Below, one piece after another: positions 1 to 64,000 of a stretch of DNA of 64,000 nt. Position 1 is the first letter of the stretch, and every line of letters starts with the position of its first letter. The DNA is taken from contig JAWWUD010000114.1 of NCBI GenBank assembly GCA_033964015.1, positions 124,001 through 188,000 on the forward strand, written 5' to 3'. Made by a program: the position numbers and the translations under genes. The notes under the pieces were generated by a model that was not told the DNA's origin, searched no databases, and worked only from the letters and a program-made list of their open reading frames with translations. Origin of the DNA: Scolanthus callimorphus (taxonomy: Eukaryota; Cnidaria; Anthozoa; Actiniaria; Edwardsiidae).

Positions 1-3000
1 AAAATCACGAGACGAGCCAAGTAATGAAGTCCCACATCAAGTATAAAAAACGTGCTCTTCTCTCAACACCCTTCTCTGTATCTTTAGCTTTCTGAACGAA
101 CCCCCAGTAGGATAAAGGGAAAGGAAATTGGCAGTTGTTGCAAAAGTAATCAGAGAAGTAGTTTTCAACAATGCAAATGATCTACTTATTCTTATTCAAA
201 TCGAACGCAGTTTTCAAGTAAACGCAGTTAGACAAAAGACATAATGATACATCAATTGGTCTAACAATGATTTCATTTTTCTAGAGCGTCGAGAATGACG
301 AATCCCTGAGTAGAAACCCAACAGTTCAAAACCATTTCAAAGTCGCTTATTTATTGCTCAAGTGTTTTGTATAAATGTAATAATATTTTAAGGAAAAGCT
401 GGTAGATAAATAAGCACTGTTGTCCAATATTTGTGTCACCTATTCGACCTTATGTAGTCAAAGCTGAAGACAGCGAAAGTTAGTTATCGCTCGTTTTAGC
501 TAGAGTTCCACAGGTATCCGGGTTTTAATCTTGCCTAAGTTCCGTGGAAGTGACCGAGAAGCGATCATTAAAGCCAGAAAGGCATTTCTTGCGGTTTCGA
601 AATACCATTCGGAAGCTTTGTTAGCGTTCATTCTTTCTTCACGTCGTTGTAAAGAGTTGATTCTTAGTCAAACAAAACGCAGAAGGGACACCATATCTTG
701 TCAGTCACTGTTCCACGCCCACATCTAATTCTACTTGGCCTACAGGTCAGGCTGGGACAAGTAGCTCGCACGAAAACCAACTGCTAAAATAACCTGGTTA
801 CGATCTCTACAATAAGAAACTGTAATATTTCACGCGCACGCTTGTGAAATGTTTTCAAAGTTACGAGAAACAGCCAGATGTTCACCATTCGGCTTTTCTC
901 TCAACTACTAAAGCATAGTTTACACTTGGACCGTTCACGTTAATACCCCCGTCGTTAAAACCCTTTTCACAAGTCTGTTTCATTCCAACACTTTACTTAA
1001 TCAACTCGGAAGGAAAATCAAGAGTTTTTTGTCCCAGCGGAATTGGAAAATGAGTACTGTTCTTCCTATCTCCTTAAATTTTCCTCCCGATCCAACACAT
1101 TAGGCCACAGTTACTGATTTCATGTCAAAATTATCTTCCTTAAAGGCATTTACCCTAAGCCAAAGTTAATAGAATTTTAATTTTTTGGACATTGAGTGCA
1201 TAAAGTCAGCATTTATTGACCGATTTATGCTATTACTTCTATTAGCTCTCGCAAATTGAAAACGCGAAGTTGTCCTCTTAAGTTAATTCAATAACCCTCT
1301 CCCTCGCTTTGAGTTAAATTAAGAAAATTAATATCAGCCATGGATGAGAGTTGTGGTAAAATACCAGCAATTACACTCCATTTTAATGTCACTGATCTTC
1401 CTCTTTTCTTGTTAATGTAATTAAAGTAAAACTCAGTTCCGTGAAAATGGTGTCAGAATTCGACGGGTTTTCTTTCACAGGAGCTACAGTAGCACATTGT
1501 TTCGAAATTGGCTTTTAGTCATATTTGTTTTGCCGAAACATTTATTACACTAATTTTCGTGTTGTGGAGCTAATCAAATTTACTGGATCAGCGATTTCTT
1601 TCTCGGGAACAAATTTTCCTGACAGCTGTTTTCACACGATATTCTTCTCAACAAATATCCTTTATTTTCCTTAGCAAATACAACCGGCACTGCACACAAA
1701 AAAAACGGGCCCCTGTCTGACGAGTTTTAAACACGCTAAATAAGAACCATACTTTCGGCGGAAAAACCCTTTTTGTCTTTTCAAAGTTTACATTTATAAG
1801 ACAACATGCCTTTTCAAAGCAAGTTTTGTTGCTAAAACTCTAAAGTGAAGGCGAATTACGACTCATTTCTTGGGAAAGTGCAATAAATTTCACGCATACT
1901 TGAAGTGGATGTGCAGATCGCTACTCTTATCGTAGTTTTTGGGGAGCGTGGTTGAGAATTTTTGCAAGAATTCCCTAAAATCTAGAAAAGCTACTTATGA
2001 CGCAGCAATTCCAGCAGAAGGAAATGAACCTTTACGTGAACGTTGCTGTCAGGGCTTGTTTCCAGCGTGAGTTTAAGAGAGATGTCTTAATAAACATTTT
2101 GTTGTTTATCCCACTCAAGCCTTTCTTTTCTACCGGTTATATGTGCTGGAGCGTGTGGGTTTCGGTTACAAAGTCCCACTTAAAATCCAACTAAAACACA
2201 ACTAATAATTCTCTCAAAACGCGTTAGAATCAAAACGTGTTACACAATAGATGTAGAGCACTTACCAAAACATTTATACACTTTAATTTTACTATTTTTT
2301 CAGACGTTTTCAGCAATTTTTCCTGCTTTTTGACCTCGCTCGAGAAGTTTATCCCTTAATTCTACCGTGTGACAGTGATTACAAAATCACATACTTTCTA
2401 TCTTTGTTTGACAAAGGAAAACCTGTCATCGAGAAATTGTTTCTTTTTAACAAGTGCTCTGAATAGCTGCCAAACCACTGTAACTGTTTCGATTTTCAAA
2501 ATAAACCCATTTCCTGAAGGTCTAGCCGTTCTATTGTTCCAATCTAGGATAACAAGATTCTCAGCCATTTGCGTTCTTTCGTTTTGTCCCCGGAATTTTA
2601 TTAGGGTTTGGTAATGTCCAATGTTCGATTGTTAAGGCCAGAGAAATATTTTCGCAAAGGCAGAAGTTTTCGAAAACATCCCTTACAAAAACAAAAATGT
2701 TTATTTGAATTAACTCCTTGTGTACGATGGGAAACGGATTGAAACTGTAATAGTCTTTGTCGTTTGGTGTTTTCATAGTTTGTTTTAATAGAGCTGACAT
2801 GTTTCGACGCGGCTTTCTTGTATGGCATAAATTATTCCCAGCTTTCACTGAAAACATGTGGCTTTTTTCGGATGTTAAGAAACGAGATGCAATTTTAATG
2901 AAAAGTGTTGGGATTTTAATCAACAGAGCAGGTCACACTTTAATCCATTGGCCTGTATTTTCTTATTTAATTTTACACAGAGCTTATAACTTACCAAAAT

Positions 3001-3190
3001 AAAGGTCTCATTCTTAGTCAATCTTTTAATTAAATATATTTTTGGTAAATTCTGAAACCCAAACAGTAAGTCTAACTGGCATTTTAATGAAAATTATTCC
3101 TCAATCTGCCCCAACTCTTTATTGGTCACCGTTCTGTATTTTTAATTTTTCTTGTGTGTGAAAATTGCAGAGTCTACTTAGCGTTTTAGA
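1..3190. other. Gene-free stretch upstream of OVO copy A
   Basis: No exon, RNA gene or clear mobile element is recognised here. Open frames are short and lack domain signatures or convincing splice contexts. The stretch may be intron or 5' flank of OVO copy A, whose first exon was sought here (an ATG-CCN start encoding MPR-F-L-V-K ending in phase 1) and not found; the ATG-CC occurrences near 1806, 3885 and 4562 do not encode it. Confidence 0.5.
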
Positions 3191-3203
3191 AAGACTGAAA
3201 ACA

Positions 3204-3240
3204 TACATACATACATATTCTTTATTTTAAAATCACGCTG
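3204..3240 (-). mobile_element. Possible LINE 3' tail remnant
   Basis: On the minus strand this reads as a polyadenylation-like AATAAAG followed by a (TATG)n repeat. The same arrangement ends the recognisable LINE fragment near 53945-53967 on the + strand (AATAAAG then TATG repeats). No coding remnant was recognised beside it, so only the tail is called. Confidence 0.4.
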
Positions 3241-3429
3241 GCCATAACAATTGTTTTTACAAAAATGTTTAAAACAGTGTTCATAACGTTTTGGAGAAAA
3301 TGTTACAATAATGGAAAAGCGAAAACTATCTCGGCTTTTTTTGTATCGGAATTCTGATCTGTGTATGGAAAGATCTACTGGCATCATAATGGGAAAGCTG
3401 GAAAAGTGTTTCAAGGAAATTTAAATTTT

Positions 3430-6400
3430 TAGTGCCATCTCGAGTTAGCGGCAATTTCTTGAACGGTCCAAAAACGAGTTGTCTATTCTGAAATCAGAAT
3501 TCAAAGTCGGCCGGCTGCTTTTTGGAAACTCATACCGAGTAGCAGTTCGTTAACGAGTTATCGCTAACACTGCCCATTATTAATACAAGCCAGCTATGTG
3601 GACGGTTAATCATACAAAATCCCTATTATAGCTAACAATACGGTTTGGTAGTCATTTTCTTGGTTAGACTTTTCCATCTGGAGTCGCTGACTTTAATTTA
3701 TCAGCGAGATCATCTGAGACCGCAAATTTAGTGCAATAAAACGCGCCTCTGATATCATGGAAAGTTTTAGCGAGAAGAATGTATGAAGCTAAGTAGGGGG
3801 TTAACTTTAGATCGTCTACTTTATGTTATCTTTCGTAGGACTATTTCTCGAACAGCGGGATTCGTAAATAGCTAAATGCCTCAAAAGATTCCCTGATGCT
3901 TTCCTACACTTCACGCGGTTTTGCTTCCATCCTTGTGTCATCTGTACCGGAATTCGCAAATGTTTGTCAAACAACTAAAATACAATTATTTCTTGGGCTT
4001 CTCTTACCAGAGAAAACGCCGATATAGGATCCATTATTTTCTCTGAAGAGAACTTAATTATTCGTTGGAGTTTTTCATCCAAAGAACATCTGCTATAGGT
4101 TGCTGTATTATGGCTCGCGAATTAGGTAATTTTGAATGCTGCCTATTCGCTAGTTTGTTATTTTGTCTTTAATCAACTTTACCTATTATAGTGTTCCCAG
4201 CTTTGTCGTCGTTTTATTGTATCACAGGAGATTTCCAAACACGATAGTTTAATGCGGTCAGCCAAAATGGTTCGCAACTCGGCGCCCTCGCGCTTCTTGG
4301 TGTCAAATCCTGACCCGCATTTGTCACAAATTCATTATTTCTATAGCACGTAGCTTTAATAAAACCTTTGTTTTTTTCCAGAAATTGCTAAATCGATATC
4401 GTGGTCTTGTTGCACCCCTTTGATCACTAATGGGTTTGCCATGGAATGCTACTGTATATGTAAAACTTCACATAGACTAAACTAATCGTTTCTTGTAAGC
4501 TCGCGTAAATAGCACTTTGTTGACCTGAACAGACTCATCCCCCAATTCCAATCATTTTATGAAATGCCCGGAAAAATATATGAAAAGGACAATTTTCAAA
4601 AATATATTTTTGCTTTTGCTACATTTTTACTTCAACATGATATCAAATATTAGGTACTTTTACCGTAAACGGGTCCCGCACTCTTGCAAAAATCACTCCG
4701 TCTTCCCTCTTAAAATCGAATCATAATAAAAATTGGGGTAGACTCTTTTTTTATAACTGATAACGGAGTATGTTTATATCTGCTTAGCAATCATTCACTC
4801 AAAACTACTTTGGCAAAAACTGTCTCGACAAAGCCACCTACAGTTTTCCCACATTTTGGAGAGCCGATGGAATATAACTTTTTGGTTTAAGCCACTTGAA
4901 TAATTAAAAAGTAACAGCGTAATTCCATCAGCTGGGCACAATTACTTAGTTTAATGCTACTTTGTGAAGAGCATCAGAGACCATTTTGTTCCGCTGTACG
5001 ACCACAAAACGTATATGCAGAGTTAAGATGCTGAAACACTGATGTAATGCTGATTCCACCAAGAAATGGAAATTATATATAGAGTGTAGTTATAGAAAAT
5101 TAAAAATCTTTAGGTCAGCAATTTCAGTCCTGTTTAAAAAAATTTCTTCAATAAATACGATTACCAGCACTATTTCGTTAAGATATTTCAAACTAGAAAC
5201 ATCAAAGATAGCGATAATAATGATTTAAAAAAGAAAGAACAAGACATACAATTTGGAATCGCTTTCTCAACCTTTAGACACTATCTCGTCATGTTTCGCC
5301 TACATTTATAGGAAACTGTTCAATGTATACTGTATTATTAAGTTGTAATACAAAGTTGCATTTTTTGAAACAGAACACCTTTAAACATGTTTTACAAAAT
5401 TTTAGGAATTTTAAAGACATGAAGTAGTTCTGTAAAAACCTCCCTCAAGTACATGTATGGGTGGACAGCAAACACTACTCTGTCTCAAGCCACAACGAGT
5501 CAAGCTAATCCCTACATGTGTTATATTTGTAAAGCTCTATTGAGAATAACAGTACTTTGGTTCACGCAAAGAAACCCAATACATAACCACGAAATTTGTT
5601 TTTGAGCGACGACTGAAAGCTTTCTTGATCATGGATAAAAAGAGAAGCCCAGTCATAACGCATCTTGAATACCAACGATAAACATTCCAACGAGTGCATC
5701 CTACCTATTCTACTCTTTTTGAACACCGTTTTTTAAGTAAACCTTGCTTATTAATGAAATTATAACTCAATTCGTTTGTCCTATTTCCAATTACTATTCC
5801 CTCTCATGTTTTTCACATGATCAGTTAAGGTAAAGTGCTGTGTCAGGCTCAATCTACCTCCCACGCTCTGCTACTGTAAACAATACAATATTCATTCAAA
5901 AATGTTATAACGTCTATTCTTAAAACAGCTTTATGTTCACCAACCTACAATTTTTTTTTCGAATGACAAAGACCGTGTCGCGTTATTCTCTACTTTCTCT
6001 AAGTACGGTACATGTATATCAGGTCTTTCCTTACTTATAACAATTGTACTGTAGCCACCTGTGAACTAAGATGTGATGCATAGCGTGATGTTGTTTCGCT
6101 CCCATTCAAAACTGGCCCGCCTTGATTCGCTAACATTTTATTGAGCAAGAAACCTAGGGAGTGCTAAGTGCTTTTGGCAGTTGTTTGTTCAGCAAGTAAT
6201 TTTTGTATTCGCTTATAGGGACGTCCATACTGTAGCTATTAGACCCCTGAGGAACTTAATAACGTCAGAAGCCAGCCCCATGCAGAGGTATTTAGCACAA
6301 AAATAAGTGTAAAATGTTACATCTCGAGTTAAGAAGCACTCACAACTGTGCAATTGCTCAGTTGGTTTTTCTACACAACACGAAGTAACAGATTAGCAAA

Positions 6401-7040
6401 ATAAGTTCCCTGTGGATTTCAAGTTTACAGTCAGTATATTGTCGATAGGCACAATGTTCCTAGTTAATTTCCTGCTGAAATTATCCAAAGAAGTCTAAAA
6501 GTGATTCAAAACGCCCAGAATTGTACGCTATGAATTGAAAACCCTCTATCCTTGTTATCGCGAAAAATAGTACACGTTTTTAAAAAGCAGTCCTTTCATT
6601 TAAAGAGAATTACACGGCAACAACCATAAGTGAAAAATGAAAGTATGGACCATTTAAACCAAACAATACTTTTGTATTTTAAGAGAGATATTGCCAGGTT
6701 CCAAATTTTGACAAAAAGTGGCCAAAAATCCAGTTACTCGAAAGTCGAGAACCTTTTTTATTTTGTTTGGCAGAACAACATGCAGGCATTTACTTAGATT
6801 CGTCCCGCCATAAAATTCTCAAGGAAAAAGGAGAAATGAAATTTGAAAGTTCACCACCTGGAGTACTATAATGGGAAAATTCCACGTCCAAGTGAAATTC
6901 TATACAAATCCCTATATGTTGTGTATAAACTTTGTAAGGTTGCGATGCTAAAATAAAGCCAAAAGGTTTAATAAATTCCTAGTAACCAGATTTTTGGCCA
7001 CGCGCTGTTTGAATCACTAAAAAAATCTGTCTTGGCTGAA
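3430..7040. other. Gene-free stretch
   Basis: AT-rich sequence with no supported gene or bounded repeat. It holds scattered short A/T runs and nothing that looks like a coding exon. It is probably intron or 5' flank of OVO copy A. Confidence 0.45.
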
Positions 7041-7045
7041 ATTAA

Positions 7046-7650
7046 GGTTACGGCACACCTGGTTTTCGTCAAAATGGCATAATTTTGCGTCGTATCTTGA
7101 CAAGTGATACCTCAGTTTAAAGCTTATTTCTTCTCCTCAACTATGAAACTTTATTTCTTTAATTTGATCATACACATATTTTAGTGAGTTACTTTTCCGA
7201 CGCGTTAGTTCAAGTTTCGAGAATTTCACGCACGCGAACATTGTACCATGGGCTTACTAGATGTGTTCTAAAAAATGTCGGAGATTTTTGAAATTTTAAA
7301 AAGAGCCCATTCTATGTGTCCGATAGAATTTTCAAATAATCATAACTTGAAAAGGAAATCAAATTTCCAAAATCACCGACACAGTTTGCTATAACACATC
7401 TTAGCCAACGCTAAAATGGCGTCAGAAAACGATAGTATTGTATATTTGCGAGAGTGGGACTCTCTAAAGTTGAAGTGATGCACCAGAAAGGGAACTCCGT
7501 AAAAAAATCTGGGTTTTCTGAAATTAAATTGAATTATAGCCCAAGATTATACGCTTTAAAATGAGGTGTATCACTTGTCAAGAAAGGACTATTTTTCGTC
7601 AAATTATGCTATTTTAACGAAAAAGTACCGGCCGAAGGTGTTCCGTAATT
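7046..7650. mobile_element. TTAA-flanked inverted-repeat MITE
   Basis: The ends are GGTTACGGCACACC on the left and GGTGTTCCGTAATT on the right, which are imperfect reverse complements. Each is flanked by TTAA (7042-7045 and 7651-7654). The inverted similarity continues inward for about 70 bp, including a shared CTTGACAAGTGATAC motif in opposite orientation. There is no transposase frame, so it is non-autonomous. TTAA duplications are typical of piggyBac and Kolobok transposases; which one mobilised it cannot be told from here. Confidence 0.7.
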
Positions 7651-7832
7651 TTAACAAGAAGTGAAATCCGATCACTTTTGAACTAAAAATCACTATTTCG
7701 TCAGTGGAAAACAGAACTAGGCTGTGAATTCCGTAATGTCACATGACAAACACTTCAAGCAGGGGATGAGTCTTGCTTAGAACTGCATATAATCCTCTAT
7801 ATATATATATATATATATAATCTTTATATATA

Positions 7833-8240
7833 CCGACGACCGGTTAGCGCAGTGGTAGAGCGCCGGCTTATGTTCGGGAGGTTGGGAGTTCAAAACCCTG
7901 GCCGGGCCAACACTCAGGGTCTTTTTCTAATAATTGAGGAGAAGGTGCTGCCTTTGCTCTAACATCTGCAAATGGTTAGACCTTCGCGTCTTCTCGGATA
8001 AGGACGTTAAACCGTAGGCCCCGTCTCTCACATACACTACACTAACCGGAACCAGAGGGACGTTAAAGAACCACTAGGACCGTCGGAAGTTGCCCAACCT
8101 CAGTGTCACAGAACTCACAATACTAACACACACTCATGTTTATAAAGCTGGTTCTTATAGGACGAGTTATCCATTAATGTAAAGCGCTTTGAGCCGCGAG
8201 GATAAAGCGCTATATAAGCACGTTATTATTATTATTATTA
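7833..8240 (+). mobile_element. tRNA-derived SINE
   Basis: The head carries an A-box-like TAGCGCAGTGGTAGAGCG (from about 7854) and a B-box-like GGGAGTTCAAAACC some 35 bp later. This is the internal RNA polymerase III promoter layout of a tRNA. A body of about 330 bp follows, ending in AAAGCGCTATATAAGCA and an (ATT)n tail. The element is preceded by a (TA)n run (7797-7819), and TAATCTT occurs on both sides (7818-7824, 8247-8253), a plausible degenerate target duplication. The ACGTTAAAGAACCACT segment in the body is shared with the minus-strand SINE near 12.3 kb. Confidence 0.75.
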
Positions 8241-8253
8241 TATATCTAATCTT

Positions 8254-9147
8254 ACATATTTAACCATTATCCTGCGCGAGATTGCGCAGAATATGGTCTG
8301 TACCGACTTTGTTATTCAGCACGTCGATACTGTAAAATCCCATCTGTTAGGCTAAGATTGTCCATTCAAACACCATGTTTAATTGTATTTTCAAATCAAA
8401 TAAGAACCTGTTTAAAGCTGGAATTCTAGGTTCAAAAACACCCAATCAAAAGATGTATCATTAATTTTGTGTTTTTTTTTTACGAGCTCAGATGACAGAT
8501 ATCGCAGGATTCATGTGTAAAAGACAGATACTGGAGTTTCTATGATCATATTTGGGCAGTGGATAATACCAAATGATAGTCATTAAAATGTTTGAGGAGT
8601 AGTTTGTCTTAGAATCGAAAATTAGTTCTCCCTCTTCGATTCATAGCTCAATATTACCTAGAACATTTACATTTCCCTACAGGTTAAAAAGAAATATAAT
8701 CAATCTTAGTATAAGGAGGTTCTTATCCAAAAAAGGAGTAGCAATCCACAATGTAGTATGACCCTATGACTAAGGCAGAGGAAGAACCATATTCTAATCC
8801 GTCTCCAGACTCAAGAGAGTTTTTTGGTTTAAAATACGAGGAGTACGTTGACAAATCTTGACATATCAAAGGGGCATCCTCTGGTGTTGGGGCTCCCTCA
8901 TTTCCTTCCCTTTACTCCTGTCTCGCCGCGCAACTCGATTTCGATCCCATGACGTCGATTTCGATCCCAAATGGTTGAGCCAGGGGATGCAACAGGATGG
9001 CGCACTTTCTCGGGTAATACATAAATTTGGAGTTCCTCGATAGGGACGACAATACGGATATTAAATAGAACAGCCCAATACCCGGCGATCGATTAATTTA
9101 ATAAGGAAGCAAGCCCTGACTGCATCAGTTTACTTCTTTCTTTTCAG
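8254..9147 (+). other. Intron of OVO copy A ending in its 3' splice site
   Basis: No coding feature is seen. It ends in a good acceptor: a pyrimidine-rich tract TTACTTCTTTCTTTTCAG finishing at 9147, directly before the long open reading frame of the OVO exon. A short duplication of TCGATTTCGATCCCA sits near 8935-8970. Confidence 0.65.
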
Positions 9148-10370
9148 ATAAGATACAGAACTCGGAGGATGAAGAAGAGAACGATGAAGAAAAGCAAGAA
9201 AGGTCACTTGAGGCGAATGAAGCAGTAGAGTCCAGTAGAGCAGTAGAGGACAAAACAGAGCAACCACCACGCAACGAAACTCTTGAGATAGAAACAAATG
9301 ATGAACGTGACACTACAGATACCCACACGAACGAGACAGAGAAACAAGACGAGAGAATCGAGAAATTAGACAATCGAAAAAGAGCATTTTCGGCGTTTAA
9401 AGAAAACAATGGCAGTGAAAAAAGTAAAATTTGGGTGGAGGAGAGGTTTCCTTCGGTACTGGAGAACAAACAGCCAATCCGAAACGTTTACCGGGACTAC
9501 TGGTGGGGCGGTCTAGCTAATAGTTACGAGGAACACAAACTGCCATGTCCGCCTAAACTCATTAGCAGTAATGTGCACCTTGAGAGGAACAGTATACCCA
9601 GCAAATTGCACTGCCCTCCCGAGCAACATATAAATCCAATGTTACATACATTTAATACCAACGGATTGCCCAACGTCAGCTATCATCATATGCTCGCAGA
9701 GGCCATGAAAGCTCGGCTGTATGCCGAAAGCGCAAGGGAAATTCCGTGCCATATTCGGATTCCCTCGGAAACCGCTCGAGACATTGCGCTGTACCCAGGA
9801 CTCGGCGCCTGTGGTCCCCATATTGGGAACCCGTTCTTTCTGCATGGGCACCCATTTGCAGGGACCCAGCCGATAGACAGATTAACGCCCCCTGGGAAGC
9901 CCCATATTGTGAAGAAAATGGAGATGGATGAAAAGGAGGAACATCATAAGTACAAGTGTGAAATATGTCACAGCTCCTTTTCGCTGCAGCGTCTGCTGAA
10001 CCGTCACATGAAGACGCACTCTTTCTATAAGCGATACCACTGCCAGTTCTGCGGGAAAGGCTTCAATGACACTTTTGACCTCAAGCGTCACATACGGACG
10101 CACACCGGTATTAAACCATTCAAGTGTGATCAATGTGACAAGTCTTTTACTCAGCGGTGTTCTCTCGAAGCGCATCTAACACGTGTACACAGCGTGGTCC
10201 ATAAGTTTGGCTTTCGAGAACGACGCGAAAAAATGTTCGTTTGCGAAGATTGTGGCCTGACATTCAGGGAGAGCCCGGAATTTATGAAGCACGTGCACGA
10301 GCTCCACCCAGAGACTGAGAAGATCATACGAGCGCGGCGGAACGGCTTCGTTAAAATGAAGACACCGTAG
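9148..10370 (+). CDS. ovo: OVO-like C2H2 zinc-finger factor, copy A, terminal exon (partial gene)
   Basis: This is a sequence-specific nuclear transcription factor of the OVO/OVOL family, which controls epithelial and germline programmes in animals. The exon follows the acceptor at 9147. Its first two bases complete a split codon (phase 1), then 406 codons run to TAG at 10368-10370. Order: an acidic, Glu/Asp-rich segment (first ~75 residues), a linker of unknown function, then four C2H2 fingers starting near exon residues 270, 298, 326 and 365. Diagnostic OVO features are the FNDTFDLKRHIRTHTG finger, the FTQRCSLEAHL finger, and the longer basic spacer (HKFGFRERREK) before finger 4. The long open frame can be read from GTG at 9435, but that is not a real start, because the frame stays open back to the splice site. 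The SNAG start exon was not found upstream and is probably outside the window. The finger block is almost identical to that of copy B. Confidence 0.93.
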
Positions 10371-11111
10371 AACTGTAGTAAGTTGGAAGAATCGAGCGAA
10401 CGATGTCAGCGATGTCTTATCTTTATTTCCTCCTGAACTGACCTAAAAACAGCACTGCAAGTGAAAACCTGCAGGAGCCATCAAAGGAACAGCGTAAATC
10501 CACGCAGTAGTAGCTGCAATATATGAGAAAATGCACAAACATTCGGTGATTCACCAAACCTACATTGATGATCATGTTCTTTAGTTACGCTATAGCTTCC
10601 CCGTTTGAGTGTGCGCTTTAACTGTTATGCATGAAAAATCAAGGGACGTGATCAAAAGATGTTGGATCCATACCCATTTTCCAAACGATTTCATACTTTG
10701 ATTCTTTGGCGTATTATGGGCCCGCGTGCCTTCGTGTAATTACAGCAGAATTCTCGCACCTAAAAGTCTAATGGAGACTTGAGCTTTTTAGAATCCTGTC
10801 ACCTGAACACCAAACCTTCGACGTGTTTCCAGAAACAGGAATTCTGTGTAGTTATATGAAGGCAATTGCTCCGCTTGCTAAAAATGTGTCTTCCAGTGAC
10901 TTATGTGAAATAATTGTATAACAAAGTCGCCTTTTGGGAGAAGGGCCTTGTACATAACGCACGTGCGTGCCCGGAATTTTCTTCTGTCAAAAATGTACAT
11001 GTATTTACATTCTTTGAATGTACCGCTATCGAAAAAGCTAAGAGTATATTATGCAATATCTTTCTAATTAATCATAGGTTTATTTTATTTTTGCTATGTA
11101 AAAAGTGAAAA

Positions 11112-11133
11112 ATAAAGCAAAAAGACAATAAAT
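11112..11133 (+). terminator. Candidate polyadenylation signals of OVO copy A
   Basis: Two canonical AATAAA hexamers lie at 11112-11117 and 11128-11133, about 745 bp after the stop codon in AT-rich DNA. They are the first convincing pair downstream and would give a 3' UTR of roughly 0.75 kb. The stretch 10371-11111 shows no other feature. Confidence 0.5.
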
Positions 11134-11648
11134 AACCACGATTCCATATTCAACGCTGCCAAAAAATTGACTTGAATTTCTATTTTGTGTTCTTCTTGAG
11201 AACGAATATCCTCAAGACAAACGGTAACCTCTATTGATAACTATGGTAACTATTGCAAAGATCAATTTTAAAGGAGACAAATTGTGCTTTGCGTAAAAAG
11301 TGTGGGGGTTCCATAGTCCATCATCCAAATTTCTGTTACAACATGGCGGTTTCAACGGGGAATTTCTTCAGAAACCCATCCATGGGAAAACCTGAATTTC
11401 CCAAGACTCGAAAATCCGGAAAAACTATACCCTGCTTATCACAAGAAGCTCAAAACCCCTACCCTGTTCAGCGGACCATTTGAGAGCTCAGTTCGTTAAT
11501 CGCTCCGATGTTATCAATTTCACTGCTAGGGATTCAACTGATAAATTAGCGTTACCAGCTACCGGTAAAACTATCTAAAGCAGGTGCTTCGCTGTGGAAC
11601 AGCTTAGGGCCCGAATTGTGCCAAGCTGAATCCTTAAAAATCATTTAA

Positions 11649-11809
11649 GGTGACTCCACGAAAAGTCCAGGCGTATTTTCTGTAAATATGAATTCGGCTA
11701 TAACTTTTATAATATTCTTGTGACGGAATATTCTTCACACGAATATTATAAGAGTTATGACCAAATTTATAATTACAGAAAATGCGCTTGGACTTTTCGT
11801 GGAGTCACC
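11649..11809. mobile_element. Small TTAA-flanked foldback element
   Basis: It is a 161-bp near-perfect hairpin. GGTGACTCCACGAAAAGTCC at the left is answered by GGACTTTTCGTGGAGTCACC at the right, and pairing continues through most of the arms around a short AT-rich loop (near 11730). TTAA flanks both ends (11645-11648, 11810-11813). It is too short to code for anything. Confidence 0.82.
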
Positions 11810-11952
11810 TTAAATCGACACTCTTGTACTCACTCACTCTTGTACTCATTTTTTTTTTGTAAATGTATTATCATGTACATATAATGCACGGTCTTTATGA
11901 AAAACGGCTGCGCCTCGTGAGTCCACAGCATTTTGACCACTTTATTACGTCA

Positions 11953-11984
11953 TTCCGTGGTATATAAGAGGGCATACCACGGAA
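11953..11984. repeat. Short hairpin with TATATAAG loop
   Basis: TTCCGTGGTAT (11953-11963) and ATACCACGGAA (11974-11984) are exact reverse complements separated by 10 bp. A C-rich tract and a CA run follow at about 12029-12068. The significance is unknown. Confidence 0.5.
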
Positions 11985-12187
11985 AATCAGAGGACATTTG
12001 TTAAATAGTCAATATATGGTAGTACTCTCCCCCCCCCCCTACCCACCCCCCTCCCCCACACACACACCCGGACCCAAAGTCTAGAATCCATGTTTTGTTT
12101 CGGCAATTCATCATTTGGTGGCAAAAGAAACCAAAGAGAGTACAGAACAAAGCTAGGACTCACAAACTCTGGATGATTTGAACGAAG

Positions 12188-12402
12188 TTTTGATTAAAAA
12201 AAAATATAAAAAAAACGTTTGTGCGACCGACTCCCAAACTCGCAGCTCGTAAGCTGAATTATGCTGGGTCTCAACGGCGCCACTGGCAGCCGTGCGGTCA
12301 TAAGCACAGACACTGAGGGTGGTCACTGCCAGAGGGTTTATTACGTCCCCAGTGGTTCTTTAACGTCCCCCCTGGAACTGGGAAGGGTAGAAAGGCGAGA
12401 TG

Positions 12403-12434
<32 letters not shown>

Positions 12435-12588
12435 TGAAACACAGTAGAACAAAGTTCAACTCACAATATGAACCAGTTTCGACCGAGACCCGAACAGAAA
12501 GAAAATTTCCTCTGTCCCGGCCAGGAGTCGAACCCGGATCACAGCGGTGAGAGACCCAACGCCGTAACGCTGGACCAACCGTGCTTCC
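12188..12588 (-). mobile_element. tRNA-derived SINE, minus strand
   Basis: Read on the minus strand, it starts with a tRNA-like head: A box TTGGTCCAGCG near 12575-12585 and B box GGGTTCGACTCC near 12525-12537. A body follows that includes ACGTTAAAGAACCACT (about 12352-12367), shared with the SINE at 7.8-8.2 kb. The 3' end runs to an A/T-rich tract at about 12190-12220. A LINE has inserted directly upstream of its head. Confidence 0.72.
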
Positions 12589-12959
12589 AATGTGTCCGAT
12601 GTTTTTTTATGTTTTGTGTTTGCACTCCCGAAGGAATGAAAAACAACAGGTACAGGGAGCACCAGCTCGCCAACTAAAGCTGAGGAATCGAACCTCACCT
12701 CCCTTAATTTCGGCCTTCGATTTGGCCACGCAGGGAACGGGTAAGCAACTGTGATCATGAACGCAGTCAAAACACTGCAATCCCGAAAATCAAAATACAA
12801 TAATCATTTTCTGCAATCATGAAATTTCACAATACAAACTAACAGACATAGTGAACAGGACAACATCTATACTACCATACTCACAAATAACTTGTTCCCA
12901 CGGAGGTACAGACGATACAAACAAATAACTAAAGTAAACAAGCAACAGACATTAACAAA

Positions 12960-13406
12960 GACATCCCAAGATAGCTCCCACTACAAACAAGAGCTACCAC
13001 GGGATGTCAATGAAAGTGTCAACTAGAAAAAAAGGGCATTAACAAAGGCATCCAAAGACAGCAGTACTCCTAATGAAAGGGACCGCTGCCACGGGATGCC
13101 AATGAAAGTGCATAAACAAACTTACAAACGAAGGTACCTGAAAATGAAACATGAAACGCGTTAGACACCAATGGGGAATCTAACTACTAGAAAAAAAGGG
13201 GTATGGCATTAACAAAAGCATCCAACAACAGCAGTACTCCTAATAAAAGGGACCGCTGCCACGGGATGCTAATGAAAGTGCATAAACAAACTTACAAACA
13301 TGAAAAACACATAGGAGTGAAATGAGGAGAGAAAAGAGAAATGCATTAACAAAGACATCCAATAACAGCAGTACACCAACTAAGGAGACCGCTGCTACGG
13401 GATGTC
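12960..13406 (-). repeat. Four tandem-related hairpins in the LINE 3' UTR
   Basis: Each unit starts with ATTAACAAA and ends with AATGAAAGTG, with a two-part stem between. The outer stems are GACATCCC/GGGATGTC (12960-13008), GGCATCC/GGATGCC (13047-13100), AGCATCC/GGATGCT (13217-13270) and GACATCC/GGATGTC (13354-13406). The inner stems are TAGCTC/GAGCTA in the first copy and CAGCAGT/ACCGCTG in the others. Where one arm differs between copies, the other arm changes to keep the pair. This favours a functional RNA fold, perhaps a reverse-transcriptase recognition site. Confidence 0.8.
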
Positions 13407-13460
13407 AATGAAAGTGCAAGAAAAAGAGGAAAAAGCGCGCGGGGGTACAATATAAGGGTG

Positions 13461-14366
13461 TTAAGTCGAAAATGAACGAGACATGACAATGTCATCACCA
13501 AAAACAGAAGCAATCTTACCGCTACAAGCCCAGGCACGACGAAAAAATCTTCGTCGGCTAGCAGATTGAAAACGCTTGAAATAGAGCGGCAAGTAAAAGG
13601 AGATGCGGCGAGTGATAGAGGTTTGCACATCAGCCGCACCCACAGGCTCCTGACGGAAACGATAATCATTTCTTGCCATCCATACTTGAAATTTAAGAAC
13701 ATTAAGGATGTAAGAAAAAACAGGAGGGACAACAAGACGTTCATCTTTGTTGAACCCAAAAAGCATATGACGGACTTGAATAGAAGGACCTAGAGGACAA
13801 ATACGGAAAAAGAGAGATTGAGCCCAGTTAAGCATGCTTTGCATAAGAGGACAATGGAAGAAAAGATGTTCCAAAGTCTCTGATGGAGCACCGCAAAAGC
13901 ATGCTGGGTCAATGTCCATATGAAAAGAAGAGACCAGACGATCGGCACAGTATAAAACACCATGCGCGATCTTCCACGAAAGGTCAATGACAGAACGATC
14001 AAGGGAAAAATGAAAACCTGGTCCCAAGTTTGGTCCCAGTAGAGAGGTCCGTAGGATGGCAAGAAATGAGTAACACAGTTCGGTGGATTATAACAGGCCG
14101 AAAGGAGGATGTCATAAGCATCCTTGGTGGTGACATTGTCAAGAAAAAGAGGGCCAAGTAATGAATCGCGAGGGATGACAAAGCGATTCAAAACTGGATC
14201 AAATTTACCTCCAATTAGTGTCCAGGATTCCAACATAAAACCATAAAAATCTGGTAAAAGATGGGAAGGATACAGAGCGGGGGTAGAAAAGACATCATGT
14301 AGCGACGATCCAAGGCAAGTCCTGAAATAATGGGCAAGGATGGAGCACCATTTGTTGGGGGCATGA
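13461..14366 (-). pseudogene. LINE reverse-transcriptase C-terminal region, frameshifted
   Basis: Minus-strand frames cover the region after the catalytic RT domain of a LINE. The conserved pattern includes LSWKIAHGVLY, then DPACFCGAPSETLEHLFFHC, a CxC-x7-HxxxxC zinc-binding motif typical of the zf-RVT region of Tx1/L1-type polyproteins. Upstream the other frame reads WCSILAHYFRTCLG and the FYGFMLESW-type motif. The two frames meet near 14030, implying one frameshift. The C-terminal stop is at 13461-13463. No catalytic RT or endonuclease domain is left, so the copy is inactive. Confidence 0.8.
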
Positions 14367-14379
14367 AATGTGTCCGATG

Positions 14380-14929
14380 TGTCCCTTTTCGTCTGGCCGC
14401 CTCAGGTTTTCAGTGGATCACTCCTACCAAATATTTATGGGAATACCAGGCTATGAGTAATAATCTTTATGTCTCCAAAACGCTTCCATAACCTTCTGTT
14501 TCCATGCCCATTTAATGATAACAAACCTTAATATTAATATCTAGTCTAACGCGTCGTGTAGATTTGCAGGTCTAAGACAGATATGCCGTTACAAGTCTCA
14601 TATCTTAGTGTGGCGCCGCCTAAAAGACTGAGCGGTGATCTAACGTCGGTTGTAAAATGATTATATTAGTATAACGGTACCATGAAAGCTCAAACAGATT
14701 AACGGACTCAAAGTAAAGCAAAAATGCATGCCCTCTAGTTATAAGGCCGATACTTATAAGAGAAGTCACCAAGGTAAATGATATAATCCAGTTTCATATC
14801 GATTTAACAGAACCACGAGAACAGACGGCTACCCAGTGTCAGGTTTGTTGACTGTACTGCAGTGTCGATTGCGTACCCTAGCGAATTTATCTCTTTCTGG
14901 TTAACCGGCCTGTTACAGCATTACGATTC
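14380..14929. other. Gene-free stretch
   Basis: Sequence to the right of the LINE insertion. No exon or bounded element is recognised. Confidence 0.4.
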
Positions 14930-15003
14930 TTGAAAGATTTGTAAAGCGCCATAGAACAAAAGCGCGTATGGTGGTATATAAATTAATATTATTATTATTA
15001 TTA
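14930..15003 (+). mobile_element. SINE 3' end, 5'-truncated
   Basis: TTGTAAAGCGCC, then AAAGCGCGTATGGTGGTATATAAA and an (ATT)n tail, match the last 70 bp of the SINE at 7.8-8.2 kb in order and spacing. No tRNA head is present. Confidence 0.55.
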
Positions 15004-15225
15004 GTTTTGATAAAATTCTCGGAAATTAAAGGGACATGGTCACCTAGAAAACACGAAAATAATTATTTCACAAAAATATCCAAAATTATCTGAAATTTCC
15101 TCATGTAAACTGTAATAAGAATCCGCGCCTACATCGAAACAATCTCACATTTTCACCATATCATGTTTGAGTTATTGTTTGTATAATTGATGATTTTGAT
15201 GTTGTCGGTGACCATGGCTTCTTAA

Positions 15226-15472
15226 AGGGGCTCTCGCACGCTCGCTGGCCACTTCTCTGACAAGAAAATAGTTCAAATCGCAATCCAATTCCATCCTCTT
15301 GATAACAGGTCAAAACAACCTAGAATTGCATTTGTCTAACACTTGAAAGGTTTTTCTATTAATCTGGAGGATTATTTTGATTACTACGGGCAAATGTACA
15401 TGAGTTTTCACGGATACAATTTTACCTATTTTAAGTCCACGGTGGACGAATATTAAGCGTGCGAGTGCCCCT
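15226..15472. mobile_element. TTAA-flanked MITE, AGGGGC family
   Basis: The ends AGGGGCTCTCGCACGCT and AGCGTGCGAGTGCCCCT are inverted with one mismatch, between TTAA duplications at 15222-15225 and 15473-15476. An internal TTCCATCCTCTTGATAA segment recurs in inverse orientation in the 732-bp element at 49.75-50.48 kb, so both belong to one family. It has no coding capacity. Confidence 0.8.
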
Positions 15473-15791
15473 TTAAATGTTGATAGCGTTTCCATTGTTA
15501 TTGTTAACAGTACTATATTCGCACTGGATCCCATTGTACTATATAAGTTATGGGAAAGTAGGCCTGGCGGAGCACAAAATGGCAAAGGCAAAGGGAGGGA
15601 GGGTGGGTGAATAAAAGTTAGAAGGCGCCACCAAGCCTAAGGGTGAGCACAATGGGACCCACAGCCGCCACCGACACATGGCGTCCCCCATGGACGCCAT
15701 TCCGGCGCTTGTTCTCAAACCAACTGAGACTGAGACATATGCTAATGAGTTGATCTCTTATATGCGTACTACTGGGACCCAGTGCGAATAG

Positions 15792-16195
15792 CCCATAACT
15801 CAGAACTAGCCCACAACTCAGAACTATCCTGCAACTCAGACATATCCTGGCATAATTCATGACTATCCTCTAGGCTGGCACAAAACTACTACCTACTAGT
15901 TCTTCTCATAATTCTGAATTACCCACAACTCAGAACTAGCCCACAACTCAGAACTATCCCACAACTCAGAACTATCTCACAACTCAGACATATCCTGGCA
16001 TAATTCATGTCTTTCCTCTAGGCTTACACAAAACTACTTTCTACTAGTCCTCTCCATAATTCTGAATTATACCCATAACTCAGAACTAGCCCACAACTCA
16101 GAACTATCCCACAACTCAGACATATCCTGGCATAATTCATGACTATCCTCTAGGCCCACACAAAACTACCCGAAACTCAGAATTATACCGTAACT
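15792..16195. repeat. Satellite of CCACAACTCAGAACT units with higher-order structure
   Basis: Short units CC(A/C)(T/C)AACTCAGAACTA repeat two to four times. They are then followed by CATATCCTGGCATAATTCATG, CCTCTAGGC and ACACAAAACTAC segments. This whole block of about 130-150 bp occurs three times. Confidence 0.75.
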
Positions 16196-16508
16196 AGAAC
16201 TACCCCATACTCAGGGAAAACAATTGCAATCACAGTAACACACTTTATAGGGCTGGGTCGAACCGAGGTCGAGCGCAGTACTAAGGCAAAATAGACGATA
16301 GACAGATTGAGGAGTTATAGGTTAAGGCGTACCAACATAAAACTCGCCATATGTGGCTAAACAAAAGGGGCACAAGCAAGACATGACATATAAGACTCAG
16401 AACAGCCAATAGTCTCCCCAAAACTCAACCCTCAAGCTCGTTATGTAGGGAAGATCGCATGCAACTAACATTGTGTATATAACTGCACCACGAGGCTAAG
16501 TACAAGGG

Positions 16509-16613
16509 GTTTACTGGGTTGGGGGCTGCACCCCTGCCCATAAATATATACGTCTATGTACTGAAATAGCTATACGCTACGAGGCAAAGGGGAACAGCCC
16601 CAACCCAGCAAAC
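16509..16613. repeat. Long imperfect hairpin
   Basis: The left arm starts GTTTACTGGGTTGGGGGCTG (16509-16539). The right arm ends CAGCCCCAACCCAGCAAAC (16583-16613). They pair over about 31 bp with a few mismatches around a 43-bp loop. A second small hairpin, TGCCCCGTCC/GGACAGGGCA, lies at about 16620-16641. Confidence 0.65.
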
Positions 16614-16789
16614 CCAGAATGCCCCGTCCGAGGACAGGGCACTGGACGGATTCCAGATGTCCCAAGGGACAAAAGGAACCGACATTGCCCAGAGGACATT
16701 AGATAGCCTCTCCAGGAGTGCTGAGAAGGGGGATGCGACCCATGAAAATACACTGAAGTATATGGCGAGAAAATGGAGTGAAAAATTAT

Positions 16790-17870
16790 ATGGCGAGGTT
16801 CACCCGGTCGCCTATGTGCATAAAAATAGAGGGAAACATTTTACGGCGAGGTTCACCCAGTCGCTCACATGCACAGAAAATGGAGGGAAAATTTTACGGC
16901 GAGGTTCACCCAGTCGCCCACATGCGCAGAAGAAAATGGAGTGAAAACATTTACGGCGAGGCTCACCCAGTCGCCCATGTGCATAAAAATAGCGAAAAAT
17001 TATATGGCGAGGCTCACCCAGTCGCCCACATGCACAGAAAATGGAGTGAAAAAATTTACGGCGAGGCTCACCCAGTCGCCCACATGCACAGAAAATGGAG
17101 TGAAAAACAAAATATTACGGCGAGGTTCACCCAGTCGCCCATGTGCATAAAAATTGAGAGAAAAATTGTATGGCGAGGTTCACCCAGTCGCTCACATGCA
17201 CAGAAAATGGAGAGAAAATTTTACGGCGAGGTTCACCCAGTCGCCCACATGCGCAGAAGAAAATGAAGTGAAAAAATTTACGGCGAGGCTCACCCAGTCG
17301 CCCATGTGCATAAAAATAGAGAAAAATTATATGGCGAGGCTCACCCAGTCGCCCACATGCACAGAAAATGGAGTGAAAAAATTTATGGCGAGGCTCACCC
17401 AGTCGCCCACATGCACAGAAAATGGAGTGAAAAAAATTTACGGCGAGGCTCACCCAGTCGCCCACATGCACAGAAAATGGAGTGAAAAAATTTACGGCGA
17501 GGCTCACCCAGTCGCCCATGTGCATAAAAATAGAGAAAAATTATATGGCGAGGCTCACCCAGTCGCCCACATGCACAGAAAATGGAGTGAAAAAATTTAC
17601 GGCGAGGCTCACCCAGTCGCCCACATGCACAGAAAATGGAGTGAAAAATATATATATATAAATATTATGGCGAGGTTCATCCAGTCGCCCACATGCACAG
17701 AAAATGGAGTGAAAAAATTTACGGTGAGGTTCACCCAGTCGCCCATGTGCATAAAAATTGAGAGAAAAAATTATATGGCAAGGTTCACCCAGTCGCCCAC
17801 ATGCACAGAAAATGGAGTGAAAAAATTTACGGCGAGGTTCACCCAGTCGCCCATGTACATAAAGCAATGA
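16790..17870. repeat. Minisatellite of ~20 units, 51-57 bp, two unit types
   Basis: Every unit contains GGCGAGG(C/T)TCACCCAGTCGC. Type A continues CCACATGCACAGAAAATGG and type B continues CCATGTGCATAAAAAT. The order is roughly B-A-A repeated, with later blocks B-A-A-A. Type A' carries GCGCAGAAG in the third position of two blocks. Open frames of up to 238 codons exist in several frames on both strands only because the unit lacks stop codons; they are not evidence for a protein. Confidence 0.9.
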
Positions 17871-17899
17871 CGGAAACAAGACAAAATGGCGAGGCAATT

Positions 17900-18459
17900 A
17901 CCATATAAATCCGTGGTAAGCGAACTAACTCTGCCAGACTAACAGGGAGCGGGAAGATAATAGCTACAAATTGTGCTGTACTCAGCGAACACATAAGCAA
18001 AAATTGTAATGGCAACAACTAAGTGGCAGACAAGCTAGGGATACTGAAAGCCAGCTTACTACAGAGGGAGCGTGACGAGATGGCGGTAGAGAAGAATGGC
18101 CGATAGAAGTATGACAAGTATGCTCCAACACGCGGCCAAGTCGGCTTCGGGGTTCGCGTATTTATTTACGAAGGAAAACGCCGGTAGAAGAGCTCCCACG
18201 GAACCCGGTAAGACTGTGGACCTGTAAATATAAATGAAACAGTTCGCCCTTGAGTGAAACGGCATGGAGGCAAATGACAGGATATTATAAAGCACAACAT
18301 TTGAATTCAAACCGAAATTGCAGACGCCACCGAGCGAATAGTAGACTGCTGGCAGGAAGAGGGAATAAGTGGAGACGATGAAAACCTGTAGACTTTAATT
18401 GTAGAATGGCTGTGTAGAGTATAGAACTTTTAGTCGGACCAGAGAGACGTCGACGCGGC
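17900..18459. other. Unique part of the 81-bp-repeat unit
   Basis: About 560 bp with no recognised coding or repeat structure, between the minisatellite and the right 81-bp repeat. Confidence 0.4.
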
Positions 18460-18745
18460 GTTCTCAAACCAACTGAGACTGAGACATATGCTAATGAGTT
18501 GATCTCTTATATGCGTACTACTGGGACCCAGTGCGAATAGTAACAGTATAGTAATAATAGCAATACAAATACGCATTTCTATTGCTATTGTTGCTGCTAT
18601 CACAACCAGCTAAATTGTCAAAATCAAGAGTCCCTTACCTGCTTACTAAGAGAATCTCCCATATTAGGGCCATCCCCTTCAGCGTCAGAAAAAGAGTCTA
18701 TTTTTAGAAATACTTCACTAAGGGCAGGGGAAGGGCACATATTAA

Positions 18746-19669
18746 CCCTATCCAGAGTGGGGGGGGGGGCTTTTCGAGCCCCCCCTCCAGTAAAATCCTG
18801 ATTACTCTAAAACCACTGCAGCTATGATGGTGAAACTTCGTGACTTTTCCTAAAATTTATCTGGGGACATTTTGGTGTCAATGACATGTCAGTGTCAACG
18901 ACCCAGTTTCCATGGCAACCACTTTTTGACATGCATGTTTTGCAAAACTCGAAAAAACGTGAATTTTTCATATTTCAAGCTTAATGTTGGACAGATTGCC
19001 CAATTTATGACTATCGGAGCTTGTACTCCTTAGTAATTTATGTACAGGCTAATTAATTTTTGACACAAAATCTTTGGGGGGGAGGGGTAGGGGGATTTTG
19101 TTCATTTTAACATATGGTCTAAAACTAGCTCTGGGATTCACAAGTTTCCTTTTAATTCAACTTTTTGAATGTCAAACACTTATTTGATGAGTATTTTGTA
19201 CATTTTGACCATTTTTTTCTCATTGAGTATTTATCTGAAGAGTCAAATGGAAATTAAATGAAATCCAAGATGGCGGATCCAAGATGGCGGATCCAAGATG
19301 GCGGACAATATTTTCAAAAGTCGTCATTATGACACAAGTTTAATAAAATTTATGTGTTAATGTCACAAATTATTACATTTACATTATCTTGATGTTAATT
19401 AGTTGGCTTTTAGAGTATTATCTACCAAGTTTTTGGAAGTTAATAAAATTACTTAAAAATTGATAAAACATTGAGAATGACGTCATTGTGACGTCACATT
19501 TTGCTCCCACGTGACAAAAATAGGTGTGGTGATTTGTCTAAGGCTCATGGTCATTGTGTGAAAGTTTGATGATCATAGCCCCAGTGGTTCCAGAGATATA
19601 GAGGGGGGGCCGAATTAGCCCCCCCCCCCCCAGTCACAGATGGTCAACAAAAGCCCAGTCTGGATAGGG
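18746..19669. mobile_element. piggyBac-like MITE (TTAA, CCCTATCC ends)
   Basis: The left end CCCTATCCAGAGTGGG and right end CCCAGTCTGGATAGGG are inverted repeats, flanked by TTAA at 18742-18745 and 19670-19673. CCC-initial ends with TTAA duplications fit the piggyBac group. G and C homopolymer runs lie just inside both ends (about 18759-18787 and 19601-19631). The interior holds three tandem 15-bp copies of CCAAGATGGCGGAT (19265-19305). No transposase frame is visible. Confidence 0.8.
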
Positions 19670-19764
19670 TTAAGCAACGCCAAGCCACTATACGAGTGAA
19701 ATGCAACAACCAGTAGTTCTATTTTAGCCTTCTGCTAGTTAGAAACTAAACAACAACAAAAGCG

Positions 19765-19900
19765 ACATAAGCGACGTAAGCATAAGCATAAGAAGAACGG
19801 AAGCCCTTTTATCCTTATGCTTATGCCGTAGCGAAAACCACACTAAAGAAAATAGTTAGTTTGATCCTTATGCTTATGTTTATGCTTATGTTGCTAGTGA
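19765..19900. repeat. ATAAGCATAAG inverted repeat cluster
   Basis: GTAAGCATAAGCATAAG on the left is answered by CTTATGCTTATG twice to the right (about 19817 and 19868). It looks like the terminal zone of a short DNA element, but no target duplication was identified. Confidence 0.45.
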
Positions 19901-20519
19901 AACCAACCATTCTTCCTCTTAGTCATGGACTGTTGTCAAAATCCGAAGAACACGCGAACAAGGGTGAAATTTACATATGAATTTCGCAATACGCGTATCG
20001 AATGGCTTCAAAAAGTGAAATTAGAAATGCTTGCATGCATAAATATATTTTTCTCGTCAAAATCCGTCTAGCCTATACGTAAGTACAATGCATCAAAATA
20101 AGCATGTTGCTGCATGGCAACCTAAAATGGTTGTGATTCACGCAACTCGTTGGTAAAAAGTTTGAGGACAAATAGTACTGTAAACAGGGCAAAAACACTT
20201 TGTAGCATAGAAAATGTGGGGCTTTTCGTTTGCTTGCTAAAGTAATCGCTAATAGAGGCCACCTATAATATCTCGTTATGTCCTCCTCGGATCTTCCATC
20301 CTCTCGTTTAAACTTCCCTCTAATCAGAAAACATGACTAAGATTGCAGATAGTTATCTTACTTACCGACTGTCGGACCCCGATTTCTGTAATCATCGTTT
20401 TTCCCTCTTTATAGAGATACCGAGATTCAAAAACCGGTTCAATAGTAGCACGACTGGTTTTTAAATCGTGGATACGCGAAGCGTGAACACGAGTTATGCT
20501 GGGCCAAATGTCACTCGCT

Positions 20520-20725
20520 CATAACCCAAGTGTTAGCTCGATGACGTCATCAGAACTAGAAAAATAATATCTTTGAACGGAACATCTCTAGGTGACCAAA
20601 CTTGTAAAAAGTTTTCTTCGTGACAAGGGGGGTCCAGCACCAAAATCACGTGACATCACGTCATCGATGACGTCATCAAAACTAGAAAAATTATATCAGG
20701 GAAGGGAACATCACCAGACGACGCC
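20520..20725. repeat. Dispersed repeat with TGACGTCATC motifs
   Basis: It contains ATGACGTCATCA-AACTAGAAAAA-TATATC and a CTAGGTGACCAAACTTG segment, in the same order as two tandem copies at 62.1-62.35 kb. The motif block CATCGATGACGTCATC is nearly palindromic and includes CREB-like TGACGTCA. The flanking unit of about 137 bp appears once and a half here. Confidence 0.6.
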
Positions 20726-20799
20726 TTTGATTTTCTTGGTAAGTTGTACCCCCTGCGGGATTCTCATGATCGACGGGGGATGTCCGAAGTATTTTTAAG

Positions 20800-21670
20800 G
20801 ATATTAATTAATTTTAGTGTCAGCATTTTCTTGGGTCAAAAACAGCTGCCAAGTATTTGTGGAGGCCTAAAACTTCAGGAAGCCTAATTCTTGGTGTTTA
20901 CATGACATATCAAGATAGTTCCCTTAGAAAAGGGTCGACTTTCTTCAACTTCCTTATAAGGAAATATCTGCATACCATATTTGGAATCCCAGTAAGTTTT
21001 TCACTATTTGTATTAGCCTAGAAAGCTTAAAACTCAACCAAAACTCAAATACACACGACAAAATATGTTATGTGCATTTCTGCTGTGTTTTTCACGGTCA
21101 AGAACCTGGAAACAAGGTAGACAAGACACCACAGGAAGCCCGCTCGATCTCTAGAAAGACGACACTGTTATCTTGATATGCGTCATCAAAATCTTAGAAA
21201 CTATGGACTCTGTGGACTCTATGAAACTGTGCTGTCCGACCGGTTACAGTTCCCCAAAGGAGACTTCTCACCAAATTTGATCGGTTTCCTGTTTTTAGTT
21301 CCCCAGATATCGGCGCTGCAATTTCTGTCACGCAACACTAGTCAAGCGCAAATATTTCAGGTAATTTTCCCGTTTGGAGCGTTCGATGAAAGCCAACATG
21401 CTTAATAAGTGAATATATTTTGCAAATAAATCACATTTTGAACAATGCTAGCTCATAGTGGGCTTCATGACACGTGGTCACACATTTTACTGTAAACAGT
21501 TCGCACATTTGCTCGCTTAATATCTCGCTTGCAATATAAGATATCAGTCTAAATCTTGACAAAACGATTGAGGATATAGTTTTCAAAATTTAGCTTTTTG
21601 TTCGAAATAACTCGCTAAAAATCAAGTGCCTCCGGAGGTGAACACCAAGATAGAATACACCATACGTTTT
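20800..21670. other. Gene-free stretch
   Basis: No coding or bounded repeat feature is recognised. A (GTT)n microsatellite follows at about 21673-21692. Confidence 0.4.
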
Positions 21671-21692
21671 ATTGTTGTTGTTGTTGTTGTTT

Positions 21693-23830
21693 GTTCTTTT
21701 TAAGGGGCAGGTATTTAAAAAGTATAACACTGACCACCGTCATATTTATGCTCACGTATCCCCCTTGGATTATAGCTTATACTCATTATGAAGCTTCGGC
21801 CCCCGTTAACATCTGTAGCGCGCAAAAAAACACGACGAGAGCAGGAGTAAAGGGGTTAGGAGAAGCTGCCCACTTCCGTTCCCTGTCGTTTGCCTATCTC
21901 CTCTGAGGTTTGTGTGCGTCGCTAAAACGCACAGTACTACGCAAGCTACAGCTCTACATCTTTTTCGCTGCCTCTCCCTCCTGAGAGCGTTCCTCGTGCC
22001 AAAACTTGACTTCTAAGGTGCGCCACCAGTAGCAAAATAACAGCGCGCAGTGGGGCCACCTTATTAGCTCACTTATCCACGCTTTTGTTTTCTTTTGGAC
22101 TTCTCTACCCACGACGCCAAGTTCATCACGAAAGATATTTGAAGAAAACTTTCGTTATGTTATCGCAACGTTTACTTTATCTACTTAACATCCGCTGAGT
22201 ATATTAGGTCGGAAAGACCTGTCGATAAAAATATTTTTATGATGTCCGCATCTCGTTCTATCAATGTAATTCCTAATCTAATCTAGTTTTCGGATCGCTA
22301 TTCTTCGTTTTAATTACTTTGTTATTTTATTTCGGTCGAAAAAGTCTTTGATACAAAGAGTTCATCAAAGATGAAGCCTGACTCAGGTAAACCTGCCATC
22401 CCCCGCTGACACTCGACTCTTTCAGCCACTGCGAAAAGAACAACAGATTTATAAGTGATAAAAAGAACATTTCAAATCCGAAAGAGATTCTTTTATCGAC
22501 AAATTCTTTTTTGTGTGTGTTTCCTTTAAATGAAAAAGCGGCAATTTCTTGGTGTTTCGGAGCACCAGAGGCATGAAAACAATGGAACACAAGTCATGCG
22601 AACAAGAGTACAAAGACCTCGAGCACCAAAAAGCTTTCCATAACACCAAGGAATACCCGAAAAAGCCGCTAGGAGATTTTACGCTCTGTAGTTTTCTTCA
22701 TAATTCTAGATGTTTCAGGAAAGAGCAAAAATTATGAAAACTTATCCTGAATTTCCTAAATTCGCGCAATGCCACCCACATCTAGTTTGACCCTAATATA
22801 AGGCATCTTTTATGATATTCTGAGTCACTGCTTTCCTTTTTCCGAGCGGAACCTGCCATGAGTCACGGTGGAAGTTTGTTATTGCGAACACGAACGCTGT
22901 ATTTGCGGAGACGTCCTCCCCTCAGACAGTTAGGCGCACGCCGCAAATCGCCTCAGGTTCTAGCAACTGATGTTTATGTTTTAAACTATCCGTTCAGTTC
23001 TTATGTTATTACTTGATCTAAAAGATCAATTAAGCCAATTTAGATGGTTCTTAAAGTTGAAACGCCTGAGGGGTGTCGAGGCAAAACAGCGCAAAAGAGC
23101 TAAGATCTGTGGAACTATAATTGGCATGATAAGATATCGGAAATGGAGCTTTAGTCCCTGACGTAACGTGGAAGACCTAACGGCTAAAAACGCGCAAGAA
23201 AAACACAACCATCACACTAACTTGATTTACGGAAATCGCTGTTCTAGCACGCGCTAAGCAGAACGAAAATATTTATGCTACAACATATAATAAAATCAAA
23301 TAACACGCAAATCGCTAGATTAATTAACAGGAAGATGATAAAATTCGGCATTAATCGCGATAGTAACAATGCAGTTTCAAAAAATAGAACTCGAATATTT
23401 CGAAAAAGATGTAATACAAATCTGTAGGTGGAGAAAAACAAATTCGTTTGAAATACAATATTTGCAGTTAACATATATCAAATTAAATAACAAGTAAATC
23501 TTACATTGAGACAGGATGGCAAAATTGTGACTAATTGGAGGCAATAATGGTTATTTAAAAATAAAAAGCGCATAATTAAATATGATAAGGAGACATCTAA
23601 AAAAGCGTTCGCCAGAACCACGAGAGAAATCACGTCCAATACACAAGACGGTTAGATTAATAAAAAACAATCAACATCAGAACCTAAACAGAGGAGCACT
23701 AGATTCCCAACCAATGGTACCAGGGTGGTAAAGGGTTATTTCAAGAAACGTAAAATTTAAAGAAACGTAATTAGGCGAGAAACGCGTAAAATGCATTTAT
23801 TTGCGCCCGTGAAACTACAAGTCAGTCACT

Positions 23831-23833
<3 letters not shown>
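21693..23833. other. Gene-free stretch
   Basis: Short open frames only, without domain signatures. No terminal-repeat element was resolved. Confidence 0.4.
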
Positions 23834-23869
<36 letters not shown>

Positions 23870-24018
23870 AAGAGAGTTGCGTTTGAAATTCAGGTTTATC
23901 AACTACTTTAATCAGCGCTTTATGTTTTCGTGAACGCGACGAAACATTTCTGTATGCTGGACCATTTGTGGTCCGTGAGACGGACTCATGACCCTGCACC
24001 CCCCCCCCCCCCCCCCCC
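23834..24018. repeat. Two long C homopolymers
   Basis: C runs of 34 (23834-23867) and 20 (23999-24018) bases flank 131 bp of ordinary sequence; the second is followed by an A run. On the minus strand these are G runs able to form quadruplexes. Exact lengths are unreliable because polymerases and assemblers slip on such runs. Confidence 0.85.
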
Positions 24019-24500
24019 AAAAAAAAATATCCCTCCCACTCTGTGTGGTATATTATGTGGTATATCACTATATATTATGCGGTAAATCATATATCTTGGA
24101 TTTCATGTGCAATGGCAATCACGGCAGAGTTGATCGAGATTTGAAGTTCCGCTTCCTGTCATAGTCTTATCAACCACAGTCTCATTCGTACACCTCCATT
24201 CTGTTGCTCATAAAAATACCGGCTGATAGGCGACTAAATTTTATTTTCCAACAGCAAAGCCTATGCTCTGATACCATACATAGATACATTAGTTTCAGAA
24301 CGCTTTTATTTTAAATCAGCAACGAAATTAATACAAGCCCTGGGTTTATAACGGGAATCTACTCCGGTAGCTGATGTCATCATACCCTCGGCAGTGGACT
24401 ATCGAGTGTATTCTACTGCTACTGCATGTGAGCACGCATGAACCCGACCACCCAACGGGCACCTCTTATAAGTACATCATATTGTGATCACACCATTATT

Positions 24501-24921
24501 CCCGGGGGGGGGGGGAGGGGGTTCTCCCATGTAAGAGTGATAGGGGTGCTCGTCAGGACATCGGAAAATATACCCTAAAAAATAACAGGACACAAAAAAT
24601 CCAACCCCTAAAAAATACCTTATAAAACAAAATGACCCCTAAAAAATACCAAAAATAAACCTTTTTTGTTATTGGTTATTGTTTTTCATCTCAAAACAAG
24701 CTTATTTTAGAGCTATAAATGAACCACAAAGAAAGAAAGAAAACGTTTTACTTGGTTTGTGACCCTTTCATTCATTTGCGTACCCCTAAAAAATATCATT
24801 TATTAGTGAAAGCCACGATGTTTCTCCGATACCCCCTAAAAAACACCTGAGAGTCGATTTTGACCCCTAAAAAATACGACGAGCACCCCTATCAAGTCCA
24901 CATGTGAAGAACCCCCCCGGG
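24501..24921. mobile_element. hAT-like MITE with 8-bp target duplication
   Basis: The ends are CCCGGGGGG... and ...CCCCCCCGGG. An inverted repeat of about 45 bp includes GATAGGGGTGCTCGTC and its complement. CCATTATT flanks both sides (24493-24500, 24922-24929), an 8-bp duplication as made by hAT transposases. The interior carries about six copies of CCCCTAAAAAATA, all on the + strand. It is non-coding. Confidence 0.8.
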
Positions 24922-24939
24922 CCATTATTATTCCGGTAC

Positions 24940-27900
24940 TGTAGTTAGTGTGAAAAATACAGCATACTAGTGTCCCGGCAGATCCCGGTCCCGGTGCCAT
25001 TAACTAAAACATTATAGTTGCCAAATAGTGAAGTTTGGTCGCAATAATTAAAATCTGGTGGCCATCATTTTCTCCCAAATCAATGCTGTTGACAGCTTAT
25101 TTTGAGAAGGGCATTTTTAAAAGCCCTGCAGACTGAAAGGAAGTCGCCATTTGGTGACTAGGCTGAACGTTTTGCTCTCCATGTAGCCATTCCGTAATGT
25201 CGGTCCATGACGGGTCAAAAATCTGCACACGTCCCCCCTTGTACCATGATGGTCAAGGTAAAAGTAGCATGTCTGTTTTTGCGCACTCATGCTTTGCGAC
25301 AGGCACGAAAGGGGGCGAGAGAGTATAATGTCGGCGACTAGAAATGAGAAACTAGTCCTGAAATTCGTTATATAGTGGTTGTCCTTCCTGAATATTTTCC
25401 ACTTTTCTGATTTCTTCATCATTACAGATACTTACCGTCAGACCCTTCCTCTACCCGCATAAATCTGGACTGTCGTGGAAAAACCGCTTGAAACGTGGTT
25501 GCCCCTTCATATCTGTAAAGCACAAAGGATGAGTATGTTACACTCCTAGAAGACTTACAACGCATCAAATGGTGTCGTGATTTTTATTCATGCGAAGCTG
25601 GATTGAGACGTTGTGTCGTGGTTAAATTCTAAGTTAAAGGTAGGTGATAGGTTCAGCCTCGATCGTTGCGCTTGGACAAGGTGATCAGGAGACGATGAAT
25701 AATCAAATGCGGTAGGAAGACTGCAAAATAAACATGTTATTCCTGTTTCACAAAATCACTCAGTGCGCTCATTCGAAAGCCAACCATAGTAGAAAGGGAC
25801 AGAGATACACTAAGCTAATTCATCATAAAACGCAAGGTACATCAAAGCGCACATAGGTGAAGTAAATTCGAATGTCGCGGCGACTAGGTAATTTGCGTGA
25901 TGCAGAGAAACCACCTGGTCTCCTCGTTATTGCCTAAAAGCTAATGTTATAGAGGGTTTAATTATTTCCTTGACGAGCGCAAAACATAGTCACGGTCTAA
26001 GGCTAAACCAAAGACAGCCGCCGACTGCTCATCAACTTGCCTGCTACAGCTGTAGCCCGCTTTCCATCAGAGTCGGTTAGGAAGGCGGGAAAACTGCGTT
26101 TCCATTCTTAGACCTTATCCAACTTTTGTTTTCAAAACAATCTAAATGAAGACAAGATCATATTCCTCCTGTTTCTAAAACTGCGGGTCGAGATTTCATA
26201 GCACTAACAAAATTGCGCTTTTTAGGCTGCAGGGTTTACCAAAATGGCAAGCGCGATTACCTAGTACAATCGTCCAGAGTTCGTGCACCGTGGGTTTTTG
26301 CTTTGCTAGATCACTTCATCCTAAACAACAAGCCCTGCATGGCACTTAAACCCTCCCCGATCGTGTCCACGGGCTTTGAGAGTCTCTCTTGTGATTCTTT
26401 GTGGTTTCCTTGTCTTGCCGCCAAACTCACAAGGCACAAGGTTCCGCCTTTATCATCACGCGAACGTCACACAAGTCAAACGCGCGGGGTCTATCCTTCA
26501 ATATTTCATCACCAATGAGAAATCTCAAACATCGCCAATTTTATAAATAACGTTGCAGTCAATTTCCAAAGCTAATTTCCCTCGACGAGTACTGAATTTA
26601 GTGTCAAAATAGCATTTCCTGATATGATCTAAATCATTTTTTTCCCGGATATAGTCGAATGCAGCAAACCATCTATAATAGACTTAGCTTTGCGCTACTG
26701 GCAAGTTAGTGTTGTGTCCTGTTATCGTGTTACAACAATACTCTGTTCTATCGTCGTATTTTGCTTGTGCGCAAGCGAGATCCGTGAGCAAAACACGGCG
26801 CGAGGAGCGTGCCTCTCCGTTATAACATAAGTCGATAATAAGAAAACAATGCAGTCAGCTTATCTTTGCGGTCAAGTAAAAGAACACTACCTTCGGTCTG
26901 TTTGCGCGCGGGATGAGGTAGCATTGTTATTCATGAATTTAAGTGCTTCTGATCGGTTTCCTTTAGATATTTTACCCTCATTTTACTTTTTACTATAAGT
27001 ACAGAATATTCAATTACCGACAATAAAGAAACTGTCATGATTCGGGCACTATATAACTCGGCTCGTTCACGTAATTTCCCCTCCGCCCGAAGTTTTCCAT
27101 AGCGGCTGTCTCTAGCAAATTGCATTTACTTTCACTATGATTACAATTCATACAGATAAAAAGTTTTTGGTTCTCTGTGAAGACGCTAACCTCCGTGCAA
27201 GTGACAGCCCCTAATTAGGATATCCTTGCGAGTATTCTGAGTCAATTATAGCATGACAGGCTACCCGCTCTGGCTGCACACTTGGGACCAATAACAACGC
27301 CGCGATGGGGGCGATAATCACTACTCCGTTAACCTACCGCGCGTACATCTTTGGCATCGGACAAGACTGTTAGTTCAAGCAGCTGGGAGCGCTAACATAC
27401 AGTAGTCTGACAGTATTGCTTTAATCTCGCATCTCTAAGCGACTTGTTTCTCCTTCCCGCAACAGTTATCAAAATTGGCTGACGTTTTCCGCGAGCGTCT
27501 TTCCGAGAAGAAATCAGATACATCGAAACTTGACGAAAATATTAGTCTTCCTAAAAAAACTAGAGTAAAGTCTTTGATCTGGAGTGTGATAATGAAAAGA
27601 AGTGTATGTTTGCTCTCGTTAATCGCTTTTATTTCAAAATTACTTGTAAATGAAAAGTATAGAGCACCACGGTATTACTTTTAAACAGCAAAATCAACCT
27701 CGTTTTAAACAAACTCCTAATGATGGTCCTTTTTGCGGGAGAAAATGTTGTAGCGTTGGATGGCGCGAGGTGCATTTTTCTGAAAGATGAGTCTTTGTTG
27801 ATTTTCAATACACTCAGCTAAGCCTGTAAATAGACTGCTCTCAATGGACCCGCTCGTGCCTCATTCGCCCCTTAGATCACTTAACGCCTCGCTCTCTTCT

Positions 27901-28363
27901 TCAAAACATAAAAGGCTTCCATACACAGCTCCCGCTTTGTGGATTCAAATCAAATTACCAGGTACAATACGAAATTTATTGTGCCCATGTTTATTGACTG
28001 CCGGTTTCTAGTGAGTTTGCTTAGCATGTTCACGGCTTTCCACAATGAGTGAAGGCCACTGTTTATCTCATAAAAACCCAATTGTTCTATTACATTGATG
28101 AAGGAGGGCGAGGTCACGTGACCTGTCTATTAAAGACGAGCTAGAAGTTTACAAGTTTTAGTCTTTTCGCCTGTGGAACCACGGGAGGTTAGTCTTAACG
28201 GTTGTGCAACCACGAATTAGACCAGCAGATATTATCCACTCTTTCCACCAATCGGGTAAAATTAAGTGCAGTTACAAATTCTCCGATTATATCTCAAATC
28301 GCTTCCACGTTAATTTCTCCCTAACTGACTAAAAGCAATCGTTAAGTCTGAAATCTAGAAGTC
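24940..28363. other. 5' flank of OVO copy B, no repeats recognised
   Basis: No exon and no bounded mobile element is recognised over 3.4 kb, in contrast to the repeat-rich DNA on its left. Promoter and upstream exon positions cannot be fixed from sequence alone. Confidence 0.4.
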
Positions 28364-28387
28364 CTTTTTTGATTTTTTATGTTGCAG
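28364..28387 (+). other. Candidate 3' splice site in the OVO copy B 5' UTR
   Basis: A pyrimidine-rich stretch ending TTTTTTATGTTGCAG stops at 28387, 46 bp before the ATG. It would be the acceptor of a 5' UTR intron, with the untranslated first exon further upstream. No matching donor was assigned. Confidence 0.4.
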
Positions 28388-28433
28388 ATTTTCTTCTGAT
28401 TAGAACAAAAAGTTGTGCGCCTCTCGCCCAACG

Positions 28434-28521
28434 ATGCCGAGATCTTTTCTGGTCAAGAAAAACAGGGCGCGATGGGGCTCCTCAGATCCAGAGCCACAGA
28501 GCCAAGAAAACCAACAGAAAG
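28434..28521 (+). CDS. ovo: OVO copy B, exon 1 (SNAG motif)
   Basis: ATG at 28434 opens 29 codons plus one base before a donor GGTAACA (intron starts at 28522). The protein start MPRSFLVKKNRARW is a SNAG-type repressor motif with basic residues. It is the hallmark N terminus of OVO/OVOL, Snail and Gfi proteins and in those families recruits histone demethylase/deacetylase corepressors. The first base of a split codon (G) is left at the exon end, so the intron is phase 1. This matches exactly the two bases (TT) that open exon 2. It is too short to be seen as an open frame on length alone. Confidence 0.9.
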
Positions 28522-31500
28522 GTAACATTTATGTAGTTAAATATCCGTAGACAAACTTTCCAACACCTCTACAAGATTGGCTTATTTATTGTGAAGTTTC
28601 CTGTCTCAGAAGCTACATGTAAATTTGTCTCGGCTGTCTAAGTAACACTGTCTGCGTTCTGGTTTTGAGGTAAATGCACTAAAACCTAGCGGCCCACCGC
28701 AACCTCAAATCCAAACTGCTTTGCCTGCGGTTTTCTTTCCCAAGAACTGAAGTCTAATTCTGTGCAAATAGTGAGAGAAAGGATGTCGAGTCCATCAAGT
28801 TAGTGAGCAATGCACCAAGTAAATCTTTCCCGCTCACTCTGTATCTTTCATGCTTCCGAATTTGAACATAAAAATGCACGGCGAGAATAAACGCTCCAAT
28901 TGTCTGATAGGCTGATAATTTTCTCTCCAAACCGCAACCAAAACATGGTCACAAATGAAAGGGGGAGGGTATTTTATTTCGTTAGCTGGGCTGATTAATG
29001 GAGGAAACAATAGTTTTTTTTTGCCGGCTTTCGGAATGACTTTCCGATCCGTTACGGACGTTATAGCAGACAAGAAACCGTACCGCTTTTCTCAGAGTTC
29101 AGTCTTAAGAAGAACTACGAAAGCTTAGGTAAAAGTGTTGAAAACATGTCAGGAAATGTTGGCCAGACTATTACATAGCATAACTCGAGCTTTCACGGAC
29201 TAGTTGCTGGTATTTTTGCTCGAAACTTCAGATAGGCAGTTAAGCTTTCCTTTTTACCTAGCTAATTGACAAAAGGAATGTACAATGGGGCGTAAATAGC
29301 TCTTTCATATTCAAATAATTCGGTGTTGGGACGTTATACAAAGAAGTTAATGGAAGAGCCAATTGTTCAATACAAAACCTCTTTGTACGGATTACACTGG
29401 AACACGCGCCGTAGCAGAAACACGGTGGCGTATCTTTTGTTCAGGCATACGCGTCTTATTTAGAGAACAAGAGAAAACGTTGTTCCCCTGCTATGCTGAG
29501 CGCGTGTCTTATTGCATTATTAGCCTGACACCTCGGCAAACTCAGCCATTCAAAGTCAATTAAAACAAGCCCCACTAGGCTGAGCTATAACTGCGGATAA
29601 TTACCTCATATACCCATCAGCCTGATATTTCGTCGAAGAGCGCTTTTAGGAATTAAAACTTTTTCAATTTGGAAATGTAATTCGATATATTATTTCGCTT
29701 TTATAACGTGTAGTCTTCAGATCTAAACTTCCTTTTCAGTACTTTGAAACTCCCTAGTTTTTCTAATAGCAGGTATTCTTTATAATTCTTATATGGTTGT
29801 CATTTACAGGTTTTAATGCACTCTGTGTTTTTTATGGACACTTTTATTGCTCCCGTACGCAGCGCCTAGTATATTATAATGTTATATTTGTATTACTTGC
29901 AGCTGTTTTGGACAACTTGACTCCGTACATTTATTCCGTATATTAACACTGCAGTATACCGTTTCACCAAAGGTCTTCACAAGTTCTTGCATTAAGTTTC
30001 AACTCTAATATACTGTGTTATCTTGGCGAAAGGTCTAATACCGTTCACGGGTTTCGCTTTTCAGATCCAATATAGCCCGATAAGAGGACAGGTGCGCGGT
30101 AAATCTCACAGTTCAGTTACATGTTACTATTCTGACCTATTAACACGGCCAAGAATTGACTACTAAAAAGGGGGTGACATTATACGGTCATTACAAGACG
30201 ACCATTACATTAAGCTTTTGAGTTGCGGCTCAGTTTCTGCTAAATCCCACATTCTTACTTGCCCGCCCCTTTCTTTGCTTTGCCCATTACTTTTTTCAAA
30301 TCTTTTTCCCACGCACAATAAAGGTTTTAATTGTTCTCTGTGTACCTGTGTTCTTCTTTTTCTTCAACTAATCTCCTTAGTCTCCATTTCTAAAAGAATC
30401 ATTTTCCATTTTAGAAAATTTCAGAAACTATCTCCCTTTGAATAAAGGCTAGTGGTTCTCAAAGCTTAAAAAACGTGCTTCCTTTCTTTGCACCTAAAAC
30501 AAAATTCAAATTATATTTTAACACTTCTGCTTAACGGAAAGCTGGCAATTGAAATAGAAGACCCCACTAGAATAACGAATTGGCGAACGATTTATAATGT
30601 TGTGTATTTTCTAGCGTTAGTTCGGGAAAGTCCAAAGTTCTTCTTAACTATCTATTTATTCAGTCTGAACAATCCATGTTTTGCTATTTCTTAGTATAAA
30701 TTCGTCTTCTTCTTTTTATCAGCTACAAAGATCAGAAAGCAAAGGGCGAGATTTCTCATTTGCTTTGTTTGCTTTCAACAAAAGAAAAAAGTTCCTAACA
30801 AGTTGTAATCACTAGAATTTAATTTTTCTTCGTAAACGGAGGAGAAAAGTTTCAAATTCTTTGTGTTCCTGCAGCTTTATCTAAATCTTTAATAAACTTT
30901 CAGCCAAATTTTCGAAATATAAGGAAGACTTCAAATAGTGAAAAAAATCCGTGTGAGAGTTATTGTTTTTTTCTACATGGAGATGGTAATCTTGGATCGC
31001 ACCCTTTCTACAAAAAGAATTCCCCCTCTTATCAAAATATAAAACAAAAATAAAGATATAGCAGATAAGCGAAGCTGATATCTGCTTCTTCAGATATTAA
31101 CTTTGGATTTATTGCCAGCTTAGGATAAAACGATTTAGAGTAATGTCTGTCTTAGCGATGGGTTTGTGTGGCGTAAAACGGTCTTAGTGCGAGGCAAAAA
31201 TAAGTATTTTAAGATTCCCAATAATTCCTCCCCTTAAACGTTTTACGAAATTACGGAGAAAACAATAATTAACTGAGGGATAGAGTAAATGGAACGAGTA
31301 ATTGCAATAAAGTATAAGACACGATAAACAATGGCTAAATTGCTTAGCTGCTAATCTACTTTCATGGTTCATAAATTGACTTTCTAATAAAATAACACTG
31401 CCCGCCTCTGGAAACTATTGCCCGCGGGCAGTCGGCCAGACTTCGCTTTCATTAAGGTAATTTTGCTAGAAATTAAAGTACTTTGTTTTTATTTTACTCA

Positions 31501-34500
31501 AGGGCGGTATCTTTCGCTACGGGGCGTACAGATACAAGCTACTGTAACTTATAATACTACTTTCTGTTTGCTTTAAAAATTTTCAACACGCGCAATAAAA
31601 CGTATCTTTGCCAGCAATTCCCAAGCCTTTTAACACAATATCCGTAGCACACAATATAATAACACAAGCTTTCCCGTGCATCCAAAAAGCCCAAAATGTT
31701 ATTTTTTCTGCATTTAAAAGCCTTTTCCTCTTGTTTGTAATGCTGGAGCTACTGAACAAATATTGTTGGGTGAAGTTTTAAACGAGAAGTTTTAGCCGCG
31801 TGTAAAAGCGAAAGGTTCAAATATTTTCCTAGCGGTCCGTAGAAACCCACATTAAATTATTTACGAAATAACGCATTTTGGAAATGAGAATGATGTTGGT
31901 GAGAATGAGAAGTGTAGAAATGCAAAATTACGAACAAATGTTAATAGCAAGTTATCCACATTTAGAAACCAAATCTAGGTATCTCGTTGTCAGCGTTAAA
32001 AAATGATGTAAAAAATTTAATACCTCCAGAAACTTCCTCGCTAATAAAAAAGACAGGTATAAAGTTTTCTTGTGAGTAAATATGAGAGGACGTATTCCTA
32101 GGATAAGATATTCAGAGCGCTCAAAACGCTGAAAGTGAATCACTTCCACGATCACGCATGTACGTTTTTCCAGAAGCTAAAAATGTCGGTCTTGCTCCAT
32201 TCCCAAAGTGAGTTGGAATTTACAAAGACAATTTGAAATGTTAAGCGACTTAAGATAAGAACAAAACAGAACAAATATTTGCGACATAAGCCATTTTTAT
32301 TATGATTTATTTGGTTCTTATTTATATATAATATATACAGAAAATACTTCTTAAATTTATCACTGGCAATAAAAGAAAGTGTTGTATCAGGTACTTCCTC
32401 GTTTTTGTCTTTTTTTGTTCCAGACGACGCAACACTTTCTTTAGATTACACCGATGCAAAAAAAGAATCCTAGTATTTTAAGATGAATCTGAGATACCAA
32501 TGTTCTTTAATTCCCTTATAAAACCTTATCCTACAAATCCCGGCTTTCCACTCGCTAAATTACTAATTTGTTTGTTTGTTTATCACCAAGATAGCGCTAA
32601 AAATCCGGACACTATTATTTCTTCTCAGAGAATTTGCAGGGAGATGTAATCACAGTATTTCTCGCAGCCGGCGTAGATTCGAATTAAAAGAGAAAACGAG
32701 ACTTCGAGATAGCAGTCTAAATGTACCGAAGCTCGGGACGATGTTTAACGACAATAAAGATAGACTATTTGTTGACGTTTTATCTCCGGGATTTATTTGG
32801 TTACCCGTTAATAACAAAATATGTCTGATATTTTTTTATGGAACCTGATAGAGATAACTAAATGAACAGTGAAACATCCAGTGCTTTACTATACGTTATA
32901 AAGTTTTGGTATTAATATACAGTACATCTATGAATACATATTTCTTTGATTTTGAGAAAGAACATTCAAAGATTCCAAGAACATTCCCTGCGCAAATGTT
33001 GATGATACTGTGTGATTAAAAATATGATTTAAAAAAATGAAATATCATTTTGCGTACGCTTTTAAATGTTCTTCTTTAAGAATTTATAACAATTGAAAAA
33101 GGTAAACAAGTTAGAATAACACTATAATTTTCGTCTACTTTTGATAGGATTTGCAAGAGTAATATTCCGCAAAGTCAGAACCAGAAAAGGTGGTTTCATT
33201 TTGGTATTATTTCTTAGTACTATGATCCCATTAGGACAGCAGTTTAATAGATAGTCCAAGCAATATTACATGTATTTCGAGTATTATTACACAAGGTTTT
33301 ATTCGCTATCTAGGTAAAGACAGATCCAATAAAGTTCTTTGGGGCTTATTAAGAGGGATTTTCCCTGGAATAACTTAATCGGCTTTCTCTTTATGCTCAC
33401 GAGTTTCTCTTTTATTTTGATTAAAAAACGGCAAGCCCATCAGTTACGCGACCTTCAAACACTCAAGGTTCCTTTACGAAAACAAAAAGGTCTAGGGTGC
33501 ACTACAATCTATGCTCTTACAGCCCTAGCTAGGTGGCGCGTTATAACAATATGAAATACGATAGGTCCTTTAGCAGCCTCAATACGAGGGTTAGTACTTT
33601 CAGCTGGACAGAAGTTCCCCTTGGAAATCTATTAACATGTATACAAGGCTTCTATAAAAGAGAAACGAGACTTTACGCCTTACAAAAGCTGTTTGGCAAG
33701 TAAAAATACAAATCCATTAGCTAGTGTATTGGCCAGAGCAATTATATGGATGGTGGAAAAAATTGATGTACGTTTGACCTGCCCAAAACAAACGGCTGCA
33801 TGTCAGAAAAAATAAAAACTTAATGCGAAAAAGTAGCCACTTCTCTAAGCACCTCATTCAACAATATTGTTTTAATCCTGTAGAAACTTCAGCGTTTTAT
33901 CGCCAGCGTCACAAACTAGCTTTATTATTTTATTAGTAATAGCAAAAAACGACGATTAACTGTTATATTTTTCATGAGACAGCTCTATGCCTTAATTAAA
34001 AATATAATATTAAAATCATGAAGTTTCTGTCGTCTGATTTGTTGTTCCTTAATTAAATTCAGAGGAAAATATTTCCAAATAAATCTGGGAAATAATACTA
34101 ACAAAATATTGTATTCGCTGTTTCACATTTTCACTGTAAAAAAGAAATGACGACTATCTTTCTGGCGTGAAACCTGGGTAAAATAGCTAGAGTACCTGAT
34201 CAAACATTTACTTGAAAACCTGCTGATAATTTTATGAGCTGACGAAAAAAGTTTGGGTGCGAAGAAGCATCTAAAATACAGATAAACAGAGAATAATGTA
34301 CTATGGAAATGTTTGCGTTAAAGGCTCTTTATCCACTTTAGCCACTGTAAAGCTATTACTCGATATGACCAACTACTATGTTCAAGCTTCATTCAAATAG
34401 GATGGCGCATTCAAACTCGAGGGCTTTTAAAACGGATAGCGAAAAATCTAAGATTGAATCCTAAAATCACGCCCGAGAGAGTTAAAAGACTTTTGTATGA

Positions 34501-36213
34501 GTTTGGTTTCCTAAGCCATTAGCTAGAGGAAGAAAGGCAATTCATTGAGAAGTGCTCCACCGAGGAAATGCAAACACTTGATTCTCTATGGTGAGTTAGC
34601 GATGAAAACTTGGCATGAACGCCCTGTAATGTTAGTCTAGCTGTTAGATCTATTAGCACACCGATGAAGCCCGGCCCCGTCGCTGCTGTTAGTTACCGAA
34701 CAAACTCCAAAAGCTCTATTCTTCATAAAAGTGACATTGAATTGCCCTAGTATTAGCTCAGCCGAGCGGGCATTTTGCTGCTATAAAACACTATGTACGG
34801 CGAATTTAGCAGATTTTTGTCTAATAAGAGGAGCTTCATTCAGGACAACGCAAAATAAAGTAATAGGCCTGTAGTGATGTTTCAACTGACTCACATTGCT
34901 GAGATCTCTCTTGCGCGTTGCCATGGAATGCTAATCGGTTGCCGTTTATGAGGAAACAAAATGTCACAAGCTTATAAAATAATCATTTTCTAATGATTTT
35001 AATGTATGTTTTTTAGAACTTTGTCTTTGCTTTTAGCAAGTCTGCTTCTTAAGACAATTACGATTCTAGCAACATCCGCCCCGTGTAATCTCGAAAGTAC
35101 AAACAGCCTTCAAGGTCAAAATGACGATCTTTGTGCGCTTTCAAACCCCTACTTGAGAAACGGCAATTGAGGTTAGTTTGGCACGCATTAAGCGAAAAAG
35201 CGACTAACAAAAATAGACCGTTTTAAGAAAGAGCCCAAAACACGCTATATGGATGAGCACTTCAGTGTCTTGTAAGGGTGGATTAAATGCCAGCTACTTT
35301 CCTTGTGTCGGCAATCTCTTTCATTTTCCGTTTCTCAAGGACCGCTATTGGCCCTTTGTTTTCCGCCCCGGTTTGTAGAGGATGGATAGGAAATGTTCTC
35401 TTTTAGCCTTTATGCTTTCTTAAACCGCTAGAGCCGCTAAGTCTTCAGACCACCATCAAATAAATCTGAAATATTTTCCGAGGCGTCCCGTTTTGTTTTG
35501 TCATTTTGTCGATACCCTCTTCTTTATAGAAACGAGAATTTCCGTCTGAGGCCAAAACCGAATGTTCTTACAAGTAAAAAAATATGATAAGGAATGAAGG
35601 GACAATTCCTCAGATTGACTTGCTAGTGAATGCTCTGCAAGTTCGAAGATAAATTCACCCCGAAAGATGCGTAAAAGCTTTAAAACTGGCACAAAATAGT
35701 TTCGTTCATTTAAAAAAAAAGTGTAGACGTGGGAGAGAAGAACTTGGAATTCAGCCTGAGCTATTTTATCCTAGGATGTGCTTACATGCTTACCAAATCT
35801 CAGTCTCAACGTTCATAAAAGGATACTCTGATTAACGAACGAAGGCCTGACCTAAAACGTTTCAACTTTACTTTGGTATAGAGTATGTAGTCCACATTTA
35901 TTTCCTGCCGATTAGAAAATATAATCACTTTTGGTTTAAGTTTAAATGCTTGCGGATCAGCCATAAGATAAGAAACATTTTGTGTCCTACAATTTTACCA
36001 AGTAACACCATAGTTATAAAAGACTGTCTCCTCTACAAACTATAGACACAAAGAAAAGGCTCAAAATAAATTAATACGTTTCTGGTGCAACCTTAAGCCC
36101 GGGTTTCTCAACTGTATCGTATATATCTTATTTTTATTGAGCAATTACAATTTTTGTTATTAAAAATGTGCCTCCTCGACGAATAAGCCTAATCTCGTTC
36201 TCTTTTTCTGCAG
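28522..36213 (+). other. 7.7-kb intron of OVO copy B
   Basis: The donor is GTAACA and the acceptor CTCTTTTTCTGCAG. The intron is phase 1. No terminal-inverted-repeat element, SINE head or LINE fragment was recognised inside it by eye, although the surrounding 50 kb is full of them. It holds AT-rich sequence only, with a possible small hairpin AGCAGATA/TATCTGCT near 31062-31087. Confidence 0.7.
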
Positions 36214-37916
36214 TTACGAAAGATGATCTGCATCAGTCGCTGAATACTCCAACTCACATTGTAACAGAAAACAATGGTGCCGAATTCACGAACCCGTCAG
36301 AAACTCCTCTTGAATCAGAAGACGAAGAGGATACAAGTCGCCCTTCGGAAGAGGGAGAGATTCTAAACACAAAAGCTGAAGATATTGATGACTTTTTCCG
36401 ACGCTTGAAAGCACAAGTCTCTGCCAACGCTTTGGCGAACCATGAACTGCTCATTACAAATGCAGACGATGTGAAGGCTAACTCTGAGATAAGCCAGAAA
36501 GACTTTAATCCGATGGGTGTATCTACAAGGACAGAACCCGCGCTAGAAAGAACTCAGAGTCGGATAGAAATGTTCCAGGAAGAGGAGAAGGGGTCGCTGA
36601 ACGAAGAGGAAGAAATCGAAACGGCGCCAGCACCACATCCAGCGGCAATTTCAAGCAAGAGCTCGAAAACACTTGACGATACGTCGAATGTAAAGCAAAA
36701 AACGAAGCCAGTCATGGAAGGGACATCAGACCAGCCCGAAAAAAGGCGAGAGTACATGATATGGAGACTAGCAGAGGAAGTACCCGAGAGACAGGGCGAA
36801 TATAGGACTCGCGAGGAAAACCAGGACAATAAGGGACCTACAAGCCACGATCAATCAAGTGAGCAACCAATCAGCTGCAAGGATACTGCTTTTCGCGCGA
36901 CTTACGGACCGACAATCGATAGTCTGCGGCAACAAAGGGAAAATGCTTTTCACGAAGTAAAACATGTTGAACACAAAGACAAAACTCACGCTACACAGGA
37001 TTCATTTGGAGCTAAATCAGGACCTAGCTACGGATTCCTGCCAGGAAATGAGTACGCTCGTGTTAAAGCACATGATGTATGCAAACCAACTAGCCTGCAT
37101 CACACTGAGCTCATCCGGGCATTGGACCCATATTCGGGGGCTCTGGGTCAGACTAATTGTTATCGAACACCTGAAGGACTCCGCTCGCCAATATTTGCGA
37201 GCTCGCCTCCTGTAGACTTTAATCTGGGATTCCCTTCTGTTGCCAGACCTTTAGACCCAGAGGTCTTGCGTTGTTTTATGTACTGTAATGGGGCAACTAA
37301 AGATTTACCTTTGAAAAGCACCCCCTGGCCAAGCCCCACGGCCGAAGTGCCTTCCAGCCCTAGGGGCATAGGATGGGAAACATTTTTGTCTCAAAGTTAC
37401 GACGCATGCGCAACTCTCCCTGAGCACCTTCTTATGCGAGGTTACATCCCACAAAGCAGTATGGGTAGAGAAAGAAAAGACCCACAGGGCATGACGCCGA
37501 ACAGGTACAAATGTGGCCTGTGCAATGCATCATTTTCGCTGCAGCGTCTGCTGAACCGTCACATGAAGACGCACTCTTTCTACAAGCGATACCACTGCCA
37601 GTTCTGCGGGAAAGGCTTCAATGACACTTTTGACCTCAAGCGTCACATACGGACGCACACCGGTATCAAACCATTCAAGTGTGATCGATGTGACAAGTCT
37701 TTTACTCAGCGGTGTTCTCTCGAAGCGCATCTAACACGTGTACACAGCGTGGTCCATAAGTTTGGCTTCCGAGAACGACGCGAAAAAATGTTCGTGTGTG
37801 AAGACTGTGGGCTGACATTCAAGGAAAACCAATCAGAGTTTCGTCAGCATGTGGCATCTCACCACCCTGAAACTGATAAGATATTGCGACTGCGTAGAAA
37901 TGGCTTCCCGGCGTGA
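36214..37916 (+). CDS. ovo: OVO-like C2H2 zinc-finger factor, copy B, terminal exon
   Basis: Joined to the SNAG exon, this gives a 596-residue nuclear transcription factor. The spliced codon G|TT (Val) is followed by TKDDLHQ. Residues ~30-210 are acidic and Ser/Thr-rich, and the middle part (~210-455) is low in recognisable motifs. Four C2H2 fingers start at about 463, 491, 519 and 558. The core motifs are those of OVO: YHCQFCGKGFNDTFDLKRH, FKCDRCDKSFTQRCSLEAH, and finger 4 after the spacer KFGFRERREK. The stop is TGA at 37914. An in-frame ATG-less extension back to 36168 is intron sequence. Compared with copy A the N-terminal half is longer and unrelated by eye, whereas the finger block is nearly identical even at silent sites. 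Confidence 0.95.
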
Positions 37917-38395
37917 CCATCACGACATCACTTGACGTGACAGTGAGGTCGGGTCTAAAATGGTTGCCAGCGTGACTATCAGGATGCCGTGACTAAAATC
38001 GACTACAAGCGTGACACTCATAAATACACCAAATGTGACTATTTTACCATGATACCATGACTAAATAAGTTTTCGAAGAAAACGTATAAATAATTTGTAA
38101 ATCAGGGGCAAATAAGATCTAATTTCCCCCTGCTGTAAGTATAATACTATGTGATTTAATTTGTATCTTCTTAAATGAGAAGACGTTTCAAGTTGGCGTT
38201 ACTTGGTCTGACATATATCCTTGAAAAAAGAGAGAGCCAAACATACTTAGCGATACTTGTCTATATTTTTTCCCACTGGGCACACTTCATCACACAACCG
38301 TAGATCTACCGTTGAAATTAGGTCATGACGTCGTGAAAAACGTCAAATTGCTGACATCGCAATGACATCGGTATTTGACGTTGTTTAGGGAGCTG
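37917..38395 (+). other. 3' flank of OVO copy B
   Basis: A 3' UTR is expected here, but no AATAAA was seen; variants such as TATAAA near 38086 are the nearest candidates. GTGAC motifs recur at about 37915-38050, possibly a degenerate short repeat. Confidence 0.35.
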
Positions 38396-38399
38396 TCAT

Positions 38400-38520
38400 T
38401 ATTTACCGGGGGGAGGGCCATGTTTTTTGGGGGGAGGGCCACGAATTTTAAAAGCTCATTTAAGGGAGAGCCACAATATTTTTAGAGCGGATTTGGGGAG
38501 GGTCACAATTTTTCAATTAA
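38400..38520. repeat. GGGGAGGGCCAC-type repeat cluster
   Basis: About four copies of GGGAG(G/A)G(C/T)CAC followed by A/T runs, spaced 25-45 bp. A similar cluster lies at 54755-54845, so this is a dispersed element, probably the subterminal zone of a MITE. Confidence 0.5.
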
Positions 38521-38689
38521 AAAATTTCGGCGCGCTTCGTGCGCATAAGGAAGACATCTAATACAGTTTTTGGAAACGCACGCAAAGGTTGCCATTTTAA
38601 AAGGTTGCCCCCACAAAAAAGCCTGGCGGTCAGTCACTATTTTCGAAAGAACTGACACCTTAGGTCGGCGTGCGTTCGATGTTACAAGC

Positions 38690-38936
38690 ATAGAATAGAG
38701 TGAGGAAAGTGAGAACGATACAGACAGTGATGCAGGCTATGAGGAGAGTGACAGTGATACAAAGGAAACCAGGAAAGAGAAGATTCTGATGGCGAAGACA
38801 TTGAGAATGATGCGCGTGAAGTCGATGTCGGTAGCCTGTACGTGATCAGTTCTGGAAGGACGTGCACAGCTTGGAAAGCCCGTTCTCTCTACCAATATAG
38901 CAGACTCGTACCCAGTCGCCATGTTGTTTTCTTCTA
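38690..38936 (+). pseudogene. Possible degraded coding remnant, acidic
   Basis: One frame reads EESENDTDSDAGYEESDSDT. After an apparent frame change another reads DSDGEDIENDAREVDVGSLY and then ISSGRTCTAWKARSLYQYSR, with a stop shortly after VVFF. The Ser/Asp-rich tract and frame break suggest the C-terminal end of an old transposon or retro-copied protein. The family was not recognised. A 19-bp stretch (38900-38918) recurs inverted at 52916-52934. Confidence 0.3.
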
Positions 38937-39280
38937 GCGGCGCGCGGTGCATCACGGTCAGGTCGAGGTTTTTTCAAGGTGCGCGGTGCATCACGGTCAG
39001 GACGAACTCACAGAAAATGGCGACTGGCAGATTAGGTCAGATTTCTTGCAAGTTTCAGGAATTTCTTGCAAGCTCCGGTTTTTATCAACTTTTTTCAACT
39101 CTTCAAACTACATTTCTTAAGACTACCTTTACTAACCCTCTGTGTAGGGCTAAATTGTACCTGGGACTGTTTTATCGAATTTTATTGATCTTTTCCTTCT
39201 TGCCGAAATCCAAGATGGCGGACGGGGCAGACGAAAACTAAACTGAAACTCTGTGAAATGAGTTCAGACGGTAAGTTGGA
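38937..39280 (+). promoter_or_regulatory. Possible promoter or 5' exon region
   Basis: GCGCGGTGCATCACGGTCAGG occurs twice (38943, 38981). CCAAGATGGCGGAC near 39209 resembles a YY1 site at a start codon. ATG at 39258 is followed after four codons by a textbook donor, ACGGTAAGT (39268). This could be a first exon of an unidentified + strand gene, but nothing downstream supports one. Confidence 0.2.
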
Positions 39281-39759
39281 CCTTTTTAGAATTGTTTTCC
39301 ATTCGCTATGGGCTAGCTTGCAATGCGATAGTCTGTCAAAGTAATCGCAGGCTTACGCTAATATTTATTTATGAAAAAACTTTGAGTCATCCGGTACATG
39401 AACAAACTACTCTGTGATTGGCTATTCGTGTTTGCATAATATTTTTTGGAAATATGCATTAATAGACTATAACATGTGAATTGAAACTACAGATACATTA
39501 TACACACCTGCATTACCGTTCCAGTTGTGCGTTATAAATTTATTCTTGCTTGTTATTATAATATGCATTGGGAGTTATCTTTGTTTGTGCCATAAAAAAT
39601 CGGCTCCCACTTGATTTCAACCAGCCCGCTCGCCCGCACACACACTGAATCATACCCAGTCGTCCATAAGAGGGACGCAAAGGACTGTGGAAAGGATGAC
39701 AGGCAAAGGTTGGTATCTATGTTTACACTCACAGCAGCCTAGTGTACTTCTACACATTA

Positions 39760-40715
39760 CTGGTCACCCAGCACCTTGTTTTCCAGTACCTAGTTGCAAT
39801 TAAGGATATCTATGCTCACAGCATAGTTGGAAAAGGGGACTAGCCGCCTAGTTGCACAAAGTGCTTCTGTACTTCTACCCAGTACTGCTAACCCAGTACC
39901 TAGTTGCAACCGTTACAAGAGTTGCTAGCGTTGCAGAGAGTTGTTAAAGGATATATCTATGCTTACACTCGCAGCCTAGTTGCAAAAGCCTGCAAAAGGG
40001 GCCTACTCAGTCACCTAGTTGCAAAGTTACTATCTATACTCTGCCCAGTACCTATGCCTAGTACCTAGTTACAACCGTTACAAGAGTTGCGAGCGTTGCA
40101 GAGAGTTGTTAAAGGATATATCTATGCTTACACTCGCAGCCTAGTTGCAAAAGGGGCCTACTCAGCCACCTAGTTGCAAAGTGACTATCTATACTCCGCC
40201 CAGTACCTAGTTGCGACCGTTACAAGAGTTGCGAGCGTTGCAGAGAGTTGTTAAAGGATATATCTATGCTTACACCCGCAGCCTAGTTTCAAAAAGGGTC
40301 CTACTCAGCCACCTAGTTGCAAAGTGACTATCTATACTCTGCCCAGTACCTAGTTGCAACCGTTACAAGAGTTGCGAGCGTTGCAGAGAGTTGTTAAAGG
40401 ATAATCTATGCTTACACCCGCAGCCTAGTTGCAAAAGTGGCCTACTGCCACCTAGTTGCAAAGTGACTATCTATACTCCGCCCAGTACCTAGTTGCAACC
40501 GTTACAAGAGTTGCGAGCGTTGCAGAGAGTTTGTTAAAGGATATCTATGCTTACACTCGCAGCCTAGTTGCAAAAGGGGGCTACTCAGCCACCTAGTTGC
40601 AAAGTGACTCTGCCCAGTACCTAGTTGCAACCGTTACAAGAGTTGCGAGCGTTGCAGAGAGTTTGTTAAAGGATATCTATGCTTACACTCGCAGCCTAGT
40701 TGCAAAGCTTCCTGG
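39760..40715. repeat. Minisatellite, ~140-bp unit, about six copies
   Basis: The unit includes CCTAGTTGCAAAAGGGGCC, GCCCAGTACCTAGTTGCAAC, CAAGAGTTGCGAGCGTTGCA and AAAGGATATATCTATGCTTA. Starts of the GAGCGTTGCAGAGAG motif are spaced about 167, 145, 139, 141 and 130 bp. CCTAGTTGCA occurs two or three times per unit, so the unit is itself composite. Confidence 0.85.
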
Positions 40716-42099
40716 TTGAAAAGGGTATCCTATACCCTGTCCTAGCTATAGAGCGTTAAGCCTCAAAGTCGAGGTAGCGATTTTCTTAAAAGTTTACGTT
40801 TTGATGCAAAGGCTACTTTGAAGGCTTGTATTTCGAGCCTCAGGGTTGCAAAATTACATCCCCCTTATCATTTTCAGCCGTGTACACCAGAATATGGCCT
40901 GTCTGAATCTCGAGTTTCGAGGTCCCACAATGCAACGCTAGAGAACTATGTGCCACACAAAATCTATAACCTTGTGCCATTATCGAAGATCTACTTTGAA
41001 GCTTGTTTCTCCTGGTTGAAAAAGTTACCTCCCTTTTAGTCCAGTGATTGTAGTTCCAGTTGGAACTAATTGCAATATAATTTTTCTCAACGGCATATGA
41101 ACTAGTTTAGTGAGCTAGTTAACAGAACAAAAGTCCTCAAAAATCCCTTTAGCGGAACATGCCGAGAACGAAAAATTAAAATTTGGCCGAAAACCACAGG
41201 GTACCCGCGTCACAAAAAGTTATATTTTTGAAATAACCGCTCAAATTCTTGGTATCTTTTGTATTTAGAGATCCATAATTATTTGCAAGCAATGTGTAAT
41301 AATTATTATCTGTTTTGATGATTAAAAAAGTTTTTTCGTTGACCGAACTCATTTTCAGAAGAGTCGCGATTGGGCCAATGTAGACCCAAAATTGAGCAAT
41401 TGTGTTGAGTCCGAAAACTACTGGTGACCGAAGTCTAGAAATAAACTATTTTGTTTGTGCTCATGCGACAACTAAAAATGAAACAAAGAAACAAATAGTT
41501 TTACCTGGTGGTAGTATATGACGAAGGAAAATAAAGAACGCTAATAAAATACTGCAAGTACTCAAAAATCCCTTCTGGCCAATGTCAAAAACACAGTGAC
41601 AATGCAATATCGTTTTACTGCGTTTTGCAGGATTTGAATCGAATTGAGTGAGTGTATGAAATGTGAACTACAACAAATGGTACAGCTAGCAGATAAAACC
41701 TTGTTTATCAGAAACTAGAGTTATATTTGCAGATAAAGATCATCATCTTGTACATTTCAATGTCTAGATCAGGAGAGGGGCGAATCCCTGTTTTGCACTC
41801 AGTGCAGGCTGGGTTACAGCAGTCCGTTCATTTTACATGTGCATCTATGGGTACTGCAGTCACTCTTGCACTTACACCTTACCATTTCAAGCAAGGAGAG
41901 TCGTGTGCCGGGTTGTCAACCCCTTGTCAACTGTGGTATGACGCTGCTGCAGGAGTAGGGGGAAGAATTTCCGGCTGCACGCTTATAATTTTCGTACCTA
42001 CTTTTCTGCAGAATGTAGCGCACGGAATCGCACGGATCTGCACAAAGTTTCGCCTCAATCCGAATCCGCAACGTTTGATTTATGAAAACAACTGATAAT

Positions 42100-43145
42100 T
42101 AGACAAAGTATTTCACCAAGCAGAAGCAAGATTAAAGCCAACGTTTCAGACATTTAATTCTGTCCTTCATCAGGACGGTTACAAAAGCAAGTTACATGTC
42201 ACGCGTATAAACTATGAGGCGCGCGAGATATGGAAGTTGAACGCGCGCGTGTAATTATAATATAATTAAAGTTATTCTCGCAGGTTGAGGCCATCAGGGG
42301 CCATCTTGCGCTTCTATATCAAGTAACCCTCAACTGACAACAGATCTTCCGCCTTCGAAACTTTCTTGGTGCATTTTATCACCAGATCTTCTAGGATATG
42401 TCCTGCGTTGGTGGGATTGAAATGGGCCGCCACTGCTGATGTCTCAGCATAACTTCTGTAATGGTTGATAGTGCACTTGTGCGTTCTAAATTGTTCATGT
42501 AGAGGACAGCTGGTTTGGCCTACGTACTGCATGCGACACTTAGTACACGATATAAGGTAGATAACATTGCTACTCTTACAGTCCAGTGTGCTGTTGTACG
42601 AGAGCTGACGAAAGTGTCGTTTACGTCTACGAACTTACACCTGCGGTTCCCACAAGTCATATATTCAAGTTTATCCCACCACTTGCAGTTGTCTAAGAAG
42701 ATGGAACTCGGGCTCTCATTAAGATATCTCTCAGGTTAGGTTGGCGTCTGAAAGCCACCATAGGGGGTTCTGATATTATTTTCTTCAATCGTTCTGAGAC
42801 ACAAATGATGGGGAACGCTTGTTTAAGGATTTTGGGTGCGTTTTGTAGCCGAGGGGGATATGTATGCACTACCACTAATCTGTTGCTCTTCGTTCCTCGT
42901 TGGCGGGTCATCAGAGTGTCTGCTCTGGATTGCAGCGCTTGTTTCTTTGTCTTGTTTGTAGCCTCTCACTGTAAGGTGGGTGGTATAAGCTCTCCTTATC
43001 ACCTTCGACACATCTTCTCGGAACTGATTCTTAGTAGACGGAGTGCTAAGGGATAGGGGATACTCGACTTGCAGTCCGCAGGGTGACTGGAAGTCACGAG
43101 CAGATATTGTTGTGTGTCAGCGGGTTTTATACCACAACAAAAACG
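42100..43145 (-). pseudogene. Penelope-like retroelement fragment (linker plus GIY-YIG endonuclease)
   Basis: Minus-strand frames in succession read DTQQYLLVTSSHPADCK and SIPYPLALRLLRIS, then PPMVAFRRQPNLRDILMRA, then CKSSNVIYLISCTKCRMQYV followed by GQTSCPLHEQFRTHK. This is the region after the reverse transcriptase of Penelope-like elements, with the GIY-YIG nuclease (here VIYLI...QYVGQT). Several frame changes break it. Downstream on the minus strand, CCTGATGAAGGACAG then GAAACGTTGG (about 42140-42175) is the usual PLE 3' end motif. The RT domain is absent, so the copy is dead. Confidence 0.82.
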
Positions 43146-43249
43146 AAAAAATACAAACAAAAACAGCACGCGCGAGCAGCCAAAAGGTGTTTTCATTGGT
43201 TCTTTTAGTTTAGCGCGCGCACTGATAATAATGGCGCGTTCCGTGGTAT

Positions 43250-43410
43250 TTTAAGCATTGGAGCATTAGAGCACAACTTTCGCGTGATGTTGGAAGAGAC
43301 ATCACAAGTGCTCTATTTGCCGATAAAGTCATAGAAACCTGTGCTCTCTAATGCTTTTATGATATAGTGGAGGAGACCCATTGCTTTATCGGTGTAAGAG
43401 AGCATAGATT
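43250..43410. repeat. Imperfect inverted repeat
   Basis: GCATTAGAGCACA (43262) and TGTGCTCTCTAATGC (43341) face each other, with GATGT/ACATC pairing inside. It is a small foldback in the 3.5-kb element. Confidence 0.5.
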
Positions 43411-43473
43411 TGGACCAATCAGAGCACGCATTAAATCGTAGCTATATTATAAACTTTTTTTATAAAATAGCTA

Positions 43474-43800
43474 AGATAGTACGCGCGCTCTGATTGGTTG
43501 CGAACTGTCCATCCTCACATTATCAACGCACAGCAGATGCAATGCTATTTTATAAAAGCAATAAAAAGCGGATTTCTGCGGTTTATAATGTGATAAACGC
43601 ACTTGAGATGCTGGAAAAACACAGTTGAAAAGTTTGAAATTCACTCGCCTACGGCTTGTGAGTTTCAGACATTTGTCTTGTTTTTGCAGCATCCCTCGAG
43701 CGTTTATCACATAAACCACTGAAATCCGCTCTTTGTTGCTTATATGTACCATGGCTGAAAGCCAATCAGAATTCGAGAAACGCGCGCGTTGTGGTATAAA
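43474..43800. mobile_element. Foldback MITE with GCGCGC/TCTGATTGG ends
   Basis: The left arm (GTACGCGCGCTCTGATTGG, AAGCGGATTTCTGCGGTTTA, TGTGATAAACGC) is answered in inverse order by GTTTATCACA, AAATCCGCTCTTTG, CCAATCAGAATTCG and AAACGCGCGCG. The centre is near 43645. The same GTACGCGCGCTCTGATTGG occurs at 60532-60550. Confidence 0.65.
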
Positions 43801-44612
43801 GAAAAACAGACAGGGATAGAAGTGTCTAATCTGGAGGCTTACACTTTTCAAAGTGAAAGCCACGATGTCTAAAAAGTTGAAAATAGGCGAAAAAGAAGAC
43901 TATTTATCATATTTATTTGTTTAATACGAGTGATAAACTTGACAATTTGGCTTTTGTTGTGTCGCATCAAAATTTCCGCGTGAATTTTGGAAAAACATTA
44001 ATTGGGTACCCTGTGGTTTTTGACATGAAATAAACAATGCCGCCTCACGGTCCCTCACGGTCACACCCGCCAGTTTTTATGTAAACAAACTCATTTGGAA
44101 TGTTCTCGATCTAAGCTTCAAAATGGTATATGTCTCTTAAAATCCGCAAGGGGGAGGGTTTCGGTTGCTGGCCACACGGCACACGGGGCCGGAGTACAGT
44201 ATCGATTTTTCAAATCGTTTTAAATGTCAAAACATATAGAGAATATATTAGAAATTGCCTGTAAATAATTACGGTACTTGAAATGCAAAAATATACCAAT
44301 AATTGTAGCGTTCTTTTAAATAATGGAATTTATTTTGACGTGGGTACCCTGTGGTTTTGGGCCGAATTTTAATTCCTCGTTTTCGGCATGTTCCGCTAAA
44401 GGGATTTTTGAGGACTTTTTTTCTGTTAACTAGCTCACTAAACTGGTTCATATGCCGTTGAGAAAAATTCTATTGCAATTAGTTCCAACCGGACCTACAA
44501 AATCTCGTAGATTGACTGGACTATTTTCATTGTCAATCATGTACACCAGATGATGGCCTGTCTGAATCTCGAGTTTCAAGGTCCCATAATGCAACGCGTG
44601 GGAAATATAATG

Positions 44613-45348
44613 CACCAATCAATTTACATCACGCGAGCGAGCCTTCAGAATTTAAGTAGGTGAGGGACGACACTACAGCATATGCAAGTATCAGGCTGTA
44701 AAAAAAGTATTTACACATTTTACAGGCCTCCAAACTCAGCTACGCTCCTGAGTATTAGGGCTTAGGTTTAAGCTTTCTTCTACGTACCTGGCCAAATGAA
44801 GCTATTCATCTTAAAGAGCGTCGACCAGGCTACAATTTTGTCGGGCAGATCTTTTTTGAAATTCTTCCATTTTCTTTGAGTAATTGAGGCCTAAAGTCAA
44901 GAAAAAACCGTGACGCAACAAAACTTGGGAGGCTATCGGGATGTGCCGAAAGATTTGCATATTAATTAGATTTAAGACGGCTATGTGAGATATTAAATTG
45001 CGTTCGTTTACTTAATAATAAATATTCCTGAACGTAGTAAACAGGATTCAACAGACCATTGACGCGTTAACAAAGTCTGTAAACCAAAGGGGGCCACTTT
45101 CAAAAGTCTCTTCAGGAGAGCCCCTCAAAGTATGAGGAGCGGTACATTTGTATTTTTTTGTTTTCAAAACGTCATACCCACATTTTGTTTCAATCAATTC
45201 ACACTATTTTTTCACATTATGTACATTGATTCTTTGTCTACACAATGTGTGAGATTTGTGCACTATTTTTTTTTGCGTGGATATTTTACATATTTTTAAA
45301 AAAGTTTTCTATAGACAATTTCCTGTTTAGCAACATTGGAAATTGCAA
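44613..45348. other. Gene-free stretch
   Basis: Nothing recognised apart from A/T-rich DNA. Confidence 0.4.
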
Positions 45349-45350
45349 TA

Positions 45351-45828
45351 CAGTAAAAACCCGCATAAAAGAACAAGTGGTTTAAGAACACTCAGGCTGA
45401 AATTTGGTCAAACAAGTACCTTATACATAAGAACACATGCAGCCTGAAAAATGAAAATTGTTCTTGTATAAAACATGATTGCTGCCAGTTAGATTCAAGT
45501 ACAGTAACCTACTGTGTAGTAGAGAGTACCGACAATATAATGTGCTAGACCATGCACACACAGTTCTACAGCAGGAATTCCAGGGTATATTTAGCAATTG
45601 TTTTTTAGACTTGACTAATTGTTGTTACTAAATGAATGTCACCTTTCTACCAATCACATATTTCTTTATTTGACTGTTGGTACTGTATGCAGTATTTGAT
45701 GTCAAGAAACAACTTTAAGAACACCTTAAGAACATTTTCAGGCTGATTTTGCAGAAGACACCCAATATACAAGAACAAAATCAGGCTGAATCCCCAAAAC
45801 ACCTGTTCTTTTATGCGGGTTTTTACTG
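45351..45828. mobile_element. Tc1/mariner-like MITE
   Basis: CAGTAAAAACCCGCATAAAA at the left end and TTTTATGCGGGTTTTTACTG at the right end are exact complements, flanked by TA (45349-45350, 45829-45830). The pairing continues through AGAACA. The 478-bp interior repeats AAGAACA and CAGGCTGA in both halves. The CAGT terminus and TA target fit the Tc1/mariner superfamily. Non-coding. Confidence 0.85.
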
Positions 45829-45830
45829 TA

Positions 45831-47828
45831 ACTAATCTGACTATGGTAAGCATCCCTACATCTATTATACTGTTATAAGGAGGGAGTTAGCAAGATCTCG
45901 TAGTTATAAGTTAAAATTGAACAGGTAGCTATTACGAGCGTTTTCCATACTTTGATAACAATTAGAAGCTAGTAAAACATTATTCGAGGACTTAAGAAAA
46001 GCAGTGGTGCATTTACAATTTACGAGGTCCACATTTGTAGAATTAGAAACAAGCTGACTAAATTAGCTTTTGTTTGGTAGCAGATTAGAGGGTTTGTTTT
46101 ATTAAATCTTTAAATGAATTTAATTTACACGTTTAAATACGAGAGAGCAAATGCAATTGTGAAAGCTGCTATGAATTTTGAAACATAAACGGCTTAAAAG
46201 ATATGATGTTGTATAAAGTAATCAGTATTAAATGCCTAGTACAATACGCAGCTCTTATAATGAGCAGATCCAATTGCAAAAATCTCGATCAAACAATATT
46301 GTTGGTTCATCTCTGGTCTGCCTGTTACCTAGACTATTCTAAATCATACCGGTAATGTAGAATCCATTTAAATGTCCCGATTTTCGCGTATTTCATGGAT
46401 CGTGTGAAAACATCAATCTAGCAGTGTAGAAGAGCTCGAATTTTATAATATTTCAAGAGCTTTTAAGTATTTCACTGATGTTTGTAAGTATTAAGATAAC
46501 ATAACATTGACAATGAAGTTCATTTTAGACTAGTGTTAAAAAATTATACAACCTAAGCGAATATAACTTTTTCAATAATTGATAAAACAAATCCATTTAG
46601 CAAGCCTTTCGGGGGTGATGTATATTATGTATATTAAGTTATGTCAGAGCAAAGGCAGTTTTCATAAATTTGATTAAAAGAATCATACAACCTTGGATGA
46701 TTTAATAAGAGGAATGCGCAAGTAAAGAAATCGATCTCTTGCAATTTTGTTCAAAGAATTAGGAGAAATCTCAAATAAATAACAGCGTATGAAAAATTCA
46801 AAGAACTAGGAGGGAACAGAGGGAACTAAACTACTTTAAAAGTAAAAACTTACAGAAGGCTTTACAGCTTTACTTTACGAACAAGAACTGGAACATGAAA
46901 AAATTCACAAACAAATGATGCCTTAGAGGAGATATTCAATTGATATTGTAATTGTAGATACGCTGTGTTATGACAGCGATCGGGCAGTTGTGTGGCTTAA
47001 AATGAAGTACATTTAATTTTGTATCTTACAAGAGGGTCTATGGGTAGAATGAGCAGTTCAAAAATAAAATAAGACATTCTAAGACTAGAATATTACTTCA
47101 CGAATAATTAACTTACAAGACCAAGTAAGAGGCACGCATTCACGCATTCCGAATCAATAGAATTTCTGCTTCATGTATAACGGAAAGTTACACATACTGA
47201 AAGCATTTGTTTAGTAATGGGTTCACTGTATTGAGCAGGAAAAAAGTCTATAGAATTTAAGATTTTAAATACATGTGTAAATCAAAGTAAAACAATGAGC
47301 AAATCAAAGTAAATCTGTTTGTAAATGTAAATGTAAACTATCCATGTGTGCTCGGGTATCAGTCTGCAATGGCGAGTAAAAGTGATTGCAAGCAGTGTAG
47401 CAGATCCGCGTTACCGCTCGACCTGTTGTGTATAACGGCTTCAATGTGGTTGGTTGATCACATCCAGTTTCTCCTGTTTCCGATATTTTAAACTATGAAT
47501 CCTTGGAAAAGAAATCAGGTATCCCTGTAAATGGGAGATCGTCTTTGAGTAGTATTCATTGTTGTTAGTATGGACAAAATAACTAAAACTTGAATTCGTG
47601 GAACAGCTTCGTATACACGGTTGGCTTGCGTTACAGAACTTGTGCATAAAAAGTAGTAAGTAGAATAGTCCTTTGGCAGTCCAATGAAGTGGCTAATGGA
47701 ATACATTCCGGGCCCACTGGCTAGGATTAGAGAAAAGAAGCTGCTTCAAACGAACCATTGAAGGAGAATGCACACGCTCCATGGATGAATGCGTCTCTCT
47801 TGAAAAAATAAACAGCCTTTGAAGTAGA
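45831..47828. other. Gene-free stretch
   Basis: Two kilobases of AT-rich DNA. No exon, RNA gene or bounded repeat was recognised. Confidence 0.4.
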
Positions 47829-48096
47829 TTGTATCACATTGTAGCGCCACCTCACCTCTCGAGAGAAACCTTCGCCTTCAGGGAGAGGAGGGCGCAGCAA
47901 CTGACAAATTCTATTAACGTTAGGAACTCAATTCGACCTGACCTCTTACCCTGCTGTCATAAATGGCGTATCACAATTGGCTGCAACTCCCTGCACCGGA
48001 AGGCTAGAAACAAGCCAATAACAGCGAACCTTACTCATGTACCGCTTTACCGAAAACTTTATCGCAGCTGATAGGTACGGCTGTAATGTGATACAA
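47829..48096. mobile_element. Short TIR element
   Basis: TTGTATCACATTGTAGCGCC and the facing GGCTGTAATGTGATACAA form an inverted repeat of about 18-20 bp around 230 bp of non-coding DNA. The target duplication is not clear. Confidence 0.6.
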
Positions 48097-48700
48097 AGTG
48101 ATCAAGCATAAGCTCGTACCTCCAAGCATTAAAGAAAGGAAATCGCTGTTTTTTTACGACCTTACGCCATATTTAAGATAACAGGGTTTACCACTACCTT
48201 GTCTGTTCCATTAACTTCTGTTCTATACATAATGATAAAGAAATCATGTTTATTTTGTCTCAGATGTTATCAGGATAGCACCAGAACATTGCTAGGACAA
48301 CTGGAGCTTCAAGAATGTTTGAGATGCACGTACAGAACATGGAGGAGATTCTGTGAGGCAAGAACAAGAAGAAGAACAAGCTCGTGAATGTTTCGAAACA
48401 TTTTGTCCAAGAGAATGCTATCAAGAGCTGTATTCCTCTCATTTAAACTTCACTGGAAAACCGAGTGTTGCAATTTTGTTTGAGCCCTGCTACTATAACG
48501 AATGCAAACTTCAAACACAAGGTGCATTTCAAATTACAAATTGCTGCTGGGTGCATAGCTGTTGAGAGTACTGAAAAGGGTAGAGGTATACAAAGGGACA
48601 ATGCAATACATTTGAGATGGTACGTAATGTGCAATACACTCAAGGTGCAGCTTGAGATAGAAGTGGAAGTATGCCAACCAGAGAAAACTCTACCTGGATT
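48097..48700. other. Gene-free stretch
   Basis: Short overlapping open frames on both strands with no recognisable domain. Confidence 0.35.
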
Positions 48701-48710
48701 TGAAAACAAT

Positions 48711-48784
48711 TCCAGGCTGAGTAAGATTCAAACCCACAACTTTTGGGTTACTAGACTGCTGCTCTACCAAAGGAACCAACCATC
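48711..48784 (-). mobile_element. tRNA-like SINE head, minus strand
   Basis: The minus strand reads TTGGTAGAGCAGCAGTCTAG (A-box region) and then GTGGGTTTGAATCTT (B-box region), about 37 bp apart as in a tRNA. It does not fold into a full tRNA with a 3' acceptor stem that I can see, so a SINE head or tRNA pseudogene is more likely than a functional tRNA. Confidence 0.5.
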
Positions 48785-48869
48785 AGGCTATCAGGGACAG
48801 AAGACAATGCACAAAATTTGTGATATTTACGAGGCCTTAGAAGAAGAGGGACAGTTTTTTCCCATGTGA

Positions 48870-49748
48870 ATGTTTCTTCTTTTAAACAAAATGACCATAG
48901 CAAATAATAAATAACTTACAGTCATCACAATCAACACTATGGTCTTTCTTTGGTCTGTTTTCTGCATACTTTTAACAGCAGATAACCAGAGACAAGATGT
49001 AGTTAATAACTGGGCTAGTATTTTCAGGAAGTAACACTTGTCACTTCAGATATGCCATGTCAATGCCATTTCAAACTAATTAAGGCAGATAGCTGAAATT
49101 CCTTGCTGTCCCTTTGAAAAGTCTTTGCTGACATACACCATTCATCTGATAATGTAAACAAATATAATGACCAGTCTTTGGGGAAATGTGTGCTGACTTT
49201 GAGGACTTTTGGTGTCAAGTTGGTGCAGAGTTTTTCATGTATGAAATTTACCATTTCCGGATCTTTTTGGGAACAAGAATTTGGCATGGAAATTTAAATT
49301 AGGGATATTTTGCCATATAGCAAAACCAAGACTTCAGTGTTACTCTCTCTGTCAAAGCATGTTGCAGATAAATGAATAGATAGGCACTTCTGGGATAAAC
49401 AATCCCATCTGGACTTTAAAGGGATGGGTTTTGTTTTCAATTTTGGTTTTATTTTCACTTTTGGAATTTTTTGGGTATGCCTGGTTCAGCTTGCCAAAAG
49501 GGATGTTCAACATTGTAGGGGGAAGTACATCCAAATTTGTGGCCAGTATGTGAAATGAAGAATAACATGAAAAGGAAATGTCTCAGACTGCAAAAATGCT
49601 TTCCATCTTGTTGAGACCAGAGAAAAGACAAGACCCATGAATTTAGCATTTCCTTGATTGGAAAAACCTGCATATGCTACATTTAGCTCTTTAACATTAG
49701 AATGGAGCTACTGCAAAACAAGAGTAATAATAATTGAAATTTGTGACC
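48870..49748. other. Gene-free stretch
   Basis: Nothing supported. Confidence 0.35.
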
Positions 49749-49752
49749 TTAA

Positions 49753-50484
49753 AGGGGCACTCGCACATTTAATTTAAAAATCAGTCTAATTCTAATCACC
49801 AAAAATCAAAATAATAGTCCAGGTTTGACCATTTTTAACTTAAGTGTTATTAGAGGAAATCCATTTAGATATCGAGCAATTTCAAGCTATGGTGGACAAA
49901 ATCTTGTACCAGGGCAATATCAAAGATATTCAAATTCTGTTTGAATTTTCTCAAAGTTGGAGATGTTACTCGTTAACTGTAGTAACACCACAAAAACAAA
50001 TTCCCATGGTAGGGCAAACACCCCAGAAAAAAAATTGTCAATTTCATTTCACTACCATTTCCCAGTGTTTTGTAGGAACTTTGAACTTCGTTTTTAGTGT
50101 TTGGTGTTGTTAGGAACGGATTCTTTTCACAAGATATTGAAAACAGACTCAAAGAAGTTTGCAATACAATGCAAATGATCTTGGTACAAGATTTTTGTCC
50201 AATGCTTACTCAAACTGCTGGCAGATTCCTTCTTAAATCAATACAAAATTATAGTGTCTATCTATTATCAAGAGGATGGAATGGATGATTCCAGCTATAC
50301 GCGTGTGCACTCTTCTTTATTCAGCCGAAGCCCACAACTACCAGCATACAGCACACGCTTTCTTAACAGTTTGTTTGACAAATGTCCCACATCTACCGAC
50401 ATGCAACACGCGCGTGCGTTATAGCTGGTCCATTGGATTGTGATTTCAATTATTTGCTTGTCTGGCAAGCATGAAAGTGCCCCT
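49753..50484. mobile_element. TTAA-flanked MITE, AGGGGC family
   Basis: The ends AGGGGCACTCGCACATTT and AAGCATGAAAGTGCCCCT lie between TTAA at 49749-49752 and 50485-50488. It shares its termini and an internal TTATCAAGAGGATGGAA segment with the 247-bp element at 15.2 kb, which looks like an internally deleted relative. It is non-coding. Confidence 0.78.
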
Positions 50485-50499
50485 TTAAAACCCTCCTTT

Positions 50500-51130
50500 C
50501 AAATTCAGACATAGACCAAATCAACTAACAGTGTTTACATCTTGTTGCCACCCAATTCAGAGGTGGTGATTCCTTTGGGTGGTTACAATAGCAAAGTGGC
50601 CATGATGATTTCTGCCCCGAAATTTAAAACTAATTGCAGTTGGAAAAACATCCAAGAGTATTAAGGAGCTTCTTCAGACATTCTTCTATAAATGAGTGAA
50701 GCTTCGAGCCTCTGGTAAGCAGGGTAGATGCGTAACCCTTGAAAAAATTATTTTAGATTTAAAAATTCTTTTTTCAAGGATTTTTTTTTAGTCCAAGGAC
50801 TATAAAGGGCCCCAAGAGTAAATAAATATTCAGGACTTTCAAAGCTTTCCAGGAAGCAGATGAACCCAATAGTTATGTAGCCTAGTGAAACTTGGTTGCA
50901 CTAGCCTAAGACTTGCAAAAACTATGCACTTCAATAAACAAGTGAGTTTGCCCAGGCACTTAGTGTAACCACATGCACAGCAATTAACAGTGCCAGATTT
51001 AGGGGGGTTCATTGGGTACCTGTACACCATCTTTGAGTTGATATTTTACAGGAAATGTATGTTCTACATTTAAGTGCACACAATTTTTTAAGCCACATGT
51101 TCTATATATTGTGCACCCCTTTCTGGATCC
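50500..51130. other. Gene-free stretch
   Basis: Nothing supported. Confidence 0.35.
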
Positions 51131-51135
51131 ACCAC

Positions 51136-51428
51136 TGATTACTGCGATCTTCATAATTCTGCGAACTCCCACCTGACATTTCCGAACGCCAAACAGCGTT
51201 TTGGCTTCCGTCAATCTAACCTTTTAAGTCAACTCCACGCATGCTTTCTGAGTTTGGTTTACATTTTACTGTGAAAAATTGTGGTTTGAAGCCTACCTCT
51301 ATGAGATCACAAGATCTTCAAAGCCTCCGTTAAATCACCCAGCGTTGTTCAATCGTTTGATTGACGGAAGTCAAACCGTGGTTTTTTGGTCGGTGTAGAG
51401 TTCGCAGAATTATGAAAATCGCAGTAAT
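51136..51428. mobile_element. Foldback element
   Basis: ATTACTGCGATCTTCATAAT, TCTGCGAACTC and GGCTTCCGTCAATC on the left are mirrored by GATTGACGGAAG, GAGTTCGCAGA and ATTATGAAAATCGCAGTAAT on the right. The arms are about 75 bp around a 140-bp centre. Confidence 0.7.
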
Positions 51429-51429
51429 G

Positions 51430-52270
51430 TATTGGGTTTTCTAATTCACATGGACTATAACAAATGTTATCACACAAGTTTTCACCCATCATTTATTTGT
51501 ATCTGTGGAGAGTCAAAATAAACTGTAGTCCCCTTTGGTAGTACCAACAAATATATACAAGAAACTGTCATGGCATTGTGCACTCAAGTTCTGTTTAGCT
51601 CAATTATTACTGTATGTACGAAGCAACAAGAAAAAGGTCACACAGTACGACAGTCACAATGTAAACACCTGTATAGTCGTATGTCTTCGAGGATTAAAAT
51701 AAATGAGACCGCAAAGCCAAAGGAGACAACACTTTCTTGTATTACAAGTCTATTAGAAGTCTTTTCGTTAGACAACAGCTTTGCTGCAACTTCGGAGTAC
51801 ACTAGGTAGATAGATGACATAGATTGCAAAATCCTCCGTACTCAACAGTAAATCCATAGGGCTAAAATATCCAGATCGCCATAGTTTTTAGGCTTCAATA
51901 CTTCTCTAAATAGTCTTAGCGTTCACTGACGTGCAGATCATTGGTCCAAGTGTTCTGCAGATGCTCGTGATTTGTGAATAATCTTTAAATGATGCTCGAT
52001 TCCTTCAGGAGAAGAGGTTGATAAAGTACCTGTGCAATTCTAACGTTGACATGGGGGCCATTGGAACAGAAAACAACAGTAAAACAGCCCAATTTCGTCC
52101 TTAAACCATTCCCCGCTAAATCAATCCGCCATGTTGTCCGCCATTTTGTTTTTGTAATCTGCCAGTCGTTAATTTTTCTGTGACCTTCCCATAATCCTTT
52201 GCGCGCCTGTCAAGTAACGCAATATTGGTAACAGCCAGTAACGCAAAAGCGAAAAAATCGAAAAGAAACA
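51430..52270. other. Gene-free stretch with CGCCATNTTG motifs
   Basis: CCGCCATGTTGTCCGCCATTTTG near 52128-52150 resembles paired YY1 sites. No gene is attached to it. Confidence 0.3.
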
Positions 52271-52277
52271 CAATTAA

Positions 52278-52911
52278 AGCGGGACTGTCACGGTACGCGC
52301 ATGCTCGAGCAAAGACCACCGATCCCACGTAACTATCATTCAAAACGGGGATTCCCTGTTTAAATAAACCAATCACGGGACACTTCGTTTTCACGGGAAA
52401 GTACCCACGCCCCGCACGACGTCGCCTCAGGGAAAACATAATTTGTAGTTCATTCGTCAGGAGGCGACATTATGGTATGTTTTTAGGGGTTTTCAGGCAA
52501 ATGAGCTGCAAAATCGTTGTCTGAGGTGAAGATACCGTAGCCCTTGAACAATTTCCATGTCTCGTGGACCCTTTTCGATATCCAGATCCTGCTTTTATTG
52601 TGTTCCCAAGCCATTTTGGCGTAAGGACGACCTCGATTAGGCCTTTCTTGTTGGGCAGCCATCAGTGAAATGACGCTCGGGTCTCATTCAATTTAAAACG
52701 ACAAACAATATTGCATCGACTCCAAAATTTGGTCACGATACTAAGGAGATCTCAGGAGAGAATACCCGTTAAGAATTAAGGGTAGATGGACCCCGAAACA
52801 ACAAGATTTAAACGGATTCTACCAGCGTAATTCCTCCCTCTCACAGCCATCGTTCCGGCCCGGACCAAAGTGATCAAAATTCGCACATGCGCGAACCGTG
52901 ACAGTCCCGCT
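52278..52911. mobile_element. TTAA-flanked MITE, AGCGGGACTG family
   Basis: AGCGGGACTGTCACGGT and ACCGTGACAGTCCCGCT are exact inverted ends, with about 10 further paired bases (CGCGCATG). They are flanked by TTAA at 52274-52277 and 52912-52915. It is non-coding and fits a Kolobok- or piggyBac-type transposase. Confidence 0.85.
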
Positions 52912-52937
52912 TTAACGACTGGGTACGAGTCTGCCAA

Positions 52938-53118
52938 TATAGCCAAAGGTCGCACGTTGCAATTTACAATGCCTTCGTCACGTCTGTGTTGGAACACGCA
53001 TGTCCTCTGTGCAGTAACAGCCTTTTGAAACGTGTCCAGGAACGCGCAATGCTCAAAATTCATCCGTTTTGTAGATGTTTATTTCGCCGAACAGAAAGGA
53101 GACTAAGTATTGCCTGAG
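52938..53118 (+). pseudogene. LINE reverse-transcriptase fragment
   Basis: The frame reads HVAIYNAFVTSVLEHACPLC and then SLLKRVQERAMLKIHP, ending at a stop near 53116-53118. The pattern (Y..FV.SVLE.ACP.......L..VQ.RA) is the conserved thumb region of CR1/L2-like reverse transcriptases. It is a short fragment outside the adjacent TIR element. Confidence 0.65.
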
Positions 53119-53207
53119 TAACGGTTGAAAACTACATATTATAACTTTGGCGAACATTGTGGCGTACTATCCGGTCTGTAATGAACATGCTGTCGGGCTC
53201 TATATCA

Positions 53208-54497
53208 AGGCACGTCCCGATTGCGCTGGGCACTACTTCGGCACTTTTTCGAAATTGGAGCACTATTCTACATTTCGAGCACTCTTGAGCACTTAATTGA
53301 CTTTTGAGCAGAATTTAGGCATATTTCCGCTTTTCGGGCAACATTTTCAGCAATTTTTCACAATTCAAGTGCAATATTTTGTCTTTCAAACGTTTCCAGT
53401 ATTAAAAGCCGAGATCATGAATTGTGACTATAGTTGTTCTACCATGTCGCCTTACTTACTGACATTGTCATGGAAATGCACGAGCTATGTTCCTATCACG
53501 AACTGTTGGACAAATCTGGAACCATCTCGCTTTTTAATCAAAGAATTCAGAACATGATGCTTACTATTTTTAAATGTCTTCACAATCACAGATACCCTCA
53601 ATGAAGACCTGTTTGCTACCCGCAAAACAAACTATTCTCTTAGGGGCAGCAACGTACTCAGACTTCCTAAGCCTATCACTACAACGTATGGGCTACACTC
53701 TTTTAAATATTTTGCTGCAAAAACTTGGAACTCCCTACCGGAACGCTTGAGAGGCGAACACACGTTTTCAACTTTTAAGTCTATGCTCAAGCTTCAATAA
53801 TTTTCTCTTTAAATGACTGACTGCATTATCTTTATAGCATCTATATAATATTATCGTCTGTTATGTGATCGTTTTTATGTGATCGTTTTCATGTTATACT
53901 CGGAGATATTAGCTTCTTTACAAGCTACTCTGAAATTCGAGTTTAAATAAAGTTATGTATGTATGTATGGACCTATGGTCCTTTGACCGTGGAACAGTCG
54001 ATTTTCATTGGCTTGTGACACTTTCTGTTTCTGTGAACTTCTGGCGCCCTTTTCTGTTTGTCTTGTATAGCACTGTTTCTTAATCGGTCAAATACTAACT
54101 GTTAAAGATTGTAGCAACAAACCATCAAAGCGTATCTGAAAATGAATCCATTGTAGTTCCTGACCCATAACAGTAGCAGTAAATTCTGGAGCACCGCAAA
54201 GCGCATCGATAGCACGGAATCGAAAATTGCCCACCAACAAAGGAATGCTATGCTTTAGAACTATTGCTTGACTGTATAAAGGGCTTTCGTTCGACAAATG
54301 TTGTTACTTGAACTTTATGATCACCTCAAATATTCTATTCTTTTTTAATTTATACTATTCGAATACCCGTGAGCAACTTTTCGAGCACTATTTCTAAATT
54401 TCAAGTACTCTTTTTAGAAATCGAGCACTATTTGAGCACTTTTTAGTATATTTTTAGCACTTTTTGGCGATTTTTCCAGCGCAATCGGGACGTGCCT
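53208..54497. mobile_element. 1.3-kb TIR element carrying a LINE 3' end
   Basis: AGGCACGTCCCGATTGCGCT (53208) and its exact complement ending at 54497 form a perfect 22-bp inverted repeat. TCTATATC and TCTATATT adjoin the ends, a near-perfect 8-bp duplication as in hAT elements. GAGCACT-type motifs repeat just inside both ends, and in the same orientation rather than inverted. The interior is largely a LINE 3' terminus. Confidence 0.75.
53430..53967 (+). mobile_element. LINE 3' end (CR1/L2-like) with TATG tail
   Basis: One frame reads CSYHELLDKSGTISLFNQRI and continues QNMMLTIFKCLHN. After a frame change the next reads LNEDLFATRKTNYSLRGSN, then LRLPKPITTTYGLHSFKY and AKTWNSLPERLR, stopping near 53800. 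This is the classic C terminus of CR1/L2/Jockey-group polyproteins. A 3' UTR of about 150 bp ends AATAAAG and (TATG)n. It is a 5'-truncated, frameshifted dead copy. Confidence 0.85.
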
Positions 54498-54539
54498 ATC
54501 TATATTAGGGCCCTCGCGAGTCAATCGGCGTTGTGAAAG

Positions 54540-54692
54540 TTATAATAATAGTAATGTAGTTGATGCTCTCGGGGGTAAATATGTTTTGGCCCTTCTCAGT
54601 GCTCATTTTACCCTCGCTGCGCTCGGGCTAAAATGAGCCAAGTCGGGCCCAAAACATATTTACGCCCGCTAACATCAACTATATTGTTATAA
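54540..54692. mobile_element. Foldback element
   Basis: TGTAGTTGATG, GGGGGTAAATATGTTTTGGC and GCTCATTTTA on the left are mirrored by TAAAATGAGC, CCCAAAACATATTTACGCCC and CATCAACTATA on the right. The loop, CCCTCGCTGCGCTCGGG, is itself nearly palindromic. Confidence 0.78.
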
Positions 54693-54754
54693 TAGATCGA
54701 AGCGGTAAAATCACTAAAGGAAGCAATGAATTCATCTGTACTTAAAAAAGAGAA

Positions 54755-54845
54755 AGAGGGGAGGGTCCCATTTTTTTCAGGAACATAAATGGGAAGGGCC
54801 ACATTTTTTAAAGGTATCTTAAAGGGGAGGGTCAAATTTTTTTGG
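54755..54845. repeat. GGGGAGGGTC-type repeat cluster
   Basis: Three copies of GGGAGGGTC(A/C)(A/C) or GGGAAGGGCCACA, each followed by a T run, related to 38400-38520. Confidence 0.5.
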
Positions 54846-54958
54846 GAGCTCTTTTGGAGCTCTTTTGAGCCCTTATGTGCAATTTTATCAACTTCGACGT
54901 TTGTCTAATGTTGGTTTTAAATACGTTGTCTCAATGTACTCTTATAAGTCGTTTTCTC

Positions 54959-55090
54959 TTAAGGCTGGTTTCCATATAATCTCTTCGATCTTATCAGTCT
55001 CGCCGATCGCATGAAGTAGAGCACACGCGATCCATGAGATTCATGCGATCGTATGTTTCCATACGATCTCGCCGATCGCATAAAGTCAGT
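54959..55090. repeat. GATCGCATGA-rich repeat, probable MITE end
   Basis: It begins TTAAGGCTGGTTTCCATA, then GATCTTATC, GCCGATCGCATGAAG and TTTCCATACGATCTCGCCG in repeated order. It looks like the left end of a TTAA element whose right end is not seen, perhaps interrupted by the next insertion. Confidence 0.4.
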
Positions 55091-55284
55091 CCAGGATATG
55101 GCGCGCCAAATGGCTCAAAAATAAAAATATATTGGTTGAATTAAAAAATCTATGTCGATGAGAAAAAACAGTGTCAATTGGCGATATCTAAAATAGTGTC
55201 GTCATCTATTAGGAAAAAACTTATGTCGATTGGAAATAGAAGACTTGACGATCACAAAAAACTCAATCGAGAAGGACAATTCTA

Positions 55285-56815
55285 CGCCTCTGTCGATGAG
55301 GAAAAAACTCTGTCGATAGGAAAAAACTCCGTCGATAGGAAAAAACTCTGTCGATAGGAAAAAACTCCGTCGATAGGAAAAAACTCTGTCGATAGGAAAA
55401 AAAACTCCGTCGATAGGAAACTCTGTCGATATAGTCCAGTAAATCAAAAAATATTTTTACTAAAGGTTGGACAAAAATGGTAACAAAGGTTTCTCACCAG
55501 GAACATGTTTAGTAGTGTTCCGTTAGTACACAAAAAAAAGTCCACCCGAATCCACCGATGGCAACTTCCTTTTTTTGAGTTTTGAAAATTCCAGTCATTT
55601 TAGGCCGAAAAAGAGCTCAAAATGAAACAAAAGGTTTTTCTTCTTAATATTGTTCCTGACACTCTCTAGTATCACAGGAAGAAAATCAGCAAAAATGCGA
55701 AAAGTAAAAATAACCGAGTTTTTTTGGCTGCTTGTTTTAACCTTTGTTGTTCGCAGCACTGAATGAATTTTTTGAATGATGAATTTTATAGAGTGTAGCG
55801 CCGGCCCGGCTAATCTCTGAATGTTTCTGACTTCCAAGAATGATCATTTCACTTTATTTAGTAACTCCTTGGCAATAAAAATTGCTTCAAAAGACATTTT
55901 CTGGTATTTAGGGAACTCATATTTTCAAATCCCGTATGAAAGCGTGAAATAGCGTAAAAAATCGAAACTAAATGCCAAAAACCTAGATATTTATTTGTGA
56001 CGTGGCTAGCGATTTATAAATCAAGTCTGTGATTCAAACCATGGCCCATGGGGCAGAGAATATGGAAGTATTTTTGATGTACACACTATAGAATATCTTC
56101 TGGTTTGGAAGGCTCAAGTGCCGGCAAACTCGTGAATAACAATGGCGGTAACAATAGCGCTACAATAAGGAATTTTCAAAACTCAAAATAAGGAAGTTGC
56201 CATCATCGGTGGATTCGGGTGGACTTTTTCTTGTGTACTAACGGAACACTACTAAACATGTTCCTGGTGAGAAACCTTTGTTACCATTTTTGTCCAACCT
56301 TTCTCATTCATTTACTGGACTAATAGGAAAAAACTCTGAGTCGATAAGGAAAAAAACTCCGTCGATAGGAAAAAAAAACTCCGTCGATAGGAAAAAACTC
56401 CGTCGATAGGAAGAAACTCCGTCGATAGGAAAAAACTCTGTCGATAGGAAAAAAACTCTGTCGATAGGAAAAAGCTCTGTCGATGAGGAAAAAACTCTGT
56501 CGATAGGAAAAAACTCCGTCGATAGGAAAAAAACTCTGTCGATAGGAAAAAACTCTGTCGATGAGGAAAAAACTCTGTCGATAGGAAAAAACTCTGTCAA
56601 TAGGAAAAAACTCTGTCGATGAGGAAAAAACTCTGTCGATAGGAAAAAAACTCTGTCGATGGGGAAAACTGATATGAAAAAAACTCTGTCGATGGGAAAA
56701 AAACTCTGTCGATGAGGAAAAAACTCTGGCGTTAGGAAAAAACTCTGGCGATGAGGAAAAAACTCTGTCGATGGGGAAAAAGCTCTGGCGATGAGGAAAA
56801 AACTCTGTCGAAGAC
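55285..56815. repeat. Minisatellite of ~20-bp GTCGATAGGAAAAAACTCT units, in two blocks
   Basis: The left block is at 55285-55431 and the right block at 56323-56815. Units vary between GATAGG, GATGAGG and GATGGGG and between ACTCTG and ACTCCG. Together there are more than 30 copies. Open frames of up to 186 codons on the minus strand arise from the stop-free unit and are not genes. Confidence 0.9.
55432..56322. mobile_element. TAGTCCAGT-family TIR element inserted in the minisatellite
   Basis: Inverted repeats of about 155 bp (55432-55592, 56166-56322) share TAGTCCAGTAAAT, AAAGGTTGGACAAAAATGGT, TTTCTCACCAGGAACATG, AACGGAACACTA in opposite orientation, and GGTGGATTCGGGTGGACTTT. ATA flanks both ends (55429-55431, 56323-56325). 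Removing it rejoins GTCGATAGG, an intact array unit. It is related by its termini and 3-bp duplication to the 3.5-kb element at 41 kb. Confidence 0.85.
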
Positions 56816-56975
56816 TTTTTGTTGTCCATATCAATAGAGTTTTTCCTCATCGTTGACGACGCTATTTTAGAAATCTGCAATTGACACTGTTTTCCTCATC
56901 GACATGGCCGGATATATTCTAATTCAACCAGTATATTTTTATTTTTGAGCCATATGGCGCGCCATACCAGGATAT

Positions 56976-58133
56976 TAATTTTTTGCGCGCCATTTTGAAA
57001 GAGTACGCGACCGGATGTTGTGAATGCCGGTGTTATTTTTGTTCTTCCTTTCAAAATCAAACATAAAGACATAAAGGCGTTTTCGAACATTTGAAAGAAA
57101 ATACAAATGTATTTGGAGTGAAAACAAGAACAATTTACGAGCTCGTTGTTTACGTCGAAATCAGTTGTTGATGCTGACAATAACCTAAGAACTGAAACTC
57201 TAAAGAATTATGCTCTGCAGTCGAAATAGAAATAAAGGGGTAGGAAATTCATGATTATACCCAATAAAATAGAAAGCACATGCATATTGGTATAATTAAT
57301 TTATTTTTAGCAAGGACGGTGGCTAGCAACCAGCCCGTGCTTTGCCGTGTTTTACAAAACGGAAGCCAATTATATGGATTTTATTTGGAATTTTTAGGGA
57401 TTGGCAAGAGGACAAAGGATTCGAGGAGAGTTTTAGGAATGAAGATTTTAGGAGATTCTAGGGGAAAATATTGGGAAAATAATGGTCGCTGTTTTAAAGT
57501 TTCATCGCGCGGTATCCATGACGACAAAATTTCGCGGAAAGTTCGAATCTAAAAATAGGATCATCTACTCCCGTGCGTGGGACATTCCCAATACCGTATG
57601 CAGGCTCTTGGTAAGCTCTTCACTAAATAAATGTTCTTTACTGGCTGGGAGGTCTGTATAGGGAAAAACTGTGACCTCCGGCCTTGGTCAACATTTTCCA
57701 GCCCTCCGTCACAGTTTTTTTCGAACTCTAAAAAAAATATTTTTTGGATGAAAACAAGCGCGCGCAAATGGTTACCGTGGCCTGTAGGTCAAAGATAGGA
57801 AATTATTATCTAACTGCAACATGAAGAGTAGACATATTGCAGGTGTGAGACTGGGGCGAGTACAAATATCCCGCGATATTGTACACTTCCAAACTATTTT
57901 CACTAAGTTCACCCATTCTCACTTCAAAACAGCGGACAATTACAGAATGTCGGATTATAAACAACTTATTAGACATAAGCAGAAACATAACTTTGTTGAA
58001 ACATGTAACGGCGAACCAAGCTGTGGATTATTCGTGGTGAGTTTATGACTTTATTTGGTCAATAAATGAACTCTCGCCTGCTAACCCAAGCAGGTTTTCT
58101 CTTCATAATATTTCATTTTTTGCTCAAATAAAG
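56976..58133. other. Gene-free stretch
   Basis: No gene. A small inverted repeat AAAAACTGTGAC/GTCACAGTTTTT lies at 57664-57718. Confidence 0.4.
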
Positions 58134-58135
58134 TA

Positions 58136-60252
58136 CAGTGGGTTGCCCAGTTCCGTGCCAGTACCAGTTCCGTGCCACGTAAAAACTAATCTCTCTTTTC
58201 ACCATGAGTATTGCGAATTTGAACAAACTAAGAATACATAAACAAAGTGTGACTATTTGACTTTTAGAAAGCGAAATAACGGGTTGTATCACCAAAGGGT
58301 TTGTTAAGAAAGTCCGATTACTTAAAAGCAGGTCTCGTTCTCATTACTAAAATTTGCAGTTTTCACTGCACAGTGAACTGACCTCGTCTCGAAAGTGAAG
58401 TGTAAAAGTCACATATCTTGTACGAAATACTCCAATTTTCATACAGTTACTTAAAAAAGGGTCAAAGCGACGTTATCTGATATTTTTTTCTCGCTTGATG
58501 CAGTGGTTTTAATCTTCTGTTGCCTTTAGTTTTATGTGCGATTTTTTAGTAGTGGTACCAGTTCCGTGCCACCTCGCGCAAGTTCTCTTGTTTCTCCTGT
58601 TTACACAAATTTGAGGTCACAGAAAGAGTATATTTGTGTGAGTTCTAAATGACATGATTTCTTTATCAATCAGTATTCAATAAGGTTTGATTTTATTAAG
58701 GTTACTGAGAACCTTCGCGCACGTTGTTCGAAAAAAAAATCATACACGTTCTATGTCAACCTATATATCGTTGGAAAGCTTATAGAATGGACTAGCGGGC
58801 CATGGCAAAAAGAAGTCACTTATTGATACCTGTAATTTTTTTAAAGCATTGATTAAATATTTTGGTGTGCTATTTTCACGAGCTAACGCCGCCGAACTGC
58901 TGGACCATGACTCCCAAGTAACATATTGTTTTAATCCTTAAAGGTGTTTCTCAAAAACTGTGTCTGCGATTTTTTAAATTTTGTTTAGTTCAACAGTTAT
59001 GAATTTTTAAAATTTTTAGAGCGTGAAAATTCTACAAAATTTGACCTTCGAAATTTAAAAGTTCGATAACTTTTGAGCAAAGCAAAATTTTAAAAAACGC
59101 AGACACGGTTTTCGAGAAACACCTTTAAGGATTAAAACAATGTGTTACTTGGGAGTCAAGGTCTAGCAGTTCGTCAGCGTTATCTCTTGAAACTCTTACA
59201 CCCGAATTTTTAATAAAACCTTAAAAAAATTTCTAATTATGAAAAAAATATTTCTTTTTGCCATAGTTCGCTAGTCCATTCTATAAGCTTTCCAACGATA
59301 TATAGGTTGATATGTTTTGGTTAAACTAAGGACGTGTATGATTTTTTTTTCGAACACGTGCGCGAAGGTTCTCAGTAACCTTAAGCGACAATTATAGTTT
59401 TTAAGACGAAACTCAGTTATTTGTTTAAATATAAACCCTCTCTTTCATTCAATCGTGACGTCGATGAAAATTACGTATCACTATAATTGAGAGGCTGGAT
59501 TTTTTAGGCCAGGATTTCAAAACATTTGCAGCTTATTTTACCAAACAAAAACTGTTTGGTAAAGATAAGTATTTTAAAAGGGTTGGATAAAAATAAAAAA
59601 TATTAAACAGCTTCAGAATTATCCGCCAGTGATCCATGCCAGAGTGAGTTATTTTCCGTGAGCGTTTCTTTCTGTCAGTATTTTACGTTCACGCGTGTTC
59701 TTCCAGGGAAGTGTGAGATTCTGCTAAAGATTGCATCCCACATTCTCTTTCTTCTCGCCAAAACATCATTTCTGGCGCAATTATATGTTACAATAAAGGG
59801 ACGTTTGATACTCTTTACTATTTACTAATTGACATAAGTTTGAATGATATTTTTGTCGACAGACAAGCAAAACTCGTAAATGGTTTATTTTAAAGAATTC
59901 AACTGCCGTATTGTGAAGTTAAAATTCTGTAAATAGAATAAAAAAGCAACCAGAAGGCAAGGATATGATTTTTGTCTCAGTTATTACTTAAAATGATTCT
60001 TAAATCATAAGCAAATTGCGAAGTTGTAAGTGGCACGGAACTGGTACGCGGTGGCTCGGAACTGGTAACGCGAGTTGCTCTGAAAAATATGCCTTTAACT
60101 CGGAAAAATTTAAAATGTTGGAGTCAGTTCCTTGTTGATTATAACAATTGATAAATTTGGATTATTCAAGTAAAAATAATGTAAAATGGCGTCACAGCTA
60201 AAAAGATAGAGTAATTTAAAGTTGAAGTGGCACGGAACTGGGCACCCTACTG
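58136..60252. mobile_element. 2.1-kb Tc1/mariner-like element with CCAGTTCCGTGCCA repeats
   Basis: CAGTGGGTTGCCCAGTTCCG at the left and CGGAACTGGGCACCCTACTG at the right are inverted ends, flanked by TA (58134-58135, 60253-60254). CCAGTTCCGTGCCA or close forms recur inside both ends (about 58150, 58167, 58558 on the +, and 60033, 60055, 60229 on the -). No transposase frame remains. It hosts a nested TTAA foldback. Confidence 0.8.
58700..59380. mobile_element. Large TTAA foldback nested in the Tc1-like element
   Basis: The arms of about 310 bp start GGTTACTGAGAACCTTCGCG and end CGCGAAGGTTCTCAGTAACC. They include CGTTGGAAAGCTTATAGAAT and GAAACACCTTTAAGGATTAA with their complements. TTAA flanks both sides (58696-58699, 59381-59384). 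The terminal GGTTAC resembles the MITE at 7.0 kb. Confidence 0.87.
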
Positions 60253-60531
60253 TAGAGCAACAGTGGTAAGTGATAATATACTAACATTTAACATCTTGAA
60301 GTCTCGCAACAACATTATTTTCAAAATCAGTTCAATTGTTTATTCTGCGCATTCTGCAGCTTGGTACTAAAGCAATGTATGTTTGTTACACGTTTCAACT
60401 CGCTAATATGTTTCTGACATAAGTTGTTTATACAAGACGGGCTCGACAAAATACTACGGACTCGAAAAAATATCCAGCGATATTGTACATTAAAATGTCT
60501 AATAAGATATATTTATTATATGGCAACGATA

Positions 60532-60600
60532 GTACGCGCGCTCTGATTGGCTAATCAGCGGGCAGAATTTTACCGTATTGCCCATGGGCAATACGCATTC
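60532..60600. repeat. MITE end with perfect 22-bp palindrome
   Basis: GTACGCGCGCTCTGATTGG, as in the foldback at 43.5 kb, is followed by a perfect palindrome at 60574-60595 (CGTATTGCCCA and its complement). The other end of the element was not identified. Confidence 0.55.
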
Positions 60601-60619
60601 CCGCCATTTTACAAAACGA

Positions 60620-61500
60620 GCGCGCGTGGCTCTGTCAGAGTTCATTCAAAAGCAAAACTCAAACAGAAGAAACATTCGTCGTGGTTGAGGAAGCTAAACC
60701 TTTCTTCTTTCCGAACTGTAAAACCTCTATAAACGTAACTACCATCTGGATTGAGTGGAAACTGAAATGATGGGTGTAATACAAAGGAAACATTTCGGGA
60801 AGTTTCAGAGAACTTCGCTCGGCAGACTAGTCGTGTTTTCGTGTTGAGATTCATTGTTGACAAACAGATTTACATGGATTTTCAAGAAATCTATATTCCA
60901 TCACATAGACAATCTTCTCACTCACATGTAACAGAAATATAAGGGGCAACTAACAGCGGATACAAGCGAAGATTTTAAAAAACTTAGTTCTCGGGAGTGA
61001 ACATGAATCACGGATACAAAACTAACAACAACCACTTCAGTGAAAATATTTTCGCCTGGCTCGTCGGTTATTTCCAGATTGAGAAGTTGTGAATTATCAT
61101 TTGAAATCCTCAAAGGTTCTCTGGATGAACATTCTTTAAACTCTTTGGTTGGAAAATTTAGTCGTCGTTGGAAAGAACTAAATGATGGAAAAATACGGTA
61201 AGAAAACTCCATGTAATGTAAAATTATTTCGCTCGATAAATTGCAAGCTGCCTTTCGCCATCAAATCATTCTGCTTGTTATTGTTCTGCAGTTTCTTTTC
61301 ACTTGTATCGTTTTCCGGCTAAAATACTGTTCATTTTTCTTTTTATTTAATGGCTTTTTATGTGTTCTTGTGTTGGTCGTTCACAAATTTAAGTTAAGCT
61401 TATAAAATTAAAAGTCGTGCGGCTGGTTTAGTTTGACTTTCGCTTCGTCTCCTCCCTTTGTATTTTTGTTTTATTTAACTTTGTTTGAAAGTGCCATATA
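60620..61500. other. Gene-free stretch
   Basis: Nothing supported. Confidence 0.35.
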
Positions 61501-61503
61501 ATA

Positions 61504-61671
61504 AACAACTTACTAACCTCGTTTGCTCGGGCAGTACGGAAAAATTCCAGACTTCGGGCTGAAATTTCTGCTTTACGAACCTCGCCCAGAGGCTCGGTCC
61601 GTAAAGCAGAAATTTCATCCCTCAGTCTGGAATTTTTCCGTACTGCCCTCGCGCTCGGTTAGTAAGTAGTT
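61504..61671. mobile_element. Foldback MITE
   Basis: ACTTACTAACCTCG, GGGCAGTACGGAAAAATTCC, AGACTTCGGGCTGAAATTTC and TGCTTTACG are mirrored by CGTAAAGCA, GAAATTTCATC, GGAATTTTTCCGTACTGCCC and CGGTTAGTAAGT. The loop is about 25 bp. The arms are nearly complete complements. Confidence 0.82.
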
Positions 61672-61739
61672 AATATTGCCCGCGCGCGCACGCTCTAAAA
61701 ACCAATCAGAACGCAGAATTCATTACCGTACCCCCTAGG

Positions 61740-62075
61740 AAACATGCCCGTATCACACCCACATTATTTCCCGCAAAACATTGGTCTCAGGGCATAAACA
61801 CAGTTCCTGCTTACCAAGAATGATGACCGGAATTTAAGGGCTCGAATCCCGCTCTTGAAAACGCAATGCCGGCTGGATGCTGCCTATAGGGAAAACAAAA
61901 TCACTCCACCTTCTACTCACTAATTTCTACAATCACGGACTTGATACTTAAAGATATATTAGCGGAGCACAGACGCGCCAGAGAATACTGTATAGGTATG
62001 AATATGATTTTTGAACGCGCGTGCGGTGTCCGTCCGACGTCCCTGTACCACCACAGGGTTCCCATCAAGAAAGAA
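61740..62075. other. Gene-free stretch
   Basis: Nothing supported. Confidence 0.35.
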
Positions 62076-62077
62076 AA

Positions 62078-62362
62078 AATTGAATATCTCAAGAATGGAA
62101 CATCGCTAGGTGACCAAACTTGGGTAAAATTCTTGGAGGCGAGGGGGGGGGGGGGCACCACCAAGGTCACGTGAAATGACGTCATCGATGACATCATTAT
62201 TAAACATAAAAAAGTCAATATCTCAAGAAGGCAACATCGCTAGGTGGCCAAACTTGGGTAAAGTTGTCTCGGAAGCAAGCGGGGTGCACCAACAAGGTCG
62301 TGTGGCATGACATCATCGATGACGTCATCAAAACTAGAAAACTTAATATCTTGAAAAGTCGA
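62078..62362. repeat. Tandem ~137-bp repeat with TGACGTCATCGATGACGTCATC-like core
   Basis: Two copies each carry AATATCTCAAGAA-GG, AACATCGCTAGGTG-CCAAAC, TTGGGTAAA, ACCA-CAAGGTC and ATGACGTCATCGATGAC. They match 20.52-20.72 kb. Each core is a near palindrome with TGACGTCA. A G run of 13 lies at about 62142-62154. Confidence 0.7.
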
Positions 62363-62364
62363 TA

Positions 62365-63300
62365 CGTCGTTGACAGTAATGCATTGATTCGGGCTCCGCT
62401 TTTAGGCAGGGCCTTAATCTGTTTATTACTTAAATACCCCAAGGATAAAACAATTTGGCCCTCAAAGTGAAGAACAAGAATCTAAGTTTGAGAAAATTGC
62501 ACAGCATGGCAAGGCTGCACACAGAGTTTCCTTTCTACTTGCTAACATCAGTTCAGGGCATTTGAATATTCTGTCTACGATGTTGAAGTCAGCAGTGACA
62601 GAATAAAAAAAATATTTCAGCCACACCTGACATATACAATAAGCATTCCTATGAATTGGTGAGTATAGTTGAAAAGCTACTTTTGAACTGACATGAGTTG
62701 ACTTCTAATGGTTTTATAGATGTCCCAAGGTAAACTTGCATGTTTTGAAAAAGAACTGTTTATTGCCTTTCTACAGTAGCAGCTTTCATTGAGAACAAAT
62801 TGTGACCCAATAAACACATCTGTTTTTGGGGGTTGTAAATTTTATAGCCAGGTATTTTTATTTATTGATTGATTTGCTTGTTTATTTTGGTGCAGAATAT
62901 GGAACTCCATTGGAACCCCTGTCCCTGTCACAATCACCTCACTTCCCCCAGGGGAACAGGGCCCTGAAACCTCACCTGCTTCAAATACTACAGATCTCAT
63001 CAAACTGCCTTGAAAATTCACGCTGCTACCACACCCACAAATGTCTGCGACTCCGCCTACATTCGTCTGTGTGTTGTTTAGATTGTGTAACATTTCTCTC
63101 TGCTGGCGTCTTTTGGCAGGAATTTACCATAAATGAAATACCATAAACAAGACATATTTTAGGCAACAATAAGTTGATTTGCTGCCGTTCCTTTGATGCT
63201 TTTGCAGGGTTCCAAGAAAATCCAGTGAAATTGCCAGACCGTTGAAATTTATGTGAGCAAAGGAGTGTAGGCAAACTTGTAGATGTTTGTGGGCATGGTA
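62365..63300. other. Gene-free stretch
   Basis: Nothing supported. Confidence 0.35.
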
Positions 63301-63308
63301 GCAGCATG

Positions 63309-63463
63309 AATAAGCCTAGTTGGAGTTTAAATTTTGTGTTTAGTGTGCGTGCGATTTTAGTCCAAATTTTGACTTCTTTTGTTCAAAGAAAAGCTAAAGA
63401 AAAGATTCCGACTAAAATTGCATGCGCACTGAACACAAAATCTAAACTCCAACTAGGCTTATT
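63309..63463. mobile_element. Foldback element
   Basis: AATAAGCCTAGTTGGAGTTT, TTTTGTGTTTAGTG and GCGATTTTAGTC are mirrored by GACTAAAATTGC, GCACTGAACACAAAAT and AAACTCCAACTAGGCTTATT. The arms are about 55 bp. Confidence 0.8.
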
Positions 63464-63493
63464 TGAAGACAGTTCATTGAGATCTGTAGTAAG

Positions 63494-63687
63494 CAGGGCC
63501 CGACATCAACTTTTTTCGCTAGGTTCCATTAGCAACCAATTCAAAAACTTTTAGTCGCCAAAACGCAATATTTCAGCCACACTTAGAAAGATAGGGTACC
63601 AGTTGGCAACTAGCTCTAAAATTTTGGTCGCCAAGCCCCCAAATTTAGTCGTCATTGGCGACCATATGGTCACAATGTCGGGTCCTG
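63494..63687. mobile_element. Short hAT-like element
   Basis: CAGGGCCCGACATC and the facing ATGTCGGGTCCTG are inverted ends with a few mismatches, a CAGGG-type terminus common in hAT elements. Only a 5-bp direct repeat, GTAAG, adjoins both ends (63489-63493, 63688-63692), so the duplication has either decayed or the family differs. Confidence 0.5.
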
Positions 63688-64000
63688 GTAAGCTTAACAG
63701 GGACGGTGGAACAGTTTCCAAAGTGGGGGGCAAGGTGGGGTGGCTGAGTTTAGTGAAAATGTATGAAAACTTGGCTCCGCCGTCTATGTCTATGTCTAAT
63801 CAGCCGTCTATGTCTATGCCTAATCTGACAAAATGCTTATACACACCTTAATAACAAAACAACATAGACATAGCCCAATTTGAATACGTGGAAACTAGCT
63901 TTAAAGGTGCATGAATAGAAAAAGACAATAAACTTACAAGGATTTCTATGATTACGCAAATCTCTTGTACTTTTCCTAACAACGGTGTCAACGCTTGACG

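Follow-up and report, generated by a model that had tools for sequence, protein, structure and literature searches.

Structured RNA in the 3' UTR of LINE elements is of a known kind, and four described systems can be set beside the locus reported here. In stringent-type LINEs (UnaL2, ZfL2-1, ZfL2-2 and SART1) a stem-loop lies in the 3' tail, is read mainly at the loop (PMC4176376) and has a bulge some base pairs from it (PMC5135761). For the zebrafish elements ZfL2-1 and ZfL2-2, PMC4176376 reports that ORF2 reads the 3' stem-loop mainly at its loop and that the stem is exchangeable. The hairpin of plant L1 elements and monocot SINEs lies at the 3' end, shows compensatory changes in its stem and has conserved loop and flank nucleotides (PMC3747384), and human L1 carries a conserved stem-loop within the last 50 bp of its 3' UTR, with a stem of 8-10 bp (PMC5135761). 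The I-element hairpin and other localisation hairpins bound by Egl provide a case in which a retrotransposon RNA signal is recognised by a protein, there a host transport factor (PMC6114517). For L1, PMC4176376 stated in 2014 that the way in which LINE proteins select their own transcript (cis preference) was unknown.

The locus described here shares with the stringent-type LINEs and human L1 a stem-loop RNA in a LINE 3' UTR and, with the plant L1 and monocot SINE hairpin, compensatory changes in the stem. It differs in having four hairpins (h4, h3, h2 and h1 in the LINE sense), all of them at least 345 nt from the terminus, with a variable loop, an identical lower stem and 26 paired columns per hairpin, as against the 8-10-bp stem of human L1. 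Neither the 3'-terminal location nor the conserved apical loop of the stringent type is found, since the last hairpin lies 345 nt before the insertion junction and the loop has 9 nt in h1 and 6 nt in h2-h4, with a different sequence in h1; the bulge near the loop is present in the folds of h2-h4 and absent from h1. No four-copy array is seen in the available part of PMC6114517. This four-copy, loop-variable, mismatch-invariant form, situated away from the terminus, therefore matches none of the four precedents compared, as far as the accessible portions of those papers describe them. Within the open-licence literature on LINE 3' UTR structure and on RNA localisation and export, no title or abstract beginning among the matches listed presents a tandem covarying hairpin array in a LINE 3' UTR.

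The array lies in a 5'-truncated, apparently frameshifted LINE insertion of 1764 bp on the minus strand (positions 12603-14366) of the window, which is the whole 64,000-nt stretch of DNA analysed. The insertion is flanked by an exact 14-nt target-site duplication, at 14367-14380 on the LINE 5' side and at 12589-12602 on the LINE 3' side, which a plus-strand scan finds only at these two places in the 64 kb. Because these exact repeats bound the insert, the element is identified as a 5'-truncated LINE, of which pieces from the C-terminal part of the ORF and 858 nt of 3' UTR are left. Along with the target-site duplication and the 5' truncation, a protein domain identifies the element as a LINE: the minus-strand frame 13464-14087 (208 codons) carries a zf-RVT domain (PF13966) at 13839-13982, spanning its residues 36-83 (30.2 bits, cutoff 27.5; E 7.1e-7), and closes at a TAA stop codon at 13461-13463. 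A second minus-strand frame, 13793-14401, resembles the upstream part of such a protein on visual inspection alone and gave no match in Pfam; it is the occurrence of these two frames that makes the copy appear frameshifted. No reverse transcriptase domain was matched in a Pfam scan of the two frames, which is accounted for by the truncation of the copy at 14366 and does not exclude LINE family membership. The coding remnant, about 300 codons with one domain, is too little for clade placement. The sequence-only reading had placed the hairpins after a LINE stop codon, and the zf-RVT domain, the stop codon and the target-site duplications confirm that they lie in a LINE 3' UTR; it had quoted the plus strand, whereas the LINE and the relevant RNA are on the minus strand.

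Read in the LINE sense, the 3' UTR contains four minus-strand stem-loops of 73-78 nt each, the first of them starting 42 nt past the stop codon. They are h4 (13342-13418, with its 5' arm at 13418-13387 and its 3' arm at 13374-13342), h3 (13205-13282; arms 13282-13251 and 13237-13205), h2 (13035-13112; arms 13112-13081 and 13067-13035) and h1 (12948-13020; arms 13020-12989 and 12979-12948), and they are followed by the remaining 345 nt of the 3' UTR (12603-12947, minus strand), whose A-rich tail abuts the insertion junction. The outer stems quoted earlier are all present, GACATCC/GGATGTC in h4 and h1, GGCATCC/GGATGCC in h2 and AGCATCC/GGATGCT in h3, and the structured units are larger than first noted, with 32 aligned stem columns per hairpin. 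Columns 1-12 form a lower stem, columns 13-19 are the 7-bp stem noted earlier, and columns 20-32 form an inner stem. The lower stem contains 10 contiguous columns identical in all four copies on each arm, the longest run identical across the four copies being 10 nt on either arm, and it has the same mismatches in 4/4 copies: C.A at column 5 and U.U at columns 7, 8, 11 and 12. Folded on the sense strand with a few flanking bases, each hairpin was more stable than all of its dinucleotide shuffles (0/200 as good for any; z -8.1 for h4, -5.3 for h3, -6.2 for h2 and -8.0 for h1), and every one of them is recovered when the 858-nt 3' UTR is folded in one piece (z -12.1 against 20 shuffles).

The two arms of these hairpins have changed in step. 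In a structural alignment made by hand, 26 of the 32 columns hold a standard pair in two or more copies, and the six columns left out are the five mismatched ones and column 20, which is unpaired in three of the four copies (C.U, with C-G in h1). Eleven of the 26 paired columns vary, and eight of these (1, 2, 13, 14, 23, 25, 29 and 30) have two-sided changes, column 1, unpaired in h2 and h3, being the weakest such case; of the 44 cells that the eleven variable columns comprise, 40 still pair, and column 22 is unpaired in h2 and h1. Two compensating base-pair changes had been claimed from the letters: the two-sided changes are real and their number is larger, 8/26 paired columns in the structural alignment and 6/26 in a MAFFT alignment. 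The compensatory change claimed for the inner stem is also seen, as C-G to U-A (sense) in h1. The further claim that the fold and not the sequence is retained holds for the helices, where pairing is kept through sequence change, but is too strong for the units as a whole, in which the mismatched columns and the 10 contiguous lower-stem columns are identical in 4/4 copies.

Shuffling and dealing gave figures that rest on four related copies within a single dead element, two of which (h2 and h3) are close duplicates, and that should not be taken as clean probabilities: with the 3' letters dealt out anew among the copies of the structural alignment, 40 paired cells were reached in 1/20,000 trials, and in the MAFFT alignment, where four h1 cells fall in a gap, the observed percentage paired and the observed covariation score were each reached by 0/500 shuffles and the observed number of two-sided pairs by 2/500. 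Sliding the partner by 1-3 columns in the MAFFT alignment left 0 two-sided pairs, and the number of further pair types there was no higher than in shuffles (322/500 reach it). When substitutions were placed at random, as many pairs were kept at frequencies of 0.0057 from h2 to h4, 0.0024 from h2 to h1, 0.0028 from h4 to h1, 0.0051 from h3 to h4 and 0.0125 from h1 to h2, these comparisons between older copies being informative and not independent; the young duplicate pair, h2 to h3, is uninformative (0.198, not significant). Finally, the 16 combinations of 5' and 3' arms were folded in the sense orientation, and the native combination was the best in its row and column for 4/4 hairpins, with a mean of -35.1 kcal/mol against -25.7 kcal/mol for the 12 chimeras; h3 and h2 beat the best chimera in their rows by only 0.3 kcal/mol.

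The sequence between the hairpins bears on how the array arose. The hairpins are separated by spacers of 59, 92 and 14 nt. Across 95 nt, units h2 and h3 agree in 95% of positions, and their spacers have in common an exact 17-nt block adjoining the 5' side of the hairpin and a second exact block, of 13 nt, at its 3' side or close to it; other shared spacer blocks are only 7-11 nt. Since flank blocks are common to the units, hairpin-plus-flank units were probably duplicated in tandem, after which the spacers would have diverged until little of them could be aligned, unlike the hairpins. This difference in conservation suggests a constraint on the hairpins besides the covariation, with the reservation that the spacers differ in length and part of their divergence may be deletion or insertion and not free substitution. 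A mobile hairpin or MITE was considered as a source of the copies and rejected, as the flanks common to the units are those of tandem duplication and no copy is found elsewhere in the window.

Both strands of the array can fold, and the sense strand folds better. Sense and antisense energies are -35.5 and -26.4 kcal/mol for h1, -36.6 and -28.7 for h2, -32.5 and -26.7 for h3, and -37.8 and -27.1 for h4, so that the LINE-sense strand is the more stable in 4/4 hairpins, by 5.8-10.7 kcal/mol. By z-score the sense strand leads in 3/4, h1 being slightly better antisense (-8.27 vs -7.95), and for each hairpin on the antisense strand 0/200 dinucleotide shuffles were as good (z -4.0 to -8.3). A covariance model of the four hairpins, itself built on the sense strand, scores 81-104 bits in sense against 26-38 bits in antisense. 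Swapping arms on the antisense strand again gave the native pairing as the best in 4/4 columns and 3/4 rows, which likely follows from Watson-Crick symmetry. Among the 32 columns, G.U occurs in the sense strand in 7 and A.C in 1 (one-sided binomial 0.035), which argues against a DNA-level inverted repeat, expected to show both alike; one column has A-U in h4, G-U in h3 and G-C in h2 and h1. The idea of a DNA palindrome is weakened by the strand preference. From the stability of the sense strand and the excess of G.U, the LINE transcript is very likely the selected molecule, and the covariation, the folding of native arms, the sense preference and the poorly conserved spacers together make it very likely that an RNA fold in that transcript was under selection.

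As to function, our leading interpretation, to which we give a probability of about 45%, is that an RNA-binding protein, most probably the RNP protein of the element itself, docked on the four covarying sense-strand stem-loops as on an array of sites. This protein would read the lower stem, which is identical in all four copies and carries the C.A and tandem U.U mismatches, the remaining helices would need only to stay paired, the four copies would raise occupancy and in this way tag the transcript for the element's own RNP (cis preference), and reverse transcription would be initiated elsewhere, in the A-rich tail. As this copy is truncated and apparently frameshifted, its active ancestors would have been the ones under selection. 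A protein-read motif is suggested by the unchanging mismatched columns beside helices that change in step, a contrast that is not significant alone (5/5 mismatched against 15/26 paired columns invariant, Fisher 0.09) and that common ancestry could explain. By the established mechanism of target-primed reverse transcription, the insertion junction marks the start of copying, which would put that start in the A-rich tail, with 345 nt between the junction and h1. It is this A-rich terminus far from the hairpins, together with the variable loop and the invariant lower stem, that leads us to prefer a docking array. A more specific form, unlikely on present evidence, holds that this LINE family carries the four-copy array as a built-in cis-preference or packaging signal, read via the invariant U.U-mismatched lower stem, by which the transcript is tagged for the element's own RNP regardless of where reverse transcription starts. 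Repeated covarying stems away from the start of reverse transcription would constitute a compact cis element amenable to deletion, counting and transplantation, making the question of cis preference directly testable. Repeats inside one element also allow covariation to be seen without other genomes.

The nearest rival to the element's own protein, and a close one, is a host transport or export factor. The stems would then recruit a host protein that binds double-stranded RNA or stem-loops, for export, germ-cell transport or stability, as Egl does with the I-element, and we regard this as possible, if on the doubtful side. Several long stems with non-Watson-Crick columns in one 3' UTR fit transport and export elements. 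Against this, HeT-A RNA binds Egl weakly if at all, according to PMC6114517. Recognition by the reverse transcriptase would be closer to the stringent-type LINEs, with ORF2 binding the stem-loops and several copies serving as several landing sites; deletion of the stem-loop abolishes retrotransposition of ZfL2-1 and ZfL2-2 (PMC4176376), and compensatory mutations are reported for the 3'-end hairpin of plant L1 (PMC3747384). We nevertheless consider it improbable here, because the A-rich tail that closes the insertion lies 345 nt farther 3', though binding may act at a distance, and because the apical loop, the part read by the zebrafish LINE proteins, differs between h1 and h2-h4, as do the bulges near it, which h1 lacks. 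The earlier suggestion of multiple landing sites for the reverse transcriptase is accordingly weakened in so far as initiation sites were meant, the A-rich end being downstream of the last hairpin and the apical loop not conserved.

Two further explanations have little probability next to a docking array. The length and shape of the hairpins would suit small-RNA precursors, whether pre-miRNA-like or sources of hairpin siRNAs cut by Drosha or Dicer, and h2 has a weak match to mir-3170 (22.4 bits, E 0.17, gathering score 98), the best to any microRNA family, and h3 to mir-1000 (18.5 bits, E 1.1, gathering score 50). Such precursors are very improbable: the whole window has no match at gathering score, the two-sided changes are spread along the stem, no run longer than the 10 nt given above is identical in the four copies on either arm, and cutting its own transcript would presumably cost the element. 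The explanation to which we give the least weight involves no RNA function at all and has the arms of a duplicated inverted repeat kept alike by DNA-level processes, namely template switching or conversion between arms. Arm-to-arm copying also yields two-sided changes, the units are indeed duplicates with common flanks, and the antisense strand, too, folds better than all its shuffles; but homogenisation of the arms should have erased the five mismatched columns, which are kept in 4/4 copies, and gives no reason for G.U to outnumber A.C (7 vs 1 columns).

Searches for relatives of the array covered the window and several collections. In the window, blastn found no other copies, and the covariance model gave 8 matches with E values of 10 or less, which fall on the two strands of the four known hairpins and nowhere else. 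Among viral contigs, a 17-base pattern matched 9 stretches, to which blastn of 12901-13460 gave matches of 25 nt or less, taken as chance, and a 26-base pattern matched 0; a 20-base pattern matched 2 bacterial stretches among prokaryote contigs, taken as chance from their source. A peptide pattern matched 2 viral and 18 prokaryote contig stretches, 0 of which encoded a relative. Plasmids searched by protein and solved structures searched by sequence gave no match. With Rfam 15 (4227 models) there were 0 matches at gathering score in the window, so a ribozyme or other known RNA is not supported, and ARAGORN found 0 tRNA genes in the window.

Beyond the hairpins, the last 198 nt of the LINE have a fold only slightly more stable than those of their shuffles (z -1.76, 14/200 as good), and the last 345 nt taken with three bases of h1 give z -3.75 with 0/100 shuffles as good. 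On the minus strand, a 6-bp hairpin with a UUCG tetraloop at 12623-12638, shortly before the A-rich tail, is found in all three folds made (of the last 198, 348 and 858 nt). A T-arm-like hairpin at 12681-12697 (minus strand, TTCGATT loop) is followed by D-arm-like sequence at 12665-12680, the reverse of the order in tRNA. The T-arm-like hairpin, in its form with 4 bp and a 7-nt loop, appears when the last 348 or 858 nt are folded to minimum energy and is missing from the corresponding fold of the last 198 nt. A tRNA elbow at the LINE 3' end was considered and set aside, as the D-arm-like hairpin and the enclosing stem appear in none of the three folds. Adjoining the 3' target-site duplication is a tRNA-like SINE head with a GGGTTCGACTCC box at 12500-12587 (minus strand), and a weak mascRNA match lies at 12514-12568 (20.4 bits, below the gathering score of 42.5). 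The stretch 12348-12438 has a 74% match at 7983-8078.

Elsewhere in the window, the long plus-strand open frames 9120-10367 and 36141-37913 share a stretch of 89% identity (9975-10349 vs 37530-37907), and the frame 9435-10367 encodes C2H2 zinc fingers, which point to an animal host; the two long frames are probably duplicated zinc-finger genes. A tandem array with a 54-bp unit at 16768-17863 can be read as an open repetitive frame on either strand. Two further arrays, with a 19-20-bp unit, lie at 55288-55431 and 56323-56811, and between them are related inverted stretches at 55462-55592 and 56169-56302 (96%). Imperfect palindromes at 58696-59384, 11643-11815, 61501-61674 and 63309-63463 match themselves on the opposite strand at 80-87% and are probably foldback or MITE-type elements.
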